The notes under the pieces were generated by a model that did no database searches, was not told where the DNA came from, and saw only the letters and a program-made list of their open reading frames with translations. From Scatolibacter rhodanostii (GTDB taxonomy: Bacteria > Bacillota > Clostridia > Oscillospirales > Acutalibacteraceae): a stretch of DNA of 64,000 bases. Shown here piece by piece: positions 1 through 64,000 of this stretch. How positions within the stretch are numbered: the stretch's first letter is position 1; each line of letters opens with the position of its first letter. Location of the stretch: positions 62,001 to 126,000 of the forward strand of contig NZ_FZLO01000006.1 of assembly GCF_900197595.1 (NCBI RefSeq), given 5' to 3'. The position numbers and the translations under genes are program-made.

Positions 1-429
1 GGTCTGCCTTTTGGTATGACAACGCTTATTATCGCTCATACCGCTTTCTGTATCCCTTACGTTTTTATGTTAGTCAAAGCAAGGTTGATTGGTATGGATA
101 AAAGCCTATCTGAAGCCGCTCTCGATTTAGGCGCCAGCCCAGTTCGCGTTTTCTTTGATATTATTCTGCCTTTGATTGCACCTGCCATTGCTTCAGGTAT
201 GCTGCTTTCCTTTACAATGAGCCTTGACGATGTTATAATTAGCGTGTTTGTGACGGGCGCAAAGACTAATACTTTACCGCTTCTTATTTATACGCAAATC
301 AAAACCGGTATCACCCCTGAAATTAACGCTTTATGTACGCTAATTTTCTTGATTTCCGTAGTTTTCTTTGCCATTTCTCTTTGGATAGGACGCTCTCCAC
401 AGAAGAAACATCTGCCCAACAATCTATAA
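1..429 (+). CDS. potC: Polyamine-type ABC transporter permease, C-terminal part (PotC-like)
   Basis: The reading frame is open from base 1, so the gene begins outside the window and only its last 142 codons are visible. The inner-membrane permease of a spermidine/putrescine importer fits best. It carries the EAA loop that docks on the ATPase (EAALDLGASP, with the conserved G and a downstream ILPLIAP), followed by hydrophobic segments. A PotD-like binding protein follows 147 bp downstream on the same strand, the usual potABCD order. PotA and PotB would be expected just upstream. Substrate specificity (polyamine or a related cation) is inferred from family and context only. Confidence 0.85.
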   Translation, partial: GLPFGMTTLIIAHTAFCIPYVFMLVKARLIGMDKSLSEAALDLGASPVRVFFDIILPLIAPAIASGMLLSFTMSLDDVIISVFVTGAKTNTLPLLIYTQIKTGITPEINALCTLIFLISVVFFAISLWIGRSPQKKHLPNNL

Positions 430-474
430 AAGCATAATGGTCTTGCCCTATGATTTTGCTGTTTTTTTTAAATA

Positions 475-531
475 AATACTGAAAAGAAAAACCTTAAGGC
501 GTCTGAATGACATCTTAAGGTAGCTTATTTT
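475..531 (+). terminator. Hairpin between potC and potD
   Basis: Inverted repeat ACCTTAAG (491-498) / CTTAAGGT (514-521). Outer complementarity extends it: AATACTGAAAA on the left matches TTTTCAGTA on the right. A short T-rich run follows. It could terminate part of the upstream message or protect its 3' end, so that potD is expressed at a different level from the permease genes. Confidence 0.4.
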
Positions 532-576
532 TCAGTACTGATAGAAATTGGATTACGTATTTTAGGAGGTATTATG

Positions 577-1686
577 ATGAAAAAGATTATTTCTATCCTG
601 TTAATTGGCGTTTTATTTGTTTCTGTGCTTGCTTCATGCAGCAGTAACACGGCCCCAGCTAAAGAATCCTCTGCTGATTCCTCAACTGGCAGCGAATCGG
701 TTGATTCTTCTAACAGCAAAACCTTGACCCTTTATACTTGGGCAGGTATGTTCTCACAAGAACTACTCGACGACTTTAAAGAAAAAACCGGTATTACCGT
801 CGACTACGCTACTTTTGATACCGATGAAACTATGCTCGCCAAATTACAGACCGAAAAGGGCGGTACTTATGACCTAATTTTAGCAGATGATTATATTCTT
901 GAGCTTGCTATTGCTGAAAATTTAGCGGCCAAATTAGATACATCAAAGCTAAGTCATTATAACAGCATTAATCCCTTTTATCAAAAGCAATTTTTTGATC
1001 CCAACGATGAATATACCGTTCCACTTGCTGCGGGTGTGCAAACCATTGTGTACAACCCTGACATTATCCAAAAAGAAATTACAGGTTATGCGGATTTATG
1101 GGATTCTTCCTTAGCCGGAAATCTTGGTGTGACTTCTAACTATCGCGTTATCAACGGTATGGCTCTTAAAGTGCTGGGTGAAAGCTATAATACCGAAGAT
1201 GTCTCTGTAATTGAAAAGGCTGGCACAAAGCTAAACGAGCTGGCACCAAATATTCGTATGATTAAAGATGACAACCTGCAAAATGACCTCATTTCAGGAG
1301 AAATTGGTGCTGCCGTTATGTACACCTCTCAAGTAACAAAGGCCAAAATGGCTCTCCCCTCTTTAAAAGTGGTCTTGCCAAAAGAAGGTATTGGCTTTGG
1401 TATTATGTCACAATTTATTCCGGTTAATGCTCCTCATCCCGATGCCGCTTATCAATTTATTGATTATCTGCTGACGCCCGAAATTGCTGCTAAATACTAT
1501 GAATTCCTCGGTTATTATTCTACCAACAAAGATGCTGATTCTCTCATTAACGAGGAATATCGAGAATTTCTTACTCTCCCTGATGAAATCACACCCGATA
1601 AAGTAGAACTCATTCAGCTTGTCTCTGCTGAAGCCACTGAAGCACATGAAAAAATTTGGACTTCTTTCAAATCTGCTACTGAATAA
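577..1686 (+). CDS. potD: Polyamine ABC transporter substrate-binding lipoprotein (PotD-like)
   Basis: Extracytoplasmic solute-binding protein that captures a polyamine or similar cation for the PotC-type permease next door. A lipoprotein signal peptide (KKIISILLIGVLFVSVLASC) ends in the lipobox LASC, so the mature protein is anchored by a lipidated Cys. A Ser-rich linker follows, then a periplasmic-binding-protein fold beginning TLTLYTWAGMF, as in PotD/PotF-type proteins. Two ATGs are adjacent (574 and 577). The AGGAGGT at 564-570 lies only 3 nt from the first and 6 nt from the second, so 577 is preferred (369 residues). Confidence 0.88.
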   Translation: MKKIISILLIGVLFVSVLASCSSNTAPAKESSADSSTGSESVDSSNSKTLTLYTWAGMFSQELLDDFKEKTGITVDYATFDTDETMLAKLQTEKGGTYDLILADDYILELAIAENLAAKLDTSKLSHYNSINPFYQKQFFDPNDEYTVPLAAGVQTIVYNPDIIQKEITGYADLWDSSLAGNLGVTSNYRVINGMALKVLGESYNTEDVSVIEKAGTKLNELAPNIRMIKDDNLQNDLISGEIGAAVMYTSQVTKAKMALPSLKVVLPKEGIGFGIMSQFIPVNAPHPDAAYQFIDYLLTPEIAAKYYEFLGYYSTNKDADSLINEEYREFLTLPDEITPDKVELIQLVSAEATEAHEKIWTSFKSATE

Positions 1687-1715
1687 TACATTGATAAAGT
1701 GAGGAGACATTCCAT

Positions 1716-2531
1716 ATGAATAAATTAACTTTCTATCCTTTTGATGATCAAGGCGCTTATGTTGATGCTTACTTACATGAACCAATGCTTGAAATGGAAA
1801 CTCATCGCGCCGAGTTTCCGGCTGTAGTCATTTGTCCGGGCGGCGGCTATATGTTTTTGTCTAAGCGCGAGGCTGACCCTGTTGCCCTACGTTATTTTGC
1901 AGCTGGATATAATGTTTTTATTCTTTACTATTCTATTCTTGATCATGCTAAAAACTTCAGACCGCTCAAAGAACTGTCTGAAACCTTTATCCGTATTCGT
2001 GAAAATGCTAAAGAATGGCATACAGATGCCAACAAAATTGCTGTCTGCGGTTTTTCTGCCGGCGGTCATTTGGCAGCCTCGTTAGGCACACTTTGGAACC
2101 ACAAAGAACTTCTAAAAAGCTATGACAACCAAGAGGGAAAGAACCGTCCCAATGCCATGATTCTTTGCTATCCTGTTATCACAGCCGACCCTGCTTTCTG
2201 CCATCAAGGTTCTATTGAAACAATCAGTGGCTGTCAGCTAGGAGAGGACGGTGCTAACTTCTTTTCTCTGGAAAATCATGTCTCTGCTGATACACCGCCA
2301 GCTTTCTTATGGCACACGGTAGAAGATGATTGTGTTCCAATTGAAAATAGTATTCGCATGGTCTCTGCCTTGCAAAAACAAAAAGTATCTTATGAATGTC
2401 ACTTTTTCCCTCACGACGGCCATGGTACTTCTGTCTGCACAGAAGAGGTTGGGTCTTACAACCCTTACAACGCCCGCTGGATGGATTTGAGTATTGAATG
2501 GCTACATAATACGTTTTCGTATCAGCCATAA
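1716..2531 (+). CDS. Alpha/beta hydrolase, acetyl-esterase-like
   Basis: A 271-residue cytoplasmic alpha/beta hydrolase with no signal peptide. It has an oxyanion-hole motif CPGGGY, the nucleophile elbow GFSAGGH (Ser about residue 112), a late Asp in VEDDCVP and a His in DGHG, giving a complete Ser-Asp-His triad. The pattern resembles small carbohydrate esterases of the acetylxylan or BD-FAE type. The natural substrate is not evident. It follows potD by 29 bp with a good GAGGAG site at 1701-1706 and may be co-transcribed, although a role in polyamine metabolism is not suggested by the sequence. Confidence 0.75.
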   Translation: MNKLTFYPFDDQGAYVDAYLHEPMLEMETHRAEFPAVVICPGGGYMFLSKREADPVALRYFAAGYNVFILYYSILDHAKNFRPLKELSETFIRIRENAKEWHTDANKIAVCGFSAGGHLAASLGTLWNHKELLKSYDNQEGKNRPNAMILCYPVITADPAFCHQGSIETISGCQLGEDGANFFSLENHVSADTPPAFLWHTVEDDCVPIENSIRMVSALQKQKVSYECHFFPHDGHGTSVCTEEVGSYNPYNARWMDLSIEWLHNTFSYQP

Positions 2532-2548
2532 GTACAACAATTTCAGGA

Positions 2549-2588
2549 AGCAGTATTAAAGCCAAAAGTCTTTAATACTGCTTTTTAT
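2549..2588 (+). terminator. Rho-independent terminator after the esterase gene
   Basis: A perfect 13-bp stem, AGCAGTATTAAAG (2549-2561) / CTTTAATACTGCT (2570-2582), is followed by TTTTAT. It ends the pot-esterase transcript. Confidence 0.85.
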
Positions 2589-2724
2589 ATGGTGCCAATT
2601 ACCACAATTGGAATGAAAATAACTTTTACCTCCCTAATTTTATGCAGGCCTAAAACCTCACCAGCTAGTAACATCCCAGCAGAATACTTCCTTATTTTAG
2701 ACACTGTCAAAAACTATTTTTACG

Positions 2725-2753
2725 TTGAGATTTGTGTCTGAATATTGTATAAT
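2725..2753 (+). promoter_or_regulatory. Sigma-A-type promoter upstream of ychF
   Basis: TTGAGA (2725-2730), 17-bp spacer, TATAAT (2748-2753). It is about 210 bp upstream of ychF and would give a long leader. In that leader, GTATATTTT (2902-2910) and AAAATATAC (2920-2928) form a perfect 9-bp inverted repeat just before the ribosome-binding site. The rest of the 2589-2964 gap shows no gene. Confidence 0.6.
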
Positions 2754-2964
2754 TAAGAATTGTATAAGCTTGTTTCTATAAAAATAAAAACTGACAAAGT
2801 GTTTGGATGAAACTTAAAGAACAAGAAATTAGGATAAAATGTACCTAAAGGAAAACAAGTCGTTACTGTGTGCAAGAATATTCGATAAGCTTTGATGACG
2901 TGTATATTTTGAAAATGGTAAAATATACCCAGTAACCTCTAAAACAAAGGAGATATAGAGATTT

Positions 2965-4059
2965 ATGAAACTAGGAATTGTCGGTCTGCCCAATGTCGGC
3001 AAAAGTACACTTTTTAATGCTATTACCAATGCCGGTGCACAATCGGCCAACTACCCATTTTGCACGATTGAACCCAATGTGGGCGTGGTCGCTGTTCCAG
3101 ACAAACGTCTGGATGCTTTAGCTAAAATGTATGAACCAGAAAAATTCACACCTGCAACGATTGAATTTGTGGACATCGCAGGCCTTGTCAAAGGAGCTTC
3201 TAAAGGAGAAGGTCTGGGCAACAAATTCTTGTCCAATATTCGAGAAGTAGACGCGATTCTGCACGTTGTACGCTGCTTTGAAAATGACGACATTATCCAT
3301 GTTGAAGGCAGCATTGATCCTAAACGTGATATTGAAACCATAGATCTAGAGTTGATCCTTTCTGATCTTGAATTTGTGGAAAGAAAAATTGACCGCACTA
3401 AAAAAGCAATGAAAGCCGATAAAAAATTGCAAGATGAAGTCGCTTTCTTTGAGCGTGTAAAAGGTGAACTTGAAAAAGGAAATTCTGCTCGTAGTATCTC
3501 CTGTACGGAAGAAGAAGCAGAATGGCTATCTTCTGTTGCCTTGCTGACCAATAAACCTATTATTTATGCCGCCAACATGAGTGACACTGATTTTTCTTCT
3601 GGCATAGAAAGCAACAGCGGTTATCAAACTGTCTCAGAGATTGCACGTCAAGAATCTGCAGCTGTACTGCCTATTTGTGCTGAAATTGAAGCTGAAATTT
3701 CTGGCATGGATTATGAAGAAAAGCAAATGTTCCTTTCTGACATGAACTTGTCTGAATCTGGCCTCGATCGTTTGATTCGTGAATGTTATGCTCTATTAGG
3801 TTTGATTTCTTATCTAACTGCCGGCAAGCCTGAGGTTCGTGCCTGGACCATTACCAAGGGCACAAAAGCACCCCAAGCAGCGGGAAAAATTCACACTGAC
3901 TTTGAAAAAGGCTTTATTAGAGCTGAGGTCATTGGCTTTGATGAGTTGATGGAAACCGGCTCCATGTCTACCGCCAAAGAAAAGGGACTTGTCCGCTCTG
4001 AGGGAAAAGAATACGTCATGCAAGATGGTGACATTGTTTTATTCCGTTTCAATGTCTAA
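2965..4059 (+). CDS. ychF: Redox-regulated ATPase YchF/OLA1
   Basis: Universally conserved ribosome-associated P-loop NTPase of 364 residues, the normal length. It has the Obg-like G1 motif GLPNVGKS near the N terminus and the G3 motif DIAGLV. The G4 motif is NMSD instead of NKxD, the substitution that makes the family prefer ATP. A C-terminal TGS domain ends in GDIVLFRFNV. The start follows AAAGGAG at about 2946-2952. It stands alone between a terminator and a bidirectional terminator, so it appears monocistronic. In other bacteria YchF binds ribosomes and influences stress responses. The exact role here is not visible. Confidence 0.95.
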   Translation: MKLGIVGLPNVGKSTLFNAITNAGAQSANYPFCTIEPNVGVVAVPDKRLDALAKMYEPEKFTPATIEFVDIAGLVKGASKGEGLGNKFLSNIREVDAILHVVRCFENDDIIHVEGSIDPKRDIETIDLELILSDLEFVERKIDRTKKAMKADKKLQDEVAFFERVKGELEKGNSARSISCTEEEAEWLSSVALLTNKPIIYAANMSDTDFSSGIESNSGYQTVSEIARQESAAVLPICAEIEAEISGMDYEEKQMFLSDMNLSESGLDRLIRECYALLGLISYLTAGKPEVRAWTITKGTKAPQAAGKIHTDFEKGFIRAEVIGFDELMETGSMSTAKEKGLVRSEGKEYVMQDGDIVLFRFNV

Positions 4060-4105
4060 TCCCTTTTTAATATTATCTCTGCTCTATCTCTGCTGTTTTA
4101 AAAAA

Positions 4106-4140
4106 GAAACCTGTAGGCAATAATTTTGCCTACAGATTTC
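4106..4140. terminator. Bidirectional terminator between ychF and the chemoreceptor gene
   Basis: Stem with arms 4106-4120 and 4126-4140, core CTGTAGGCAA / TTGCCTACAG. A-rich sequence lies on one side and T-rich on the other, so it can serve both converging genes. Confidence 0.8.
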
Positions 4141-4208
4141 TTGCTTTTTACAGTACTATGTTAATTTCTATCTCGATCTAATTATAAAAGAACATTTTTA
4201 GTCTTCAC

Positions 4209-6374
4209 TCAATATTTAGAGCCTTCATTTATGCTCTCAATATTTACGCTGCTTTCTTCTTGCCATGTATTTTCGATATCTTCATGGTAGGTTTCATTGT
4301 TATCCAGCTTAAATCTTGCTACTTCGGCTTGCAAAGCATGGGCTTGAGCTGACAATTCTTCACTAGAGGCAGAGCTTTCTTCTGCTGTAGCTGCGTTTTC
4401 TTGCACAACGGCAGAGACTTCCGCTATTCCCTTTTGAATTTCATCAATTGCATAGGCCTGCTCTGATGAAGAATTTTCAATATTATGAATGGCATTATTC
4501 ACTTTACTGGAGTTTTCAGAAAGTTCTTTTAACAGGAATGCCGTCTCTTCTGCAATTTTATTTCCTTGGGAAACTGTTTCTGTCGCGTGGCTAATCAAGC
4601 CTGCTGTTTGATGAGCTGCTTCAGCAGATTTTCCTGCCAAATTACGCACCTCATCCGCAACAACCGCAAATCCTTTTCCGGCTGTACCAGCTCGAGCAGC
4701 TTCAATTGCTGCATTTAAAGCTAAAATATTGGTCTGAAACGCAATATCTTCAATTACTTTGGTAATATCAGAGATTTTTTCACTAGCCATGCGAATTTCA
4801 TCCATAGAATGTGTCAATTCTTGCATATGCTGGTTAACCTCTTGGGTCCGTAGGTCGGCTTGTCCCACATATTCTGTTGCTTCACGAACGTGATTCAAGT
4901 TGTTTTCAGCTTGGTTGGCTACTGTACTAATTGAGGCTGTCAACTCTTCTACTGTTGCAGCTTGCTCTGTAGCACCTGAAGCCAACGCCTGCGAGCCTGA
5001 AGACACTTGCCCTGCTCCAGCATTTACTTGTTCAGACGCCGTTTGAATCGTGGAAAGAACATTGTTTAGGGAGGATGAAATGTTCAGCATTGCTTCTTTA
5101 ATGGGTGCAAATTCGCCTACATAGTCTTGCTCCAGATGAACGCGCATATCACCGTCTGCCATTGTTCCCAGAACAGATGTGACCTCTTTTATGTAACTTA
5201 TATAACGATTTAGTTGTGTCACTGTACGATTAATCGCGGTTGCCATCTGCCCTACTTCATCTTTAGAATTAACCTCTGCAGAAATATCTAGTCTGCCTTC
5301 AGCAATTTCATTCGCTGTTTTTGTTAGATTCTTAATGGGTGACACTATGCTTCTTGCTACAACTATAATCATTAAGAAAACAATCACAACAGCCAGCCCA
5401 AATACAATTAAGGTGTATATTAAAATCTGATTATACTCTTTAAAGAATTCATTGTCTGGCAAGCCAGAAGTAATTGTCCAACCCGTCTCTCCAATAGAAG
5501 AAACAAATCCGCGTGCCTCTTCACCATTGAGCGTATATATGATTTCTTCATTGGTTTGTGCCAAAATAGCAGACTTGATATTTTCTGACATATTGGCATC
5601 TGCTATATTTGTATTTACAAGAGATTTATCGGGGTGAGATAAAAGTTGCCCACCTTGTGTTGTCATCAAATAATATCCAGTATTGCCTAACTCATAGCTG
5701 CTTACAATTTGACTCAATCTTTCCAGTGTCATATCAACGCCAGCAACACCAATAATTTCACCTGATTTGTCATCAAAAATTGGTACAAAAACCGAAGCTA
5801 TCTGTTTACCTGTCACCATATCTTCATAGGGCTCACTTAATGTCAAGCCATTTTTTTCTTCCATCTGCGCGAACCAAGATCTCTCTTTTACTTTATAATC
5901 ATCTATATTGTCACCGCCTGTAGTAATCAATTGCTCTGCATCTACCCCTGCAACAAATACAGCTAATATATTTTCGTCTTCGCCATGTGCCGCCTCTAAT
6001 GTGTCCGTCAACAGTTTATAATCACTCTGTTTTTCTAAATTCTTGGTTTTGTTTGAATCCATTATCATCTGCTTGACAAAAATATTGTTGGCGAGCTGCT
6101 CTGCAATATCTTCATATCTCATCAAAAAGTTTTCAAGGTCATAAGCGGCTGCCTGTGATTTCGCCTGCAAAACATTGTTTGATTGACTAATTGTGCTTGC
6201 CTTTATCATTTGTAGCAAGATAGCTCCTACCACTGCCAGTGATAGAATAACTGGCAAACCTATGGATATTAAAATTTTTGTCAGAAGAGTTTTAAACGTA
6301 CCTTTTTTATTGCTCTGAAAATCAGAAATAGAAGTTTTGCTATTTTCATTTAATTCGCTTGGTGGAATTTTCAT
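4209..6374 (-). CDS. Methyl-accepting chemotaxis protein with extracellular Cache-type sensor
   Basis: A 721-residue chemoreceptor. It has a cytoplasmic N-terminal stretch, a transmembrane helix (about residues 35-55), an extracellular sensor of about 260 residues with dCache features ([36 protein letters not shown]), and a second transmembrane helix (about 320-345). HAMP follows ([20 protein letters not shown]), then a long signalling coiled coil. The hairpin tip is canonical ([20 protein letters not shown], then [15 protein letters not shown]), which is where CheA/CheW dock. The ligand is unknown; dCache domains of this kind often bind amino acids or other small organics. No che or flagellar genes lie in the window, so this is an orphan receptor locus. 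Confidence 0.93.
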
Positions 6375-6592
6375 TATAATTTCTCCTTTGTTAAATAAAC
6401 ACCCTATTTTTAGAAAACTAAACTTTTATGGTATCGTACAGATATTTACTATATTTATTCCACCTGCCAACAAAAAAGAAAGGAAAAACTCGCATTCTCT
6501 GTTTTTTTGTCGAATTCTACACATTGCCTATTAATTTGTTCACCGCATAATATAAACTGCACAAAGATTGTATACTATAATATATAAAAAAA

Positions 6593-6620
6593 GGAGCCGA
6601 GATATAAAAAATCGGCTTCC
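6593..6620 (-). terminator. Terminator after the HAD phosphatase gene
   Basis: GGAGCCGA (6593-6600) pairs with TCGGCTTCC (6612-6620). On the minus strand the stem is followed by a run of seven T (complement of the A-tract just before 6593). Confidence 0.8.
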
Positions 6621-6653
6621 TTAAGTAATTTCGATTAATCTGTCTATCATTTT

Positions 6654-7304
6654 TTACAGCGTTTTTAGAAGATTTTTCAGCTCGTGCGTATTCTCTACAA
6701 TATAATCTGCACCTGCCGCTTCAAATTCGCCCTTTTCAGCAAATCCATGGCGAATACCAATGCTTTGAACGCCATTCTCTTTTGCTCCTAAAATATCGTG
6801 CTCTCTGTCCCCTATCATAATCATTTCTTCTTTGGAAACTCCTGCTAATTGACGAACTGCTTCTTTAATAATATCTCCTTTTTCAGACAAAGTGCCATCT
6901 AAAGTAGCGCCCACAATTACCTTAAAATACTCTTTAATATGAAACATTTCTAATATCTGCTCTGCAAAAACTTGGGGTTTTGAGGTTGCCAGACAAACTG
7001 TTTTCCCCTCTGCAACCAGTTCTTCTACAAGTTCTTTCATGCCTTCATACATTTTGCACTCATAGACGCCCTTTTCGGTATACCGCTCTCTATATTTCTC
7101 TAACGCCTTACGTACGCCTGTTTCATTTAGATTATAAAAAGTTCTGAAAGAATAATCTAATGGCGGACCAATAAAACGGCGAAATTGCTCGGGTTCACTC
7201 TCTTCAATCCCTAAACTATTTAAGGCATAATATACACTTTTAAAAATCCCTTCGCTTGAATTAACCAAAGTACCATCCAAGTCAAATAAAATATACTGTT
7301 TCAA
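6654..7304 (-). CDS. HAD-superfamily hydrolase, phosphoglycolate-phosphatase-like
   Basis: A 216-residue HAD phosphatase of the Gph/PpaX type. Motif I is FDLDGTLVNS (nucleophile Asp about residue 8), motif II is in LATSKP with its Thr/Ser and Lys, and motif IV is IGDREHDILGA with acidic metal ligands. The helical C1 cap between motifs I and II is the size used by phosphoglycolate and pyrophosphate phosphatases. The start is TTG at 7304, placed 5-6 nt after AGGAGG; no ATG lies near the site. Substrate cannot be told. Housekeeping dephosphorylation of 2-phosphoglycolate or a similar small ester is likely. Confidence 0.85.
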   Translation of the reverse strand: MKQYILFDLDGTLVNSSEGIFKSVYYALNSLGIEESEPEQFRRFIGPPLDYSFRTFYNLNETGVRKALEKYRERYTEKGVYECKMYEGMKELVEELVAEGKTVCLATSKPQVFAEQILEMFHIKEYFKVIVGATLDGTLSEKGDIIKEAVRQLAGVSKEEMIMIGDREHDILGAKENGVQSIGIRHGFAEKGEFEAAGADYIVENTHELKNLLKTL

Positions 7305-7376
7305 ATTGACCTCCTGCTCATTCCACTTGTTTTCTTAATCATATCATCTAGGGCAATTGAAGTCAATCTGCCCATG

Positions 7377-7416
7377 AAAATGCACCTGCGAGATTCCAAT
7401 CCCACAGGTGCAAGTA
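7377..7416 (-). terminator. Terminator after the TPM gene
   Basis: TGCACCTG (7381-7388) pairs with CAGGTGCA (7405-7412). The minus-strand sequence after the stem is ATTTTCAT. It closes the xpaC-telA-lemA-like-TPM operon. Confidence 0.65.
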
Positions 7417-7419
7417 TTT

Positions 7420-8409
7420 TTATCCGCGTCCAGCTCCGCCGCCGCCTGAAGATCCTCCACCAGAGAAACCTCCACCGCCGCCAAAGCCGCCGCTTCCGAA
7501 ACCGCCAAAACCGCCTCGTCCGGCACCACCGCCACCTGAGCGACCGCCGCCGCCAAAACCACCAAATCCTCCAAAACCACCAGACGGTGGCCTATGTCCG
7601 CCATAACCTCCGAAACCGCCATGGTGATGATTATGGTATCTGGGACGGAACATACTGCCCAGCAGCCAGCCATTCCAGAAACCGCCGCCTCCGCCGCCAT
7701 ATCCTCCGCCACCGCCTCCACGACGAGAACCGCCTATAATAGAAGCAATAACCACAAGGATTACAATCAATAAAATTATTCTGCCTATACCGCGAACAAT
7801 ATTGGAGATTCCTGAACCGATAGACGAGAATATATTGGATGAGCGCGGATTTCCGCCCTGCCCATAACTGTTGTCTTGATTGGTGTACTCATCTTGATAG
7901 TTTGCGTAGTATCTTTGCATTTTTCCATATGCTTCATCAAAAAATGCTTTTACCGCTGTATCATATTGCCCATTGTCATAATCTTTATAAAAGTAATCTT
8001 CTAACATTGTGTTCAGCACACTGGCTGTAAAAAGATTTTCTACTCCAGTGCCCGGCATCGCTCTAACGGCAACTTCTCCTGTAGCAAACATCAAAAGTAA
8101 ACCGTTATTGCGCTCGGATGAGCCGATTCCCCATGTATTAAAAATCTCATAAGCATAACGCTCGGCTCTATCCCCAGAAATAAAATCAACTGCCACAACA
8201 ACAATTTCTGCTCCTGTTGATTTAAAAAGAGCTTGATTGCGTGTGATAATGTCTTGCTCTGTTGTGTCAGAAAGTACATCTGCTTGATCCAGCACATATT
8301 GATTGGACGGACGACTTGGTACTGTAACTGCAAAAGCCGGCAAAGCTGTCGGCACTAGCAGAATGACGGCTACCAAAAACGCCAACCCTTTTTTTATCAA
8401 ATTCTTCAT
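7420..8409 (-). CDS. TPM-domain membrane protein with glycine-rich tail (YgcG family)
   Basis: A signal peptide (KGLAFLVAVILLVPTALPAFA) is followed by a TPM domain (YVLDQADVLSD, then GAEIVVVAVDFISGD and NNGLLLMFATGEVAVRAMPG), a transmembrane helix (IGRIILLIVILVVIASIIGG) and about 110 residues that are largely Gly, with Phe, Ser and Arg. This is the architecture of membrane-anchored YgcG/TPM proteins, whose domain faces outside. It lies directly after a LemA-like gene, a pairing common in bacteria. The longest frame starts at 8424, but GGAG sits 5 nt before the ATG at 8409, so that start (329 residues) is preferred. Function in the family is poorly defined; photosystem repair and phosphatase roles are known only from plant relatives. 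Confidence 0.85.
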   Translation of the reverse strand: MKNLIKKGLAFLVAVILLVPTALPAFAVTVPSRPSNQYVLDQADVLSDTTEQDIITRNQALFKSTGAEIVVVAVDFISGDRAERYAYEIFNTWGIGSSERNNGLLLMFATGEVAVRAMPGTGVENLFTASVLNTMLEDYFYKDYDNGQYDTAVKAFFDEAYGKMQRYYANYQDEYTNQDNSYGQGGNPRSSNIFSSIGSGISNIVRGIGRIILLIVILVVIASIIGGSRRGGGGGGYGGGGGGFWNGWLLGSMFRPRYHNHHHGGFGGYGGHRPPSGGFGGFGGFGGGGRSGGGGAGRGGFGGFGSGGFGGGGGFSGGGSSGGGGAGRG

Positions 8410-8457
8410 TTCTACTCCATTCATCTATCATTCGGTCCGTCAGTTCATTTTTCCCAA

Positions 8458-9009
8458 TTATAAGTCACCATATACATAAACCATTGCAGACGATATCAGC
8501 TGTTTTCCATTTATCTTTATGGCCTTCAGCAAACTTGCCGGGAATTTGTCTTGCTTAGCATTCCATTCTGCCGCTTGTTTATTGTAGTCTAAGTGTCCAA
8601 TTTGATCTTTTAGAGAAAGAATTTCAGCCATGAAATTTTCATTAGACCTTTGGTCTTGTTCGTTCAATGCAGTATTTTTCAGTTCTGCTGACAACGTATC
8701 TGTCAATGCGTAAATCTCCTTGAGCACTTCTGGTGAAACCTGTTCATTTTCCGAAACTGTCAGTTCACTCAATTTACTTTCAATGGCTTGACACATGGGC
8801 TCTAACTGACTATTCTGGTCTGCATACTTTCTGGCTATTTTCAGCATATTTTGTGCTTTATCTGCGGTTTCAGTGATCTTTGTGCCGACAGAATCCTGAT
8901 AAACTTCAATCAGTTCAAGACGTTCTTTCTTCTGTGAGTTGCCCATTCCCCAAACGGCAACCAACACAATCGCAATCACCATGAGGAAAAATGCAATTTT
9001 CTTTTTCAA
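8458..9009 (-). CDS. LemA-like membrane-anchored helical protein
   Basis: A 183-residue protein with one N-terminal transmembrane anchor (KKIAFFLMVIAIVLVAVWGM) and an otherwise helical, charged body. The late segment DYNKQAAEWNAKQDKFPASL resembles the conserved YN-x-x-V-x-x-YN-x-x-x-x-x-FP block of LemA. The location between telA and a TPM gene also matches LemA. Similarity is partial, so this is a divergent member. The start is TTG at 9009, about 8 nt after an AAGGG-type site; no better ATG is seen. LemA proteins have no settled biochemical role. Confidence 0.65.
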   Translation of the reverse strand: MKKKIAFFLMVIAIVLVAVWGMGNSQKKERLELIEVYQDSVGTKITETADKAQNMLKIARKYADQNSQLEPMCQAIESKLSELTVSENEQVSPEVLKEIYALTDTLSAELKNTALNEQDQRSNENFMAEILSLKDQIGHLDYNKQAAEWNAKQDKFPASLLKAIKINGKQLISSAMVYVYGDL

Positions 9010-9056
9010 TGTTTCTTCCCTTTCTTTTCACTAGTCACCCTACTGCCGCATTTGAT

Positions 9057-10217
9057 TTATCGCATATCCAAAAGTTTTTGCTTAAGCTCAGTTTCTAGCC
9101 TTGCAATCTCTCCTTCAGCTTCACGGCGCTTGGTTCTTCCTTCATCTTGAATACGCATAACTTCATCTAATGTTTGGAGCAGTGATTCATTGGTATGCTT
9201 CAATGTTTCTAGGTCCACAATACCACGCTCTGATTCTTTCGCTGTTTCAATCGTGCTAATTTTCAGACGGTCTGCATTCTTTTTCAACAATTGATTGGTC
9301 ATATCACTGACCTGTCTTTGTGCCTGCACCGCTTGTTCAGAGTGTGCCAATCCCAAAGAGAGCACCATCTGGCTCTTCCAAAGTGGAATGGTATTTAAGA
9401 TGGTTGATTGAATTTTCTCACTCATAATCTTATTGTTATTTTGTACTAAGCGAATTTGCGGTGACATTTGAATAGACACCATACGGGTTAATTCAAGGTC
9501 GTGCAATTTCTTTTCAAAGGCATCACACTGCTGCATAAAATCATTGGCAGTTTGTGCATCTTCAGGCAAGGCACTTTTTTGTGCTTTGTCCCTTAATGCA
9601 ACCAAGGTTGTTTCACGTTCTAGGTTTAGCTTTTTCTTACCAGCAATAATATACATGGTAAGCTCTTTTTGATAGCTCAAATTCTGGTCATACAATTTGT
9701 CGAGCATGACAATATCTTTCAGAAGCTGAATTTGATGACCCTCTAGCGTTTTGGCAACCTTATCAACATTCACTTGTGCCTTGTCATATTTCACTTTTAT
9801 GGCTTTAATCTTTTTGCCGCTATTTTTAAAGAATCCAAAAAGACCTTTTTCCTCTTCTTCTGCATCAAAACCTTTAAGCTCTGTCACTAAAGTGGTTAAG
9901 TCTTCTCCGATTTCGCCTAAATCTTTAGTGCTAACCTTATTCAGCGCCACATCAGAAAAAGCCGCAATCTTTTTCTGTGCTCCTGAACCATATTGCATAA
10001 TGACTGTGCTGTCGGTTACGTCAATTTTTTCTGCAAATTCTTCCACTATCTTGCGTTCTTCTGGTGAAAGACTGCCTTCATTCAGAATTTCAGCTTTCGG
10101 CTTTGCTTCTTGCACTTCTTCTGGCTTAAAAGTCATCTCTTCGTTAGCATCTAACGTTAAACTAGGTGTATGCATATCGCTTTCTAATGATAAGGTGATT
10201 TTTTCATTTTGCTCCAT
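9057..10217 (-). CDS. telA: TelA/KlaA-family toxic-anion-resistance protein
   Basis: A soluble, largely alpha-helical protein of 386 residues with the TelA signature LSYQKELTMYIIAGKKKL in the middle, the variant GLFGFFK early on, and a coiled-coil-rich C terminus. TelA was named for tellurite resistance on plasmids. Chromosomal Firmicutes copies are linked to envelope stress and cell-envelope antibiotics rather than tellurite. It follows xpaC with a 29-bp gap, the standard pairing. The frame could begin at 10244, but AAAGGAGAG is 6 nt before the ATG at 10217. No tellurium-processing ter genes are nearby, so I infer a general envelope role. Confidence 0.88.
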   Translation of the reverse strand: MEQNEKITLSLESDMHTPSLTLDANEEMTFKPEEVQEAKPKAEILNEGSLSPEERKIVEEFAEKIDVTDSTVIMQYGSGAQKKIAAFSDVALNKVSTKDLGEIGEDLTTLVTELKGFDAEEEEKGLFGFFKNSGKKIKAIKVKYDKAQVNVDKVAKTLEGHQIQLLKDIVMLDKLYDQNLSYQKELTMYIIAGKKKLNLERETTLVALRDKAQKSALPEDAQTANDFMQQCDAFEKKLHDLELTRMVSIQMSPQIRLVQNNNKIMSEKIQSTILNTIPLWKSQMVLSLGLAHSEQAVQAQRQVSDMTNQLLKKNADRLKISTIETAKESERGIVDLETLKHTNESLLQTLDEVMRIQDEGRTKRREAEGEIARLETELKQKLLDMR

Positions 10218-10246
10218 TTCAAACTCTCCTTTTATTCCCCTCAATA

Positions 10247-11377
10247 TTACTCTTTAAAATTCATTTTCAATTCTTCTTCTTGCAGTCCCTCTTGCTTGAG
10301 CATGGTTTCAAAGACCGATATATCGGCTGAAATATCCATCGCATCATCACTAAAGAGTGAATCAAGCTGTTTCTCAAATGCATCTGCTACGGTATACATA
10401 AAGCGGTCAATATCTTCCATAGAAGTGGTGATATTTTCACCTTTCACCGCTTGACGATCCAAGCGCTGATAGGTTTGAAGTAACTTAATCGAGGTTGGCA
10501 GATAATAATTCATGAAGCGGCGAACCTGTGATACTTTTTTAGGATTGCTCGTCACATACTCCAGAATCCCCTTAAATGCTGTGTCCATACGGTTGACACA
10601 GTCGCGGATGGACTCATCACGAATGCCTACGCCCAACTTTGTAATGGTATCAAGCATCTCATATCCTTCATCAATCAACTCATCAGCCACAGGATCTCCT
10701 GTTTTAGAAACTTTTTTCTTGGGTTCTGCCTTCGGTTTCTCTGGTTCTGCTTCTTTGGCTACATCATCGACCAGCATATATTGTGTTTTATCTTTAAAAA
10801 TAAGCCCTGAAACCCAGTAAACCACTGCCATCATGATTGCATAACCAACAAAATCAGATACATCATACAGATTGCCACTGGTGGCATAAGAAATTGCCGC
10901 TATGACGGTAATAACATATTTCATGATATTTGTCTTTTTAATTTGCTCTACATGCTGACCCGGACCCGGTATCGGCATATTATTTTGTCCCTTATGCTTA
11001 AACTGACTGGGAGGCGGAACGGGTCTGCCTGCATAAGCCGGCCTTGACGGGGGAACATATCTAGGTGGTTTAGGCGGCTTGGGTGCCTTCGGTGGTTTTG
11101 GCGGAACAGGCGCTTTATAATAAGGCCTTGGCTGCCCTTGATTAACAGGTGGACGCTGCTGTGGTTCATATTGATTGTTTGCCGCTTGCTTCGCTCTACT
11201 GCCAAATTCTCGACCAATTGATTGATCGACAGTTTGAATGGTAGAATCAATTACTGCAGACACTTTTTCAATACTCCTTGCCACTTGTTTAGAGACTTCT
11301 CCTGCACCAGAAAGCGTTTTATTAATCTGCGAAGAACGAAACTGCTCTTCAACAGATTTAGGAAATTTTGAATTCAT
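10247..11377 (-). CDS. xpaC: XpaC-family membrane protein (partner of TelA)
   Basis: A 376-residue protein. The first third is Pro-, Gln- and Lys-rich (repeated PPKPPKAPKPPKPP) and probably unstructured. Two hydrophobic segments follow (NIMKYVITVIAAISYATSG and GYAIMMAVVYWVSGLIF). The C-terminal helical domain carries the XpaC hallmark YLPTSIKLLQTYQRLDRQ followed by KGENI. The family is named for hydrolysis of 5-bromo-4-chloroindolyl phosphate but no catalytic site is established. It is first in a four-gene operon. GTG at 11386 is in frame, but AAGGTGG fits the ATG at 11377. The proline-rich region is longer than usual in the short XpaC homologues. Confidence 0.85.
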   Translation of the reverse strand: MNSKFPKSVEEQFRSSQINKTLSGAGEVSKQVARSIEKVSAVIDSTIQTVDQSIGREFGSRAKQAANNQYEPQQRPPVNQGQPRPYYKAPVPPKPPKAPKPPKPPRYVPPSRPAYAGRPVPPPSQFKHKGQNNMPIPGPGQHVEQIKKTNIMKYVITVIAAISYATSGNLYDVSDFVGYAIMMAVVYWVSGLIFKDKTQYMLVDDVAKEAEPEKPKAEPKKKVSKTGDPVADELIDEGYEMLDTITKLGVGIRDESIRDCVNRMDTAFKGILEYVTSNPKKVSQVRRFMNYYLPTSIKLLQTYQRLDRQAVKGENITTSMEDIDRFMYTVADAFEKQLDSLFSDDAMDISADISVFETMLKQEGLQEEELKMNFKE

Positions 11378-11433
11378 TTCGCCCACCTTATTATTTATTC
11401 AATAAAATTTTTTGAAAATTTGGTTTCTCTATT

Positions 11434-11463
11434 ATTGTACGTTAAAACAAAGCTTGGTGTCAA
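11434..11463 (-). promoter_or_regulatory. Promoter of the xpaC-telA-lemA-like-TPM operon
   Basis: On the minus strand TTGACA (11463-11458), 18-bp spacer, TACAAT (11439-11434), about 60 bp before xpaC. Confidence 0.7.
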
Positions 11464-11595
11464 GAAAAGCTCATTAGCTTTAAGATAGCTGTAAGATAAG
11501 TTTTATCAAAATTGTATATTTAAAAGAAATCTGCAAATTACTACTAGTATCAATATATTAACATAAATTTATTAATAAATTGCGAGGAAAATATT

Positions 11596-11898
11596 ATGAC
11601 AAAAAAAATTTTAGTATCTCTGCTCTCACTTGTTCTTGTTTTTTCACTGACTGCCTGTAAAAAAGACACCAAAAATGATAGCACCGTTTCTACACCTAAA
11701 AACAGTACCGCCTCTAATTTAAAGAGTGACGCCGAAAATCTTGGTTCTGATATCAAGAGCGGTGCCGAAGACCTTGGCTCTGATATTAAGAGCGGTGCTG
11801 AAGATGCTGGCTCCAAGATTAAAGAAGGTGCCGAAGACTTTAAAAGCGGCGTAGAGTCATTTGTTGAGGGCGATACCACCAGTGCTCCCAAAGAATAA
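11596..11898 (+). CDS. Small lipoprotein with 11-residue tandem repeats
   Basis: A 100-residue protein with a lipoprotein signal (ILVSLLSLVLVFSLTAC) and Cys at residue 20. The mature part is built from 11-residue units of the type EDLGSDIKSGA. The clearest copies are at 11734-11766, 11767-11799 and 11800-11832, with diverged units on either side. The 33-bp DNA copies are also similar, so they arose by duplication. The periodicity (hydrophobic at fixed positions, alternating charge) predicts an amphipathic helix like those of LEA-type or YtxH-like stress proteins. The function is unknown. It is divergent from xpaC and ends at a strong terminator. Confidence 0.75.
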   Translation: MTKKILVSLLSLVLVFSLTACKKDTKNDSTVSTPKNSTASNLKSDAENLGSDIKSGAEDLGSDIKSGAEDAGSKIKEGAEDFKSGVESFVEGDTTSAPKE

Positions 11899-11930
11899 GT
11901 TTTCAGAAAATTTTGCAAAATCCTTATAAG

Positions 11931-11965
11931 AGAAACCGTGTGCCTTTAGCATGCGGTTTCTTCTT
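11931..11965. terminator. Terminator between the repeat lipoprotein and mutY
   Basis: AGAAACCG (11931-11938) pairs with CGGTTTCT (11954-11961), with an inner TGC/GCA extension and a T-rich tail on the plus strand. mutY converges from the other side. Confidence 0.75.
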
Positions 11966-13059
11966 TATACGGAAAACCCAATTTGCGATTCTTCACTTAA
12001 CCAATTTCTAAAAAACTGCAAAGCTGTCGGCAAGGCTAAGTTTTCTATCTGCTCTTTTGCATAAAAAGAAAATCCATCAATTCCTTTTCCGTCTTTCACC
12101 TTGCATTCATATCCCTTCATATTCCACTGCTTATGAGTAAAAATATGAGTAGCTGCGCCTATATATGTTATCTTTTCCAGTGAGATTCCTATCTTTTCTA
12201 AATAAACTAAAACCTCTTCTTCTGTTAAATCCTCCTCAATCATATAAAACTCCCACAATCCGCCCAAGAGTTTTTCTGTGCGTTGCCGAAGAAGAACTTC
12301 CCCCGCTCCATTGGTGATTAATAGAATTGTTTTCGATTCTTGCTTAGCCGCTTTTTTTGGTGCTTTAACAGGTAGCTCGGCTTGTGTCCCCTTTTTGTAC
12401 GCTTCACACAATCCTTGCACCGGACAAGATTCACAATTAGGGATTTTGGGAATGCAAATCAAAGCGCCAAGCTCCATAAGCGCTTGATTAAAGATACCTG
12501 TTTCTCTTTCAGGCATCACTTCTCTTACAAACTCCGTCAATAATTTTTTACTCTGTGGTATGCTGATATCCATGCGATTCTCATAGATTCTTGCAAATAC
12601 TCTCTGTACATTCCCGTCAACAGCCGGTACTTTTTCATCAAAGCAAATACTGGCGATGGCTCCGGCCGTATACTCTCCAATTCCCGGAAGCTTCTTAAGC
12701 ACAGCCGATCCCTGCGGAAAATCACCTTGGTGGTCTACTTGTATTATCTGCGCAGTTTTTAATAAATTGCGCGCACGAGAATAATATCCCAACCCTTCCC
12801 AAGATTTTAAGACCTCATCTTCAGAAGCCTCTGCTAAAGATTTGAGCGTTGGAAAAGTTTTCATAAACCGTTCATAATAAGGGAGGACAGCCGTAATTCT
12901 AGTTTGCTGTGCCATAATTTCAGAAATCCAGATTCGGTAAGGTTCTCTCGTTTTTCTCCAAATTAAATCACGCTGGTTCTGATAGTACCAATCCATCAGA
13001 TTTCTGACTAATCTCTCCTCTTTTTCATTGTCTCTTTGCTCATAAACCATATCTGTCAT
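11965..13059 (-). CDS. mutY: A/G-specific adenine DNA glycosylase MutY
   Basis: Base-excision repair enzyme that removes adenine mispaired with 8-oxoguanine; 364 residues, a normal length. The N-terminal catalytic domain has the Glu-containing MAQQTRI segment, the helix-hairpin-helix LPGIGEYTAGAIAS and the catalytic Asp in PAVDGNVQR. The 4Fe-4S cluster ligands follow as C-x6-C-x2-C-x5-C (CIPKIPNCESCPVQGLC). A C-terminal NUDIX-like domain (LLRQRTEKLLGGLWEFYMIE) reads 8-oxoG. It is monocistronic and convergent with the small lipoprotein gene. Confidence 0.96.
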   Translation of the reverse strand: MTDMVYEQRDNEKEERLVRNLMDWYYQNQRDLIWRKTREPYRIWISEIMAQQTRITAVLPYYERFMKTFPTLKSLAEASEDEVLKSWEGLGYYSRARNLLKTAQIIQVDHQGDFPQGSAVLKKLPGIGEYTAGAIASICFDEKVPAVDGNVQRVFARIYENRMDISIPQSKKLLTEFVREVMPERETGIFNQALMELGALICIPKIPNCESCPVQGLCEAYKKGTQAELPVKAPKKAAKQESKTILLITNGAGEVLLRQRTEKLLGGLWEFYMIEEDLTEEEVLVYLEKIGISLEKITYIGAATHIFTHKQWNMKGYECKVKDGKGIDGFSFYAKEQIENLALPTALQFFRNWLSEESQIGFSV

Positions 13060-13180
13060 TTTTATATCCTACCTAATTTCTTTTGCATCGCTATATTATA
13101 GATTACGGAAATTTTATTGATTAGAATTGTCTTACCAAAAAAAACTTTTTAAACTTTATAATTCATTTGAGGTTAAAAAT

Positions 13181-13215
13181 AAAAAGCGTATGTTATTTAA
13201 AACATACGCTTTTTT
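13181..13215 (-). terminator. Terminator of the rpsB-tsf operon
   Basis: AAAAAGCGTATGTT (13181-13194) pairs with AACATACGCTTTTT (13201-13214). On the minus strand the stem is followed by T-rich sequence. It shows that pyrH and frr are not co-transcribed downstream as in many bacteria. Confidence 0.85.
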
Positions 13216-13271
13216 CTTGATTAAGTCAATCAAATCGGGATAAAACCCAACTTTTTACAAACTAAGCTATC

Positions 13272-14186
13272 TTATTTCACCATGCTGGCAACTTCAGAAG
13301 CAAAGTCATCTTCTCTCTTCTCAAGTCCTTCGCCTTTTTCAAAACGTACAAAGCTCAGAATCTTAATTTCGCCGCCAAGTGCTTTGCCAACAGAATCTGT
13401 ATACTGCTGAACAGTCATATTGCTGTCTTTAACATAGACCTGGTCAACAAGGCAAATTTCTTTAAAGAATTTACCCAGTCTGCCAACAACGATTTTCTCA
13501 GCAATCGCTTCAGGCTTACCGTCATTGACGATTTGCTCTTTCAAGATGGCTTTTTCTTTTGCGACTACATCAGCCGGCACATCTGATTCATGCAAATAGG
13601 TTGGGTTAACCGCAGCAATTTGCATAGCAACGTTTTTGCCATACTCTTGGAATTCTTCTTTCGCAGCAATTTCATCACTGGTTTCAAAATTCACAATAAC
13701 GCTGATACGTCCACCGCCGTGTACATAAGAGACAACAGCGCCTTCATATCTTGCAAAACGACGAACCTTCATGTTCTCGCCGATAGTCAAAATTTTGTCT
13801 TTCAACAAAGCATCTACTGTTTCTTCACTACCATAAGCTTTTGTAGCAAGCAAAGCTTCTACATCAGCAGGATTTGTGTGAATTACTGTATCTGCACAAG
13901 TTTCAACAAACTTCTTGAAATCTTCATTTTTAGCAACAAAGTCGGTTTCTGCGTTTACTTCAATGGCAACAGCCACTTTACCGCAATCGCTCACTTTTGC
14001 ATAGGCAACGCCTTCAGCGGCAATTCTGCCGGCTTTCTTTACAGAAGCAGCTAAACCTTTTTCACGAAGAATGTCAATTGCTTTTTCCATATCGCCATCT
14101 GCTTCGGTCAGCGCTTTTTTACAATCCATCATACCGCAGCCAGTCTTCTCACGAAGGGCCACAACGTCTTTAGCCGTAAAAGCCAT
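13272..14186 (-). CDS. tsf: Elongation factor Ts
   Basis: Guanine-nucleotide exchange factor for EF-Tu, 304 residues. It has an N-terminal UBA-like domain (TAKDVVALREKTGCGMMDCK), the conserved NAETDFVAKNEDF segment that contacts EF-Tu, and a dimerisation-type core with HVGG-like features (SYVHGGGRISVIV). It lies 39 bp after rpsB in the conserved rpsB-tsf pair and is followed directly by a terminator. Confidence 0.97.
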   Translation of the reverse strand: MAFTAKDVVALREKTGCGMMDCKKALTEADGDMEKAIDILREKGLAASVKKAGRIAAEGVAYAKVSDCGKVAVAIEVNAETDFVAKNEDFKKFVETCADTVIHTNPADVEALLATKAYGSEETVDALLKDKILTIGENMKVRRFARYEGAVVSYVHGGGRISVIVNFETSDEIAAKEEFQEYGKNVAMQIAAVNPTYLHESDVPADVVAKEKAILKEQIVNDGKPEAIAEKIVVGRLGKFFKEICLVDQVYVKDSNMTVQQYTDSVGKALGGEIKILSFVRFEKGEGLEKREDDFASEVASMVK

Positions 14187-14225
14187 GTTTCATTACCTCC
14201 AAATTTTATCTATTATAAAATGTTC

Positions 14226-14945
14226 TTATTCTTTTACTTCTTCTGCAGCAGCTGCGCCCATTTGACCTTCGCGGCCTTCAATGATTGCATTAGCAATTAC
14301 GCTAGAAATGAATTTAACAGCACGAATAGCATCATCATTGCCAGGAATTACATAATCAATTTCATCAGGATCACAGTTTGTGTCAACGATAGCCACAATC
14401 GGAATACCTAAGTTTTTAGCTTCTGCTACAGCAATTCTCTCCTTGCGTGGATCAACAATAAAGAGTGCACCAGGGAATTCGTTCATGGATTCGATACCGC
14501 CCATGAATTTTTCAAGCTTTTCAGCTTCATGTCTGAGTTTAGCAACTTCTTTTTTAGGCAGAAGTTCAAATGTGCCGTCTTCTTCCATTTTTCTGAGTTG
14601 TTTCAGTCTTTCAATTCTGCGACGAATTGTTGTGAAGTTTGTCATCATGCCGCCCAACCAACGAGCATTTACATAGTAAGCGCCAGCTCTTTCAGCTTCT
14701 TCACGAATGGAATCCTGAGCTTGTTTCTTTGTACCGACAAACAAGACGTTTTTGCCATCCATTGCAATGTCACGAACAAAGTTATAAGCTTCTTCTAGTT
14801 TTTTTACGGTTTTTTGAAGATCAATGATATAGATACCATTTCTCTCTGTGAAAATGTACTGAGCCATTTTCGGGTTCCATCTTCTTGTTTGGTGACCGAA
14901 GTGAACACCAGCCTCCAAAAGTTGTTTCATTGATACAATAGCCAT
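14226..14945 (-). CDS. rpsB: 30S ribosomal protein S2
   Basis: A 239-residue S2 beginning [20 protein letters not shown] and containing the family motifs WLGGMMTNF and FIVDPRKE. The frame stays open upstream to 15044, but GGAGG lies 7 nt before the ATG at 14945. The promoter just upstream places the transcription start at about 15041, so a 15044 start would not be transcribed. S2 joins late in 30S assembly and recruits S1; the S1-like protein of this genome is at 20929-22899. Confidence 0.97.
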
Positions 14946-15047
14946 TTTAATACCTCCATGGTTTGTCCGCCGCCGCAGTTTTTTTCGTGAAAACTCAAGA
15001 TTGAGCACCAATACGAAACTTAACGACGTGTGTTTTTTTGCCAATCA

Positions 15048-15076
15048 AGTATATCATATTTTATTTTTTTTAGCAA
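15048..15076 (-). promoter_or_regulatory. Promoter of rpsB-tsf
   Basis: On the minus strand TTGCTA (15076-15071), 17 bp, TATACT (15053-15048). The predicted leader is about 95 nt. It contains a GC-rich patch (CTGCGGCGGCGGAC) just before the ribosome-binding site that could fold and be a site for S2 feedback, but no known S2 leader motif was recognised. The remaining part of 15077-15275 holds no gene. Confidence 0.7.
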
Positions 15077-15275
15077 GTCTTTCTCTACTAAATCCGTATT
15101 TTTTATTGTACCCTCAAGTATCACTTCTAATTTCATCTTTTATAGAAGAAATTTTAAACAAAATTCATAAAAGAACGTTTGAATTTCTAATTTTATTATG
15201 ATAGAATAGCTGTAACATTTATCTTAATTATTTTTTTATTTATTATGACGATAAACTTTTAGGAGCGAACTGTAA

Positions 15276-15806
15276 ATGAATGATGTTTTTATTGAACGCA
15301 TGGTGAAAAAAAGAACCGGAGGAAAGGATATTGCTATCTTTGTCCTAATTTTTTTGGCGGTTATTGCCCTTGGCTTCGCCACTCTTCTTTTTCTACCAAA
15401 CCCCAGTATTGTTTTCTTTGTGGTCATCGCAGCTAGCTATGGCGGTTACAAGTTGATTTCTATGCGAAATCTTGAATACGAATACAGCTTGACAAACGGT
15501 TATGTTTCCGTTGACAAAATCATGAACCGTGCTTCTAGAAAACGTTTGACTACCTTCGAATGCAAAGACATTGAAGACATGGGTGAATACGAAAAAAATA
15601 AAGCAAGACTGGAAAACCGTCAGGTGCAAACAAAATTGTTTGTTTCTGAATATAGTGATGGTCAAGGTGCTTGGTATGTGATTGTCAATACTAAAAAAAC
15701 AGGTAAAACTCTATTAATTTTCAGTCCTGATGAAGATTTGCTGGAGGCTGTTAAGAAATTCATGCCTACTCATCTGCGATTTGAGCTATTTGGCCGTAAA
15801 CATTAA
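15276..15806 (+). CDS. Unknown two-helix membrane protein with cytoplasmic tail
   Basis: A 176-residue protein: a short N-terminal motif (MNDVFIERMVKKRTGGKD), two adjacent transmembrane helices (about residues 23-42 and 46-62), then a soluble beta-rich domain (LEYEYSLTNGYVSVDKIMNRASRKRL) that resembles membrane-attached PH-like folds in layout. It resembles an uncharacterised family I recall from Clostridia (DUF6106-type), but that assignment is from memory. It has its own Shine-Dalgarno site (TAGGAGCG) and its own terminator. No functional inference is possible. Confidence 0.6.
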   Translation: MNDVFIERMVKKRTGGKDIAIFVLIFLAVIALGFATLLFLPNPSIVFFVVIAASYGGYKLISMRNLEYEYSLTNGYVSVDKIMNRASRKRLTTFECKDIEDMGEYEKNKARLENRQVQTKLFVSEYSDGQGAWYVIVNTKKTGKTLLIFSPDEDLLEAVKKFMPTHLRFELFGRKH

Positions 15807-15873
15807 AATGATTTTTTAGTTAGTGCTAATTTTTACTTCTTTATTATATGAAATATCAGCTTCAATTAAAAGT

Positions 15874-15907
15874 GTGCATAGGGAGTTAAAATCCTTATGC
15901 ATTTTTT
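15874..15907 (+). terminator. Terminator after the unknown membrane protein gene
   Basis: TGCATAGG (15875-15882) pairs with CCTTATGCA (15893-15901), followed by TTTTTT. Confidence 0.65.
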
Positions 15908-15933
15908 AAAATATGCTGAAATAAGGTGAACAT

Positions 15934-16755
15934 ATGGAAAAAATCGATGAAGTATTTGAATTTTATAATGCAGGTGCTGAAAAAGGTCGATTAGAACGAG
16001 GCCTTGGAAAAGTTGAATTTCTCCGAACGAAAGAAATCCTAGAAAAATACCTATCTGATTCTAGTTATGTTATCTATGATATTGGTGGAGGTATTGGCGT
16101 CTATTCTTCTTGGCTCGCAGAACTAAAAAATGATGTTCATCTTTTAGAATTAGCCCCATTGGCTGTTGAATATGCTCTTAAAAACCAAAATGGCAATCAT
16201 ATTTTTTCGGCAGAGATTTGTGATGCCAGAAACGTTCAAAGAGCAGATAACAGTGCTGATATTGTTTTGTTAATGGGTCCATTATACCATTTGCAAAATA
16301 AGACTGATAGATTACAAGTTTTGCATGAAGCTAAAAGAGTTTTGAAAAAAGGAGGTCTTTTGTTTTCAGTGGGAATCTCAAAATTCAGTTCTACAACTTG
16401 GGCTTTATCAACTTATGGCAAGGATAATCTTTTCTTAGATGATGATATCTACTATCAAATGATTACTACTGAATTGTCATCAGGTATTCATACAAGGCCC
16501 CAAGAATATCCCTATTTCTTGGCACAAGCTTACTTTCATACACCTTTAGAACTACAAGGTGAAATTGAATCCAGCGGTTTCGAAATTATTGATAAATACG
16601 CCATCGAAGGTGCCATTTGGTTTACTCCCTGTTTAAATGAAAAATGGGAAGAAGATAAAAGCCGCGAAAGATTGTTAGATATTGTCAGGCGTACAGAAAA
16701 TGAAGATGCCATCATGGGCATGAGCCCCCATTTTATGATAGTGTCTAGGAAATGA
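15934..16755 (+). CDS. Class I SAM-dependent methyltransferase
   Basis: A 273-residue Rossmann-fold methyltransferase. Motif I is YDIGGGIGVYSSWLA (SAM-binding Gly-rich loop), the acidic residue of motif II is in HLLELAP, motif IV is VLLMGPLYHL, and the post-motif KKGGLLFSVG follows. The layout is that of small-molecule (UbiE/Methyltransf_11-like) enzymes. There is no signal for a nucleic-acid substrate. It is a single gene between two terminators, and its methyl acceptor is unknown. Confidence 0.75.
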   Translation: MEKIDEVFEFYNAGAEKGRLERGLGKVEFLRTKEILEKYLSDSSYVIYDIGGGIGVYSSWLAELKNDVHLLELAPLAVEYALKNQNGNHIFSAEICDARNVQRADNSADIVLLMGPLYHLQNKTDRLQVLHEAKRVLKKGGLLFSVGISKFSSTTWALSTYGKDNLFLDDDIYYQMITTELSSGIHTRPQEYPYFLAQAYFHTPLELQGEIESSGFEIIDKYAIEGAIWFTPCLNEKWEEDKSRERLLDIVRRTENEDAIMGMSPHFMIVSRK

Positions 16756-16817
16756 AGATTTCAATTTTTCATTCTATATCTCCGATAAATCGTGCCGTTA
16801 TATTTCATTTATAAACC

Positions 16818-16853
16818 AAAGAAGCGTAGGAAAATATCCTACGCTTCTTTTTA
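16818..16853. terminator. Bidirectional terminator between methyltransferase and ribU
   Basis: A perfect 14-bp stem, AAAGAAGCGTAGGA (16818-16831) / TCCTACGCTTCTTT (16837-16850). A/T tracts flank it on both sides. Confidence 0.85.
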
Positions 16854-16867
16854 TTAATAAAAACCTA

Positions 16868-17461
16868 CTAATTGCCCTTCAAAATAGGTGAAAGTTTTTT
16901 ATAAAGCATAAACGTCAACCCAGCATTGATAAAGCCTTTTATTATTGTAAACGGAAGATTAAAAATCAAAAGTGCCTGCCACAAATTTTTGACACCTGGA
17001 TAAATTACCTGATAGGCCTGTATAATTTTCTCCATTGTCATCAACTGTGCATAGATTGGGTAAACAATATAATAGTTGACAAATAAACTCGCCACCCCCA
17101 TGATTATGCTGCCCACCAGCACTCCTATCATGGCCGATTTACGATTTTTACCTTTTTGATAAATGAATCCTGCCGTCCAAACAAACACAGCTCCTATCAA
17201 GAAATTCGCAATAGAACCTACTCCAAAGGAACTGCTGAATAGCAGATTTACTACATTTTTAATCAAACATACCGCAACCCCTGACAGAGGTCCAAAGGCA
17301 AACGCTGCAATTAAAGCCGGTAGTTCTGAAAAATCTAGCTTTAAAAAAGACGGAACAATCGGAATGCTAAATTCCAAAAACATTAACACAGAAGCGACTG
17401 CTCCCAGCACAGCTACGACGGCTAGCTTTCTTACATTGACTCGTTTTTGTACTCTTTCCAT
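16868..17461 (-). CDS. ribU: Riboflavin ECF transporter S component (RibU)
   Basis: A 197-residue protein with about six hydrophobic helices. It binds riboflavin in the membrane and works with the shared EcfA/A'/T energising module encoded elsewhere. Typical RibU segments are VRKLAVVAVLGAVASVLMFL in helix 1 and KLDFSELPALIAAFAFGPLSG. The FMN riboswitch immediately upstream supports flavin specificity. The open frame extends to 17539, but that part overlaps the riboswitch terminator. The ATG at 17461, 7 nt after AAAGGG, is the credible start. Expression should fall when FMN is plentiful. Confidence 0.93.
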   Translation of the reverse strand: MERVQKRVNVRKLAVVAVLGAVASVLMFLEFSIPIVPSFLKLDFSELPALIAAFAFGPLSGVAVCLIKNVVNLLFSSSFGVGSIANFLIGAVFVWTAGFIYQKGKNRKSAMIGVLVGSIIMGVASLFVNYYIVYPIYAQLMTMEKIIQAYQVIYPGVKNLWQALLIFNLPFTIIKGFINAGLTFMLYKKLSPILKGN

Positions 17462-17524
17462 AACAAAACCCTTTCTCATGACGATGATAATTTTACAATC
17501 AATCGGCAAGAGCGAAACAAAAAT

Positions 17525-17553
17525 CCCCGAAAGGCGCAAAAAGCCTATCGGGG
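17525..17553 (-). terminator. Expression-platform terminator of the FMN riboswitch
   Basis: CCCCGAAAGGC (17525-17535) pairs with GCCTATCGGGG (17543-17553). On the minus strand it is followed by ATTTTTGTTT. When FMN binds the aptamer this hairpin should form and stop transcription before ribU. Confidence 0.85.
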
Positions 17554-17572
17554 AAACTTTTTTCTATGCTCT

Positions 17573-17700
17573 CTTCTATCATCCGGACTTTTTTCTGCTT
17601 TCACAGAAAATTACCGTCGGTATCGGAATTACACCGATTCAACCAAAATGGCTCGCAGACTATCACTGCCGGTCAGGAATTTCACCTTGCCCCGAAGAAT
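17573..17700 (-). promoter_or_regulatory. FMN riboswitch (RFN element)
   Basis: Minus-strand sequence carries the RFN core blocks in order: GGGGCAAGGTGAAATTCC, GACCGGCAGT, AGTCTGCGAGCC, GGTGTAATTCCGATACCGAC and AGTCCGGATGATAGAAGA. These match the conserved segments of the FMN aptamer almost exactly. It controls ribU through the downstream terminator. Confidence 0.96.
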
Positions 17701-17710
17701 TGTTGTCTTT

Positions 17711-17739
17711 ATTGTACGCTGAAAAAATAATAAAGTCAA
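17711..17739 (-). promoter_or_regulatory. Promoter of the RFN-ribU transcript, overlapping the mntR terminator
   Basis: On the minus strand TTGACT (17739-17734), 17 bp, TACAAT (17716-17711). The -35 element sits inside a dyad, AATAAAGTCA (17729-17738) / TGACTTTATT (17741-17750). Read from mntR, that dyad is a short AT-rich hairpin followed by ATTTTTTC, so one sequence serves as terminator of mntR and promoter of ribU. Confidence 0.75.
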
Positions 17740-17757
17740 GTGACTTTATTGCAGCTT

Positions 17758-18150
17758 TTATTCAACCTGATTGTCTAACTCGGTTGAAGTCATCTTTACA
17801 AAAGTTTTTAATTTTTCAAAGCTCTCGGCACTGATAACATGTTCAATGCGGCAGGCATCTTCAGCTGCTACTTCATGATTGACACCAATATCTGTTAAAA
17901 ACTTTGACAAAAACTTATGTCTTTCATAGGTTCTCTCTGCTACGATTTTACCGGACTCTGTCAGCGTAATGTAGCCGTCAGTATCCATATGAATATATCC
18001 ATTTTCTCGAAGCTTTTTCATTGCTACACTTACACTGGGTTTTGTAAACTCCATTTCTGTCGCAATATCAATTGAACGCACATCGTGTTTTGTCTCACTA
18101 AGCATCAATATGGTTTCTAAATAATTTTCTGCTGATTCCTGAATTTTCAT
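17758..18150 (-). CDS. mntR: DtxR/MntR-family metal-responsive regulator
   Basis: A 130-residue repressor. The N-terminal winged helix (ENYLETILMLSE, then SIDIATEMEFTKPSVSVAMKKL and the wing GYITLTESGK) is followed by the metal-binding and dimerisation domain with HKFLSKFLTDIG, DACRIEHVIS and the usual Glu/His/Cys ligands (about residues 95-112). The length matches MntR/IdeR minimal members without an SH3-like domain. It probably senses Mn(II) or Fe(II). No metal transporter is adjacent, so its targets lie elsewhere. The symbol is a best guess within the family. Confidence 0.82.
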   Translation of the reverse strand: MKIQESAENYLETILMLSETKHDVRSIDIATEMEFTKPSVSVAMKKLRENGYIHMDTDGYITLTESGKIVAERTYERHKFLSKFLTDIGVNHEVAAEDACRIEHVISAESFEKLKTFVKMTSTELDNQVE

Positions 18151-18180
18151 CTCCTGCCTCCTTACCTAATTATTTCTTTC

Positions 18181-18209
18181 ATTATAACACCTATTTGCCG
18201 TACTTTCAA
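18181..18209 (-). promoter_or_regulatory. Promoter of the mntR-like gene
   Basis: On the minus strand TTGAAA (18209-18204), 17 bp, TATAAT (18186-18181). It lies about 30 bp before the start codon. Confidence 0.7.
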
Positions 18210-18337
18210 GAGTAATTCTCATTTTAGTTAGTTATAGCAAACTGTTTATTTTTTAGCTAATTAATGTTCTTATTTAAAAATAAAGTCTATAAGAACTGTA
18301 CTGTACCACTGAAGGCAGTATGCCATAAAGAAATAAT

Positions 18338-18372
18338 AAAACTCCCGCACCTCTTTCGGTACGGAAGTTTAT
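18338..18372 (-). terminator. Terminator after secDF
   Basis: AAACTCCCGCACC (18339-18351) pairs imperfectly with GGTACGGAAGTTT (18358-18370). A T-rich tail follows on the minus strand. Confidence 0.7.
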
Positions 18373-18411
18373 TAACGTCGCATTATATTAATCTGTTTGC
18401 TTTATTCCTTA

Positions 18412-20766
18412 CTAGTTAGCCTTTTGTCCTTTTTTCTGACGAAGTTGCAACCAGCTATAGAGCGGTGCGGCAATAACCAAGCTTGAATAAGCGCCTGCCA
18501 CAACACCAATCATCATCGGCATAGCAAAACTTGCAACAGAATCCATATTATTCATAATAGCTATAATGTAAGTAACCAAAAGAGCTGCAAAAGTAGCTAC
18601 AGAAGTCATAACAGAGCGGCCAAAGGTTTGGCTAAGACTTAGATTTGAAATATAGGTGATATCAGATTTCGGCATAAGTCTTCTATTCTCACGAATACGG
18701 TCAAAAATAACAATTGTGTCATTCAAAGAATAACCCAAAATTGTTAGGATAACCGCCATAAAGTTGTCATTAATCGGCATACCGAATATGACAAAAACAA
18801 AGTACGTAATCAACACATCATGCAAAAGGGCAATAATGGCTGTTCCGCCTGCTGTAAGTCCGCCAATCTTCTTGAAACGAAGTCCAATATAAATCAGCAG
18901 GAAAACAACCGTAATGGCAAGGCAGACTAAGCATTTCTGCAAGAATTTTGCACCCATTGCCGGATCCATAGAGCTAGACTGCACAAACTCAAAATCAGAA
19001 TCAGCAAATTTATCTTCTAAAGATACTAAAACATTCTTTTGCTCTTCTACATTTAAAGCTTCTTTGCCTGAGAAAGAAATAGTGATAAATTTCTTTCCGG
19101 CATCTTCTTCTGCCATAGATTCGTTCACTACTACTGTAGCATGTTTTCCAGTCGCTTCTGTTACAATGTCCTGCACATCTTCTTGCTCTACATTGCCGCC
19201 CGAAACAGAATATTGCAGCTGTGCGCCACCGGCAAATTGTGTATCCAATTTAACGCCTGATGTGATATTGAAAACCACACCCGCTAACATGATAACAACA
19301 GAAACAGCAATAAAATATTTTTTAGATTTGTAGAAATCAAAGTAGAATGACTTCGCATTATCTTTAGGTGCTCCATACAGCCATTTATTTCGAAGAGGCT
19401 TGAAAGCTGACAGTGAGCGAACCATCGCTCTTGAAGCCCAAACACCCATGATAAAGTTTCCAAATGTACCTAAAAGAAGTGTATAACCAAAGGCATAAAT
19501 AGAGCCTGTCGTAGACTGTCCAAACAACATGGAAAGAATATTGCTGGGTCCAAACACGCCGATCAGCATCAAAGCAACGATAATCACGGTGATATTGCCG
19601 TCAAAAATCGCCCAAAAGCTTTCGCTTGAACCTTTTTGAATGGCACTATCCAAAGATTTTCCGTTCTTAAGCTCTTCACGAATACGGCTTGCTGTAATAA
19701 TATTGGCGTCAACACCCATACCAATGGAAAGAATAATACCGGCGATACCGGGCAATGTCATGGTAAAGCTGTTGAATGCAGGGAAGAATCCTGATACAAT
19801 CGCCAAAGAAAAAGCAACTTGTCCCGCCAAACTGATAATAGCCACAAAACCGGGTAAACGATAAAAAACCAACATCAAGATGGCAATGATTATGAATGCA
19901 ATGACACCAGCCTGTGCCATGGCATCTAATGCACGTGAACCTAAGGTAGGAGTAATCGCGCTAAAATCAGAAACTTTTAGAGCAAAGGGCAATGCACCTG
20001 CTTGAATCTTAGAAGCCAAAGCAGAGGCTTCAGCCGAAGTAAAGTTTCCGCTAATGGTACACTTACCATCCGAAATAACAGCTTCTACTGTAGGATATGA
20101 AATCATCACATCATCCATCCAAATGGAGATGACGCCGCCTTTGAGTCTTTCTGTTGCTTCAGCAAATTTTGTTTTGCCGTCTTCTGAAAGCTCTAGCGAA
20201 ACCAGATATTCATATTGGCCTGAAGAAGAATCTTGAATCATGCCTGGTTCGGCTTTGACAACATCTGCACCCTCAAGAATAATCTTGTTGGCTGTTTCAC
20301 CTGCAGGCGTCTTATAAATCAAAGAACCATCTGCTGCATATTCGCTAGATTCATATTCCATTCCCTCACGGAATGTCAAAAGCGCGGTAGCTGAAAGCTC
20401 TTCAATTGCCTTTTCAGCGTTGAAATCACTCTCATCACTCTTCCACGGGAAACGAACAATAATACGATTATTCGTCGAATCTTTATACAATTCATAGTCC
20501 GTAATATTGGTGTTTACCATACGGGTTTCGATAATTGCTTTTGCTGCGTTCAACTGATTGTCATCCGCTTTAATTCCATCAGCCGGACTAAATGTAGCTT
20601 CTACACCGCCTCGAATATCAATGCCCCAGCGAATATCGCCGGCACCTTTCAGATACGTCGTTTTGAAATCTCCATTCTGACCATACGCACCAAACAAAGA
20701 AAGGTATGTAAATAAAACGGTCAAAATAGCAACGACAAAAAACACATATTTTTTTGCCTTTTTCAA
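18412..20766 (-). CDS. secDF: Fused protein-export membrane protein SecDF
   Basis: Proton-driven accessory of the SecYEG translocon in one chain of 784 residues, combining SecD and SecF as in many Firmicutes. The SecD half has TM1, a large extracytoplasmic P1 domain (about residues 40-260), GIDIRGGVEATF and the TM4 motif GMGVDANIITASRIREEL. The SecF half begins near KKYFIAVSVVIMLAGVVF and has GYSLNDTIVIFDRIRENRR. The conserved Asp and Arg of the proton path are present in both halves. The frame opens at 20844, but a GGGGGA site is placed for TTG at 20766 and the upstream residues are not SecD-like, so the TTG start is preferred. Confidence 0.95.
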   Translation of the reverse strand: MKKAKKYVFFVVAILTVLFTYLSLFGAYGQNGDFKTTYLKGAGDIRWGIDIRGGVEATFSPADGIKADDNQLNAAKAIIETRMVNTNITDYELYKDSTNNRIIVRFPWKSDESDFNAEKAIEELSATALLTFREGMEYESSEYAADGSLIYKTPAGETANKIILEGADVVKAEPGMIQDSSSGQYEYLVSLELSEDGKTKFAEATERLKGGVISIWMDDVMISYPTVEAVISDGKCTISGNFTSAEASALASKIQAGALPFALKVSDFSAITPTLGSRALDAMAQAGVIAFIIIAILMLVFYRLPGFVAIISLAGQVAFSLAIVSGFFPAFNSFTMTLPGIAGIILSIGMGVDANIITASRIREELKNGKSLDSAIQKGSSESFWAIFDGNITVIIVALMLIGVFGPSNILSMLFGQSTTGSIYAFGYTLLLGTFGNFIMGVWASRAMVRSLSAFKPLRNKWLYGAPKDNAKSFYFDFYKSKKYFIAVSVVIMLAGVVFNITSGVKLDTQFAGGAQLQYSVSGGNVEQEDVQDIVTEATGKHATVVVNESMAEEDAGKKFITISFSGKEALNVEEQKNVLVSLEDKFADSDFEFVQSSSMDPAMGAKFLQKCLVCLAITVVFLLIYIGLRFKKIGGLTAGGTAIIALLHDVLITYFVFVIFGMPINDNFMAVILTILGYSLNDTIVIFDRIRENRRLMPKSDITYISNLSLSQTFGRSVMTSVATFAALLVTYIIAIMNNMDSVASFAMPMMIGVVAGAYSSLVIAAPLYSWLQLRQKKGQKAN

Positions 20767-20873
20767 AGTTGATTCCCCCTGTTGACTGCCTTTTTTTAAC
20801 AAAGCAAAGTCAAGTTTACTATAAATATGCAGGTTTAAGCACACACAGCCTGTCCAAAAACCTGAATAGATAA

Positions 20874-20899
20874 AACAGGGCAGTTTTCACTACCCCGTT
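20874..20899 (-). terminator. Terminator after the ispH-rpsA fusion gene
   Basis: AACAGGGCAGT (20874-20884) pairs with ACTACCCCGTT (20889-20899) with one or two mismatches. TTTTATCT follows on the minus strand. Confidence 0.65.
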
Positions 20900-20928
20900 A
20901 TACGCACATTGTATTTGCTAAAATTTAT

Positions 20929-22899
20929 TTACTCTGCTTCTGTGCTATAGACTACTTCTGCCTCGCCGTTATCTGCTTTTGCTGCTTCTGCCTGAGAATC
21001 TTCAAGCAAAGCACGCATAGACAAAGACACTCTATGATTTTCAAAATCGATTTCTGTGATTTTGACATTCACTTTGTCGCCAACTGCCAAAACATCTTGG
21101 GGTTTCTCAATTCTGCGGTCTGCAATTTGAGAGATATGAATTAATCCGTCAATGCCGGGAATTACATTTGCAAATGCACCAAAATCGGTTAAGCCGACAA
21201 TTGTTGCTTCACATACTGTGCCAGCAGGATATTCTTTTTCAAGTTTTTCCCAAGGGTTTTGAGAAGGATCTTTATAACCAAGAGAAATTTTACCGTTTTC
21301 TCTGTCTAATCCTTTTACAAATACTTCTACGGTTTCTCCGATAGAAAGTACATCACTAGGATGCTTTACTCTATTCCAAGAAAGCTCAGAGATATGAACC
21401 ATACCGTCTACACCGCCTAAATCGATAAAGGCACCGAAGTTGGTGAAAGATTTTACTTTGCCGGTAAAACGCTGTCCTTCTTGAATATCAGTCCAGAATT
21501 TCTCCTGTGCTGCTTTTCTTTGTTCTTTCAAAACGGAACGGATAGAACCAACCGCACGGCGGCGTCCTCTATTCACTTCAATCACACGGAAGTTAACTTC
21601 TTTGTTCTTAAGTCCGTTTAGGTCTTCGCCTCTTGAGGTTGTTGCTTGAGAAGCAGGGACAAAAATGCGCATGTTTTTGCTTAAAACAATGACGCCGCCC
21701 TTAACAACTTCAATCACTTTACCGGTCAAAACTTCTTGGCTCTCAAGAGCAGCCTCGATGTCATCCCAGCCTTTCATAGCGTCAACACGCTTTTTAGAAA
21801 GCATGATGGTGCCTTCTTGATCATTGGTTTTCATAATCAAAAGGTCAATTTCATCGCCCATTTTAACGATATCTTCGGGTCTTACGTTAGGATCTTGAGA
21901 AAGTTCATTTGCAGGTACAAAGCCGGCCTGTTTTCTGCCCACATCGACATATACTTCAGTCGGCGTAATTCCGACAACGATGCCACGCACCTTTTCATCT
22001 GTATTGAAACTCTTCAGGGACTCCTCAAGCATCTCCTCAAAGTTTTGTTCTGCAATTTGATTCATGTCCGACATGGTAACAAGTACCTCCTTTATAATGC
22101 TTGCAGGGGTCGATGCCCCCGCTGTTATCCCGATTTTTAGACTTCCCTCAAGGTTTGGCAGTTCTTTTGCTGTTTCAACCAAATAGGTTTCTGCATTTTC
22201 GTTGCAAATTGAAAAGAGCTTTGCCGTGTTTGAACTTTCACGGCCGCCAACAACAATCATGACATCGGAATTTTCAGATAAAATTTTTGCTTCTGCTTGT
22301 CTAAGAACAGTTGCATTACATATTGTATCAAAAACCTCATGATTTGTACATAGTTTTTTAAGAGTTTTTAAACAATTCTTCCATTCATTTGTATTAAACG
22401 TCGTTTGCGCCGCCACAAAAATCGATTTTTGCGCTAAATCGGGATTATTTTGCCATAATTCGTATAAGCCGCTCTCATTTTTGACGACGTAATATTCTCC
22501 CGTGCAGTGACCCACAACACCCATAACCTCTGGATGATCGGCATCTCCAAAGAACAAAAACACTTTTCCTTCTTCGCCTGCACGAGTTGCTAGCCGATGA
22601 ATCTTTTTTACAAAAGGACATGTTGCATCGGCTAATTCAAGCGCCAGATCTTCTGCCTCATCTGTCACAATTTTTCCAACGCCATGTGAGCGGATAACCA
22701 AAACATAACCCTTGGGCACTTCTTTGGGTTCGTTTACAATAATAACGCCTTTTTCTGCTAGGTCAGAGACAATTTGAGGGTTATGAATAATTGGCCCTAC
22801 TGTCGCTACTTTTTTTCCTTTTTCTAGCAAATCATATACCATGCCAACCGCTCTATCCACTCCGTAGCAAAAGCCTGCGGTTTTGGCTAACTCTACCAT
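20929..22899 (-). CDS. ispH: IspH (HMB-PP reductase) fused to a four-S1-domain RpsA-like protein
   Basis: A 656-residue bifunctional protein. Residues 1 to about 280 are IspH/LytB, the 4Fe-4S enzyme making IPP and DMAPP in the last step of the MEP pathway. The three cluster cysteines are visible in GFCYGV, DATCPFVKK and TICNAT, with HGVG and EVMGVVGH. After a short linker come four S1 RNA-binding repeats starting near GIVVGITPTEVYVDV, GKVIEVVKGGVIVLS, GKVKSFTNFGAFIDLGG and ATIVGLTDFGAFANV. The fusion is characteristic of Clostridia, where it probably replaces a separate S1 protein. It follows plsC and a lipoprotein gene in the cmk cluster. Confidence 0.95.
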   Translation of the reverse strand: MVELAKTAGFCYGVDRAVGMVYDLLEKGKKVATVGPIIHNPQIVSDLAEKGVIIVNEPKEVPKGYVLVIRSHGVGKIVTDEAEDLALELADATCPFVKKIHRLATRAGEEGKVFLFFGDADHPEVMGVVGHCTGEYYVVKNESGLYELWQNNPDLAQKSIFVAAQTTFNTNEWKNCLKTLKKLCTNHEVFDTICNATVLRQAEAKILSENSDVMIVVGGRESSNTAKLFSICNENAETYLVETAKELPNLEGSLKIGITAGASTPASIIKEVLVTMSDMNQIAEQNFEEMLEESLKSFNTDEKVRGIVVGITPTEVYVDVGRKQAGFVPANELSQDPNVRPEDIVKMGDEIDLLIMKTNDQEGTIMLSKKRVDAMKGWDDIEAALESQEVLTGKVIEVVKGGVIVLSKNMRIFVPASQATTSRGEDLNGLKNKEVNFRVIEVNRGRRRAVGSIRSVLKEQRKAAQEKFWTDIQEGQRFTGKVKSFTNFGAFIDLGGVDGMVHISELSWNRVKHPSDVLSIGETVEVFVKGLDRENGKISLGYKDPSQNPWEKLEKEYPAGTVCEATIVGLTDFGAFANVIPGIDGLIHISQIADRRIEKPQDVLAVGDKVNVKITEIDFENHRVSLSMRALLEDSQAEAAKADNGEAEVVYSTEAE

Positions 22900-22941
22900 T
22901 GATTCACCTCACTATCCATCTTTTGTTGCACTCTTTTTTAT

Positions 22942-23481
22942 CTACCGACTAAGAATTACCCAGATTAAATCTTTATAATCTGTGTTAAAGGTAAAAGTTG
23001 CATACATCTCTTTTGCTTCATCATGATATGTGTAAGCTTTAATCTTTTGCTCTCTGTCGTACCAATAATCATTGTAGTTTTTTCCCAATAACTCAACAAC
23101 CTTTTGTATGGTTAGATTCTCATTTTCACCTTTTATCGAAAACAAGGCCGTCTTATTCTCAAAGTTATTGGATATTGTTATTTTCTGAATTTGTTTATTC
23201 CCATCTGTCTCAAATTGCATTTCCTCAAAGCGATAAACATTCGGCTCTTCGGTAAAGGTATCGGCTGGCAACGGTGTATATTTTTCCAAATCTATTGTAT
23301 CAATAGAAACACCTATCTCTACGCCCTCAATCTGCACGACGGATAAATCTGTAGAGACTGGTTCTTTGCGGTTGACGGTTTGACCGCTGTCACAAGCCGA
23401 TAACAGAAAACAAAAAATAATAGTGAATAACAGCCACACCATTGATTTTTTATTCTTGCCCTCTTTTTCAAATATTTTCAA
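22942..23481 (-). CDS. Uncharacterised lipoprotein
   Basis: A 179-residue protein with a lipoprotein signal (MVWLLFTIIFCFLLSAC), the Cys being about residue 30, and a soluble mature domain rich in beta-forming stretches (YRFEEMQFETDG, LIWVILSR). No family was recognised. The start is TTG at 23481, immediately after the plsC stop (23483), with AAAGG 7-8 nt before it. The next in-frame ATG (23442) has poorer spacing. It sits between plsC and ispH-rpsA, which is not part of the usual order, so it may be a lineage-specific insertion. Confidence 0.6.
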   Translation of the reverse strand: MKIFEKEGKNKKSMVWLLFTIIFCFLLSACDSGQTVNRKEPVSTDLSVVQIEGVEIGVSIDTIDLEKYTPLPADTFTEEPNVYRFEEMQFETDGNKQIQKITISNNFENKTALFSIKGENENLTIQKVVELLGKNYNDYWYDREQKIKAYTYHDEAKEMYATFTFNTDYKDLIWVILSR

Positions 23482-23482
23482 T

Positions 23483-24112
23483 CTATTCGCCTTTCTGCTG
23501 CATTTTAATGGCTTCTTCTCGCAGAATTCGAATTTCCTCCATGACTGTGCGGCTTGCGTTTCTCATGGCAAGGCCACTGGAATCTTCCATTCCTAAATCT
23601 TCAAATGGCATGGGCTTACCAATGTTAATAATTGTTTTTTGAAAAGCCTTGGGAGGCTTTCCATCTTTGCCGACAATGGCCATCGGCACAATGGTTGCCT
23701 TTGTTTCATACGCAAGCAGTGTCACACCGGGCTTGGGTTTTAGTAGTTCACCTGTTTTTGAGCGTGTGCCTTCAATGAAAATACCAACCACATTTTCTTT
23801 CTTTAAAAGATCAATTCCCTTTTTAATGGCAGAAACACCGCCCGAGCGTTCCACAGGAAATGCTCCTAGCCCTCTGATAATCCCTGCCAAAAATTTATTT
23901 TTAAACAATTCTTGCTTTGCCATAAACCAAACTTGTCTTTTTTGCGTAAGTCCCAAAAATAAGGGGTCTGCATTGGATGTATGATTACTGCACATCAAAA
24001 GCTTACCGGTTTGTGGTATATTTTCTTTTCCAACTATCTTATAGCGATAAAGAATCTTAAAGATTGCCGGCACAATGATTTGTGCAAAACGATATAAAGC
24101 TGTTTTTTTCAT
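23483..24112 (-). CDS. plsC: 1-acyl-sn-glycerol-3-phosphate acyltransferase
   Basis: Membrane-bound acyltransferase that makes phosphatidic acid from lysophosphatidic acid; 209 residues. The catalytic HX4D motif is in CSNHTSNADPLFLG, the second block is GAFPVERSGG, and the substrate-binding block is FIEGTRSKTG with its Arg, followed by KPGVTLLA. It lies 30 bp after cmk, the conserved clostridial cmk-plsC-ispH arrangement. Confidence 0.93.
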   Translation of the reverse strand: MKKTALYRFAQIIVPAIFKILYRYKIVGKENIPQTGKLLMCSNHTSNADPLFLGLTQKRQVWFMAKQELFKNKFLAGIIRGLGAFPVERSGGVSAIKKGIDLLKKENVVGIFIEGTRSKTGELLKPKPGVTLLAYETKATIVPMAIVGKDGKPPKAFQKTIINIGKPMPFEDLGMEDSSGLAMRNASRTVMEEIRILREEAIKMQQKGE

Positions 24113-24142
24113 TTGGTCAGACCACCTTTCTTATTGCCAATG

Positions 24143-24820
24143 TTAATCTTTGGCGTTTTCTCTTTTCTCCTTAATAATCGAAATCATCTTTTGCACGGTT
24201 TCTTCTTTCGTGCTACTGGATGTGTCAACTAAAATGGAGTCTTCTGCAGGCCTGAGTGGTGCGATTTCACGATTAGAATCTCGCTCATCCCGCTCACGAA
24301 TATCGCTGAGCACTGCGGCAGGGTCAGGCTTCATGCCGGCTTCCTCCATTTGCGCAATGCGACGTTTAGCACGTTCTTCTGCAGAAGCCGTTAAAAAGAT
24401 TTTTATCTGCGCATGGGGCAATACCACCGTGCCAATATCGCGACCATCCATAATGACATGATTTTCCTGCGCTATCTTACGCTGTATCTCTAACAAAAAG
24501 TCTCTGACAGTAGGCACAGCCGCAACAACAGATGCTGTTTTCGTGATTTCGGGAGTACGAAGCAGCTCAGTGACATCCCGATTACCCAAAAACATTCTCT
24601 GTTCTCCGTCAACCCGCTCTATATTCACTTGAATCTTTGTCAAGGCGCTCTCAATTTGCTCTTCATCATACACATTAATTGCTAACTGCATTAGAGCCAC
24701 GGCTACCGTTCGATAGATAGCCCCCGTATCTACATAGATAAAACCCAACTCTTCTGCTACAGCACGAGCCACTGAGCTTTTCCCTGCCCCTGAAGGGCCA
24801 TCAATTGCTACTGCAAACAT
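24143..24820 (-). CDS. cmk: Cytidylate kinase
   Basis: Phosphorylates CMP and dCMP; 225 residues. It has the P-loop IDGPSGAGKSSVA, YVDTGAIYRT, the CMP-binding MDGRDIGTVVLP and the lid-like RDERDSNREIAPLRPAEDS. It is the first gene of the cmk-plsC-lipoprotein-ispH/rpsA cluster. Upstream a 108-bp gap separates it from the flavoprotein gene. Confidence 0.96.
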   Translation of the reverse strand: MFAVAIDGPSGAGKSSVARAVAEELGFIYVDTGAIYRTVAVALMQLAINVYDEEQIESALTKIQVNIERVDGEQRMFLGNRDVTELLRTPEITKTASVVAAVPTVRDFLLEIQRKIAQENHVIMDGRDIGTVVLPHAQIKIFLTASAEERAKRRIAQMEEAGMKPDPAAVLSDIRERDERDSNREIAPLRPAEDSILVDTSSSTKEETVQKMISIIKEKRENAKD

Positions 24821-24928
24821 TTTCTACATCCTTCCTTTCCTTCCGTTATTTTTATATCATTTTTAAGCAATAGCCTTGTTATCTTTACGACTAATCAAGA
24901 CTTATTTTGTTTCTATTTGTCAAGTGGA

Positions 24929-26161
24929 TTATAAATAAGAACCGGCTAAATGTCCTGTTGCAAAGGCAATTTGCAGATTGAATCCACCTGTATAGGCGTC
25001 AACATCCATCACTTCACCGGCAAAAAAGAGTCCTGCAATCAATTTTGATTCCATCGTCTTAGGCGAGATTTCTTTAACCGAAACACCGCCAGACGTTACG
25101 ATGGCTTCATTTAAAGGTCTAAAGCTTTGTACTTGAACCGTAAAATGTTTCAATAAATGCCCTAAAGCAAGTCTTTCTTCTCTTGTCACGGAGTGACAGC
25201 GCTTTTCCGGGTCAATTCCTGATTTTTCAACGATAACAGGAATCAATTTCTGCGGCAAAAGTTTTTCTAAGCTATTCATAAACTGCTTGTTCTTAGTTTC
25301 TTCAAAGTCACGCAAAATTCTCTCATCTAATTTTTTGTCATCCAAGGCAGGCTTTAAATCAATTTCGACGGCATAACGGCCGCTAGCCATCTGCCGCATA
25401 TGAGCCGATGCACTCAAGATGGTCGGCCCTGAAAGCCCAAAATGCGTAAACAGCAGTTCCCCAAAGTCTTCATAGATAACTTTTTTCTTTTCCTGATCAA
25501 TGACTTTCACACCGCTGTTTTTAAGGGATAAACCTTGCAGTTTGGCGCAAGTATCACCTTTTTCAACCAAAGGAATCAAAGACGGCTTCAAAGGCTCTAT
25601 TGTATGCCCCACCGCTTTAGCGAGTTTTGCACCATCACCATTTGAACCTGTTCCAGGGTAAGAAGCTCCTCCACAGGCAATCAAAACAGATTTTGCTTTG
25701 ACCACTCCGCTCTGTGTTTTCACACCCACAATGGCCCCATTTTCCACTCGTAAAGACTGCACAGTGTCTCTGTGTATTTCCACTCCATTTTGCTGCGCAA
25801 ATTTCTCAAGTGCATCGGCCACTTCATTCGCTGAATCAGATACAGGAAAAACCCGCCTGCCACGTTCTACTTTCAGCTTTACGCCTAAGTTTTCAAAAAA
25901 GTGCATGGTCTCGCTGGAATCAAACTGATTAAGGGCGCTAAAAAGGAACTTGCCGTTTTTTGGCACCGAAGCAATTACCTCTTGTGGTGAACAGTCATTG
26001 GTCACATTGCACCGACCTTTTCCGGTAATGCGAAGTTTGCGTCCCGTTTTTGCGTTTTTTTCTATCATTAAAACGGATTTGCCTTGTGCGGCGCATGTAC
26101 CTGCCGCCATAAGTCCTGCCGGCCCTGCGCCAATTATAATGGCATCATATTCATTCTTCAT
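24929..26161 (-). CDS. HI0933-family FAD-dependent oxidoreductase
   Basis: A 410-residue flavoprotein. The N-terminal Rossmann dinucleotide site is AIIIGAGPAGLMAAGTCA, followed by RKLRITGKGRCNVTN, the family hallmark. SYPGTGSNGDGAKLAKAVGH and the C-terminal GEVMDVDAYTGGFNLQIAF complete the FAD site. Relatives include BaiN-type proteins and uncharacterised YtfL/YhiN enzymes. The true substrate is unknown for most. The start overlaps the end of the RpiR gene by 11 nt, implying translational coupling. Confidence 0.87.
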   Translation of the reverse strand: MKNEYDAIIIGAGPAGLMAAGTCAAQGKSVLMIEKNAKTGRKLRITGKGRCNVTNDCSPQEVIASVPKNGKFLFSALNQFDSSETMHFFENLGVKLKVERGRRVFPVSDSANEVADALEKFAQQNGVEIHRDTVQSLRVENGAIVGVKTQSGVVKAKSVLIACGGASYPGTGSNGDGAKLAKAVGHTIEPLKPSLIPLVEKGDTCAKLQGLSLKNSGVKVIDQEKKKVIYEDFGELLFTHFGLSGPTILSASAHMRQMASGRYAVEIDLKPALDDKKLDERILRDFEETKNKQFMNSLEKLLPQKLIPVIVEKSGIDPEKRCHSVTREERLALGHLLKHFTVQVQSFRPLNEAIVTSGGVSVKEISPKTMESKLIAGLFFAGEVMDVDAYTGGFNLQIAFATGHLAGSYL

Positions 26162-27032
26162 CGTTTATTTTTTCATCCACTTTCTCGTATACACCGTATT
26201 CGTCCCAGATTCTTTCAATCCGGTCAAGCTTTTCCGCTACCTCCGCTTGTTTTTCCATCGCTAAGGCCACAATCAGCGCATTAATTAAGCTAAGTGGTCC
26301 TACAAGCGAGTCGACAAAAGAAACCATTTCACTTTTGGCGAGTAGAACATGAGACGCATGTTTAACAAGCGGTGAACTTTCACTATCAGTGATAGCAATC
26401 GTCACAGCTCCTAAATTTTGAGCGAAATCCAAAGCTTTAACCGCTTTCTTAGAATATCTCGGGAAGCTCATTGCGATGATGGCATCGTCCTTATCAGCAC
26501 TAATCATCTGCTGATAAATACGAGCTTCGCCCGTAGCATCAATCAAATGCACATTGTCATAAATCAATTCACAATAATGAGAAAGAAAGGTAGCCAGTGC
26601 AAGAGAACTACCTGCTCCCAAAATGTAAACTTTTTTCACGCCGACAAGTGCCTTGACTGCTTCATAGAAAGCTTCTTGATCCATATTCTCTTTGGTTCGT
26701 TTGACAATAGCTGAATCTTTATCTAAAACAGCCTCTAAAATTTTCTCTCTGTCAAACTGCTCCATAGACATTCTTAACCGCTGCAAGCTTGTCAGCTTAC
26801 TGCGAATCATTTCTTGCATCGCTTGCTGCAAAGCAGGGTAGCCTGAATAGCCAATTTCTGTCGCAAAGCGAACCACTGTTGATTCACTGACACCCACTGT
26901 CAAACCCAATTTGGCAGCCGTCATAAAGGCCACACGGTCAGGGTATTCTTCTATATATCGAGCAATTTGTTTTTGCCCTTTTGAAAAGGTCGCACTGTAC
27001 TGATGAATTTTTTCTGAAAGCTGACTATTCAT
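26151..27032 (-). CDS. RpiR/MurR-family transcriptional regulator with SIS domain
   Basis: A 293-residue regulator. The N-terminal HTH_6 domain (KGQKQIARYIEEYPDRVAFMTAAKLG, then GVSESTVVRFATEIGYSGYPALQQ) is followed by a C-terminal SIS sugar-phosphate-binding domain (KKVYILGAGSSLALATFLSHYC and AIAMSFPRYSKKAVKAL). Such proteins sense phosphosugars. The only coupled gene is the flavoprotein, so the target pathway is unclear. A distant link to nagZ or mur metabolism would be speculation. Confidence 0.88.
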   Translation of the reverse strand: MNSQLSEKIHQYSATFSKGQKQIARYIEEYPDRVAFMTAAKLGLTVGVSESTVVRFATEIGYSGYPALQQAMQEMIRSKLTSLQRLRMSMEQFDREKILEAVLDKDSAIVKRTKENMDQEAFYEAVKALVGVKKVYILGAGSSLALATFLSHYCELIYDNVHLIDATGEARIYQQMISADKDDAIIAMSFPRYSKKAVKALDFAQNLGAVTIAITDSESSPLVKHASHVLLAKSEMVSFVDSLVGPLSLINALIVALAMEKQAEVAEKLDRIERIWDEYGVYEKVDEKINDEE

Positions 27033-27254
27033 ATTTTTTTCCTCGAACTTTATCGTCCTTCTTCAATATAAGCAATCTTGTAGAGTCTGTGGTAGTTTTC
27101 TCATCATAAATCGCAAACTTGTTTCACTCCACATAAGCTGCTTAGCTTTATTTTACCGTTTCGTCTTGCAAAAAGCAAGCCATTTCACCTGCCTATTTGT
27201 CTTCCTACTCTCTATTTTGCAAGTTAGCTTTTACAAAGCTGTCATTTTTGCAAA

Positions 27255-27284
27255 AAAAGAGTACAGTCTACACTGCACTCTTTT
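27255..27284 (-). terminator. Terminator after the 27.3-27.9 kb membrane protein gene
   Basis: AAAAGAGTACAGT (27255-27267) pairs with ACTGCACTCTTTT (27272-27284), one mismatch. A run of T follows on the minus strand. Confidence 0.8.
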
Positions 27285-27287
27285 ACA

Positions 27288-27851
27288 CTAAAAGCGAAAC
27301 ATCTTTTTAATTTTGGGTTGAACCACTTTAATATATCTAAAAATTAATCCATCAAACGCCTTATCATAAATAATAAAAACCGCATTCAATAATAGGAAAA
27401 GAACAATAACCGTATTTTGTCCAAAGAAAGGAATCTCTTCAATCGGGATATTTAAAAATTTTACAGAGACAAAAACTTCTAGGAACATCGCCGCGTTGAA
27501 TACCGCTAATTTTGTTATCCACCGTATGACTACATTCTTAATTCTACCCAAAATAGCATATAGGGCAGGATAATAGCCAAAAAACACGATAAAAAACAAG
27601 GCGGCTTCTCGATCGGGCACCAACAAAAGAGAAAGTAGTGAACAACCCGCATAAGCTCCGAAAGCCCATTTCACACCTGCTTCTACTACAACCGCAATCA
27701 AAAGGCAGCCGGCTAAGGCAGGCAAGGCAATGGTAGCGATGGGAACAATCCCCGTTAAAAAAAGAACCACCACGCAAAGTGCTGCTATTATGCCCGTAAA
27801 AGCCATTTTTTGTGCATAGGTTTTACGCATCATATCTGCTCTGTCCCTCAT
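27288..27851 (-). CDS. Integral membrane protein, ECF S-component-like layout
   Basis: A 187-residue protein with about five or six hydrophobic helices and an N-terminal segment AQKMAFTGIIAALCVVVLFL, similar in style to S components of ECF vitamin transporters and to small clostridial membrane proteins of unknown role. No ligand motif was recognised. The ATG at 27851 abuts its AGAGAGGA site; an in-frame ATG at 27833 has more normal spacing and may be the true start. Neighbouring genes do not suggest a substrate. Confidence 0.6.
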   Translation of the reverse strand: MRDRADMMRKTYAQKMAFTGIIAALCVVVLFLTGIVPIATIALPALAGCLLIAVVVEAGVKWAFGAYAGCSLLSLLLVPDREAALFFIVFFGYYPALYAILGRIKNVVIRWITKLAVFNAAMFLEVFVSVKFLNIPIEEIPFFGQNTVIVLFLLLNAVFIIYDKAFDGLIFRYIKVVQPKIKKMFRF

Positions 27852-27937
27852 TCCTCTCTTAAGTCACTTTTTCGCAATTTCTCTGTTTTTCTTGTCTGCA
27901 AGCTGAAAAAATATAACACAAAATTAAATTTTTACTT

Positions 27938-28573
27938 TTAACAGCAAGAAATTAAATCTCCGCCCATGCATTCGCAGCAGCAATCGGCCGCCATTAAGCC
28001 TGTACAAACATCGCATGAATTACAGCCGTTCACATTTTGATTCATGTTTGGAGAATATCCGCCGTAAGCGCCACTTCTTTGGTTAGATGCTTGGTTCATG
28101 GCAGCCGTGTATTCGGCATTGCCCGGATCTCTGCGGCACGCCTCAGCAAAATGCTCACGAGCCTCTTCCAACCAACCCCTGCGATAAAGAACAGAGCCTT
28201 TTAGAAAGTACCATTCTGCATTTCTGCTTTGTACCGGTACCCCATTCAGAATTTGCTCTGCATCGGCAAATCTGCCCGCCATAATCAACTGGCGAACATC
28301 TCTAAAACCTGAATTACCATCTGTATTGACATAGTTATAACCACCGGTATAGCTTTTACTTTGTGCCTGCTGACTAGTACCTTGCTTCCTTTGGTTAACG
28401 ACAGTGTCATAAGCTTCGTTGATTTCTTTCATCTTCTCATCTGCCAGTTCTTTTAGCGGACTGTCTGCATACTGGTCGGGGTGATATTTTTTTGCAAGGG
28501 TTCGATAGGCCTCTTTTACTTGTTCATCTGTTGCATTGGGTGCAACCCCCAAAACTTTATACGGATCTGTCAT
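27938..28573 (-). CDS. J-domain protein with TPR-like middle and Cys-rich tail
   Basis: A 211-residue co-chaperone-like protein. The N-terminal J domain (DPYKVLGVAPNATDEQVKEA) contains the HPD tripeptide in KKYHPDQYAD that stimulates Hsp70 ATPase. The middle has one or two TPR-like helices (AEWYFLKGSVLYRRGWLEEA, then EHFAEACRRDPGNAEY). The last 28 residues hold nine Cys (CNSCDVC, DCCCEC, ISCC), suggesting metal binding or disulfide chemistry. It has no zinc-finger or CTD substrate domain, so it is not classical DnaJ. It is paired with the DUF5685-type gene just upstream. Confidence 0.85.
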   Translation of the reverse strand: MTDPYKVLGVAPNATDEQVKEAYRTLAKKYHPDQYADSPLKELADEKMKEINEAYDTVVNQRKQGTSQQAQSKSYTGGYNYVNTDGNSGFRDVRQLIMAGRFADAEQILNGVPVQSRNAEWYFLKGSVLYRRGWLEEAREHFAEACRRDPGNAEYTAAMNQASNQRSGAYGGYSPNMNQNVNGCNSCDVCTGLMAADCCCECMGGDLISCC

Positions 28574-28655
28574 ATTAGGTCCTTCCCTTTCTCTTTTTCC
28601 ATGGCGCGTTCTCTAAAATAAATTTATTTTAATGGCAATAAACTACGTGTTTAAT

Positions 28656-29582
28656 TTAATGAGGCTCTTTTTTGCGTTTCCTGTCTTTAACATGCAGAAA
28701 AAGAATCTCTTTCTGTACTTGCGGCAAGCCCTTTTGCACGATGTTTTCAATAATTGGTGCAAACTGTTGAAACGAAATGAGATTAATAGCTGGCAATAGG
28801 TTTGCTAAATTGGCGTTAAGTGCTTCATTGCAAAAAGTTTCGGCTTTCTGGCGAACCTCACCTGAAAAAGCTTCTGATTGCTTTTTGCCGACATAGCTCT
28901 GCAGTGACAATTTCTGAACCAAGGGATTAAAGCTTCCGGATTTTAAATCATCTGCCAAATCATCTGAGGCATCCATTAAATAAACCCAACGCCCAAGAAA
29001 ATACCCAAATTGCTTAAGCGGCACAGCAAGCATTTTATCACCGTGTCCTAGTTCTTCCATGAGCAGAGCAAGCATATTAGCCGTAGGTTCACAACAAGCA
29101 TCTAACGATGGATTTTCAGTTGCCTCTATCTCTGCTTGATCTTTCATTGCGGAGGAGACAATTTCTGCCATGTCGGGGTACTGCGCTTTTGCCTTTTTAT
29201 ATTTTTGACTTAAATAAGGCAACCCCATTCTGGACACCACTGACTTGGAAAAGCTATCATCCTCTATATTATCATAAAATTTGTAATAAGTCATCATAAT
29301 GGAAAGAGCGGCTGCTTTTTCATATTCTGTCCCGGATGAAGCAATAAATTTGCATTTTTTTGCTGGATTCACCGTGCAGTGCTTTTCTTTGGCAGGGACA
29401 GCACTACCGTTCACAGCAATAGCTACCAATGCATATAACGTCGCATCATAACTCAGTGTAAATCTGGTGCCAACACCTAAGCTGTCGCCTAACACACGGC
29501 AAAGCTGACAGTAAACCGCCTTATATTCTTCATATTCTCGCACCAACAATTCTGATTTTAAAGGACGTATATACCCAAACAT
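28656..29582 (-). CDS. DUF5685-family protein
   Basis: A 308-residue, mainly helical protein with the family start MFGYIRPLKSELLVREYEEY and a CxxC (YCQLC) soon after, then CTVNPAKKCKF with further Cys. The central segment YDNIEDD-SF-K and LMDASDDLADDLKSGSFNPL has the clustered Asp pattern of prenyl-synthase-like helical folds. That is only a visual resemblance. The Cys pairs suggest a metal site. It is followed 83 bp later by the Cys-rich J protein, an arrangement I recognise from other Clostridia, suggesting a client-chaperone or metal-insertion pair. No function is established. Confidence 0.75.
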   Translation of the reverse strand: MFGYIRPLKSELLVREYEEYKAVYCQLCRVLGDSLGVGTRFTLSYDATLYALVAIAVNGSAVPAKEKHCTVNPAKKCKFIASSGTEYEKAAALSIMMTYYKFYDNIEDDSFSKSVVSRMGLPYLSQKYKKAKAQYPDMAEIVSSAMKDQAEIEATENPSLDACCEPTANMLALLMEELGHGDKMLAVPLKQFGYFLGRWVYLMDASDDLADDLKSGSFNPLVQKLSLQSYVGKKQSEAFSGEVRQKAETFCNEALNANLANLLPAINLISFQQFAPIIENIVQKGLPQVQKEILFLHVKDRKRKKEPH

Positions 29583-29704
29583 GTTCTTTCCCTTTCTTGT
29601 TTATTATTTTACCTGATTGCAAGAAAAACTTATTGAACAGCCTGTAAATTTTTTATGCAGTGATTCTTACAAAATTAAAACGAATTTATGATAACAAAAT
29701 AAAT

Positions 29705-29733
29705 ACTCCGCTGTTGGCATAAAACAGCGAAGT
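29705..29733 (-). terminator. Terminator after the S24 repressor gene
   Basis: ACTCCGCTGTT (29705-29715) pairs with AACAGCGAAGT (29723-29733), one mismatch. The minus strand continues ATTTATTTT. The rest of 29583-29870 shows no gene. Confidence 0.7.
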
Positions 29734-29870
29734 CTCCTTAATTTTATATCTCTACAAAGCTTCGAAGCTTTAAAGCATGTCTGCACACAAAGACCTTCTA
29801 CTCCATATCATGGTTTACAAAGGCTTTTCGTAAAGCTTTTGTTTAAATTCTTACCCCAATATTGTCATTT

Positions 29871-30500
29871 TTAAAATCTTTTTCGCAGCTCAATCACTTT
29901 CCCGACCACACTAATGGATATTTCTTTTAAATTGTAAATTTGTGGGTGGTGTTCAGGATTATCGGATTGAGGCGATAAAATCACGGTATCTCCTTGGCGA
30001 TTAAACCGTTTAACAGTAGCTTCATCCCCGTTCACTAAGACGACAGCAACTTCACCATTTTCGACAACTGGTTGTTTGTGTACAACAATGATATCTCCTT
30101 CATTGATTCCGAGCGCATTCATGCTGTCACCACGGGCACGCAAACCAAAATATTCTCCATCTTCTTCAAAATCACTGGCAATATAGCCTTCAATGTCTTC
30201 TGCGGCATACATGGGCATTCCACAAGAAACTTTGCCCAGCAGTGGCATTCTGTTTTGAGGATGATAGGGCACTAAACCGGCTTTTTCCCAGTCTTGTTCT
30301 TCAGAACTTCGGGGGTCCAAATCCCCTAATGTACAGTCCATGACCTTTATTAGCGCACTAATCGTCGCCATATTTGGGTTTTTTGTAATACCGGCACTTA
30401 TTTTCTTTATAGTGCTTAGCGGAACTCCTGATTTTTCTGACAATTCACTGATTGTCATTCCTCTAGCCTTACGGATGTCATTTAGTTTTTCTATCATCAT
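29871..30500 (-). CDS. Phage-type repressor: XRE HTH + S24 self-cleaving peptidase
   Basis: A 209-residue CI/LexA-like repressor. The N-terminal Xre helix-turn-helix (MTISELSEKSGVPLSTIKKI) is followed by a Peptidase_S24 domain. The candidate cleavage site is Cys93-Gly94 (KVSCGMP). The catalytic Ser126 is in RGDSMNALGI and Lys164 in EATVKRF, so autocleavage should be intact. It is divergent from the Cro-like gene across a 172-bp switch region with three operator-like dyads and two promoters. Proteins of this type are inactivated in SOS through RecA filaments. I infer the same here. It is LexA-like in fold, but its setting is that of a prophage switch, not the genome lexA. Confidence 0.9.
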   Translation of the reverse strand: MMIEKLNDIRKARGMTISELSEKSGVPLSTIKKISAGITKNPNMATISALIKVMDCTLGDLDPRSSEEQDWEKAGLVPYHPQNRMPLLGKVSCGMPMYAAEDIEGYIASDFEEDGEYFGLRARGDSMNALGINEGDIIVVHKQPVVENGEVAVVLVNGDEATVKRFNRQGDTVILSPQSDNPEHHPQIYNLKEISISVVGKVIELRKRF

Positions 30501-30520
30501 ATGAATCGCCCCCTACGCGC

Positions 30521-30549
30521 ATTATAAACCTTTGTTCTGTTATCGTCAA
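30521..30549 (-). promoter_or_regulatory. Leftward promoter of the repressor gene
   Basis: On the minus strand TTGACG (30549-30544), 17 bp, TATAAT (30526-30521). The start should lie about 14 nt before the repressor start codon. Operator dyad A (30556-30573) is just upstream of the -35 box, where bound repressor could activate or block. Confidence 0.8.
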
Positions 30550-30555
30550 GCAATT

Positions 30556-30573
30556 TGTTCTTTAAAAGGAACT
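30556..30573. promoter_or_regulatory. Operator-like dyad A of the lysis switch
   Basis: Read on the minus strand, AGTTCCTTTTAAAGAACA fits AGTTCC-TTTTAW-GGWWCT with two mismatches (first G and last T). Its 12-bp core AAGTTCCTTTTA (30574-30563) is identical in dyads B and C. Confidence 0.65.
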
Positions 30574-30588
30574 TTTCTTCCTTTTTAC

Positions 30589-30617
30589 TTGACAAGTTCC
30601 TTTTATGGTACTAAAAT
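30589..30617 (+). promoter_or_regulatory. Rightward promoter of the cro-like/lysis operon
   Basis: A perfect TTGACA (30589-30594), 17 bp, TAAAAT (30612-30617). Operator dyad B fills the spacer, so repressor bound there would exclude RNA polymerase. Confidence 0.85.
30595..30612. promoter_or_regulatory. Operator-like dyad B of the lysis switch
   Basis: AGTTCCTTTTATGGTACT, AGTTCC paired with GGTACT (one mismatch to perfect dyad). It overlaps the rightward promoter spacer. Confidence 0.7.
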
Positions 30618-30628
30618 TGACTTTATAA

Positions 30629-30646
30629 AGTTCCTTTTAAGGTTCT
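30629..30646. promoter_or_regulatory. Operator-like dyad C of the lysis switch
   Basis: AGTTCCTTTTAAGGTTCT. Centre-to-centre distances are 39 bp (A-B) and 34 bp (B-C). It lies just after the predicted rightward transcription start, inside the leader of the cro-like gene. Confidence 0.65.
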
Positions 30647-30672
30647 TAAATATGCAAATTGAGGTGGTCACC

Positions 30673-30918
30673 ATGACTCCATTAGGAGAAAAAATCAGAA
30701 GTAAACGAATGAACCAAAATATGACACAAAAAATATTATCTGAAAAATCGGGAATTTCTCTTAAGATGCTGCGTAATTATGAACTTGGCCGCAATGAACC
30801 CGGTGCTGCTGCCTTAAGCTGGTTAGCACTTACACTCGGCGTTTCTGCCGATTGGTTGCTTGGCATTGAGGTTCATCAGCACCACGCTGAGCATTCGCCG
30901 AAACTTCTGACGAAATAA
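30673..30918 (+). CDS. Cro-like small XRE-family regulator
   Basis: An 81-residue helix-turn-helix protein (LGEKIRSKRMNQNMTQKILS, then GISLKMLRNYELGRNEPG and TLGVSADWLLG). It has no second domain. It is the first gene on the rightward transcript, opposite the S24 repressor, the place of cro in lambdoid-type switches. The frame is open from 30532, but GAGGTGG at 30661-30667 directs the ATG at 30673. It probably competes with the repressor for the three dyads, or tunes them. Confidence 0.8.
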   Translation: MTPLGEKIRSKRMNQNMTQKILSEKSGISLKMLRNYELGRNEPGAAALSWLALTLGVSADWLLGIEVHQHHAEHSPKLLTK

Positions 30919-30955
30919 ACCGCTGGCGAATGATTTGTGTGAGGAGGTGACCCCC

Positions 30956-31177
30956 ATAGACAGCAATGTTATTGTCGCTATTCTATCCTGCGCCGGAACC
31001 ATTATTGGTTCAGCCTTTGGTGTATTTGCCAGCCAAAAACTGACTCGCCACCGCATAGAACAGCTTGAGAAAAAAGTTGACAAACACAATCAACTAATTG
31101 AACGAACCGCCATTTTAGAAGAAAAGGTGAAAGTCATTAATCACAGAATTGACGGCCTTGAGCATACTATAAAATAA
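30956..31177 (+). CDS. XhlA-like phage lysis-module protein with a putative ATA start
   Basis: A 73-residue protein with one transmembrane helix (VIVAILSCAGTIIGSAFGVF) followed by a charged coiled coil (HRIEQLEKKVDKHNQLIERT, then ILEEKVKVINHRIDGLEH). This is the layout of small XhlA/haemolysin-type proteins next to phage holins. No ATG or GTG fits. The nearest in-frame canonical start is TTG at 30935, which lies before the Shine-Dalgarno site. GAGGAGGTG (30941-30949) is ideally spaced for the ATA at 30956, and the homologue-like sequence begins right after it (DSNVIV). I therefore propose an AUA start, with TTG 30935 (80 residues) as the alternative. Confidence 0.7.
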   Translation: MDSNVIVAILSCAGTIIGSAFGVFASQKLTRHRIEQLEKKVDKHNQLIERTAILEEKVKVINHRIDGLEHTIK

Positions 31178-31189
31178 GGAGAGATGTGT

Positions 31190-31444
31190 ATGAAAGACAA
31201 CAAAATTTCTGCCGGCACCATTGCGCGCACTGCGTGCTTATTGCTCGCATTGATTAATCAAATTCTTGTTATGTTTGACAAAAGTCCCCTTTCTTTGGGA
31301 GATGAAACAATTACCGCTCTTGTTAGTACGGCTGCCACCATCGTAACTTCTATCATAGCTTGGTGGAAAAACAACAGCATTACGGCTCCTGCCATTGAAG
31401 CGGACAAACTTATGCATAACTTGAAAGACAAGGAGGCAACTTAA
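31190..31444 (+). CDS. SPP1-type phage holin
   Basis: An 84-residue holin: helix 1 [20 protein letters not shown], a short turn KSPLSLGDE, helix 2 [16 protein letters not shown], then [20 protein letters not shown], which is the characteristic ending of the SPP1/BhlB-like holin family. Holins make membrane lesions that let the endolysin reach the wall. Start choice: AGGAGAG at 31177-31183 abuts an ATG at 31184 but is 6 nt from the ATG at 31190. The stop overlaps the endolysin start by one base (TAATG), so the two are translationally coupled. Confidence 0.88.
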
Positions 31445-32568
31445 TGTCACAAACTTTTGGAGTTGACATTTCCTATGCAAACGGCGATGTGGACTTTCAC
31501 GCTTTAAAAGCGGCCGGTGTAAAATTTGTAATTTTGCGCTGCGGCTATGGTAATGATATGGCTCACCAAGATGATGCCCAATATTTTGCCAATCTAGAGA
31601 AATGTAAAATTCACAATATGCCTTATGGCGTCTATCTATATTCTTATGCTAGAAATGTTGAAATGGCTAAAAGTGAAGCCGCTCACACTTTACGACTGCT
31701 TAAAAATACCAACCCACAATATGGTGTTTGGTACGACTTAGAAGATAAAATTTTGCCGTCTGGCGAAGTTTTGATTGATATGGCCGTCACCTATTGCGAC
31801 ATTATTAAAGAAGCGGGCTATTATGCTGGCATTTATGCCAATTTATATTGGTTTAATGTAAAATTGAATGACAGCCGTCTTAATCAATATGGCAGATGGG
31901 TGGCTCAGTGGAGCAACGCCAACACCTATGAAAAAACGTTTGATATTTGGCAATTCACTGATTCTTATCAAATTGGAGGAAAAGGATTTGACGGCAACTA
32001 TGCCTATAAAGACTTTCTATCGGGTACTCCTGAAACGCCCGGCAAACCAACTTCACCTCCTATCAAAGAGCCAGCGCCCTCTGCAACAGACACCTATGTT
32101 GTCCAATCAGGAGATACACTAGGTGGCATTGCTGAAAAACATGGCACAACCTACCAAAAACTGGCTGAAATAAACGGTATATCCAATCCCAACCTTATCT
32201 ACACAGGTCAAGTCATTAAGCTCACTGCTTCGACTTCTCCTGCTGTGCCTACTACTCCCTCAGCTTCTGAAAATTATGTTGTACAGTCCGGCGATACCCT
32301 AGGAGGTATTGCTGCTAAATACGGTACGACTTACCAAAAACTTGCCGAGATAAATGGTCTCGCTAATCCCAATTTAATTTATCCGGGTCAAGTCATCAAA
32401 ATTTCAGGAACTGCTTCTGCTGCACCAAATAACTACACCGTACAATCGGGTGACACCCTCTCCGGTATTGCTTCAAAATATAACACAACCTATCAAAAAC
32501 TGGCCGAAATAAACGGCATATCCAATCCCAACTTGATTTACGTTGGTCAAGTGATTCGACTCTCGTAA
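31444..32568 (+). CDS. Endolysin: GH25 muramidase with three LysM repeats
   Basis: A 374-residue peptidoglycan hydrolase. The N-terminal GH25 domain (about residues 1-195) starts [14 protein letters not shown] and has the catalytic acids in WYDLEDK and a late WQFTDSY. A Pro/Thr/Ser linker leads to three LysM domains, each with VQSGDTLxGIA and NPNLIYxGQVI, which bind the glycan. There is no signal peptide, so export depends on the holin encoded immediately upstream. This is a phage-style lysin rather than a housekeeping autolysin. The three LysM units are nearly identical in DNA, showing recent duplication. Confidence 0.95.
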
Positions 32569-32594
32569 ATCATCCTATTCTTTATGTTAGAATG

Positions 32595-32643
32595 AAAAGG
32601 AAATCACCCTGCTTCAAATGAAGTAGGGTGATTTCCTTTTTAT
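32595..32643 (+). terminator. Strong terminator closing the lysis cassette
   Basis: A 20-bp stem with one mismatch (32595-32614 with 32621-32640) ends in a T tract, giving a clean 3' end for the rightward operon. It can also stop the convergent GH130 transcript. Confidence 0.9.
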
Positions 32644-32671
32644 TTTTTAAGTTGTTATGCTTATACGCAAA

Positions 32672-33658
32672 TTAATCGACTTTCATGGGATATTTACGGA
32701 TATAGCTCAAAATCTCATCTACTGTTGTGAAGGCAAGACCTGTAACGGTATCAGCTGCACCATAATAAATGGAAATTCTACCTGTGGGAGCATCTGTTAA
32801 GCAAGCGCAAGGGAATGTAACGTTAGGCACATCACCTGTCAACTCATAAGATTCTTCCGGTCCAAAGATATAGAAATTGCCACGCTCTTTTACAATCCAA
32901 GGTTTCTCTATATCGAGAAGAGCGGCGCCAAAGCGATAAACAAAGCCATTGCAAGAATTCAACACGCCGTGATAAATCATCAGCCAGCCTTCATCTGTTT
33001 CAATCGGTGTGGGTCCAGGACCAACTTTTTTAGCCTGCCAGCCTGCTGCTGTGCCAAACATATAGCGGTGTTTGCCCCAATGTGTTAAGTCTGGGCTTTC
33101 GCTATAGAAAACATCGCCAAATGGGGTGTGACCTGTGTCACTAGGACGGCTCATCATCGCAAATTTGCCGTTAATTTTTCTTGGGAACAAAACGCCATTA
33201 CGGTTGTATGGCAAAAAGGCATTTTCAAGCTGATAGAAAGTCTTAAAATCAAAAGTATAACCTACACCAATGGTTGGACCATGGTAACCATTACACCAAG
33301 TGATGTAATAACGGTCATCAATAAAGCAAACGCGAGGATCATAACGATATTCTTTACGTGTTACCTCTTCATCACCCTCAAATACGATTGGGTCATGATT
33401 GATATTCCAATGAATACCATCTTCACTGAATCCAGCAAATATATCCATCTGCACAGCTAGGTTATCACAACGGAACACACCTGCATAAGCATCGCCAAAT
33501 TCTACAACAGCAGAGTTGAAAATACTGTTTGATGTTGGAATTGCATCTCTTTTAATGACTGGATTTGCATCATAGCGCCAAACTGGCTTAAGATACCCCT
33601 CTGGTTTGTCTTGCCACGGCATGTTGGCATGCGCTGGTTTTCCAATAATTTTTGCCAT
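32672..33658 (-). CDS. GH130-family beta-mannoside phosphorylase/hydrolase
   Basis: A 328-residue five-bladed beta-propeller enzyme of glycoside hydrolase family 130. Family features are [20 protein letters not shown] near the start, [19 protein letters not shown] with the catalytic Asp, [20 protein letters not shown] with the phosphate-binding basic residues, and YHGVL. The length suits the mannooligosaccharide-type (GH130_2-like) subfamily. The enzyme would phosphorolyse beta-1,4-mannosyl linkages to mannose-1-phosphate. It is a lone gene, so it probably serves intracellular degradation of imported manno-oligosaccharides. The exact linkage cannot be read from sequence. Confidence 0.85.
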
Positions 33659-33730
33659 TTTGTCTCCCTCTTTCCTTTGCTATCTCAATACAACAGGTTT
33701 TCTTTGCCACCTATTTGAGCATTTTTTATT

Positions 33731-33759
33731 ATTATAGTGTTAAACCAAATAAAAAGCAA
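33731..33759 (-). promoter_or_regulatory. Promoter of the GH130 gene
   Basis: On the minus strand TTGCTT (33759-33754), 17 bp, TATAAT (33736-33731). The rest of 33760-34077 shows no gene or clear signal. Confidence 0.65.
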
Positions 33760-34077
33760 TGCCCTCACACCACTTTTGTGCAAAATATAAGATATTTTCT
33801 AAATTTTTATGGTCTTTTGCACTATTCAATTTTACTTTTGCATAATCTTAAAACACAAACTCTGTCTAATTTTGCCTAATTTAAGTTTATTCGCTAAAAA
33901 AATCACCTGATTGTCATCGTGTATTCCAGTCATTCAAAAAAGAGCCGACATTTGCAGTTGCAATGCTTATAAAACTTTGGGTTCTCTCTTAAATCTTACA
34001 ACATCGAACGTTTTTCGTGCTCATAAGATTTTTGATAGGCTAGAAATCTGATACCAATCAGGTTATCTTTTCTTATT

Positions 34078-34473
34078 TTATTTTGTTTTTACAAACTGTC
34101 CTATTTTCTTGTCCATATTGGATATGTGCTGTGTTAACCAATCCACTACCATTTTATTGGCATTTAGAATCACCATCAAATTTCCGCCAGAAGAATTAAA
34201 ATCGCTTTTTAGTTTTGCGAGCTGAGCGATAAAAAGTATATGAGCCTTTTTTTGCTCTTCATATCCAGGATACTGAATACTCAGCATATATTTCTCTTCA
34301 TCTGCAAAATGTTTTTTTGTATAGCTATCCAGAAACTCTAACAGCTCTCCTATATATTCCTTGGCTTGATGATTTTTTCCGGCTTCAAATAGTTTTTCAG
34401 CTTTTTCAAACCAAGTTTTGTGCTGCTCATCAATTTCATTTACACCAACCGATAAATTTTGTGTCCACGGCAT
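34078..34473 (-). CDS. Bacteriohemerythrin
   Basis: A 131-residue four-helix protein that binds O2 at a diiron site. Ligand motifs are IDEQHKTW (first His), LDSYTKKHFADEEKYM (HxxxE), KKAHILF, and the late LTQHISNMDKKI (HxxxxD). The spacing matches single-domain bacteriohemerythrins used by anaerobes for oxygen sensing or scavenging. The frame opens at 34491, but GGAGGG sits 6 nt before the ATG at 34473. It is monocistronic. The oxygen-sensitive NrdD/NrdG system lies nearby, but there is no direct link. Confidence 0.93.
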   Translation of the reverse strand: MPWTQNLSVGVNEIDEQHKTWFEKAEKLFEAGKNHQAKEYIGELLEFLDSYTKKHFADEEKYMLSIQYPGYEEQKKAHILFIAQLAKLKSDFNSSGGNLMVILNANKMVVDWLTQHISNMDKKIGQFVKTK

Positions 34474-34591
34474 AATTTTCCCTCCACGCAATGATTATTA
34501 ATTCTTATATTACAACAGTTTTATTGTGATTACAATAAATAACCTCTATTTTTTTACATTGGACTAATAATTTTGTTTAAATAACACAAAA

Positions 34592-34618
34592 ACGGTGCGG
34601 ACAAGAAGTCCACACCGT
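34592..34618 (-). terminator. Terminator after pckG
   Basis: ACGGTGCGGA (34592-34601) pairs with TCCACACCGT (34609-34618), one mismatch. On the minus strand TTTTTGTGTTATT follows. Confidence 0.8.
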
Positions 34619-34648
34619 CTTATTGATTCTATTCATCTAACAATAGAA

Positions 34649-36415
34649 TTATTTCACATTGTTTCTCAGTGTTTCAAGCTGGTTATGAAGCTCTTCCGGT
34701 AATCTGTCTCCAAATTTCTTGTAGAATTCTTCAATACCTTCTGCTTCTTTTGCCCACTGCTCATTACTGACTTCCAAAATTGGTTGAAGCTCATCAACGC
34801 CAAAGTCTTTTAGACCTTCTAGGTTGAGATCTTCTGCTTTCGGCACAAAGCCAATAGCAGTTTCATTTGCTTCTACTTTGCCTTCAACACGGTTGATAAT
34901 CCAATCCAATACACGGAAGTTATCACCGAATCCAGGCCAAATGAAGTGGCCTTCGTCATCAAGACGGAACCAGTTGGTGTTGAAAATTTTCGGTGCTTTA
35001 TCACCGAGTTTTTCACCCATTTCGAGCCAATGTGCGAAATAATCGCCCATATGATAGCCACAGAAAGGAAGCATAGCCATAGGATCACGACGAACGACAC
35101 CAACAGCGCCAGCAGCGGCAGCGGTTGTTTCAGAAGCCATGATTGAACCTACAAACACACCGTTGTTCCAATCTTTTGACTGATAAACCAGCGGAGTGGT
35201 TTGTGCACGGCGTCCGCCAAAGATAATAGCAGAAATCGGCACGCCTTCTGGATTTTCAAACTCGCTGCTGATGCAAGGACAATTGATTGCCGGAGCAGTA
35301 AAGCGGCTGTTTGGATGAGCACCTTTTTCATCGGATTCTTTTCCGTTCCAAGGTTCACCTTTCCAGTTGATTGCATTGGTCGGCGGATTTTTATCCAAGC
35401 CTTCCCACCATACTGTGTTATCATCCAAGTTTTGTACAACATTGGTGAAAATAGTGCCTTTTTTGGTAGAAGCCAAAGCATTTGGGTTTGATTTCTCATT
35501 TGTACCCGGTGCAACACCGAAGAAACCGGCTTCTGGGTTAATGGCATATAGTCTGCCGTCTTTTCCGATACGCATCCAAGCAATATCATCACCGACTGTC
35601 CAAACTTTGTAGCCGGCTTTTGTATAGCCTTCTGGCGGAATCAGCATAGCAAGGTTGGTTTTACCACAAGCTGATGGGAATGCGGCGCTGACGTATTTAA
35701 CTTCGCCCTGCGGATTCTCGATACCAAGAATCAACATATGCTCAGCCATCCAGCTTTCATTTTTGCCCTGATAAGAAGCAATACGCAGTGCAAAGCATTT
35801 TTTGCCCAGCAAAACATTGCCGCCGTAACCAGAGTTTACGCTGATGATATAGTTGTCTTCTGGGAAATGGCAAATGTAACGTTTTTCTGCATCGATATCG
35901 CAGCGGCTGTGCAGACCTTTAACCCAGTCTGTGCTGTCGCCCAAAACATCCAAAACAGCTTTGCCGATACGAGCCATGATGGCCATGTTGAGTACAACAT
36001 AGATAGAGTCAGTTACTTCTAAACCAATTTTGGCAAGAGGTGAACCAACAGGTCCCATAGAATAAGGGATTACATACATGGTTCTGCCCTTCATGCTGCC
36101 TCTTGCGATATCAAACAGCATTTTATAGGCTTCCTGAGGATCTTTCCAGTGGTTGGTAGGACCAGCATCTTTTTCATCTTTAGAGCAGATAAACGTTCTG
36201 TCTTCCACACGAGCAACGTCATTGACAGCCGTTCTGTGTAGATAACAACCCGGCAATTTCTCCTCATTCAATTTAATGAGTTCACCGCTTTCACAAGCTT
36301 CTTTGCGCAAAGCTTCGAGTTGCTCCTCAGAACCATCAATCCAAACGATTTGGTCAGGTTGAAGCAATTCCTTCATTTCATCAATCCAGCTTAAAACAGT
36401 CTTATTATTGGTCAT
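34649..36415 (-). CDS. pckG: Phosphoenolpyruvate carboxykinase (GTP)
   Basis: Interconverts oxaloacetate + GTP with PEP + CO2 + GDP; 588 residues, the size of the GTP-dependent class. The P-loop/kinase-1a motif is FPSACGKTNLAML with the hyper-reactive Cys. VGDDIAWM supplies the Mn/Mg Asp. Substrate-binding blocks include GSPLAKIGLEVTDS and SGYGGNVLLGKKCFALRIAS. In anaerobes it often works in the PEP-carboxylating direction. The frame opens at 36445; the ATG at 36415 has GGAG about 8 nt upstream and begins MTNNKTVLSW. Confidence 0.96.
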   Translation of the reverse strand: MTNNKTVLSWIDEMKELLQPDQIVWIDGSEEQLEALRKEACESGELIKLNEEKLPGCYLHRTAVNDVARVEDRTFICSKDEKDAGPTNHWKDPQEAYKMLFDIARGSMKGRTMYVIPYSMGPVGSPLAKIGLEVTDSIYVVLNMAIMARIGKAVLDVLGDSTDWVKGLHSRCDIDAEKRYICHFPEDNYIISVNSGYGGNVLLGKKCFALRIASYQGKNESWMAEHMLILGIENPQGEVKYVSAAFPSACGKTNLAMLIPPEGYTKAGYKVWTVGDDIAWMRIGKDGRLYAINPEAGFFGVAPGTNEKSNPNALASTKKGTIFTNVVQNLDDNTVWWEGLDKNPPTNAINWKGEPWNGKESDEKGAHPNSRFTAPAINCPCISSEFENPEGVPISAIIFGGRRAQTTPLVYQSKDWNNGVFVGSIMASETTAAAAGAVGVVRRDPMAMLPFCGYHMGDYFAHWLEMGEKLGDKAPKIFNTNWFRLDDEGHFIWPGFGDNFRVLDWIINRVEGKVEANETAIGFVPKAEDLNLEGLKDFGVDELQPILEVSNEQWAKEAEGIEEFYKKFGDRLPEELHNQLETLRNNVK

Positions 36416-36580
36416 TCCTTTTACTCCTTCCGCCATTTCTGGCAAGCAATTGGTAATCGTTCTCCTAGTAACATATTATCACATGGCTGTCCAATTTGCA
36501 AGATTCAAAAATTAATGCTGCAAATTTTAAAATTCCGTTCAAAAAGATTTTACTCTTCTTTTACATCATTCTCTTAAACT

Positions 36581-37075
36581 TCACTCCACTAAAACAATCT
36601 TTCCATCAGCTTTCGTCCGATTCATGTCAATAAGACGCTGGTTTTCGCTACCTCTAAAGCGGAGTTCCAGATTTTTCTGTGCTTCTACAAATTTGCCGTC
36701 TACCAGCATATCAGTTTCATTCAATAAATCCTGTATAGCTTCACTTTTCATGGATGAAAGCTCTTCATAGGTCCAACCGCTATAAGTCACAACATCTTTG
36801 CCTATTGAATGAACAAGCTTTGCCAAATGAGTCAGTTCCTTAGGTTGGGTAAAGGGTTCCCCGCCGCTAAGCGTTATCCCCTTGAGCATAGGATTCTGTT
36901 TAAATTCTTCAAATATACTTTCTACTGAACGAAATGTACCGCCGCTAAAATCATGCGTTTGCGGATTATGACAGCCCGGGCACCCATGCGGACACCCTTG
37001 CACAAATACGGTATAACGAATTCCCGGACCATCTGTAATGGATTCTTTCACTATACCTGCCAACCGAATTTCCAT
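36581..37075 (-). CDS. nrdG: Anaerobic ribonucleotide reductase activating enzyme NrdG
   Basis: A 164-residue radical-SAM enzyme that installs the glycyl radical on the class III reductase. The cluster motif CxxxCxxC is in GCPHGCPGCHNP, followed by the SAM-binding LSGGEPFTQP. Upstream on the same strand are nrdD and a separate short gene that encodes the Gly-radical segment. The radical target of NrdG here is therefore probably a small peptide. Confidence 0.96.
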   Translation of the reverse strand: MEIRLAGIVKESITDGPGIRYTVFVQGCPHGCPGCHNPQTHDFSGGTFRSVESIFEEFKQNPMLKGITLSGGEPFTQPKELTHLAKLVHSIGKDVVTYSGWTYEELSSMKSEAIQDLLNETDMLVDGKFVEAQKNLELRFRGSENQRLIDMNRTKADGKIVLVE

Positions 37076-37248
37076 CTGCTCACCACCTTTATGGCTTTAC
37101 TTATTATGTTTCTATTTTAGCACTTTTCTCTTTAAATTGAAAGACCTAAATTCTATATTAAAATTTTTTAACATATCCTTATATTCTTTCCTTTAAATCT
37201 TGCAACAGTGAACATTAAGAAATAAAAACTAGTTAAAGTAAGAAAAAT

Positions 37249-37285
37249 CCCGGTATAAAAAAGATAAATCTCTTTCTTATCCGGG
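37249..37285 (-). terminator. Hairpin between the glycyl-radical peptide gene and nrdG
   Basis: CCCGG (37249-37253) and CCGGG (37281-37285) bracket a long, slightly bulged A/T-rich stem. ATTTTTCTT follows on the minus strand. It would reduce read-through into nrdG. Confidence 0.7.
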
Positions 37286-37298
37286 TTCCCCCTATAAT

Positions 37299-37460
37299 TC
37301 AGCCGCAACAGGAAGAGGAAAGATTATGCTTTACACGATCTCTTTCTTCTGCACGTTTGGCATTATTCCAACGATCTGTTGTTCCTACTAAATAGCCGGT
37401 AATTCTTCTGATTCTTTCAAAATCTCTGCCTTCGCCAATAATGACTTCTTTTTTATCCAT
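37299..37460 (-). CDS. Stand-alone glycyl-radical domain of class III ribonucleotide reductase
   Basis: A 53-residue protein beginning MDKKEVIIGEG. It contains DFERIRRITGYLVGTTDRWN followed by NAKRAEERDRVKH, which is the C-terminal glycyl-radical segment of ordinary NrdD (E. coli type: RVCGYLGS, then N-GK-EE-KRRVKH). The radical Gly should be residue 22. AGGAGG lies 7 nt before the ATG, and the gene is in a different frame from nrdD, so it is separately translated, not a frameshift remnant. The main nrdD product lacks this segment. It ends Ser-Ser-Ser-Cys-Cys-Gly, an unusual Cys pair that might act in electron transfer. Confidence 0.88.
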   Translation of the reverse strand: MDKKEVIIGEGRDFERIRRITGYLVGTTDRWNNAKRAEERDRVKHNLSSSCCG

Positions 37461-37501
37461 GATAAATCCTCCTATACTACTGTGTTTTGTCTCTACTTAT
37501 T

Positions 37502-39781
37502 TTATTCTATCAAGCTCGAATAATCCGGTACGTCATGATAACGAGTTTTTAGTTCCTGTAATTTTGAAAGTGGGACACCTTCTCCTGCTTTTCGTCCGCA
37601 ACGAGGGCATACTTCATCAATAATGCCGTTGTATCCGCAAACCGGGTCACGGTCTACTGGGTGATTGACAGAGCCATAGCCGATTCCTGCTTCTTTCATC
37701 GTGCGAATTACGCTTTCAAATGCATCAATGTTCTTACAAGTATCACCGTCAAGTTCCACATAGCTGATATGTCCTGCATTGGTCAACGCGTGGAAAGGTG
37801 CTTCTTTTCTGATTTTTTCATAACCGCTGATGGGATAATAAACCGGGATATGGAAAGAGTTTGTATAATATTCACGGCTTGTTACGCCTTCAATCTCACC
37901 AAATAGCTTTTTATCCATACGGACAAAACGACCACTAAGACCCTCGGCAGGTGTCGCAATTAAGGTCCAGTTTAAATGTGTTTTTTCACACATATCATCC
38001 ATGCGTTTTCTCATATATGAAATGATTTCGTAGCCAAGCTTATAGCTCTCTTCGCTCTCACCATGATGCTTACCTGTGAGCGCTTTCAGGGTTTCTGCAA
38101 GACCAATAAAACCAATACTTAGCGTTCCATGTTTCAGCACTTCAGCCACAGAATCTTCTCTCTGCAATTTTTCGGAATCTATCCAAACCCCTTGTCCCAT
38201 CAAGAAAGGATAGTTATAAGCTTTTTTGCTGGATTGAATTTTAAAGCGATGCAATAATTGTTCAATCACCAGATCAATTCTCTGATCTAAAATCTCGTAG
38301 AATTTGGCGATATCACCGCCGGCTTGTATTCCCACTCTTGGTAAGTTAATCGAAGTAAAGCTCAAATTTCCTCGTCCGCAAGTAACTGAACGGTCAGGGT
38401 CATAGGCGTTTTGCATAACACGGGTTCGGCATCCCATATACGATACTTCTGAATTGTAATCGCCCGGTTTATAGTATTGAATATTGAATGGGGCATCAAT
38501 AAAGCTAAAATTCGGGAACAATCGCTTAGCCGACACTCGCATAGACAGCTTAAACAAGTCGTAGTTTGGGTCAGTCTCATTGTAATTAATGCCCTCTTTG
38601 ACTTTAAAAATCTGTACTGGGAAGATAGGTGTCTCGCCATCTCCTAGTCCATCTTCTGTAGCCAAAAGCAAATTGCGGATGACCATTCTTCCTTGTTCGC
38701 TAGTGTCTGTACCATAGTTCAGCGAACTAAACGGCACCTGCGCGCCTGCTCTCGAGTTCATGGTATTCAGGTTGTGAATCAAAGCTTCCATTGCTTGATA
38801 GGTTGCCTTATCTGTTCCACGCCAAGCGGCTTCTTTTACATAAGAAACAGCTTTAGATGCCTCTTCTTGGGTAAAAGTGTCTGCATTGGTCAAAACAGAA
38901 ACCACTTTTTCACTGTATTCATCTACTGTGTCCAGATTTACATTCTTACTCAGTTTTTCAGCGACTTCATCTGTAATCTTCTTGCTCTCTTCAAATGAAA
39001 TCCCTTTCATAACCTGTATGTATTCTGTCAATGCCTTAAAATACTCTTTGCGATAGGTCTTATCAATTCCTTTTGCCATTGAGTAATCAAAATTGGGCAC
39101 ACTTTGTCCGCCGTGCATTTCGTTCTGATTGGCTTGAATAGCAATACAAGCTAGCGCAGCATAGCTTCGAATGTCATTCGGTTCTCTCAAATAACCGTGA
39201 CCGGTAGAAAATCCACCTTTGAAAAGCTTAATTAAATCAATTTGGCAGCAAGTTTCAGTCAATGTGTAAAAATCTTTATCATGAATATGAATATCACCGC
39301 GGGCATGGGCTTCGGCAATATGATGTGGAATTACATATTTATCATAGAAGCTTTTGGCCCCTTCAGAACCATACTTCAACATGGTTCCCATAGCCGTGTC
39401 AGCATTGATATTGGCATTTTCACGCTTTAAGTCTACATCTTCTGCATTGACAAACGTAAGCGCCGAATAAATCTTGACAAGCTCATCATCCATTTCGCGG
39501 ATTTTTTGATGCTCGGCTCTATATAGAATATAAGCTTTGGCTGTTTTAGCATATCCTGCTGCAATCAACTTTTCTTCCACAATATCTTGTATATGCTCTA
39601 CTGTAGGCAAATCTGTTTGTTTTTCTGCTTCGGCTAAAACCGCACGGGTTAAATCGTCAAGCTCTTTATCACTAAACTTTTCTGTTGCATTACGAACATT
39701 GGCTTTAAAAATAGCTGCACGAATTTTCGAGGCATCAAATGCCGCTTTCTCTCCGCTTCTTTTTATAATTTCTCCCAGCAT
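37502..39781 (-). CDS. nrdD: Anaerobic (class III) ribonucleoside-triphosphate reductase, catalytic part lacking the radical Gly
   Basis: A 759-residue protein. An N-terminal ATP-cone (about residues 3-92, KRSGEKAAFDASKIRAAIFK) gives allosteric control, followed by the ten-stranded barrel with HIHDKDFYTLTETCCQIDL and GGQSVPNFDYSMAKG. Near the end is the zinc site CGYNGIIDEVCPRCGRKAG, and the chain then stops after about 25 residues. It has no RxxGYL radical motif. That piece is encoded 42 bp downstream as a separate gene. It reduces NTPs to dNTPs anaerobically and is activated by NrdG. Confidence 0.95.
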   Translation of the reverse strand: MLGEIIKRSGEKAAFDASKIRAAIFKANVRNATEKFSDKELDDLTRAVLAEAEKQTDLPTVEHIQDIVEEKLIAAGYAKTAKAYILYRAEHQKIREMDDELVKIYSALTFVNAEDVDLKRENANINADTAMGTMLKYGSEGAKSFYDKYVIPHHIAEAHARGDIHIHDKDFYTLTETCCQIDLIKLFKGGFSTGHGYLREPNDIRSYAALACIAIQANQNEMHGGQSVPNFDYSMAKGIDKTYRKEYFKALTEYIQVMKGISFEESKKITDEVAEKLSKNVNLDTVDEYSEKVVSVLTNADTFTQEEASKAVSYVKEAAWRGTDKATYQAMEALIHNLNTMNSRAGAQVPFSSLNYGTDTSEQGRMVIRNLLLATEDGLGDGETPIFPVQIFKVKEGINYNETDPNYDLFKLSMRVSAKRLFPNFSFIDAPFNIQYYKPGDYNSEVSYMGCRTRVMQNAYDPDRSVTCGRGNLSFTSINLPRVGIQAGGDIAKFYEILDQRIDLVIEQLLHRFKIQSSKKAYNYPFLMGQGVWIDSEKLQREDSVAEVLKHGTLSIGFIGLAETLKALTGKHHGESEESYKLGYEIISYMRKRMDDMCEKTHLNWTLIATPAEGLSGRFVRMDKKLFGEIEGVTSREYYTNSFHIPVYYPISGYEKIRKEAPFHALTNAGHISYVELDGDTCKNIDAFESVIRTMKEAGIGYGSVNHPVDRDPVCGYNGIIDEVCPRCGRKAGEGVPLSKLQELKTRYHDVPDYSSLIE

Positions 39782-40024
39782 AATGGCAACCCTTTCTTCA
39801 CGGCAAATTAACCTTTTTTTCTATGTGTTTACTGTACCGCATGCTTCTCTTTTTTCTATGTTTTTAAAGAATTTAGCGCAAATTTTCGCTTATTTTCAGT
39901 CTTGGAGACAAATAAGAATAGATTAAATTTCTGCGGAGAATTTAATCTATTCCTTATACGGCGCTGATTCATTTCTTCTGTGTTTTAGATTATAACACCC
40001 CCACTGGATGATGTCAACCACCAA

Positions 40025-40061
40025 ACACTATATATAGTATAAATTTAGCTATATATTTTAG
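40025..40061 (-). promoter_or_regulatory. NrdR-box-like sites over the nrdD promoter
   Basis: ACACTATATATAGTAT (40025-40040) closely matches the NrdR consensus (acaCwATATAtwGtgt). A weaker TAGCTATATATTTTAG follows at 40046-40061. On the minus strand a TATACT -10 candidate (40041-40036) lies inside the first box. Binding by NrdR would repress nrdD when dATP is abundant. The remainder of 39782-40113 shows no gene. Confidence 0.55.
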
Positions 40062-40113
40062 ATATGATTCTAAATGTTGTTGCAGAAAAAACTATCGCTT
40101 TCGACGTTTTTCT

Positions 40114-41898
40114 TTATTTTTCTTGCGTAGCTATGGTAATTCCCAATTCTTCTAACTGTTCTTGATCTACATCACCCGGTGCATTTGTCATCAATTCAAC
40201 CATACTTTGTACCTTTGGATAAGCCAAAACATCACGAAGACTCTCTGCTTCCAGCAAAACCATAATTAATCTGTCCATACCAATGCCAACACCGCCATGA
40301 GGGGGTGCACCATATTTAAACGCATCCAAAAGATAGCCAAACTTTTCTTGTGCTTTTTCCTGTGTTAAACCTAAAAGGCTGAAAATACGTCCTTGCAGTT
40401 CAGAATCAGTTACACGAATCGAGCCGCTGCACATTTCCTCACCGTTCAGCACTAAATCATAGGCTTGTGCACGAACTTCGCCCTTATCGCTTTCCAAATA
40501 CGGCAAGCATTCATCCAAAGGAGATGTAAATGGATGGTGCATCGCAACCCACTCGTTGGCGTCTTCATCAAATTCAAAGAACGGCATTTCAACGACCCAC
40601 AAGAAATTATGCTTTCCGGCAGGAACAATATCCAGCTTTTTGGCCACTTCTACACGTAGCATACCAAGCTGTGGCAAGACATGGCTTGTTTTGGTGTCGG
40701 CAATGATTAAAATAACGTCGCCTGTTTCTGCCCCTGTTTTTTGATAAATAGCTTGCATTTCTTCTTCCGCCATAAACTTGGCAAATGAACTGGTGGTGGC
40801 TTCTTCTGTCATACGAACCCAGGCAAGACCTTTTGCACCGATTCCCTTTGCTGTAGCCGTAAGTTTGTCAATTTCTTTGCGGGTGAGTTTGGTTGCTGCA
40901 TTTTTAGCTACAATTGCGCGCACACTTCCGCCGCCCTCAATAGCTCCTGTAAATACGCTGAATCCACAAGACTTCACAACATCACTGATGTCGCAAATCT
41001 CCATGCCATATCGAGTATCAGGCTTATCTGAACCAAAACGCTCCATCGACTCTTTATAAGTGATTCTCGGCAGCGGCATGGGAATTTCCACGCCCATAAC
41101 TTCTTTCATCATGTGGCTGATATAGCCCTCAACCATACCGAGTACATCATCCATTTCTACAAAAGACATTTCCACGTCAATTTGTGTGAATTCAGGCTGA
41201 CGGTTTGCTCTCAAGTCTTCATCACGGAAACATCTGGCAATTTGGAAGTAGCGGTCAAAACCAGCCACCATAGAAAGCTGTTTATAAAGCTGAGGCGATT
41301 GTGGCAATGCATAAAAACTGCCTTTATGCAGACGGCTTGGTACAATAAAGTCTTTTGCCCCTTCGGGAGTTGATTTAATCAGCATAGGGGTTTCGATTTC
41401 GATAAACCCATTGTCATCAAAATAATCTCTCGTCACTTTGGCAATTTTGTGGCGCATTAGTAGATTTCTTTGCAGCATAGGACGGCGCAAATCGAGATAG
41501 CGATATTTTAAGCGTAAATCTTCTTTGGCTGTTGTTTCATCAATGATTTCAAAAGGAGGTGTTTCGGATTGATTGAGAATGCGCAACTCTTCTACAAAAA
41601 TTTCAATCTCCCCTGTTGGAATATCTTTATTTTTAGAGGATCGCTCGCGAACTGTTCCCACTGCTGCCAACACAAACTCTGAACGCACAGCAAACGCTTT
41701 ATCAAAGACCGCCTTATCAGTAGAATCATCAAAAGCTAGCTGCACCAAACCGGTACGGTCACGCAAATCAATAAAAATGAGCTGTCCAAGGTCACGCTGA
41801 CGCTGCGCCCAGCCAAATACAACTGCTTTTTGACCAACATCACCCATGCGAAATTCTCCGCAATATTTAGTTCTTTTCAGTCCATGAATCGTTTCCAT
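40114..41898 (-). CDS. aspS: Aspartyl-tRNA synthetase
   Basis: A class II synthetase of 594 residues, bacterial type. The N-terminal OB-fold binds the anticodon (GWAQRQRDLGQLIFIDLRDR). Class II motif 2 is FRDEDLRANRQPEFTQID, and the bacterial GAD insertion lies about residues 300-400. Motif 3 is GIGMDRLIMVL. The frame runs up to 41955, but the ATG at 41898 (METIHGLKRT, AGAGGA about 10 nt before) is the natural start. It is co-transcribed after hisS. Confidence 0.96.
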   Translation of the reverse strand: METIHGLKRTKYCGEFRMGDVGQKAVVFGWAQRQRDLGQLIFIDLRDRTGLVQLAFDDSTDKAVFDKAFAVRSEFVLAAVGTVRERSSKNKDIPTGEIEIFVEELRILNQSETPPFEIIDETTAKEDLRLKYRYLDLRRPMLQRNLLMRHKIAKVTRDYFDDNGFIEIETPMLIKSTPEGAKDFIVPSRLHKGSFYALPQSPQLYKQLSMVAGFDRYFQIARCFRDEDLRANRQPEFTQIDVEMSFVEMDDVLGMVEGYISHMMKEVMGVEIPMPLPRITYKESMERFGSDKPDTRYGMEICDISDVVKSCGFSVFTGAIEGGGSVRAIVAKNAATKLTRKEIDKLTATAKGIGAKGLAWVRMTEEATTSSFAKFMAEEEMQAIYQKTGAETGDVILIIADTKTSHVLPQLGMLRVEVAKKLDIVPAGKHNFLWVVEMPFFEFDEDANEWVAMHHPFTSPLDECLPYLESDKGEVRAQAYDLVLNGEEMCSGSIRVTDSELQGRIFSLLGLTQEKAQEKFGYLLDAFKYGAPPHGGVGIGMDRLIMVLLEAESLRDVLAYPKVQSMVELMTNAPGDVDQEQLEELGITIATQEK

Positions 41899-42012
41899 TG
41901 CTTTTCTATCCTCTCTTTTATCAAACTCAGCTTTTCGCTGTCTCCAAACCACCATACCTGACGATTAAAATGGAGCTATTCTATAGCGGGATGCCCTTAT
42001 ATCGGAATCAAT

Positions 42013-43305
42013 TTATAAAGACAAATCTTCCGCTGTTGTGACCACGGTAATATATTCGTCTACAAAATTATCGCCCAATGAAACGCTTGTGGTTTCACCT
42101 GTTTTCATGTTTTTCATTTTGGCCTGATTCTGCGCCAGTTCTTCTTCGCCCAATACAATAGTAAACTTAGCACCTATTTTGTTGGCATATTTCATTTGTG
42201 CTTTTAAACCTCTGCCGCACAAATCACAATCTGCAAACACACCACAGCGGTGCAAATCATTTGTCAGCGCAAATGCTCTTACATTCGCTTCTTTATTCAT
42301 AGAAGCAATATAAACTTCGCATTTCTCCGGCTCTGGCAGTTCAAGACCTTGTGCTTGCATGACAAGCATAATACGGTCTAGTCCCATAGCATAGCCGATA
42401 CCTGCTGTTGGATTTCCTCCCAGCTGCTCTACTAAGCCATCATAACGTCCCCCACCGCCAACGGCACCTTGGGCCCCAATATCATTTGAAACAAACTCAA
42501 ACACAGTGCGTGTGTAATAATCCAATCCACGTACCAATGATGTGTCAATTTCATAGTCTATATCGACCGCTTTCAGACAGGCCTGCACCTGCTCAAAGTG
42601 CTCACGGCAGTCATCACAAATATAATCCAGAATCTTGGGTGCTCCTTTGGCGATTTCTGCACAAACGGGACTTTTGCAATCCAAAATCCTCATCGGATTT
42701 CTATCCAAGCGAGAAACGCAGGTTTCGCAAAGCTCTTCTTTATAACCCAGGAAATATTCTTTAAGTGCTTTGTGATATTCAGCGCGGCAAGTTGGGCAGC
42801 CAATCGAATTCAGTTTAAGCCCGATGTTTTGTAGTCCTAAACGTTCGATGGTAGACACAGCCATTGCAATGACCTGCGCGTCAGCAGCGGCCTCAGCAGC
42901 ACCAAACATTTCCACACCAAACTGGTGAAATTCTCTCAAACGCCCGGCTTGCGGTTTTTCATAGCGATAACAGGTGGTATTGTAATAAAGCTTTACCGGG
43001 AACCCCCCGTTATACAAACCGCTTTCAAGCATAGCACGAACAGCACCCGCTGTTCCCTCTGGGCGAAGCGTAATCGAACGTCCACCTTTATCCTCAAAGG
43101 TATACATTTGCTTTTCAACCACATCGGTTGTATCTCCCACTCCACGTAAAAACAGTTCTGTATGCTCAAAGACAGGTGTTCTCACTTCGGCAAATCCGTT
43201 CATCTCTGCTTCTGAACGCATCACCATTTCTATAATCTGCCACTGATTTGATTTATCAGGCAGAATATCAAATGTTCCCTTGGGGGCTTTTGTAATCAAT
43301 TCCAT
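42013..43305 (-). CDS. hisS: Histidyl-tRNA synthetase
   Basis: A class II synthetase of 430 residues. It starts with the usual KAPKGTFDILPDKS. Motif 2 contains CYRYEKPQAGRLREFHQFGVE. The His-specific loops are LVRGLDYYTRTVFEF and AVGGGGRYDGL. Motif 3 is IGYAMGLDRIML, and a C-terminal anticodon domain follows. A cluster of Cys pairs (about residues 165-230: CPTC, CETC, CDDC) resembles a zinc-ribbon-like insertion seen in some clostridial HisS. A T-box leader lies upstream, and aspS follows 114 bp downstream. Confidence 0.96.
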   Translation of the reverse strand: MELITKAPKGTFDILPDKSNQWQIIEMVMRSEAEMNGFAEVRTPVFEHTELFLRGVGDTTDVVEKQMYTFEDKGGRSITLRPEGTAGAVRAMLESGLYNGGFPVKLYYNTTCYRYEKPQAGRLREFHQFGVEMFGAAEAAADAQVIAMAVSTIERLGLQNIGLKLNSIGCPTCRAEYHKALKEYFLGYKEELCETCVSRLDRNPMRILDCKSPVCAEIAKGAPKILDYICDDCREHFEQVQACLKAVDIDYEIDTSLVRGLDYYTRTVFEFVSNDIGAQGAVGGGGRYDGLVEQLGGNPTAGIGYAMGLDRIMLVMQAQGLELPEPEKCEVYIASMNKEANVRAFALTNDLHRCGVFADCDLCGRGLKAQMKYANKIGAKFTIVLGEEELAQNQAKMKNMKTGETTSVSLGDNFVDEYITVVTTAEDLSL

Positions 43306-43397
43306 TTTAATACATCCTTTCTTTACTGCATAAATAGGCCTGTTTTACAGGATTTGTTTTTCCTTTTTTGTAAGTTTTCATCTAAAAAGGAAAAATA

Positions 43398-43620
43398 GAT
43401 AAAAAACCTCCGTCCCGGCTAAGGGACGAAGGTTTACTTCGTGGTGCCACCCTTTTTCGAAAATTTAATAAATTTTCCTCAAAAGACCCTGTCCGCCAGG
43501 GCAACGATTGCTCCTAAGTGTCTTCATCCTCATTTCACTAAGGGACTTTCAGCAAAAGCTGCCCCTCTCTCTGTATGTGAATATGTTAGGACTACTCTTC
43601 TTATTCACGGCAATTATGCA
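43398..43620 (-). promoter_or_regulatory. T-box riboswitch of hisS-aspS
   Basis: The T-box sequence AGGGTGGCACCACG is on the minus strand at 43453-43440. It is followed by the terminator stem (arms 43404-43416 and 43423-43434) and a T-rich tract. Upstream, AGTAGTCC and GAAGAC mark the two sides of the Stem I specifier loop. The triplet after GAA is GAC (Asp), at 43522-43520, and it overlaps CAC (His) at 43520-43518. Uncharged tRNA should stabilise the antiterminator and turn on both synthetase genes. Confidence 0.93.
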
Positions 43621-43629
43621 TTCATTTAA

Positions 43630-44028
43630 TCAATCTCTCAGGATATCACGCCAATCCAAATCGCCTCTCTCAAGGCCATGAATCAAGACTTCTGCTGTGG
43701 CAATGTTTGTCGCAACAGGAATGCTGTGCATATCACATAAGCGAAGCAAATTCATATCATTAGGTTCATGTGGTTTGGGTGTCAATGGATCACGGAAGAA
43801 AAGCAGCAAATCGATTTCGTTACATGAAATTCTTGCTGAAATCTGCTGGTCACCGCCCTGTGAGCCGCTCAAGAATCGTTGAATTGTCAACCCGGTTGCC
43901 TCTGAAACCATTTTACCTGTTGTACCTGTACTGCAAAGTGAATGTCGGCTTAAAATGCCGCAGTACGCAATACAAAATTGCACCATCAATTCTTTTTTTG
44001 CGTCATGCGCTGAAATCGCGATGTTCAT
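43630..44028 (-). CDS. mgsA: Methylglyoxal synthase
   Basis: Converts dihydroxyacetone phosphate to methylglyoxal and phosphate; 132 residues. Motifs are [11 protein letters not shown], the phosphate loop STGTTG, the catalytic Asp region GSQGGDQQI, and [15 protein letters not shown] with the active-site His. It lies after the mre/min block as in many Clostridia. The T-box leader of hisS begins right after its stop. It relieves phosphosugar accumulation when phosphate is limiting. Confidence 0.95.
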
Positions 44029-44076
44029 CTATAATTCCTCCTACTTCCATACTTTTTTCATGCCTTTAACAGACTC

Positions 44077-44811
44077 TCACAGCGAAACCGGCACCATATC
44101 GCCTTCTAGGCGTGCTGCTATTCTGCTGATTGCCATCATACCAAAACTGTTTGCTTTTGCCGGTTTTCCGTTCTGAAAAGCACCAGCCAATCCAAAATCC
44201 TCTGGAATTACTCCCAAAAGACGAATCCCTGTACTATCTATTACAGCATCTAAATCTTCGTATACCGCTGCTGTTTCAAAAAATTCTCTTTGAAAACGAT
44301 TGATGACCAGCCATTTTTCATCGACTGACATCTTCTCCAGTGCATTCCGTACAGCGCCTGTTCCCCGCACACAAATCGGGTCAGGGTTGCACACAACAAC
44401 GGCTCTGTCGGCTTCAGAAGAACTGGCACGAAAACCTGTTCCAAGCCCTGCAGGAGAATCTAGGATTACATGGTCATAATATTTTTTTAAGAGAGGCACC
44501 AATTGTTTCATCATATTGGCAGTCACTGATAGCTCAACAGATGCCGGAGCAGGTAAAAGAAACAATCCCTCCGCCATGGCACAGGGATATACTGCATCAA
44601 TTGGTGCACAGCGTCCATGCATAACGTCCGCTATATCAAACACCAAATTCTCTTCTATTCCCGTCATCTTGTCCAAACTGCGCAAGCCCGCATCGCCGTC
44701 AATGAGCAAAACGCGGCGGCCCCGTGCAGCCAGTGCACGTCCTAGTCCAACAGAAAAAACAGATTTTCCAACGCCGCCTTTTCCTGATGTCACTACTGTT
44801 GAAATCCCCAT
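44077..44811 (-). CDS. minD: MinD-like septum-site ATPase
   Basis: A 244-residue ParA/MinD-type ATPase with the deviant Walker A VTSGKGGVGKSVF, switch I-like DGDAGLRSLD and Walker B-like DHVILDSPAGLG. The C terminus MMAISRIAARLEGDM is a short amphipathic stretch like the MinD membrane anchor. It follows mrdA in the mreB-mreC-mreD-mrdA-minD order. No minC or minE was found in the window, although they usually sit beside minD. The frame opens at 44829; GAGGT is 7 nt before the ATG at 44811. Confidence 0.85.
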   Translation of the reverse strand: MGISTVVTSGKGGVGKSVFSVGLGRALAARGRRVLLIDGDAGLRSLDKMTGIEENLVFDIADVMHGRCAPIDAVYPCAMAEGLFLLPAPASVELSVTANMMKQLVPLLKKYYDHVILDSPAGLGTGFRASSSEADRAVVVCNPDPICVRGTGAVRNALEKMSVDEKWLVINRFQREFFETAAVYEDLDAVIDSTGIRLLGVIPEDFGLAGAFQNGKPAKANSFGMMAISRIAARLEGDMVPVSL

Positions 44812-44943
44812 GTACATTACCTCAACCATAATATTATCATAAGAATTCTAGGATGTCAAAATTTAATTTTCAAAGCTTTACCAAAGCTTGTCTTGCTAAA
44901 AGATTGTGAGCCGTTTTTAAGAAATATATTCCATTTCCGGTTT

Positions 44944-47208
44944 TTATTCTTCTGGTTCAGCCGTTGTTTCCTCATCGTCGGGCGGTGCACTTGATGTATT
45001 CTCTTGCGGCTTTATAGAAAATGTTGCTTCTTTCTTAAACTCATAAAACGCACCGGGCTTTACGCTGTTTGTTTCGTTTGGTGCTGTCGATGCTGTACCT
45101 TCTGCAGCACTTTCATTCGGCGTATTTTCCGGTTCTTCACTGGTTGATGAATTTTCGTTGTCCTCTGTGGTTTCTAAACCAAAGTAAGAATCAAAAATAG
45201 CCTTAGCCACATTTTGTGCATTATGGCCTTTTTGGCCATGTTCAATGACTACAGAAACAGCAATTTCAGGGTCATCATACGGTGCAAACGCAATAAAAGT
45301 CAAGTTATCCGCATTACCTGTTTCAGCGGTACCCGTTTTGGCTCCCATGCTAATGCCATAATCGCCAAACACGGTGCTGGCTGTTCCGCTTTGCGCCACC
45401 ATGCGCATACCTTCTTTAACGGCCTGCATGGTAGTTTCTGAAACGCCTGTATCAGCAGCTACCTCTGGCTCATGCTTATAAACAACGTTTGTCCCCGTAT
45501 AATCGGTGACTTTATCTAAATAGTGCGTCTTTAGGCGAACACCATTATTAGCAATGGTCGCTGTATAAGCTGCCAGCTGCATCGGTGTAAATGAGTTATC
45601 TGCCTGACCAATCGCTGCCTGAATAGTAATTGCTTCGGTAAAACTTTCTCCTGGGTGATTTTGCTGATATTCTGTGGGATTGGTCATAATTCCCTCAGAC
45701 TCTCCAAGCTCGACCCCTGTCGTTGTCCCCAAGCCAAACGCTTCTGCATAGGCCTGCATTTTATCAATCCCAAGCAACAAGCCTGTTTCAAAGAAATAAA
45801 TATTGCAAGAATCACGCAAGGCGGTGTAAACACTTTCGTAGCCATGCACGGACATACAAGTTGGAATATAGCCAGCATAACTAAAATGCTTAAATTCTCC
45901 CTCACAAAGAAAAATAGTTCCTAAATTAATATCGCTCTCTTGTAAAGCAGCAGCAGCTACAGCCGGTTTAAAAATAGAGCCAGGGGTGTAGGTGCCATAT
46001 AATGCTCTGTTAAATAAGGGTTTATAGACTTCATCCTCAGAAAGCTCCTCAATATAGGCACTGTCTGTATTATAGCGATTCATATCATAGGAAGGATAGT
46101 TGGACGCTGCCAAGATACCAAAATCCTTAACATCCAGAACCACCACAGAACCTGTGACTGTTCCTTCTGCTTCTGTAATGGAACTCACCTGTTCCGCCAA
46201 AGATTGGTTGGCAACAGCCTGCAATTTAGAATCAATTGTCGTATAGACCGTATTACCGGCTTTCGGCGATTGTGTAATCACGGTGGAGGCCACCGTACCG
46301 TCACTCCCCAAGTTAACAACCTGCTTACCGTTCACGCCTCTCAAATCTGACTCAAACGCATTTTCAAGTCCGCTTTGCCCGTATCGGTCATCCAGTGTGT
46401 AGCCTTCAACATTGCCCTTCGTTGCGTCGTAGACATTTCCGGCTTCTTTTTCTCTGTTATATTGATTTTCAGAAATTGCGCCCACACGCCCGATACTGTG
46501 CGGGATAAGTGTTCCATCTTCTCCATAATATCGTGTCACCGCTACGTCAGTTTGAATGCCCGGCAACTCACTCAGCATTTCATTGATAATGCCAACCGTT
46601 TCCTGTGAAACATCGCCTGCAATGGTAAAAGGCGCTGACATGCCAAAACCATTTTTTGTCATGGAGTAGCGCAGTGAGGCCAATGCTCTTGTTCTCTTCT
46701 GCGAATATCCACCGCTGTTGTAGCGTTCAATCAGTGCTTCCATACAGTTATCTGGCGTCGCATAACTTTGCACATTCAGCATAGCCGAACTCTTCATATA
46801 TTCAATTTCTTTTGGTCTTTCTTCATCAAAAATATAGTTGCCTTCGTTGTCTATCTTAATGGGTAACTCATCTTTCCATTCTTCATTTCGGCTTTCCAAC
46901 AAGTCTACAATTTTCAGCAAAACCGGATTTGGATCAAAGCCATTGGTCAAGTCCATTTTTTGATAAACAAGATTGACACTATACGTAATTTTATTACCCG
47001 CCAGCACATTGCCGTCTTTATCTTTAATCTCTCCTCTAACGGCAGACAGTTTTGTAAAGTCTGTATTCTGTTGCGACGCCAGTTCACGATAATAATCGCC
47101 CTGCAAAATTTGCCAATCAAACAGGCGCACAGTAAACAATACAAAAATCAGCAGGACAAAAATCACCAAAGCCCCGGTTCTTCCTAATTTGTGAAACAAA
47201 GTTTTCAT
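44944..47208 (-). CDS. mrdA: Penicillin-binding protein 2 (elongasome transpeptidase)
   Basis: A class B PBP of 754 residues. It has one N-terminal transmembrane helix (GALVIFVLLIFVLFTVRLF), a pedestal domain with RGEIKDKDGNVLAGN, and a transpeptidase domain. The catalytic motifs are SIFK (SxxK, about residue 415), SCN (about 462) and KTGT (about 625). A Glu/Thr/Ser-rich low-complexity C-terminal tail of about 90 residues is longer than usual. It cross-links lateral-wall peptidoglycan with MreBCD, encoded upstream. No rodA glycosyltransferase gene is adjacent. Confidence 0.94.
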   Translation of the reverse strand: MKTLFHKLGRTGALVIFVLLIFVLFTVRLFDWQILQGDYYRELASQQNTDFTKLSAVRGEIKDKDGNVLAGNKITYSVNLVYQKMDLTNGFDPNPVLLKIVDLLESRNEEWKDELPIKIDNEGNYIFDEERPKEIEYMKSSAMLNVQSYATPDNCMEALIERYNSGGYSQKRTRALASLRYSMTKNGFGMSAPFTIAGDVSQETVGIINEMLSELPGIQTDVAVTRYYGEDGTLIPHSIGRVGAISENQYNREKEAGNVYDATKGNVEGYTLDDRYGQSGLENAFESDLRGVNGKQVVNLGSDGTVASTVITQSPKAGNTVYTTIDSKLQAVANQSLAEQVSSITEAEGTVTGSVVVLDVKDFGILAASNYPSYDMNRYNTDSAYIEELSEDEVYKPLFNRALYGTYTPGSIFKPAVAAAALQESDINLGTIFLCEGEFKHFSYAGYIPTCMSVHGYESVYTALRDSCNIYFFETGLLLGIDKMQAYAEAFGLGTTTGVELGESEGIMTNPTEYQQNHPGESFTEAITIQAAIGQADNSFTPMQLAAYTATIANNGVRLKTHYLDKVTDYTGTNVVYKHEPEVAADTGVSETTMQAVKEGMRMVAQSGTASTVFGDYGISMGAKTGTAETGNADNLTFIAFAPYDDPEIAVSVVIEHGQKGHNAQNVAKAIFDSYFGLETTEDNENSSTSEEPENTPNESAAEGTASTAPNETNSVKPGAFYEFKKEATFSIKPQENTSSAPPDDEETTAEPEE

Positions 47209-47228
47209 GAATACCTCCGAGCGCTCTG

Positions 47229-47741
47229 CTAATATTCCGGTCGAAATGTGCGGGCAATGCCTCTATTGATATAAAAAATAAGAGGAAGCAGCAAGAGCGT
47301 ATAAAAACAAACCGGCAAATAATTGTGAAGCGCCACATAACCGGCGGACGAATAACCTTTTAGCACGTAACGAAATAGCCAACCTAAAAAAACAGCAACA
47401 ACCGTTGCCCACAACCCTGAAACCACCGCAGACATCATATTGACCCGTAAAATAGTACTGGACATTCTACTGATGACAAAGCAGAGCACCGCCAGCACAG
47501 AGGCAAAGAAGCCCAAACCTGCACTGGCGCTAAAATCCATGAGCAACCCTGTGAATATGCCAAAGCTCATGGCTGGCGTTTCTTTCTCTACCATAGCAAT
47601 TGTCACAGCCGCCGGAATCATCAAGATCGGTCGCACTCCAAAAATGGGAGGAAAAAGCCAAGGCGAATCTTGCAGGGCATAAAGCAAAATAATTTCTAGC
47701 GAATAAGCCACAAAACGAATCCATCTTTTTCTGTCTGACAT
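47229..47741 (-). CDS. mreD: Rod-shape-determining protein MreD
   Basis: A 170-residue integral membrane protein with about five hydrophobic helices, typical of MreD (WLFPPIFGVRPILMIPAAVT, then GLLMDFSASAGLGFFASVLA). It links MreC with the elongasome. The ATG overlaps the mreC stop by one base (TAATG), and mrdA follows after 20 bp. Confidence 0.9.
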   Translation of the reverse strand: MSDRKRWIRFVAYSLEIILLYALQDSPWLFPPIFGVRPILMIPAAVTIAMVEKETPAMSFGIFTGLLMDFSASAGLGFFASVLAVLCFVISRMSSTILRVNMMSAVVSGLWATVVAVFLGWLFRYVLKGYSSAGYVALHNYLPVCFYTLLLLPLIFYINRGIARTFRPEY

Positions 47742-48658
47742 TATTCTCCCGCCTCCGGATCAGTTGGCGCGGTCCCACTGACCGGTTCCTTATTTTCTTC
47801 ATTCTTGCCGGCAAAGTCGGTTACAACAAAGACATCTGTTGCATTCTTTATATCGGCATAAGGTTTGACAACCGCATATTTTGAAATGCTATACTCTGAC
47901 TGCTCTACTGACATCACTGAACCAATTACCAAATCTTTCGGATAATTTCCGCCTACACCAGATGCTGTAATAATGGCACCTTCTTTAATCTTGGTGTCAT
48001 TCAGAAGATAGTCCATGCGCAAAAGTCCATTAGCCGCCAAAATAGCGCTGCTGCCAATTACACCGCTTTCATCAGAATAGGTTGATGTAGCTTCATCATA
48101 GCAAACTGTCATAGCCGCTACCTTTGTGTCTTCAGAGAAAATAGATTTCACATTGCTGGTCGTCGCATAAACGTCTGTGATGACACCAATCATACCTTCA
48201 TTGGTAATAACAGCATCACCGCTCTCAACACCTGCCAACGATCCCTTATCAATCGAGAATCCATAAAAAACATCATTCTGATTCCGTGCAATGACAGAAG
48301 CAGCTAGCATGCTTACCTCTGCTTTTTCTTCTTTGATTTCAAGCTGACTTTTCAACTGCTCGTTTTCTTTTACTTTTTTTTGATAATCCAACAGCTGATT
48401 ACGCAGTTGTGCATTTTCTTCTGAAAGCTGTTGATTCTTTTGCTTTAATTCTTCTTTTGTCATGGTGTCAAGATTCAAATATTCTGTCACTTGACCCGAT
48501 GCACTAGCTGTCATCTGCAAAAGAGGGGTCGTTATCAGCCCAATTGCGCTGGAAAAAAAGTTCGCTTTTCCTGAAGCCGTAAACGCATTGAGCACGAACA
48601 GTGCCACAAGAGCAACAACTAGTTTTTTAATGCCGGACCATTTGAATGTTTCTCGCAA
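47741..48658 (-). CDS. mreC: Rod-shape-determining protein MreC
   Basis: A 305-residue bitopic protein: an N-terminal membrane helix (KLVVALVALFVLNAFTASG), a long coiled coil (about residues 70-120, KQKNQQLSEENAQLRNQLLD) and the extracytoplasmic double beta-barrel with SVIARNQNDVFYGFSIDKGS and EGAIITASGVGGNYPKDLVIG. It activates PBP2. The start is TTG at 48658, 8 nt after GGAGG; no ATG is better placed. Confidence 0.93.
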   Translation of the reverse strand: MRETFKWSGIKKLVVALVALFVLNAFTASGKANFFSSAIGLITTPLLQMTASASGQVTEYLNLDTMTKEELKQKNQQLSEENAQLRNQLLDYQKKVKENEQLKSQLEIKEEKAEVSMLAASVIARNQNDVFYGFSIDKGSLAGVESGDAVITNEGMIGVITDVYATTSNVKSIFSEDTKVAAMTVCYDEATSTYSDESGVIGSSAILAANGLLRMDYLLNDTKIKEGAIITASGVGGNYPKDLVIGSVMSVEQSEYSISKYAVVKPYADIKNATDVFVVTDFAGKNEENKEPVSGTAPTDPEAGE

Positions 48659-48686
48659 AACAAATTCCTCCCTGACAGTTCGTCAA

Positions 48687-48761
48687 TAAAAAATGAGGCC
48701 GCAAAAGGGTCGGGCCGTTTTATCAACCGCCATTCATCCGCACCTTTTAAGCAGCCCTCAT
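48687..48761 (-). terminator. Long imperfect hairpin between mreB and mreC
   Basis: ATGAGGCCGCAAAAGGGTCGG (from 48693) pairs, with small bulges, to CCGCACCTTTTAAGC plus AGCCCTCAT ending at 48761. On the minus strand the stem is followed by TTTTTTATTG. It resembles a terminator or attenuator. It could let MreB be made in excess over MreCD. Confidence 0.55.
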
Positions 48762-48805
48762 CACTTAGCTGTTCGATTCCTCTTTCTCACAGCATAAAAA
48801 CAACT

Positions 48806-49858
48806 TTAAAACATAGATCTCTTTCTAGAAGATCTTCTATAGGTCTTAGGCAAATCCACTTCTAAGCTTTTTCCTGTGCCCTCAACAACACAATCCAAAG
48901 GTCTTTCTGCCACATGCACCGGAATTCCGGTCTCTTGACTTACCAATTTGTCTAAACCTTTCAGCAAAGCACCACCGCCAGTGAGCATGATTCCTCTGTC
49001 GATGATATCGGCAGCCAATTCAGGAGGTGTTTTCTCCAAAGTATCTTTAATCGCATCAACGACGGTCATCACGCTGTCTGTTAATGCTTCACGCACCTCG
49101 TCAGAGTGAATCGTCACATTTTTGGGCAAGCCATCAACCAAGTTTCTACCTTTAATCTCTACAAAAGAATCAAGCATATCTTCTGTTGGGAAAGCTGAAC
49201 CAATTTTAACTTTGATTTCTTCTGCGGTTCTCTCACCAATCAGGAGATTGTATTTTTTCTTTACATACGTGACAATGGCTTCATCAAACTTATCGCCTGC
49301 CATACGTACAGAAACAGCGGTTACAATATCCCCCAGTGAAATAACGGCAACTTCAGATGTACCACCGCCGATGTCAACGACCATGCTGCCCGTGGGTTCT
49401 CCAACAGGAAGCCCTGCTCCAATTGCCGCAGCCATTGGTTCTTCAATCAAATCTACGTTATTAGAGCCAGCTTGTCTGGCGGCATCTTCAACCGCTCTTC
49501 TCTCCACCTCGGTTACACCAGAGGGGATACAAATCACAACTCTGGGACGATAAAGAGAGCCCGCTTTCATCGCTTTGCGAATAAAATATTTAAGCATAGC
49601 GGCCGTCACATCAAAGTCGGCAATAACACCCTCTTTTAGTGGACGAACTGCTGTAATAGAACCGGGGGTTCTGCCAAGCATTTCTTTTGCCTGCTTGCCA
49701 ACGGCAAGCACTTCATCCGTTCTAACATCAACAGCCACAACGGACGGTTCACGCATAACAATTCCTTTACCTCTCATAAAAACAAGAGTATTGGCAGTAC
49801 CCAAATCAATTCCTATATCTTTTGAAAACATTGAAAACATCGAAAAAATTCCTGACAT
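48806..49858 (-). CDS. mreB: Actin-like rod-shape protein MreB
   Basis: A 350-residue bacterial actin. The N terminus [19 protein letters not shown] is phosphate loop 1. The remaining ATPase motifs are [17 protein letters not shown] (phosphate 2) and [17 protein letters not shown] (adenosine motif). It positions the lateral-wall machinery. GGAGG precedes the ATG by 5 nt. It heads the mreB-mreC-mreD-mrdA-minD block. Confidence 0.97.
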
Positions 49859-50100
49859 AGTATCCTCCCAGCCTAATTCAGCTATGTTAATCTATCTTCC
49901 CGTATTAGGATATACAATAGTTTCGTTCTCATTCAGCTCTTTTTATAAGATCAACTTTGATTGCGCTTTTGTTTTTGAGTCGTGCTCTATCTGTCTCCAA
50001 AAGTTTAACACCAAAATTATTCCAGATAAATACCGGCGTTATTTTATCGTTTTTGCATTATGTAACCACTTTTGTGACACCAACCTACAGTAATGCTTTT

Positions 50101-50129
50101 ATTATAACGTATTTCCGCGATTTTCTCAA
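50101..50129 (-). promoter_or_regulatory. Promoter of the mreB operon
   Basis: On the minus strand TTGAGA (50129-50124), 17 bp, TATAAT (50106-50101). It implies a leader of about 235 nt. The rest of 49859-50226 shows no gene or recognised RNA element. Confidence 0.7.
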
Positions 50130-50226
50130 CCATTAAGTTTACATAAATCAAAGTTTTTATCTTAATTTTTACTCAAACACAGATATATGATTCTTTCATC
50201 TTCTCAAGCACAATATCTGGTTTTTA

Positions 50227-50658
50227 TTAGCGTCCTGTACTGCCAAATCCACCTGCTCCTCGTTCTGTTTCGGTGAGAGAAAACACTTCTTCAATGTCAG
50301 GGGTAAAAATTGGCATTAAAATGAGCTGAGCAATTCTCTCATTGGGCGAAATGGCATAAGCAGTTTTTCCTAAATTGCGAAGTCCAACATGAATCTCGCC
50401 TCTATAGTCACTGTCAATCACACCGACACCGTTAGAAACATGTACACCATGCTTAACGCCCAAACCACTGCGGGTAAAAATCATGCCGGCATAGCCTTCT
50501 GGAATTTCTACACCCAAACCGGTTGGGATAATAATAAAATCACCGGGTTCAAGTATAAATTCTGTCGCTATACATGCACACAGGTCATATCCTGCACTAC
50601 CCCTTGTTTTTCTTTCAGGGATGATAGCACCTTCTTTTAGCTTCATCATTTTCAACAT
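50227..50658 (-). CDS. dut: dUTP diphosphatase
   Basis: Trimeric dUTPase of 143 residues that removes dUTP and supplies dUMP. The five motifs are visible: GSAGYDLCA, RSGLGVKHGV, NGVGVIDSDYRGEIHVGL, RIAQLILMP and the flexible P-loop-like tail ERGAGGFGSTGR. A cluster of DnaA-box-like 9-mers lies in the 91 bp upstream. It is separated from the U32 gene and from mreB by non-coding DNA, so it is probably monocistronic. Confidence 0.96.
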   Translation of the reverse strand: MLKMMKLKEGAIIPERKTRGSAGYDLCACIATEFILEPGDFIIIPTGLGVEIPEGYAGMIFTRSGLGVKHGVHVSNGVGVIDSDYRGEIHVGLRNLGKTAYAISPNERIAQLILMPIFTPDIEEVFSLTETERGAGGFGSTGR

Positions 50659-50718
50659 ATCTTAGATTTCTCCTTTTTTTCAGTGTTATCAAGGTATTTC
50701 AAATTTTTTAAGAATGAT

Positions 50719-50748
50719 TTATCCACATTCTCCACAGAGTTTTCCACA
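50719..50748 (+). promoter_or_regulatory. Cluster of three DnaA-box-like 9-mers
   Basis: TTATCCACA (50719-50727, exact consensus), TTCTCCACA (50728-50736) and TTTTCCACA (50740-50748), all in the same orientation and each of the last two one base from consensus. They sit between the end of the U32 gene and the dut start. Confidence 0.55.
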
Positions 50749-50749
50749 T

Positions 50750-52837
50750 TTACTGAATTCCCCTGTAAAAAAGCCCTCGAGTATAGTCAAATACTGGTTT
50801 TTCTTGTCGATTAAATGCCTTCAAAATTTGATCACATTCAACAGCATTTTCCACAGTAAACCTTAAAATCCCATAATCTGCACCCTTGACTTCAGGTAGT
50901 CGATCAGCCATCCACAAAGGAACGCTGTTGAAAACTTCCGTATATTTATTCATTCCTGACAATGTACACATGACAGGGAATTCTTTCTTTTGTCTGTCAA
51001 TCAATGCCGTTGTTCCCGTACAATTTCGGCAAGGATGTTTCTCGCTTTTTACCGGACATTTTCTCGTCATCATCAAAGCCTGACGACCATATAGCATGAC
51101 ACCTTTAGGAACTTCATTCCCTAAGTCCATCATTTCTTTCAATGTAATCTCCGGAGAAAGTTCAGCACTTTTTAAGCCATTTTCTGCAAAGAAAGCAAGT
51201 GATTTGCTATTGAGTATATTTAGCGAAAATCCACCATGCGCCTCTGCTCCTAGCTCTTTACAAAGCTGTAGAGCCCCTATGTTCTGGCATAGAAACGCTT
51301 TTCGCCCTACCAGCATATGCTCTTGCATTTTTTGCTTGATTTTCTCCTCTGAACTTAGACCAAATATAACACGAGGGATTTCCAAAATAATTTTATTATT
51401 TGGAATTTCAAACTTTTTAAGTTGGCTAAAGTCGGTAGACAGTGGCAATACAATTTTATCTAAAGAAGACGTTTCTGCTGTCACCTGTTTCCATGAACGA
51501 TAGGAAACAACCAGCGGCATTTTTGTCTTCTTCTTATTCTCAAGATTATTTTGGTGAAATTCATTCATAAAATCAGTTTTGCATAAAAACTCAATTTTAT
51601 CGGATTGCTCTCTAGTTTTCAACAAAGTTTTCAACACTTCTCGTCTCATGTTGTTTAATGTTGAAATCGTAATAGGAACGCTTGCTTTTTCCACCACTAT
51701 ATTTTGTGCTTTGAAGGGGGTTCCCCCTGTTTTGCTTAGTTGCAAAATACATCTCTCTTTTTCCAGCAAACGACCTTCTTCTGTTGGTACACACATCTCT
51801 GCATGATTATTCTGTTCATCTACAGCAGTCAGTTTGACCAAATCGTCCACAGAAAGTAAAAAAGATACGTCTACACGAGAAAGTTCTTTTCGATATAAGC
51901 CTCGCAGACTGCCAAAAACCTTTTCAGTCGCGGCTGTAACATCTTGTTTTGTGCGTATACCTAACATATTTTCGTCTATTTTTCCCTCAAAATACCCTTT
52001 AGTAAAACCAGAACGGGAAAATACACTGTTTAAACTACTCTTCAAATCTTCCGGAATATCCTCACCATCTGCTGCTTTTCGGCAAGCCGAAACAGCTGCC
52101 GCGACGTATTCGGGGCGCTTCATGCGTCCCTCAATCTTAGCGGAAGTGACCCCCGCATTCTCCAGCTTTTCGACTTCTTCAATATAAGATAAGTCTTTTA
52201 AGCTAAGGGCATGCCCGTTTCCCCCATCTGCTAAAAACGGTAAGCGACAGGGTTGCGCACACATTCCTCTATTTCCGCTTCGTGAACCCAACGTGGCACT
52301 AAAATAGCACTGACCCGAAACAGAAACACAAAGAGCACCATGCACGAAGCTTTCGGTTTCTATTTCACAAGCCTTTGTAATTTCTTCTGTTTCTGCTAAA
52401 GAGATTTCTCTCGCCAACACCACTCGTTGTGCCCCGTTATCCTTTAACAGCTGCACACCGGCACGAGAATGCAAACTCATTTGTGTAGATGCATGCACAA
52501 CCAAATTAGGCGCACAACGTCTAATTTCACGGAATAGACCCATATCCTGCACAATGACAGCATCTACTGCTATCTCACAAAGAAAACGAATAAATTCCAA
52601 GGCTTCTTGCATTTCTCTGTCTTTAATGAGTGTATTAACGGTGATATAGAGTTTTACATTTCGGGCATGGCAAAAGGCAGCCGCTTCAGCAAGCTCTTCA
52701 TTTGTGAAATTTTGTGCACTTGCTCTGGCTCCAAAAGATTGCCCTGCCAAATAAACCGCATCTGCTCCGGCATATACAGCTGCTTGCAGAGAATCCCAGC
52801 TTCCGGCAGGCGCTAGTACTTCTATTTTATTTTTCAT
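50750..52837 (-). CDS. U32-family protein (peptidase/RlhA-like), with extra C-terminal domain
   Basis: A 695-residue member of peptidase family U32. The N-terminal TIM-like domain (KIEVLAPAGSWDSLQAAVYA, GADAVYLAG) leads to the signature SFVHGALCVSVSGQCYFSAT with the Cys pair and RGMCAQPCRLPF. The C-terminal half holds the DUF3656-like region, with more Cys in CPVKSEKHPCRNCTG. Large U32 proteins of this form include RlhA, which hydroxylates 23S rRNA and uses an Fe-S cluster. A rRNA-modifying role is therefore as likely as proteolysis. The start ATG at 52837 overlaps the zapA stop by 11 nt, so translation is coupled. Confidence 0.85.
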   Translation of the reverse strand: MKNKIEVLAPAGSWDSLQAAVYAGADAVYLAGQSFGARASAQNFTNEELAEAAAFCHARNVKLYITVNTLIKDREMQEALEFIRFLCEIAVDAVIVQDMGLFREIRRCAPNLVVHASTQMSLHSRAGVQLLKDNGAQRVVLAREISLAETEEITKACEIETESFVHGALCVSVSGQCYFSATLGSRSGNRGMCAQPCRLPFLADGGNGHALSLKDLSYIEEVEKLENAGVTSAKIEGRMKRPEYVAAAVSACRKAADGEDIPEDLKSSLNSVFSRSGFTKGYFEGKIDENMLGIRTKQDVTAATEKVFGSLRGLYRKELSRVDVSFLLSVDDLVKLTAVDEQNNHAEMCVPTEEGRLLEKERCILQLSKTGGTPFKAQNIVVEKASVPITISTLNNMRREVLKTLLKTREQSDKIEFLCKTDFMNEFHQNNLENKKKTKMPLVVSYRSWKQVTAETSSLDKIVLPLSTDFSQLKKFEIPNNKIILEIPRVIFGLSSEEKIKQKMQEHMLVGRKAFLCQNIGALQLCKELGAEAHGGFSLNILNSKSLAFFAENGLKSAELSPEITLKEMMDLGNEVPKGVMLYGRQALMMTRKCPVKSEKHPCRNCTGTTALIDRQKKEFPVMCTLSGMNKYTEVFNSVPLWMADRLPEVKGADYGILRFTVENAVECDQILKAFNRQEKPVFDYTRGLFYRGIQ

Positions 52838-53384
52838 GTTTTTTCTCAAAGAAAGTGACAAAATCGTTTTCTTCCCATTCTGAATTACGCAGCGGATTAC
52901 GCAGCTTCACTTTTTTGTCTATTGGTGGTAACGCCACATTTTCTTCTGTGGCACTCTGCCCTTTATCAGCTTGCGCCAACTGCCACTCTAAATCAGTTAT
53001 TTTATCTTCTAATGTACGTCTTTCATCACTGTCTATCCCATTCTCAATCTGCTTAAAAAGAGCGGCAGATTCATCTGACAGGCGATTATTCTCTTTGCGC
53101 AGTTGTGCCGCTTGTCTCTCCAGCTCCAAGTTTCGTTTTTCAAGCTCTGAAATTTTCTTTTTCTTTTCCAGTTCTTTAAATTCATCTTTTTTTACTGTAT
53201 CCAAATAAATCAAAGCTGCCGTCACCGCCGCTGATTCCTTTGTAATAAAAGGGGATGCTGCCATGACCTCATTCATCATTTCACCGATTTCAGCTGCCAG
53301 CTCGTGCATATATTCATCGGTTTCTTCTGTGATTAGTCCGCAGACCACTCCATTAATTTCAAGGCGAACTCGTCTTTTCTCCAT
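52827..53384 (-). CDS. zapA: Cell-division protein ZapA, long form
   Basis: A 185-residue protein. The N-terminal ZapA domain (RVRLEINGVVCGLITEETDE) is followed by the tetramerisation helix and a long charged coiled coil (about residues 75-140), so it is roughly twice the length of E. coli ZapA. ZapA bundles FtsZ filaments. AAAGGG lies 8 nt before the ATG at 53384; a GTG nine bases upstream is less likely. It overlaps the 3' end of ribF by 26 bp and the start of the U32 gene by 11 bp. Confidence 0.8.
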   Translation of the reverse strand: MEKRRVRLEINGVVCGLITEETDEYMHELAAEIGEMMNEVMAASPFITKESAAVTAALIYLDTVKKDEFKELEKKKKISELEKRNLELERQAAQLRKENNRLSDESAALFKQIENGIDSDERRTLEDKITDLEWQLAQADKGQSATEENVALPPIDKKVKLRNPLRNSEWEENDFVTFFEKKHEK

Positions 53385-54321
53385 GACAACCACCCTTTCC
53401 CTTTACGTTTATAACCGCTTCTCCTGTTTTTGCTATCATCTCATGCGCTATATCCGCATCATTATATATGGCGTCTTTTAACTCCTCTAAGGAATTAAAC
53501 TTCACTTCTGGTCGAATAAATTCCACCAGCTCAATTTTTACCCATTGTCCATATAAATCCCCTGAAAAAGCCGGTATCCATGTTTCTGCTAGCACCACAT
53601 CTGAACCCACTGTAGGCTTAACCCCTATATTTGTTACAGCTTCATAGCGTTTACCTTCTATCACCGCTATAGAGGCATAAATTGCAAATTTGGGTTGGAT
53701 AAAACCATCCGGCAATGGTTGATTGATGGTCGGCGTACCTAATGTTCTGCCAATTTGTTTACCCTTAACCACAGGCAGAGAAAAAGCAAAATGCCGCCCC
53801 AACATTTCATTGGCACAGCTGATATCCCCGTTCATCACTGCATTGCGGATTCTTGTGGAGCTAATGCGTGCTCCGCCTTCCTCCATGTCAGGCAAAACAT
53901 GAAGCTCGACACCATGCTCTTTACAAAACAGGCGAATCATGTGAACATCGCCTCTGGCCGCTCTGCCAAAACGAAAATCTTCTCCACACGAAATTGCTTT
54001 TACCTTGCATTTTTCAAGTAACACATCATGTAAAAAAGCCTCTGGTTCCATTGGCTTCACTTCTTCAAAAGGAATCCGAAATAAATTTTTGACTCCCAAA
54101 TCACACAGCAGTTTTTCTTTATCCTGCGGTAGCATAAGATGGCCCGCTCCATGAGGGTTTTCCTCAAATGTGAATACCGAGGCTTGCCCCACCTTGCTAT
54201 TTAACACTGCCTGCAATACCTCTAAATGGCCTTTGTGCAAACCATCAAAGGCGCCAAGAGCAATTGCTGTGTTATTTTCTATTTTAAATTCATTAATTTT
54301 TTTCCAAATCTTCATTCTCAT
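53359..54321 (-). CDS. ribF: Bifunctional riboflavin kinase/FAD synthetase
   Basis: Makes FMN and FAD from riboflavin; 320 residues. The N-terminal nucleotidyl-transferase domain has ALGAFDGLHKGHLEVLQ and the SSTRIRNAVMNGDI signature. The C-terminal flavokinase domain has GKQIGRTLGTPTINQPLP and VTNIGVKPTVG. The start overlaps the truB stop by 4 bp (ATGA). It is the last gene of the nusA-infB-truB-ribF chain and its 3' end runs into zapA. It links functionally to riboswitch-controlled ribU at 17 kb. Confidence 0.95.
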   Translation of the reverse strand: MRMKIWKKINEFKIENNTAIALGAFDGLHKGHLEVLQAVLNSKVGQASVFTFEENPHGAGHLMLPQDKEKLLCDLGVKNLFRIPFEEVKPMEPEAFLHDVLLEKCKVKAISCGEDFRFGRAARGDVHMIRLFCKEHGVELHVLPDMEEGGARISSTRIRNAVMNGDISCANEMLGRHFAFSLPVVKGKQIGRTLGTPTINQPLPDGFIQPKFAIYASIAVIEGKRYEAVTNIGVKPTVGSDVVLAETWIPAFSGDLYGQWVKIELVEFIRPEVKFNSLEELKDAIYNDADIAHEMIAKTGEAVINVKGKGGCHGEKTSSP

Positions 54322-55232
54322 TCGCCTTTAACTGCAAACAATTTTAATATTTCCATCTCTTTTTTATCCATGTTTATTTTTCCCAAACCCAAAAACAATC
54401 CGTCAGGAGCATAAACGCGAAAAGCCTGTCCATCTTGCAGACACACTCCCAAACCTCTCAAGCGTTCGCAAGCCAATTCACCGCCATTTTGAAAACGCAC
54501 CGTTTGTGCTTGTGAAACGGTAACTGCTTCCAAATGTCGAAACAAACTGTCTGTCGGCTGAATTTTTTCTTCTAGCTTCCCATTTTTTGCAAGTTCTCTC
54601 GCTTCTTCCAGCGTAATACTTTCCGCTTCAGAAAAACCGCAGGCAGACAATCGACGAAGCCCCGTCATAGTACCGACCGTTCCTGCTCGTTCTGCTATAT
54701 CTTCAATCAGCGTGCGTATGTAAGTTCCTTTTGAGCAAGATACTTCCAGCACGCCAACATTTTTCTCATCATCAAATGAAATTAGTTTCAATTCTCCGAT
54801 ATGAATATCTCTTGCTTGGCGCTCCACCTCAATGCCTTTGCGAGCCAATTCGTAGAGTCTTTTGCCACCAATTGAAACCGCTGAATACATGGGTGGAATT
54901 TGCTGAATAGCTCCTCTAAATAAAGGTAAAACCGCTTCTAATTCTACTTGATCAACTGTTGCATGTACCTCTTGTTTCACTTGTCCGGTAATATCCCCCG
55001 TATCGGTCTTAATCCCCAAACAAAATTCAGCGCGATATTTTTTATCCGTATCAGGCAAAAGATCTGCCGCTTTAGCCGCTCTGCCAAAAAGCAAAGGCAG
55101 CACACCGGTTGCCATAGGGTCAAGTGTCCCCGTGTGCCCAATTTTCTTTTCTTTCGCTATTTTTCGCATGACAGCGATGACGTCAAACGAGGTAAAATCT
55201 TTTGGCTTATCCAAAACTAGCAGTCCATTCAT
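54318..55232 (-). CDS. truB: tRNA pseudouridine-55 synthase
   Basis: Converts U55 of tRNA to pseudouridine; 304 residues. It starts NGLLVLDKPKDFTSFDVIAV, has the catalytic Asp in GHTGTLDPMATGVL, the KKYRAEFCLGIKTDTGD block and CSKGTYIRTLIEDI. A C-terminal PUA domain is present. The frame extends to 55262, but AGGAG is 8 nt before the ATG at 55232. Its start overlaps nrnA by 4 bp. Confidence 0.96.
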   Translation of the reverse strand: MNGLLVLDKPKDFTSFDVIAVMRKIAKEKKIGHTGTLDPMATGVLPLLFGRAAKAADLLPDTDKKYRAEFCLGIKTDTGDITGQVKQEVHATVDQVELEAVLPLFRGAIQQIPPMYSAVSIGGKRLYELARKGIEVERQARDIHIGELKLISFDDEKNVGVLEVSCSKGTYIRTLIEDIAERAGTVGTMTGLRRLSACGFSEAESITLEEARELAKNGKLEEKIQPTDSLFRHLEAVTVSQAQTVRFQNGGELACERLRGLGVCLQDGQAFRVYAPDGLFLGLGKINMDKKEMEILKLFAVKGE

Positions 55233-56179
55233 AGACCGCTCTCCTTGGCATATTCTTCGCAAGCCTTTATAAAAGCATCCCTAGCCGTCGGCAAATCACC
55301 GGCAACAAAGCAGCCTCCAGCCGCTTTATGACCACCGCCCCCAAGCTTCTGACAAATTATATACGCATTGGCCGGTTCATTGGTTCTGACAGAAATTTTA
55401 AATCCGCCATTTTTTTCTTTTAGTGTGGCCCCAATAAGTACGCCAACAATCTGTCTAGGCTTTGCCACAATCGGATCTAAATCAGCATCGCTTACACCCG
55501 TTCTCTCCATCATTTCTTTTGTGACAGCAATCATAGCACACTTGCCATCCAGCAAATATTCAATTGAACCAATCGCTTCTACTTCGGCGTCCATCTGCTC
55601 TTTTGTTTTCGTCTCAAACATAATTTGATTGATGGTACCACTATCTGCGCCAAGTTCCATCATTTCTGCTGCAATTCGATGGGTCTGAGGGGTTACGCTA
55701 CGATAACGAAAACATCCGGTATCTGTAGAAATGCCGGTGTAAATAGCATTTGCCATGGCTTCGTCTAGCGAAACATTCATGGCCTTAAGAAGCTGTTCAA
55801 TAATTTCACAGTTTGCTGCACAAGTATGATCTACATAATCCAACTCAGCAAACGGAATATGAGAGATATGGTGATCAATCGCCATATCCATCTTCCCCTC
55901 ATATTCTTTACCCGGATCTCCTAACAGGTGCAAAGTTGCGGCATCAACAGCCACCACAAAATCCGGTTCAAAGGAAGATATTTTCAGTCCTTCAAAAAGA
56001 TAAGTGTATTTAGCGGGGATTTCATCGCCACATCGAAAGGAGACTCTCTTTCCCAACTGTTCTAATCCTCTAAACAATGCACAAGCAGACCCCAGCGTAT
56101 CTCCATCCGGTGATACATGACTCAGAATCAGAATATTGTCTTGTTCCTTAAGCTTCTTGGCAACGTCCTGTATCGTCAT
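55229..56179 (-). CDS. nrnA: DHH/DHHA1 phosphoesterase, NrnA-like (nanoRNase/pAp phosphatase)
   Basis: A 316-residue phosphoesterase. The DHH domain has ILILSHVSPDGDTLGSACAL, FVVAVDAATLHLLG and AIDHHISHIPFAELDY (the DHH triad). The DHHA1 domain ends with KLGGGGHKAAGGCFV. Family members degrade short RNAs and dephosphorylate pAp. AGGAGG is 6 nt before the ATG at 56179. It follows rbfA by one base, the standard order. Confidence 0.93.
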   Translation of the reverse strand: MTIQDVAKKLKEQDNILILSHVSPDGDTLGSACALFRGLEQLGKRVSFRCGDEIPAKYTYLFEGLKISSFEPDFVVAVDAATLHLLGDPGKEYEGKMDMAIDHHISHIPFAELDYVDHTCAANCEIIEQLLKAMNVSLDEAMANAIYTGISTDTGCFRYRSVTPQTHRIAAEMMELGADSGTINQIMFETKTKEQMDAEVEAIGSIEYLLDGKCAMIAVTKEMMERTGVSDADLDPIVAKPRQIVGVLIGATLKEKNGGFKISVRTNEPANAYIICQKLGGGGHKAAGGCFVAGDLPTARDAFIKACEEYAKESGL

Positions 56180-56180
56180 C

Positions 56181-56549
56181 TTAGTCCTCCTGAGATTCCT
56201 TGTCTTGAGATTTATCCAAATCATTTAGCATTTTTGATATATTGGCACCATATTCAATCGCATCGGTTGCCTTAAAAATCAATTCAGGTGTATGGCGGAG
56301 CTTGAGTCTATGCCCAATCTCACGGCGGATAAAACCTGCCGCTGATTTTAAACCAATCACAGCTTCTTTCGTTCTTTCCATGCCTTCCATGGTACTGACC
56401 AACACATTGCAATAAGACAGGTCATTGGTCACTTCCACACGAACAACACTCAAAAAGCAATCTTTCACTCTCGGGTCTTTCACTTCACGCAAAACCGCCG
56501 ACAGCTCTCTTTTTACATCTTCATTGGTACGTTCTACTCTTTTATTCAT
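56181..56549 (-). CDS. rbfA: Ribosome-binding factor A
   Basis: A 30S maturation factor of 122 residues, KH-like fold: VKRELSAVLREVKDPRVKDC, then SVVRVEVTNDLSYCNVLVST and RHTPELIFKATDAIEYG. GGAGG sits about 12 nt before the ATG. It is separated from infB by an unusual 369-bp repeat-rich interval, so it may depend on read-through or on an internal promoter. Confidence 0.95.
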   Translation of the reverse strand: MNKRVERTNEDVKRELSAVLREVKDPRVKDCFLSVVRVEVTNDLSYCNVLVSTMEGMERTKEAVIGLKSAAGFIRREIGHRLKLRHTPELIFKATDAIEYGANISKMLNDLDKSQDKESQED

Positions 56550-56571
56550 CTTAACTTTTATCCTCCTGCTA

Positions 56572-56697
56572 GCGGCGAGCTACCGCCGGCATGTCGCAAT
56601 ACTCGTGCTTACGGCGGTGAGCCACCGCCGGCATGTCGCAATACTCGTGCTTACGGCGGTGAGCCACCGCTGGCTTGTCGCGATACTCGTGCTTACG
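56572..56697. repeat. Three 42-bp tandem GC-rich repeats
   Basis: Copies at 56572-56613, 56614-56655 and 56656-56697, differing at only a few bases. Each holds an internal palindrome, GGCGGT-GAGCC-ACCGCC in the typical copy, followed by ATGTCGCAATACTCGTGCTT. The GC content is far above the neighbouring genes. Copy joints are exact, with no unique spacer. Confidence 0.9.
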
Positions 56698-56853
56698 CAC
56701 TCTTCACTTGCTCTGAACTTTTGAACTTAGCGCCCACGGTGGTACGCTACCGCCAATCTGTTGTGAAATCCGTGCTTTTGCACTTCTTCACTTGGCCTAA
56801 ACTCATAACTATCTACCCACGGTGGCAGCAACCGATTATAGCAATATAATCAA
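56688..56853. repeat. Two diverged 83-bp repeats
   Basis: 56688-56770 and 56771-56853 both begin CGTGCTT, contain CACTT-rich sequence and CCCACGGTGG, and share roughly two-thirds of bases by eye. The CCCACGGTGG part resembles the palindrome of the 42-bp unit, so both repeats probably descend from one element. Confidence 0.6.
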
Positions 56854-56854
56854 A

Positions 56855-56884
56855 TTTTGTAGTGAGAAATTTCTCACTACAAAA
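56855..56884. repeat. Perfect 30-bp palindrome downstream of infB
   Basis: TTTTGTAGTGAGAAA (56855-56869) and its exact reverse complement (56870-56884) abut. In RNA it would form a hairpin just after the infB stop, with ATTTGATT behind it on the minus strand. It could be a weak terminator or a mobile-element end. Confidence 0.8.
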
Positions 56885-56918
56885 CAAGTTGATTTTTATC
56901 CCACTACGGGCTCAATTT

Positions 56919-59501
56919 TTAGGATTCACGATATTCTTGCATTTCATACGCTTCCAAAATATCCCCTGTTTTAATATCAGAGAATTTTTCGAGGCAAATG
57001 CCGCATTCATAGCCTTCGGCTACTTCTTTTACGTCATCTTTAAATCTTCTTAAGGACGCCACTTTATCGTCGGCCACAATAATACCGTCGCGTACAACGC
57101 GAATCTGCGCATGTCTTGGAATTTTTCCGGAAAGGATATACGAGCCAATGACAACGCCGACATTTGAAATTTTGTAAACTTCACGACACTCTGCTTTACC
57201 CAAAGCCACTTCACGGAATTTAGGGGCAAGCATACCTTTCATAGCAGATTCAATCTCTTCAATACAATCATAGATAATACGATACATACGCATATCTACA
57301 CCGTCACGTTTCGCATTGTCTTCTGCCACGGCATCCGGTCTAACGTTAAATCCAACAATAATGGCATTAGAAGCATTAGCAAGCATAACGTCACTCTCAT
57401 TCACAGCACCAACAGCTCCGTGAATAATATTAACGCGAACCTCTTCGTTTGTCAGCTTTTCAAGGGATTGGCGAACAGCTTCGACAGAACCCTGCACGTC
57501 AGCCTTGACAATAATCTTAAGTTCTTTCATCTCGCCAATTTTCATTTGGTCAAACAGGTTATCTAGTGTTACTTTTGTCTGCGCATTGAAGTGCTCTTCT
57601 TTCTGCACAGTTTGTCTTTGCTCAACCAATTCTCTGGCCAAGCGCTCATCAGTAACTACATTAAAGACGTCACCACCGGTCGGCACTTCGCCAAGTCCGG
57701 TAAGCTCTACTGGCACAGAAGGTCCGGCTTCTTGCACACGTTCGCCCTTGTCGTTCTTCATTACTCTGACACGGCCAACAGTAGTACCTGCCACCAGGAT
57801 ATCACCAATTCTTAGTGTACCGTTCTGTACAATCACGGTAGCTATCGGGCCAAGGCTCTTATCTAGTCTGGCTTCCACAACAGTTCCTTTTGCAGCTCTG
57901 TCAGGATTTGCTTTCAGCTCTTTCATATCGGCAATCAAAGTAATCATTTCAAGAAGATCATCAATACCTTCTTTAGTGTGAGCAGAAACAGGGATACAAG
58001 GTGTGTCACCGCCCCAATCTTCTGCAATAAGTTCATATTGTGTCAGCTGTTCTTTAATGCGTTCAGGGTTCGCTGATGGTTTATCCATTTTATTAATGGC
58101 AACGATAATGGAAACACCAGCTGCTTTGGCATGGTTAATCGCCTCAATTGTCTGCGGCATGATACCATCATCAGCCGCCACGACCAATACGGCAATATCA
58201 GTCACCTGTGCGCCTCTGGCACGCATAGTGGTAAACGCGGCGTGTCCGGGAGTATCTAAGAAAGTAATATCTCTGTCACCGGCTTTTACACGATAAGCAC
58301 CAATGTGCTGTGTAATACCGCCTGCTTCACCGCTGGTAACGTTGGCATGACGAATCGCATCCAAAATAGAAGTCTTTCCGTGGTCAACGTGTCCCATAAC
58401 GACAACAATTGGAGCACGTGTCACAAGATTGCTATCATCATCTTCGCTGTCATCGATAATTCTATCTTCAATGGTAACAATAACTTCTTTTTCAACCTTG
58501 GCATGAAATTCTTCTGCCACTAAAGTCGCTGTATCAAAATCAATTGCGTCGTTAATAGAAGCAAATACACCCAGACCCATTAATTTTTTAATGACCTCTG
58601 CGGCGGTTACCTTCAAACGCAACGCAAATTCGCCTACTGTGATTTCTTCCGGCACTTCAATCGTAATTTGCTTGGCTTTTCTTTCCATGGCAATACGATT
58701 CAGACGCTCTGACTCGGTTTCTCTTCTGCCTCTGCGCTGATTGCCTCTGCGCTGTGAATTTCTGTTGGTGAATTTTTGCTTCGTCACCGTATGGTCGGGT
58801 TTGTTGACCTTTTGATCGGCCAGTTGATCATATTTTTCGTTGTATTTATCAATATTAACATTTGACTGTCTGGTATCAACCACACGTCTTTCTGATTTCT
58901 GCACTTGTTCTGTGGTGACGGAAACTTTTTCTGTAATGGGGGCAGCATTTGGTCTAACCGTCTGCGTTTGTTCTCTGGGTGCATGTTTCGGTTTTTGATC
59001 TTTTTTGGGTCTTGTGTCAACATTCGCTTTGACTTCTTTAGCTTCTGGTTTCTCTATTTTCACCGGTACCTCTTTTTTGCTCTCAGCTTGTAGTTTTTTA
59101 TCTGCTTCATTTTTCATATTTTGATTTTGGGGTTGGGGTGCTTGCTGTTTTGTGGCCGCCGGCACTTCTTTTTTATCAGTCTGCTCGGCTGCTTTTTCAA
59201 CTTTTTGCTCTTTCACAACAGGAGTTTCGGCCTTAGCCGACTTTGCCTGCTGTTCTTCTATCGGTTGTTCTGTTTTTTTGGCGTCTTCCTTAGGAAGATC
59301 TTTCTGGGCAAAATATGCATTGAAATCTTTTTGGTTATTTTTCTGTGTAAAGTGTTCAAAAATAATGTTCAGCTCTTCCGATTCCAGCGCTGTCATATAT
59401 TTTTTGGGCTCTGGAAAATATTGAGCAAGCAGGTCAATAACCTCTTTATTCGATATTCCCAAATCTTTTGCCACTTCACGCACTCTATATTTCATCATCA
59501 T
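56919..59501 (-). CDS. infB: Translation initiation factor IF-2
   Basis: An 860-residue GTPase that brings initiator tRNA to the ribosome. A short N-terminal IF2N domain ([20 protein letters not shown]) is followed by about 200 residues of Lys/Glu/Pro/Gln-rich linker and a second IF2N. The G domain has [14 protein letters not shown] (G1), [15 protein letters not shown] (G3) and NKMDKP (G4). Domains II-IV end the protein. Three ATGs in a row start the gene; GGAGGAG is 8 nt before the first (59501). The L7Ae-like gene ends 3 bp upstream. Confidence 0.97.
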
Positions 59502-59504
59502 AAT

Positions 59505-59828
59505 CTATACTCCTCCCTCGGTCGACTCTCGTATCAACTTAAGCAGTGCTTTGGCAAAGCCTTCATCTGTGACCACCGCCACACCGGCTTTGATTCCACA
59601 CGCTTTTCCCATCGTCGTCATGTCTGCCTCAATTCTTATGGCAGGCACACTGTACTTTTGCGCTTCATAATTCAGATTTTTAAACGTCTTTTCTGAAATA
59701 TCTTCAGCTGCTAAAGTGAGATACGCTTTTCCCTCTCTGATTTTTTCACATACCAGGTCAAACCCGCCGGCTAGTTTTCCTGCCCGACGACAAAGTCCCA
59801 TCATCGAAAGTATCTTATCCGTCTGCAC
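59505..59828 (-). CDS. L7Ae-family ribosome-associated protein (YlxQ-like)
   Basis: A 107-residue kink-turn RNA-binding protein: KILSMMGLCRRAGKLAGGFD, then GKAYLTLAAEDISEKTFKNL and KACGIKAGVAVVTDEGFAKA. The frame reaches back to 59894, but AAGGGGAG is 7 nt before the GTG at 59828, and family homology starts there. It overlaps the ylxR gene by 14 bp. Confidence 0.88.
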   Translation of the reverse strand: MQTDKILSMMGLCRRAGKLAGGFDLVCEKIREGKAYLTLAAEDISEKTFKNLNYEAQKYSVPAIRIEADMTTMGKACGIKAGVAVVTDEGFAKALLKLIRESTEGGV

Positions 59829-60111
59829 CCGCAAGCTCCCCTTCCATCTTATCATACACTTCATCAGGGATTTTGCAAGAGAAAGCCTTCTCAAAGCGTC
59901 TTGCTTTTCTAGCTTTTTTCAGACATTCAATGTCATGGCAGAGATATGCGCCCCGCCCCGGCTTTTTGCCTGTCAAATCAATGGATATTTCGGGAGCCGC
60001 ATTTTCGGACTCCTCTTTGGCCGGTGCTTTTACAACACGAATCAGTTCCTTTTTCGGCTTCATTTCGCCGCATCCGGCACACATTCTCATGGGTATTTTT
60101 TTCGGACGCAT
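59815..60111 (-). CDS. rnpM: YlxR family (RNase P modulator RnpM)
   Basis: A 98-residue DUF448 protein with the metal-ligand-like CAGCGEMKPKKELIRVV and the GKKPGRGAYLCHDIECLKKA signature. Firmicutes homologues bind RNase P RNA and modulate it. AGGAGG is 6 nt before the ATG. It lies between nusA and the L7Ae-like gene, the conserved position. Confidence 0.9.
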   Translation of the reverse strand: MRPKKIPMRMCAGCGEMKPKKELIRVVKAPAKEESENAAPEISIDLTGKKPGRGAYLCHDIECLKKARKARRFEKAFSCKIPDEVYDKMEGELAGADG

Positions 60112-60129
60112 AAAATCCCTCCTTCTTTC

Positions 60130-61215
60130 TTACTTTGCTTCTTCTCCGTAAAAACCGCTCTCCGGTTTAATATCAATTTTCCATCCCGTTAATTTGGCTG
60201 CCAAACGGGCATTTTGGCCTTTATTGCCAATTGCCAGTGAAAGCTGATTATCCGGCACTGTCACACGGCAAGAAGATTGATCTTCTTCTATCACTTCTAC
60301 TGAAACAACATGTGCAGGCGAAAGAGCTGCTGCCACAAAAACTTTTGGGTCTTCGTTGTATTCAATAATATCAATCTTTTCTCCGCAGAGTTCGTCAACG
60401 ATTTCAGCTACTCTTGTTCCTCTGGCACCAATACAAGCACCAACAGCATCTACATCGGGGTTGTGACTCAAAACGGCCATCTTGGTTCGTGAACCGGCTT
60501 CTCTTGAAATTGCCTTGATTTCTACCGTTCCATCAAAAATTTCAGGTACTTCTTTTTCAAACATTCTCTTCACCAAATCAGGGTGTGTACGAGAGATAAT
60601 CGCCTTAGGCCCTTTTTCAGTTTCTTTTACATCTACCACATACACTTGAATGTAGTCGTTTTCTTTTACATTCTCGTTTCCAATTTGCTCTGATTTTGGC
60701 AGTACAACTTCTGCTTTGCCAATTCGAAGGGAAATAGCGCCGCTTCTTGGGTCAATTCTCTCCACCAAGCCACTGACAATTTCCTGCTGTTTGCTTTGGA
60801 ATTCCTGAATCATCTGGCCCCGTTCATTATCACGGATACCCTGACGGATAATGTTTCTGGCAGTTTGGGCGGCAACACGACCAAATTGACGTGTATCAAG
60901 CTTGGTGCCAATCATGTCGCCTTCTTTGGCAAGCACTCTGCGCTCTCTGGCTTTGTTAAGCTGGATTTCCTTGTTGGGATTCTCGACCACTTCTTTGACT
61001 TCTTTCATTAAGTAGACATCAAACTGGCCTGTATGCAAATCAATTTCAATTTCCACATTTTCATTTTCATAATTGTTTTTGCAGGCTGTTTGAATCGCCT
61101 TTTTAATTTTGTCAATCATGAAATCAACAGGGATTCCCTTTTCTTTTTCCAAAAGCTGAAGTGCCAAAAACATTTCTTCCTTTTGATTGACTTCAGGTTC
61201 TTTCCTTCTTGCCAT
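60130..61215 (-). CDS. nusA: Transcription elongation/termination factor NusA
   Basis: A 361-residue NusA without the extra C-terminal acidic repeats of E. coli. The N-terminal RNA-polymerase-binding domain (LALQLLEKEKGIPVDFMIDK), an S1 domain (GLVERIDPRSGAISLRIGKA) and two KH domains (IGARGTRVAEIVDELCGEKI and IGNKGQNARLAAKLTGWKID) are clear. It is second in the rimP operon, and the leader hairpin at 61790-61815 is a candidate target of its own feedback. Confidence 0.96.
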   Translation of the reverse strand: MARRKEPEVNQKEEMFLALQLLEKEKGIPVDFMIDKIKKAIQTACKNNYENENVEIEIDLHTGQFDVYLMKEVKEVVENPNKEIQLNKARERRVLAKEGDMIGTKLDTRQFGRVAAQTARNIIRQGIRDNERGQMIQEFQSKQQEIVSGLVERIDPRSGAISLRIGKAEVVLPKSEQIGNENVKENDYIQVYVVDVKETEKGPKAIISRTHPDLVKRMFEKEVPEIFDGTVEIKAISREAGSRTKMAVLSHNPDVDAVGACIGARGTRVAEIVDELCGEKIDIIEYNEDPKVFVAAALSPAHVVSVEVIEEDQSSCRVTVPDNQLSLAIGNKGQNARLAAKLTGWKIDIKPESGFYGEEAK

Positions 61216-61277
61216 TTTTCTAAAACTCCATTCTCAATGTAATTTTCAAGTTTCGCTTTTTATATTCCAAATCCACT

Positions 61278-61766
61278 TTAAGCAAAATCGTCTTCCAGCA
61301 AAACAACAGAAGAATATTCTTTTTTCTCTGTGAGTGCCGTTGTTTCTTCATCTACCTGTAATTCAACTGCACCATTTTCATCCGCTTTAAGAAGAATGCC
61401 GTCTAAAATCTTCTCTCCATTTTGCATGGGGCGAATCAATTTGACACGCACCATTTCTCCCATATACCGTGTGAAATGCTCTGGCCTCACGAGTTTTCGG
61501 TTCAGCCCTGGGCTCGATACTTCCAGTGTATATTCCTGTTGAATGGGGTCCTCTTTGTCTAGTACAGGGTTCACCGCCTGCGTCATATCCACACAGTCAT
61601 CAATTGAAATTCCTGTATCCCTGTCAATAAAAATTCTGAGATACCAGTCACTGCCTTCTTTTTGAAATGTTACATCCCAAAGAGTCAGTCCCAGTTCTTC
61701 GGCCAATGGAGCAGCCAACGCTAAAACAACCTCTGCTGTATTTAGCTTTTTCTTCGCTTTATCCAA
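61278..61766 (-). CDS. rimP: Ribosome maturation factor RimP
   Basis: A 162-residue 30S assembly factor: APLAEELGLTLWDVTFQKEG, RIFIDRDTGISIDDCVDMTQ and VSSPGLNRKLVRPEHFTRYMG. The start is TTG at 61766, placed 7 nt after AGGAGG; no ATG is available near it. It is the first gene of the nus-inf operon. Confidence 0.94.
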   Translation of the reverse strand: MDKAKKKLNTAEVVLALAAPLAEELGLTLWDVTFQKEGSDWYLRIFIDRDTGISIDDCVDMTQAVNPVLDKEDPIQQEYTLEVSSPGLNRKLVRPEHFTRYMGEMVRVKLIRPMQNGEKILDGILLKADENGAVELQVDEETTALTEKKEYSSVVLLEDDFA

Positions 61767-61789
61767 AACTCTGCCTCCTTAAAGCAAAC

Positions 61790-61815
61790 AAAAGAGCGGG
61801 TCACCCCACTCTTTT
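61790..61815 (-). terminator. Leader hairpin of the rimP-nusA operon / spoVT terminator
   Basis: AAAAGAGCGGG (61790-61800) pairs with CCCACTCTTTT (61805-61815), one mismatch; GTTTGCTTT follows on the minus strand. It terminates spoVT, but it also lies downstream of the rimP promoter and so may act as an attenuator of the operon. Confidence 0.75.
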
Positions 61816-61840
61816 GCCTCACAACGTATTAAACAAGTGT

Positions 61841-61869
61841 ATTATAGCATAGCTTTGCCTGAAAATCAA
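61841..61869 (-). promoter_or_regulatory. Promoter of the rimP-nusA-infB operon
   Basis: On the minus strand TTGATT (61869-61864), 17 bp, TATAAT (61846-61841) with an extended TG motif (TGCTATAAT). The transcription start should be near 61834, upstream of the hairpin. Confidence 0.8.
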
Positions 61870-61904
61870 GTCTTTCTGCCAATTTTGTCACAGTTGCTTG
61901 TATC

Positions 61905-62444
61905 TTATTCTTCCATTTGCTGTGAAAAAAACAAGGCGGCAGCTTTTGCCAATTCCGTAGCCTGCGGCGTCAATTTTTCATCTGTCTTTTCTGTTTTAAT
62001 CAGCACCACAGCGCCGAGCACATCTCCGTTGGAAGAAATTGGACAAACTGCAACCGCTTCTGATGATATTTCTTTTGTCAGAGGAACGGTCTTATTATTT
62101 GTTGCAGAAAAAGATGTATTGCTTTTCATAATTTCATCAACTTGGGAGGAAACATTTAAATTAAGCAAATCTTTTTTTGCAGAACCTGCCACAGCAATCA
62201 CTTGCTCGGTATCGCAGACCGCTGCGCCAAATCCTGTTAACTTTGTCAAAGATTTTACATACGCTTCGGCAATCTGCTTCATTTCTCCTACCGGAGAATA
62301 TTTTTTTAAAATTACTTCTCCTGCACTATCTGTAAAAATCTCCATGGGCATACCTTCTCTTATTTTAAGGGTACGCCGAATTTCTTTTGGAATTACAACT
62401 CTACCCAAATCATCTATCCTTCTAACTATTCCGGTGGCTTTCAT
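61905..62444 (-). CDS. spoVT: Stage V sporulation regulator SpoVT
   Basis: A 179-residue forespore regulator. The N-terminal AbrB-type swapped-hairpin DNA-binding domain (MKATGIVRRIDDLGRVVIPK) is followed by a C-terminal GAF-like domain (about residues 60-175). The GGAGG site is 6 nt before the ATG. It indicates that the organism forms endospores. It sits alone upstream of the rimP operon. Confidence 0.95.
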   Translation of the reverse strand: MKATGIVRRIDDLGRVVIPKEIRRTLKIREGMPMEIFTDSAGEVILKKYSPVGEMKQIAEAYVKSLTKLTGFGAAVCDTEQVIAVAGSAKKDLLNLNVSSQVDEIMKSNTSFSATNNKTVPLTKEISSEAVAVCPISSNGDVLGAVVLIKTEKTDEKLTPQATELAKAAALFFSQQMEE

Positions 62445-62739
62445 AGTATCCTCCCTTTTAACATATCCAACAAGTTATTGTAGCGTTATTATTTGCCACT
62501 TTTTTTCGCTTTATCCTTTATTTCACAACTAATTTTTTGGAAAATAATTCATTTGTATACTTAAACTTAATGCTCAATTGACATCCTGTCGTTTCTTAAT
62601 CTGTTATTCTTGGATTAATACTTTATTTATCTCATTTGTTTTTATTAATTCTTGTTGCTTGTTTAGACGGTTGGTCACTCTATATTTTATCCATTTTTTT
62701 GCTTTATCATTGTTTTTTTGGGAAAAAACTTAAAATCTA

Positions 62740-62768
62740 TTGACTTTTGTTTTACATAAGCTTATAAT
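62740..62768 (+). promoter_or_regulatory. Promoter of the tRNA-Arg gene
   Basis: TTGACT (62740-62745), 17 bp, TATAAT (62763-62768); the tRNA starts 20 bp later. The rest of 62445-62739 is AT-rich without a gene; it must contain the unrecognised spoVT promoter. Confidence 0.85.
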
Positions 62769-62787
62769 AATTGAGCTATCAAGTTAT

Positions 62788-62864
62788 GCGCCGCTAGCTC
62801 AGCCGGATAGAGTGTTTGGCTACGAACCAAAAGGTCGGGGGTTCGAATCCCTCGCGGCGCGCCA
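62788..62864 (+). tRNA. tRNA-Arg (anticodon ACG)
   Basis: A 77-nt cloverleaf. The acceptor stem GCGCCGC / GCGGCGC is followed by G and a genome-encoded CCA (62862-62864). The D arm is AGCTCAGCCGGATAGAG. The anticodon arm TTTGG-CTACGAA-CCAAA puts ACG at 62822-62824. The T arm is CGGGGGTTCGAATCCCTCG. A34 would be deaminated to inosine to read CGU/CGC/CGA. Confidence 0.97.
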
Positions 62865-62870
62865 TAGCAG

Positions 62871-62907
62871 AAACCCTTGTAGACACTATGTTTACAGGGG
62901 TTTTTAT
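62871..62907 (+). terminator. Terminator after tRNA-Arg
   Basis: AAACCCTTGTA (62871-62881) pairs with TACAGGGGTTT (62893-62903), one mismatch. It is followed by TTATTTA. Confidence 0.8.
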
Positions 62908-62998
62908 TTATATAAACGCATTCGCTATACTGGCAGATTGCTAAGGAGATAATTTTATGGGAAGATGACTCCTTAAACAGTACTATCTGGTTTATTTT

Positions 62999-64000
62999 TT
63001 ATTTTCCTAGCCCAAGACGTACTGCTAAAATTCTTTGCAACGATTGATTGATACGTTCTTGCGTGATGGCTCCTTCTTTTATCGCTTGCAAAACACCTTG
63101 ATAGGCTTCTAAAAAATTCTGAGGCATGAGAACAATATCAGCACCGGCCTGTATGGCTTTCACTGCTGCAGAGGCAGAATCATACTGATTTGTAATCGCT
63201 TTCATTTGCATAGAATCTGTAATTATAATTCCCTCATAGCCCATTTCATCTCTAAGAAGCTCTGTCATCATTCGAAAAGAAAGGCTTGCCGGAACATTGT
63301 CACCTGTCACATTGGGTGCCTCGATATGAGAAACCATTAGAAATGGTATTTTTTCTTCTACTGCTCTCTGAAAAGGTACTATCTCACTCTTGCGCAATTC
63401 TTCCCAGCTTTTTTGCGTCACTGCAAACCCTTCATGGGTATCTTCTGCCACTGCTCCATGCCCAGGAAAATGTTTGAAACAAGACAACACTTTCTGTGAT
63501 TTTAGCCCCTCTGACACTTGTAATGCCATTTCAGTCACCACCTTTGGATTACTTCCAAAAGAGCGGTCCTCCACTATTGTATTTTCCGGATTTGTTAATA
63601 CATCTGCAACCGGAGCAAAATCCAAATTTAAACCATATTCATGCAAATAAGAACCAATTGTACTTCCTACTTCATAAGCTTCTTTTTTGTCTCCGCTTGT
63701 TCCGATAATCACCATATCCGGCAGTTTTTTTACGGAAAATTTATCGTGGTTAGCAATTCTGGCTACAGAACCACCTTCTTCATCAACTGCCAATAGTAGC
63801 GGGATATTTTGGGTTTCCTGTGCATATTTTTGCGTATCTGCCGTGATTTTTTTAAGCTGTTCAGGTGACACAAGGTTTTTATTAAAATAAACAATTCCAC
63901 TTACGTGATATTGTGTCAATGCCTGTTGCAGTTCGACGGTTGCCTCTATTTCTGCTGATTCAGCCAATGCTTCGGGAGCTACCATAAACAATTGTGACAC
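62999..64000 (-). CDS. nagZ: Glycoside hydrolase family 3 N-acetylglucosaminidase, 5' end outside window
   Basis: The last 333 or so codons of a NagZ-type beta-N-acetylhexosaminidase; the start lies beyond base 64000. Family signatures are VDEEGGSVARI, the LSCFKHFPGHGAVAEDTHEG motif with the catalytic His, PFLMVSHIEAPN, and IIITDSMQMKAI with the nucleophile Asp. Single-domain GH3 enzymes of this type cut GlcNAc from muropeptides in wall recycling. Whether it has a signal peptide cannot be seen. Confidence 0.88.
   Translation of the reverse strand: MSQLFMVAPEALAESAEIEATVELQQALTQYHVSGIVYFNKNLVSPEQLKKITADTQKYAQETQNIPLLLAVDEEGGSVARIANHDKFSVKKLPDMVIIGTSGDKKEAYEVGSTIGSYLHEYGLNLDFAPVADVLTNPENTIVEDRSFGSNPKVVTEMALQVSEGLKSQKVLSCFKHFPGHGAVAEDTHEGFAVTQKSWEELRKSEIVPFQRAVEEKIPFLMVSHIEAPNVTGDNVPASLSFRMMTELLRDEMGYEGIIITDSMQMKAITNQYDSASAAVKAIQAGADIVLMPQNFLEAYQGVLQAIKEGAITQERINQSLQRILAVRLGLGK

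Follow-up and report, generated by a model that had tools for sequence, protein, structure and literature searches.

Many strict anaerobes make their DNA precursors with class III ribonucleotide reductase (RNR), and the locus described here raises the question of whether such an enzyme can work when its glycyl-radical segment is absent from the NrdD chain and lies in a small gene of its own. The locus is part of a stretch of 64,000 nucleotides of DNA (the window) from Scatolibacter rhodanostii, which we take to be an oxygen-averse gut bacterium. An earlier note on this DNA had proposed that the enzyme is split in this way, and the features that bear on the proposal are the following.

37502-39781, minus strand: open reading frame of the nrdD body, 759 residues, with ATP-cone, barrel, finger-loop Cys451 and zinc motif, without a glycyl-radical segment
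37299-37460, minus strand: putative free glycyl-radical subunit, 53 residues (open reading frame and PF13597 match), predicted radical site Gly22 in RRITGYLVG
36581-37075, minus strand: nrdG, radical-SAM activase (TIGR02491, 148 bits)
37473-37468, minus strand: Shine-Dalgarno sequence AGGAGG of the peptide gene, 7 nt 5' of its ATG
37505-37597, minus strand: 31-residue C-terminal extension of NrdD after CPRC, GRKAGEGVPLSKLQELKTRYHDVPDYSSLIE, resembling the decayed start of a radical segment, as in other split bodies
37222-37300, minus strand: region with a stable terminator-like hairpin (-25.4 kcal/mol, z -4.5), the peptide gene lying 5' and nrdG 3' of it
39989-40017, minus strand: sigma-70-type promoter TTGACA-17-TATAAT (12/12) upstream of nrdD
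40027-40038, minus strand: NrdR-box-like palindrome ACTATATATAGT, adjoining the nrdD promoter on its upstream side

In a Pfam search, the two products divide a single profile between them. The NrdD body covers positions 1-530 of PF13597 (NRDD, 562 positions; E 1.9e-187) and the 53-residue peptide positions 531-562 (E 7.9e-9; score 35.1 bits, cut-off 26.2), which bears out the claim that the peptide is the radical segment missing from NrdD. The body also contains an ATP-cone (E 4e-20), a CPRC motif at residues 725-728 and an MGCR finger loop with Cys451, whose role as the thiyl-radical cysteine we assume; phmmer aligns its residues 2-730 with PDB 8P23 (E 5.7e-170), which we take to be the NrdD of Prevotella copri. 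The domains listed in the earlier note are thus present as far as the ATP-cone and the catalytic profile go, but the zinc region holds only three Cys (DPVC..CPRC), as it does in 32 of 41 fused rows, and metal binding has not been shown. The open reading frame coordinates, all on the minus strand, agree with the order nrdD, radical peptide, nrdG, so that the activase gene is near nrdD, and the peptide gene does have its own AGGAGG and a reading frame different from that of nrdD. It lies just downstream of nrdD as claimed, with 41 nt (37461-37501) between stop and start. The Cys-Cys-Gly end of the peptide, presented in the note as a special feature, is not conserved: at least two Cys follow the DRVKH-like motif in only 13 of 154 free tails, in varied forms, which rules out a general redox tail. 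The finger loop carries Met449, which presumably points to a formate-type NrdD, and a C-terminal Cys pair is therefore not expected to be required. PMC9669993, in the part of it available, agrees that a finger-loop Met marks the formate type.

A promoter scan of the nrdD region returned 14 promoter-like sites against 10.7 expected, only one of which matches at 12 of 12 positions. The palindrome ACTATATATAGT has no other exact match in the window, and three matches with one mismatch allowed against 0.66 expected; it is named for its likeness to the NrdR box consensus. The hairpin between the peptide gene and nrdG was not among the matches of a consensus terminator scan, but its stability suggests that the peptide is probably co-transcribed with nrdD and not with nrdG. 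We infer, in the absence of expression data, that nrdD and the peptide gene probably form one transcription unit and that nrdG may start separately. The 31-residue extension of NrdD could possibly be a docking helix, again by inference.

The proposal would have been refuted by an intact nrdD at another locus of the genome, but there is none: in this assembly (99.98% complete), the NrdD body and the peptide are the sole two PF13597 matches. Because the only NrdD lacks the radical segment, the peptide would be needed for any NrdD activity. The other RNR of this genome is a class I enzyme, NrdA plus NrdB, the latter identified by reading the neighbouring open reading frame. Class I RNR requires oxygen, so without oxygen NrdD is the only RNR found here. 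When the window was compared with five relatives, pN/pS lay between 0.13 and 0.17 in the NrdD body and between 0.08 and 0.20 in the peptide, with synonymous sites saturated; judged by these ratios, both are under purifying selection.

The same arrangement recurs well beyond this genome. Nine split peptides served as queries in a scan of named genomes that gave at least 592 relatives, the best 80 of which were classified by tblastn with the window proteins as split (64), fused (8), without a body nearby (5) or at a contig edge (3). As the queries were split peptides and only the best matches were taken, 64 of 80 is not a natural frequency. The record titles of split loci among these 80 include Oscillospiraceae, Lachnospiraceae, Butyricicoccus, Anaerovibrio and Megamonas, as well as Erysipelotrichaceae/Bacilli, Fibrobacter, Desulfovibrio and Anaerobiospirillum; since many records are metagenome-assembled, lone odd titles may be contamination. 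Anaerovibrio slackiae (L130) and Massiliimalia timonensis (L114) are bearers of the split with a species name. The 64 split loci have a median gap of 36.5 nt (with chosen starts) and nrdG within 1500 nt downstream in 46 cases. A Shine-Dalgarno match of at least 4 nt precedes the tail in 61 of the 64, a figure biased upward by the choice of start codons partly on that basis.

Closer relatives were surveyed in two ways. In a search of 60 genomes (the source genome and 59 others), eight others have an adjacent body-tail pair (G001, G003, G007, G012, G032, G039, G048 and G052). An even sample of the order comprised 217 genomes including the source, 210 of them with an NRDD match; counts in it come from detailed profile searches of 39 and 62 genomes together with the 60-genome search, and hence are lower bounds. 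At least 37 genomes besides the source carry the adjacent pair (18 + 15 + 4), another (G126) has body and tail at contig ends, and in seven (six and G094) body and tail are unlinked. All 45 of these genomes have a free tail, and some encode a fused NrdD in addition. A fused NrdD together with a free tail is found in at least 17 other order-sample genomes (13; G081; G021, G025 and G043). Seven genomes considered to hold long-linker fusions (G231, G201, G131, G174, G080, G063 and G078) have a stop between the parts and were reassigned to the split class. Two second NrdDs match the profile only to position 502 (G091:C3:166646-168382 and G126:C54:2204-3946), and G116 encodes three GRD (glycyl-radical) peptides: one adjoins an NrdD body, and the other two, both short, lie at other places (L241, L242).

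We then counted the genomes that have no RNR besides the split enzyme, judged by the absence of PF02867 (class I/II large subunit), of PF17975 and of any other NrdD. Among 16 split-bearing genomes searched with profiles, 11 lack PF02867, and PF17975 occurs in one of the 16, outside those 11; six of the 11 also lack a second NrdD (G001, G012, G032, G039, G052 and G188). Twenty-five further genomes included 22 without PF02867, none of these with PF17975, and ten adjacent-pair genomes of the 22 have no other NrdD (G063, G078, G080, G106, G112, G139, G183, G219, G236 and G237). In total, the profiles find no RNR other than the split enzyme in 16 adjacent-pair genomes, which are at least 93% complete except for G001 (90%) and G012 (79%). 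The unlinked-pair genomes likewise have no PF02867, PF17975 or other NrdD (7/7), the free GRD protein being encoded elsewhere in the genome. RNRs missed by the profiles, or deoxynucleoside salvage, could weaken this argument, and the source genome itself also has NrdAB.

Fused homologues in the same family, a check that the earlier note had suggested, were found and indicate what has been lost. Of 42 fused rows, 32 carry FERIRRITGYLVG or a sequence close to it 8-11 residues after the CxxC; the others belong to different NrdD types or depart from the pattern. Within a single genus (g91), G129 and G206 are fused, G129 reading SDHGDNTRFERIRRITGYLVG, and the NrdD of G182 ends SDHGDNTRCERIPRIKV-stop (CERIPRIKV-stop). 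NrdDs of G168, G200, G149, G247 and G094 end in like manner, as does that of G224, from another genus of the same family. To judge from these sequences, the unlinked-pair genomes have lost the fused tail by truncation of NrdD. A six-frame search for segment patterns around the seven truncated NrdDs found nothing at six, and at the seventh (L218) one GYI motif on the opposite strand, unlike the radical segment. Each of the seven genomes has one NrdD, and G247 has two free GRD proteins: the usual one of about 101 residues (L229) and a 206-residue protein with a long extra N-terminus (L228; G247:C10, ORF 1566-2183, plus strand). At four of ten loci compared, two in fused (G129, G206) and two in truncated genomes (G182, G200), the free GRD gene shares a downstream neighbour family, defined by single-linkage BLAST clusters; the other six, including G168, where the contig ends, do not share it. 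The simplest reading is that the spare part came first and the built-in part then decayed, an order of events that is inferred.

Split bodies in general retain a median of 30 residues after the CxxC (86 rows, range 16-53). An anchored pattern fits 56 of the 86, with GE-G/A-V..EKLxELRKKYPxMPxFxG as the commonest letters. These extensions are more like the start of the lost segment than are their own shuffles (81 unique, mean z 2.36, 85% above 1), but the rows are related, so the likeness is a hint and not a test. A FastTree phylogeny of the bodies without tails (134 rows; L001, L002, L190, L205 and short rows not included) requires 13 changes among the three states, with 11 forced by starred branches for the fused state and likewise 11 for the split state. 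A quick IQ-TREE phylogeny of 71 rows, from which L178, L181, L188, L194, L124, L047, distant fused rows, shorter rows and near-duplicates were also omitted, needs 10 changes, with five forced for split and six for fused. The trees thus point to several origins of the change between split and fused, without fixing their number or giving a direction.

Free GRD proteins also occur on viral and mobile DNA. A scan of viral contigs with five free bacterial proteins as queries gave 202 relatives, and the best 80 were analysed: 60 loci have no body in the flank, eight lie at an edge, one has a body further on (L188), five are split (L145, L148, L152, L178 and L181) and six are fused. Counted as fused are L190 and L205, whose tail frames proved to be whole NrdDs of 640 residues; the 119-residue gene upstream in both was considered as a separate ATP-cone and dropped, as by eye it looks MazG-like. 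When 47 of these 80 viral records were searched in full, 40 contained only the free GRD gene, four a body and a tail, and three a fused gene; the records may be fragments, and some are possibly integrated elements. PHROGs annotation places the GRD gene of L134 next to an integrase and a methyltransferase and that of L164 next to tail proteins. Pfam had no match for nine of ten neighbours of phage GRD genes. The tenth, on a 251-kb viral contig (L138:5735-6757, plus strand), is RNAse_A_bac (CdiA-CT type).

The free GRD protein of phage-like contigs, where NrdD is absent, has about 95 residues and an N-terminal domain, and 51 of 135 tails, beside a body or alone, have at least 40 residues before the segment. 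The N-terminal part of the L134 protein is modelled as beta-alpha-beta-beta, with pLDDT 82-91 in blocks 2-6; the radical part reaches only 50-59, as would be expected of a part that needs its partner in order to fold. This model of the N-terminal domain had no PDB match at E <= 0.001. The longer form is also found beside NrdD bodies, in Anaerovibrio, Megamonas, Schwartzia and the five split viral loci, and is thereby linked to NrdD. Sequence motifs are strictly kept: all 160 free tails have RxxGY and 156 have RRITGYL, and all 85 split bodies have MGCR. Two further settings were recorded. The bacterial L045 (3753-4325, minus strand) encodes a 190-residue protein with the GRD segment mid-chain and an extra C-terminal stretch; a neighbouring protein ends in the same LLRHTVKK-like stretch, and the gene set includes, by eye, a VirD4-like coupling protein. 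A Crp/Fnr-like regulator, again by eye, lies near a free GRD gene at L042 (4902-5567, plus strand), where redox control is possible. The presence of free tails in many anaerobes and on phage-like DNA, sometimes far from the enzyme, suggests that the radical part is a loose, perhaps replaceable subunit. We are evenly divided over a broader proposal, in which free GRD proteins would be a family of mobile, trans-acting class III RNR subunits that travel on phages and on one or more conjugative elements, charge or repair host NrdD during infection or transfer and replace NrdD's own radical domain in many bacteria, one subunit possibly serving any NrdD body present.

These results can be set against four other explanations. 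The pair might be a broken gene, nrdD being cut short by a mutation or a sequencing error, with class I NrdAB in its place. NrdAB is indeed present, but it requires oxygen, and a broken gene does not account for the same split at 64 of the best 80 loci and in at least 37 other order-sample genomes, for purifying selection on both parts, for a Shine-Dalgarno sequence belonging to the peptide or for the 16 adjacent-pair genomes without another RNR found; we regard it as barely credible. Nor is it easy to restore a normal NrdD by stop read-through, frameshift or ligation. At some loci, body and tail do share a frame with a single stop between them, but the frame is kept at 22 of 64, the third expected by chance and no sign of recoding, and the stop codons vary (TAA, TAG, TGA). 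These two observations led us to reject read-through and frameshift; with the peptide's own Shine-Dalgarno sequence in the window and a tail on another contig or at another place in seven genomes, joining of any kind has next to no support.

A purely reparative role, in which the peptide mends oxygen-cleaved NrdD as YfiD does for pyruvate formate-lyase (PFL) and is no standing subunit, draws on the free GRD proteins beside complete fused NrdDs in at least 17 order-sample genomes. It is very improbable here, since the only NrdD of the source genome cannot act without the peptide, and the same holds in the 16 adjacent-pair and seven unlinked-pair genomes without another RNR found. The remaining alternative concerns purpose: the rate of peptide synthesis, and not repair, might set the active share of NrdD. 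The Shine-Dalgarno sequence of the peptide gene, the hairpin ahead of nrdG and the NrdR-like box upstream of nrdD are compatible with such regulation, but one unit with nrdD leaves little room for separate transcriptional control, although unlinked genomes do have that room. Without expression data, we consider it doubtful.

We conclude, with a probability of roughly 0.88, that the pair works as a class III (anaerobic) RNR of two components, both of them obligatory, in which docking, radical and activity are inferred and have not been shown. The split, its conservation across lineages, the co-occurrence of the parts, their status as the only RNR found in many genomes and the truncation in relatives are established at the level of sequence, and with fused homologues in the family, they sustain the central claim of the earlier note that the radical segment is a separate gene. 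Docking, order of activation, radical transfer, benefit for repair and order of events are inferences. In the mechanism that we propose, the NrdD body would provide the ATP-cone, nucleotide sites, barrel and thiyl-radical cysteine Cys451, and the separately translated 53-residue protein would provide the glycyl-radical loop. NrdG would generate the radical on Gly22, probably once the peptide sits in the groove that holds the C-terminus of fused enzymes. With the loop near Cys451, the radical would move from Gly22 to Cys451, and catalysis would proceed as in a normal NrdD. An AlphaFold2 model of a body-plus-tail read-through chain (14 alignment rows) left the tail unplaced, with pLDDT 37-47 in the radical loop and tail end and 66 in the ten residues before the loop, and is uninformative on docking. 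Oxygen cleaves glycyl-radical enzymes (PMC8683613, PMC4390871), and does so at the glycine (PMC12288474), as stated in the accessible portions of these papers; a likely gain, which is conjecture, is that loss would be limited to a cheap 53-residue part. The split state would have arisen several times, probably with a free GRD protein first as a spare part, followed by decay of the fused copy.

The separable 53-residue part offers a system for studying activation, dATP control and oxygen repair. The findings also point to phage-carried genes that could raise dNTP supply in anaerobic hosts, and they suggest a function for short open reading frames that match only the end of NrdD and are easily mistaken for fragments. 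A literature search, mainly at the level of listings and with subscription literature mostly outside its reach, found neither an NrdD split from a free radical subunit nor a spare part for NrdD. Split class II RNRs and fragmented phage RNR genes were known before; within that limited scope, a class III split with a free radical subunit appears to be new.

The P. copri-type NrdD has in common with the window enzyme the ATP-cone, barrel, finger loop and zinc region, but according to the available part of PMC11226230, its GRD lies at the C-terminal end of the NrdD chain itself, whereas here it is a separate gene. In the same source, this GRD is ordered when the monomer is active and mobile in the presence of dATP, and a detachable GRD thus seems a small step. 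NrdJa/NrdJb of Pseudomonas aeruginosa is likewise an RNR in two polypeptides, but of class II (PMC4520616 by its listing; PMC9669993, seen in part); the window body does not meet the class II criterion, PF02867, and belongs to PF13597. Phage RNR genes also occur in pieces (Aeh1 nrdA, phiAS4 nrdD), in connection with homing endonucleases, introns, inteins or breakage of unknown cause; unlike split NrdD, they come with no conserved free radical subunit in the portion of PMC3653736 at hand. The closest parallels are YfiD/GrcA and T4 Y06I, which are free-standing glycyl-radical proteins like the window peptide and are also phage-borne; in the accessible text of PMC8683613, only these two are validated, for PFL, and others are speculated to be possible, so our results bear on those authors' question of whether other glycyl-radical enzymes have spare parts. 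The window peptide reaches the cut-off for NRDD alone and not for PF01228 (PFL-type glycyl-radical domain). The likeness to YfiD drawn in the earlier note holds as an analogy, in that free GRD proteins do occur beside intact fused NrdDs and on phage-like contigs, but the source genome has no fused NrdD and so lacks the intact partner with its own radical segment on which a YfiD-type protein acts. The partner of YfiD/GrcA is PFL; that of the window peptide would be NrdD, for which it appears to be not a rescue part but, in split genomes, an obligatory one.
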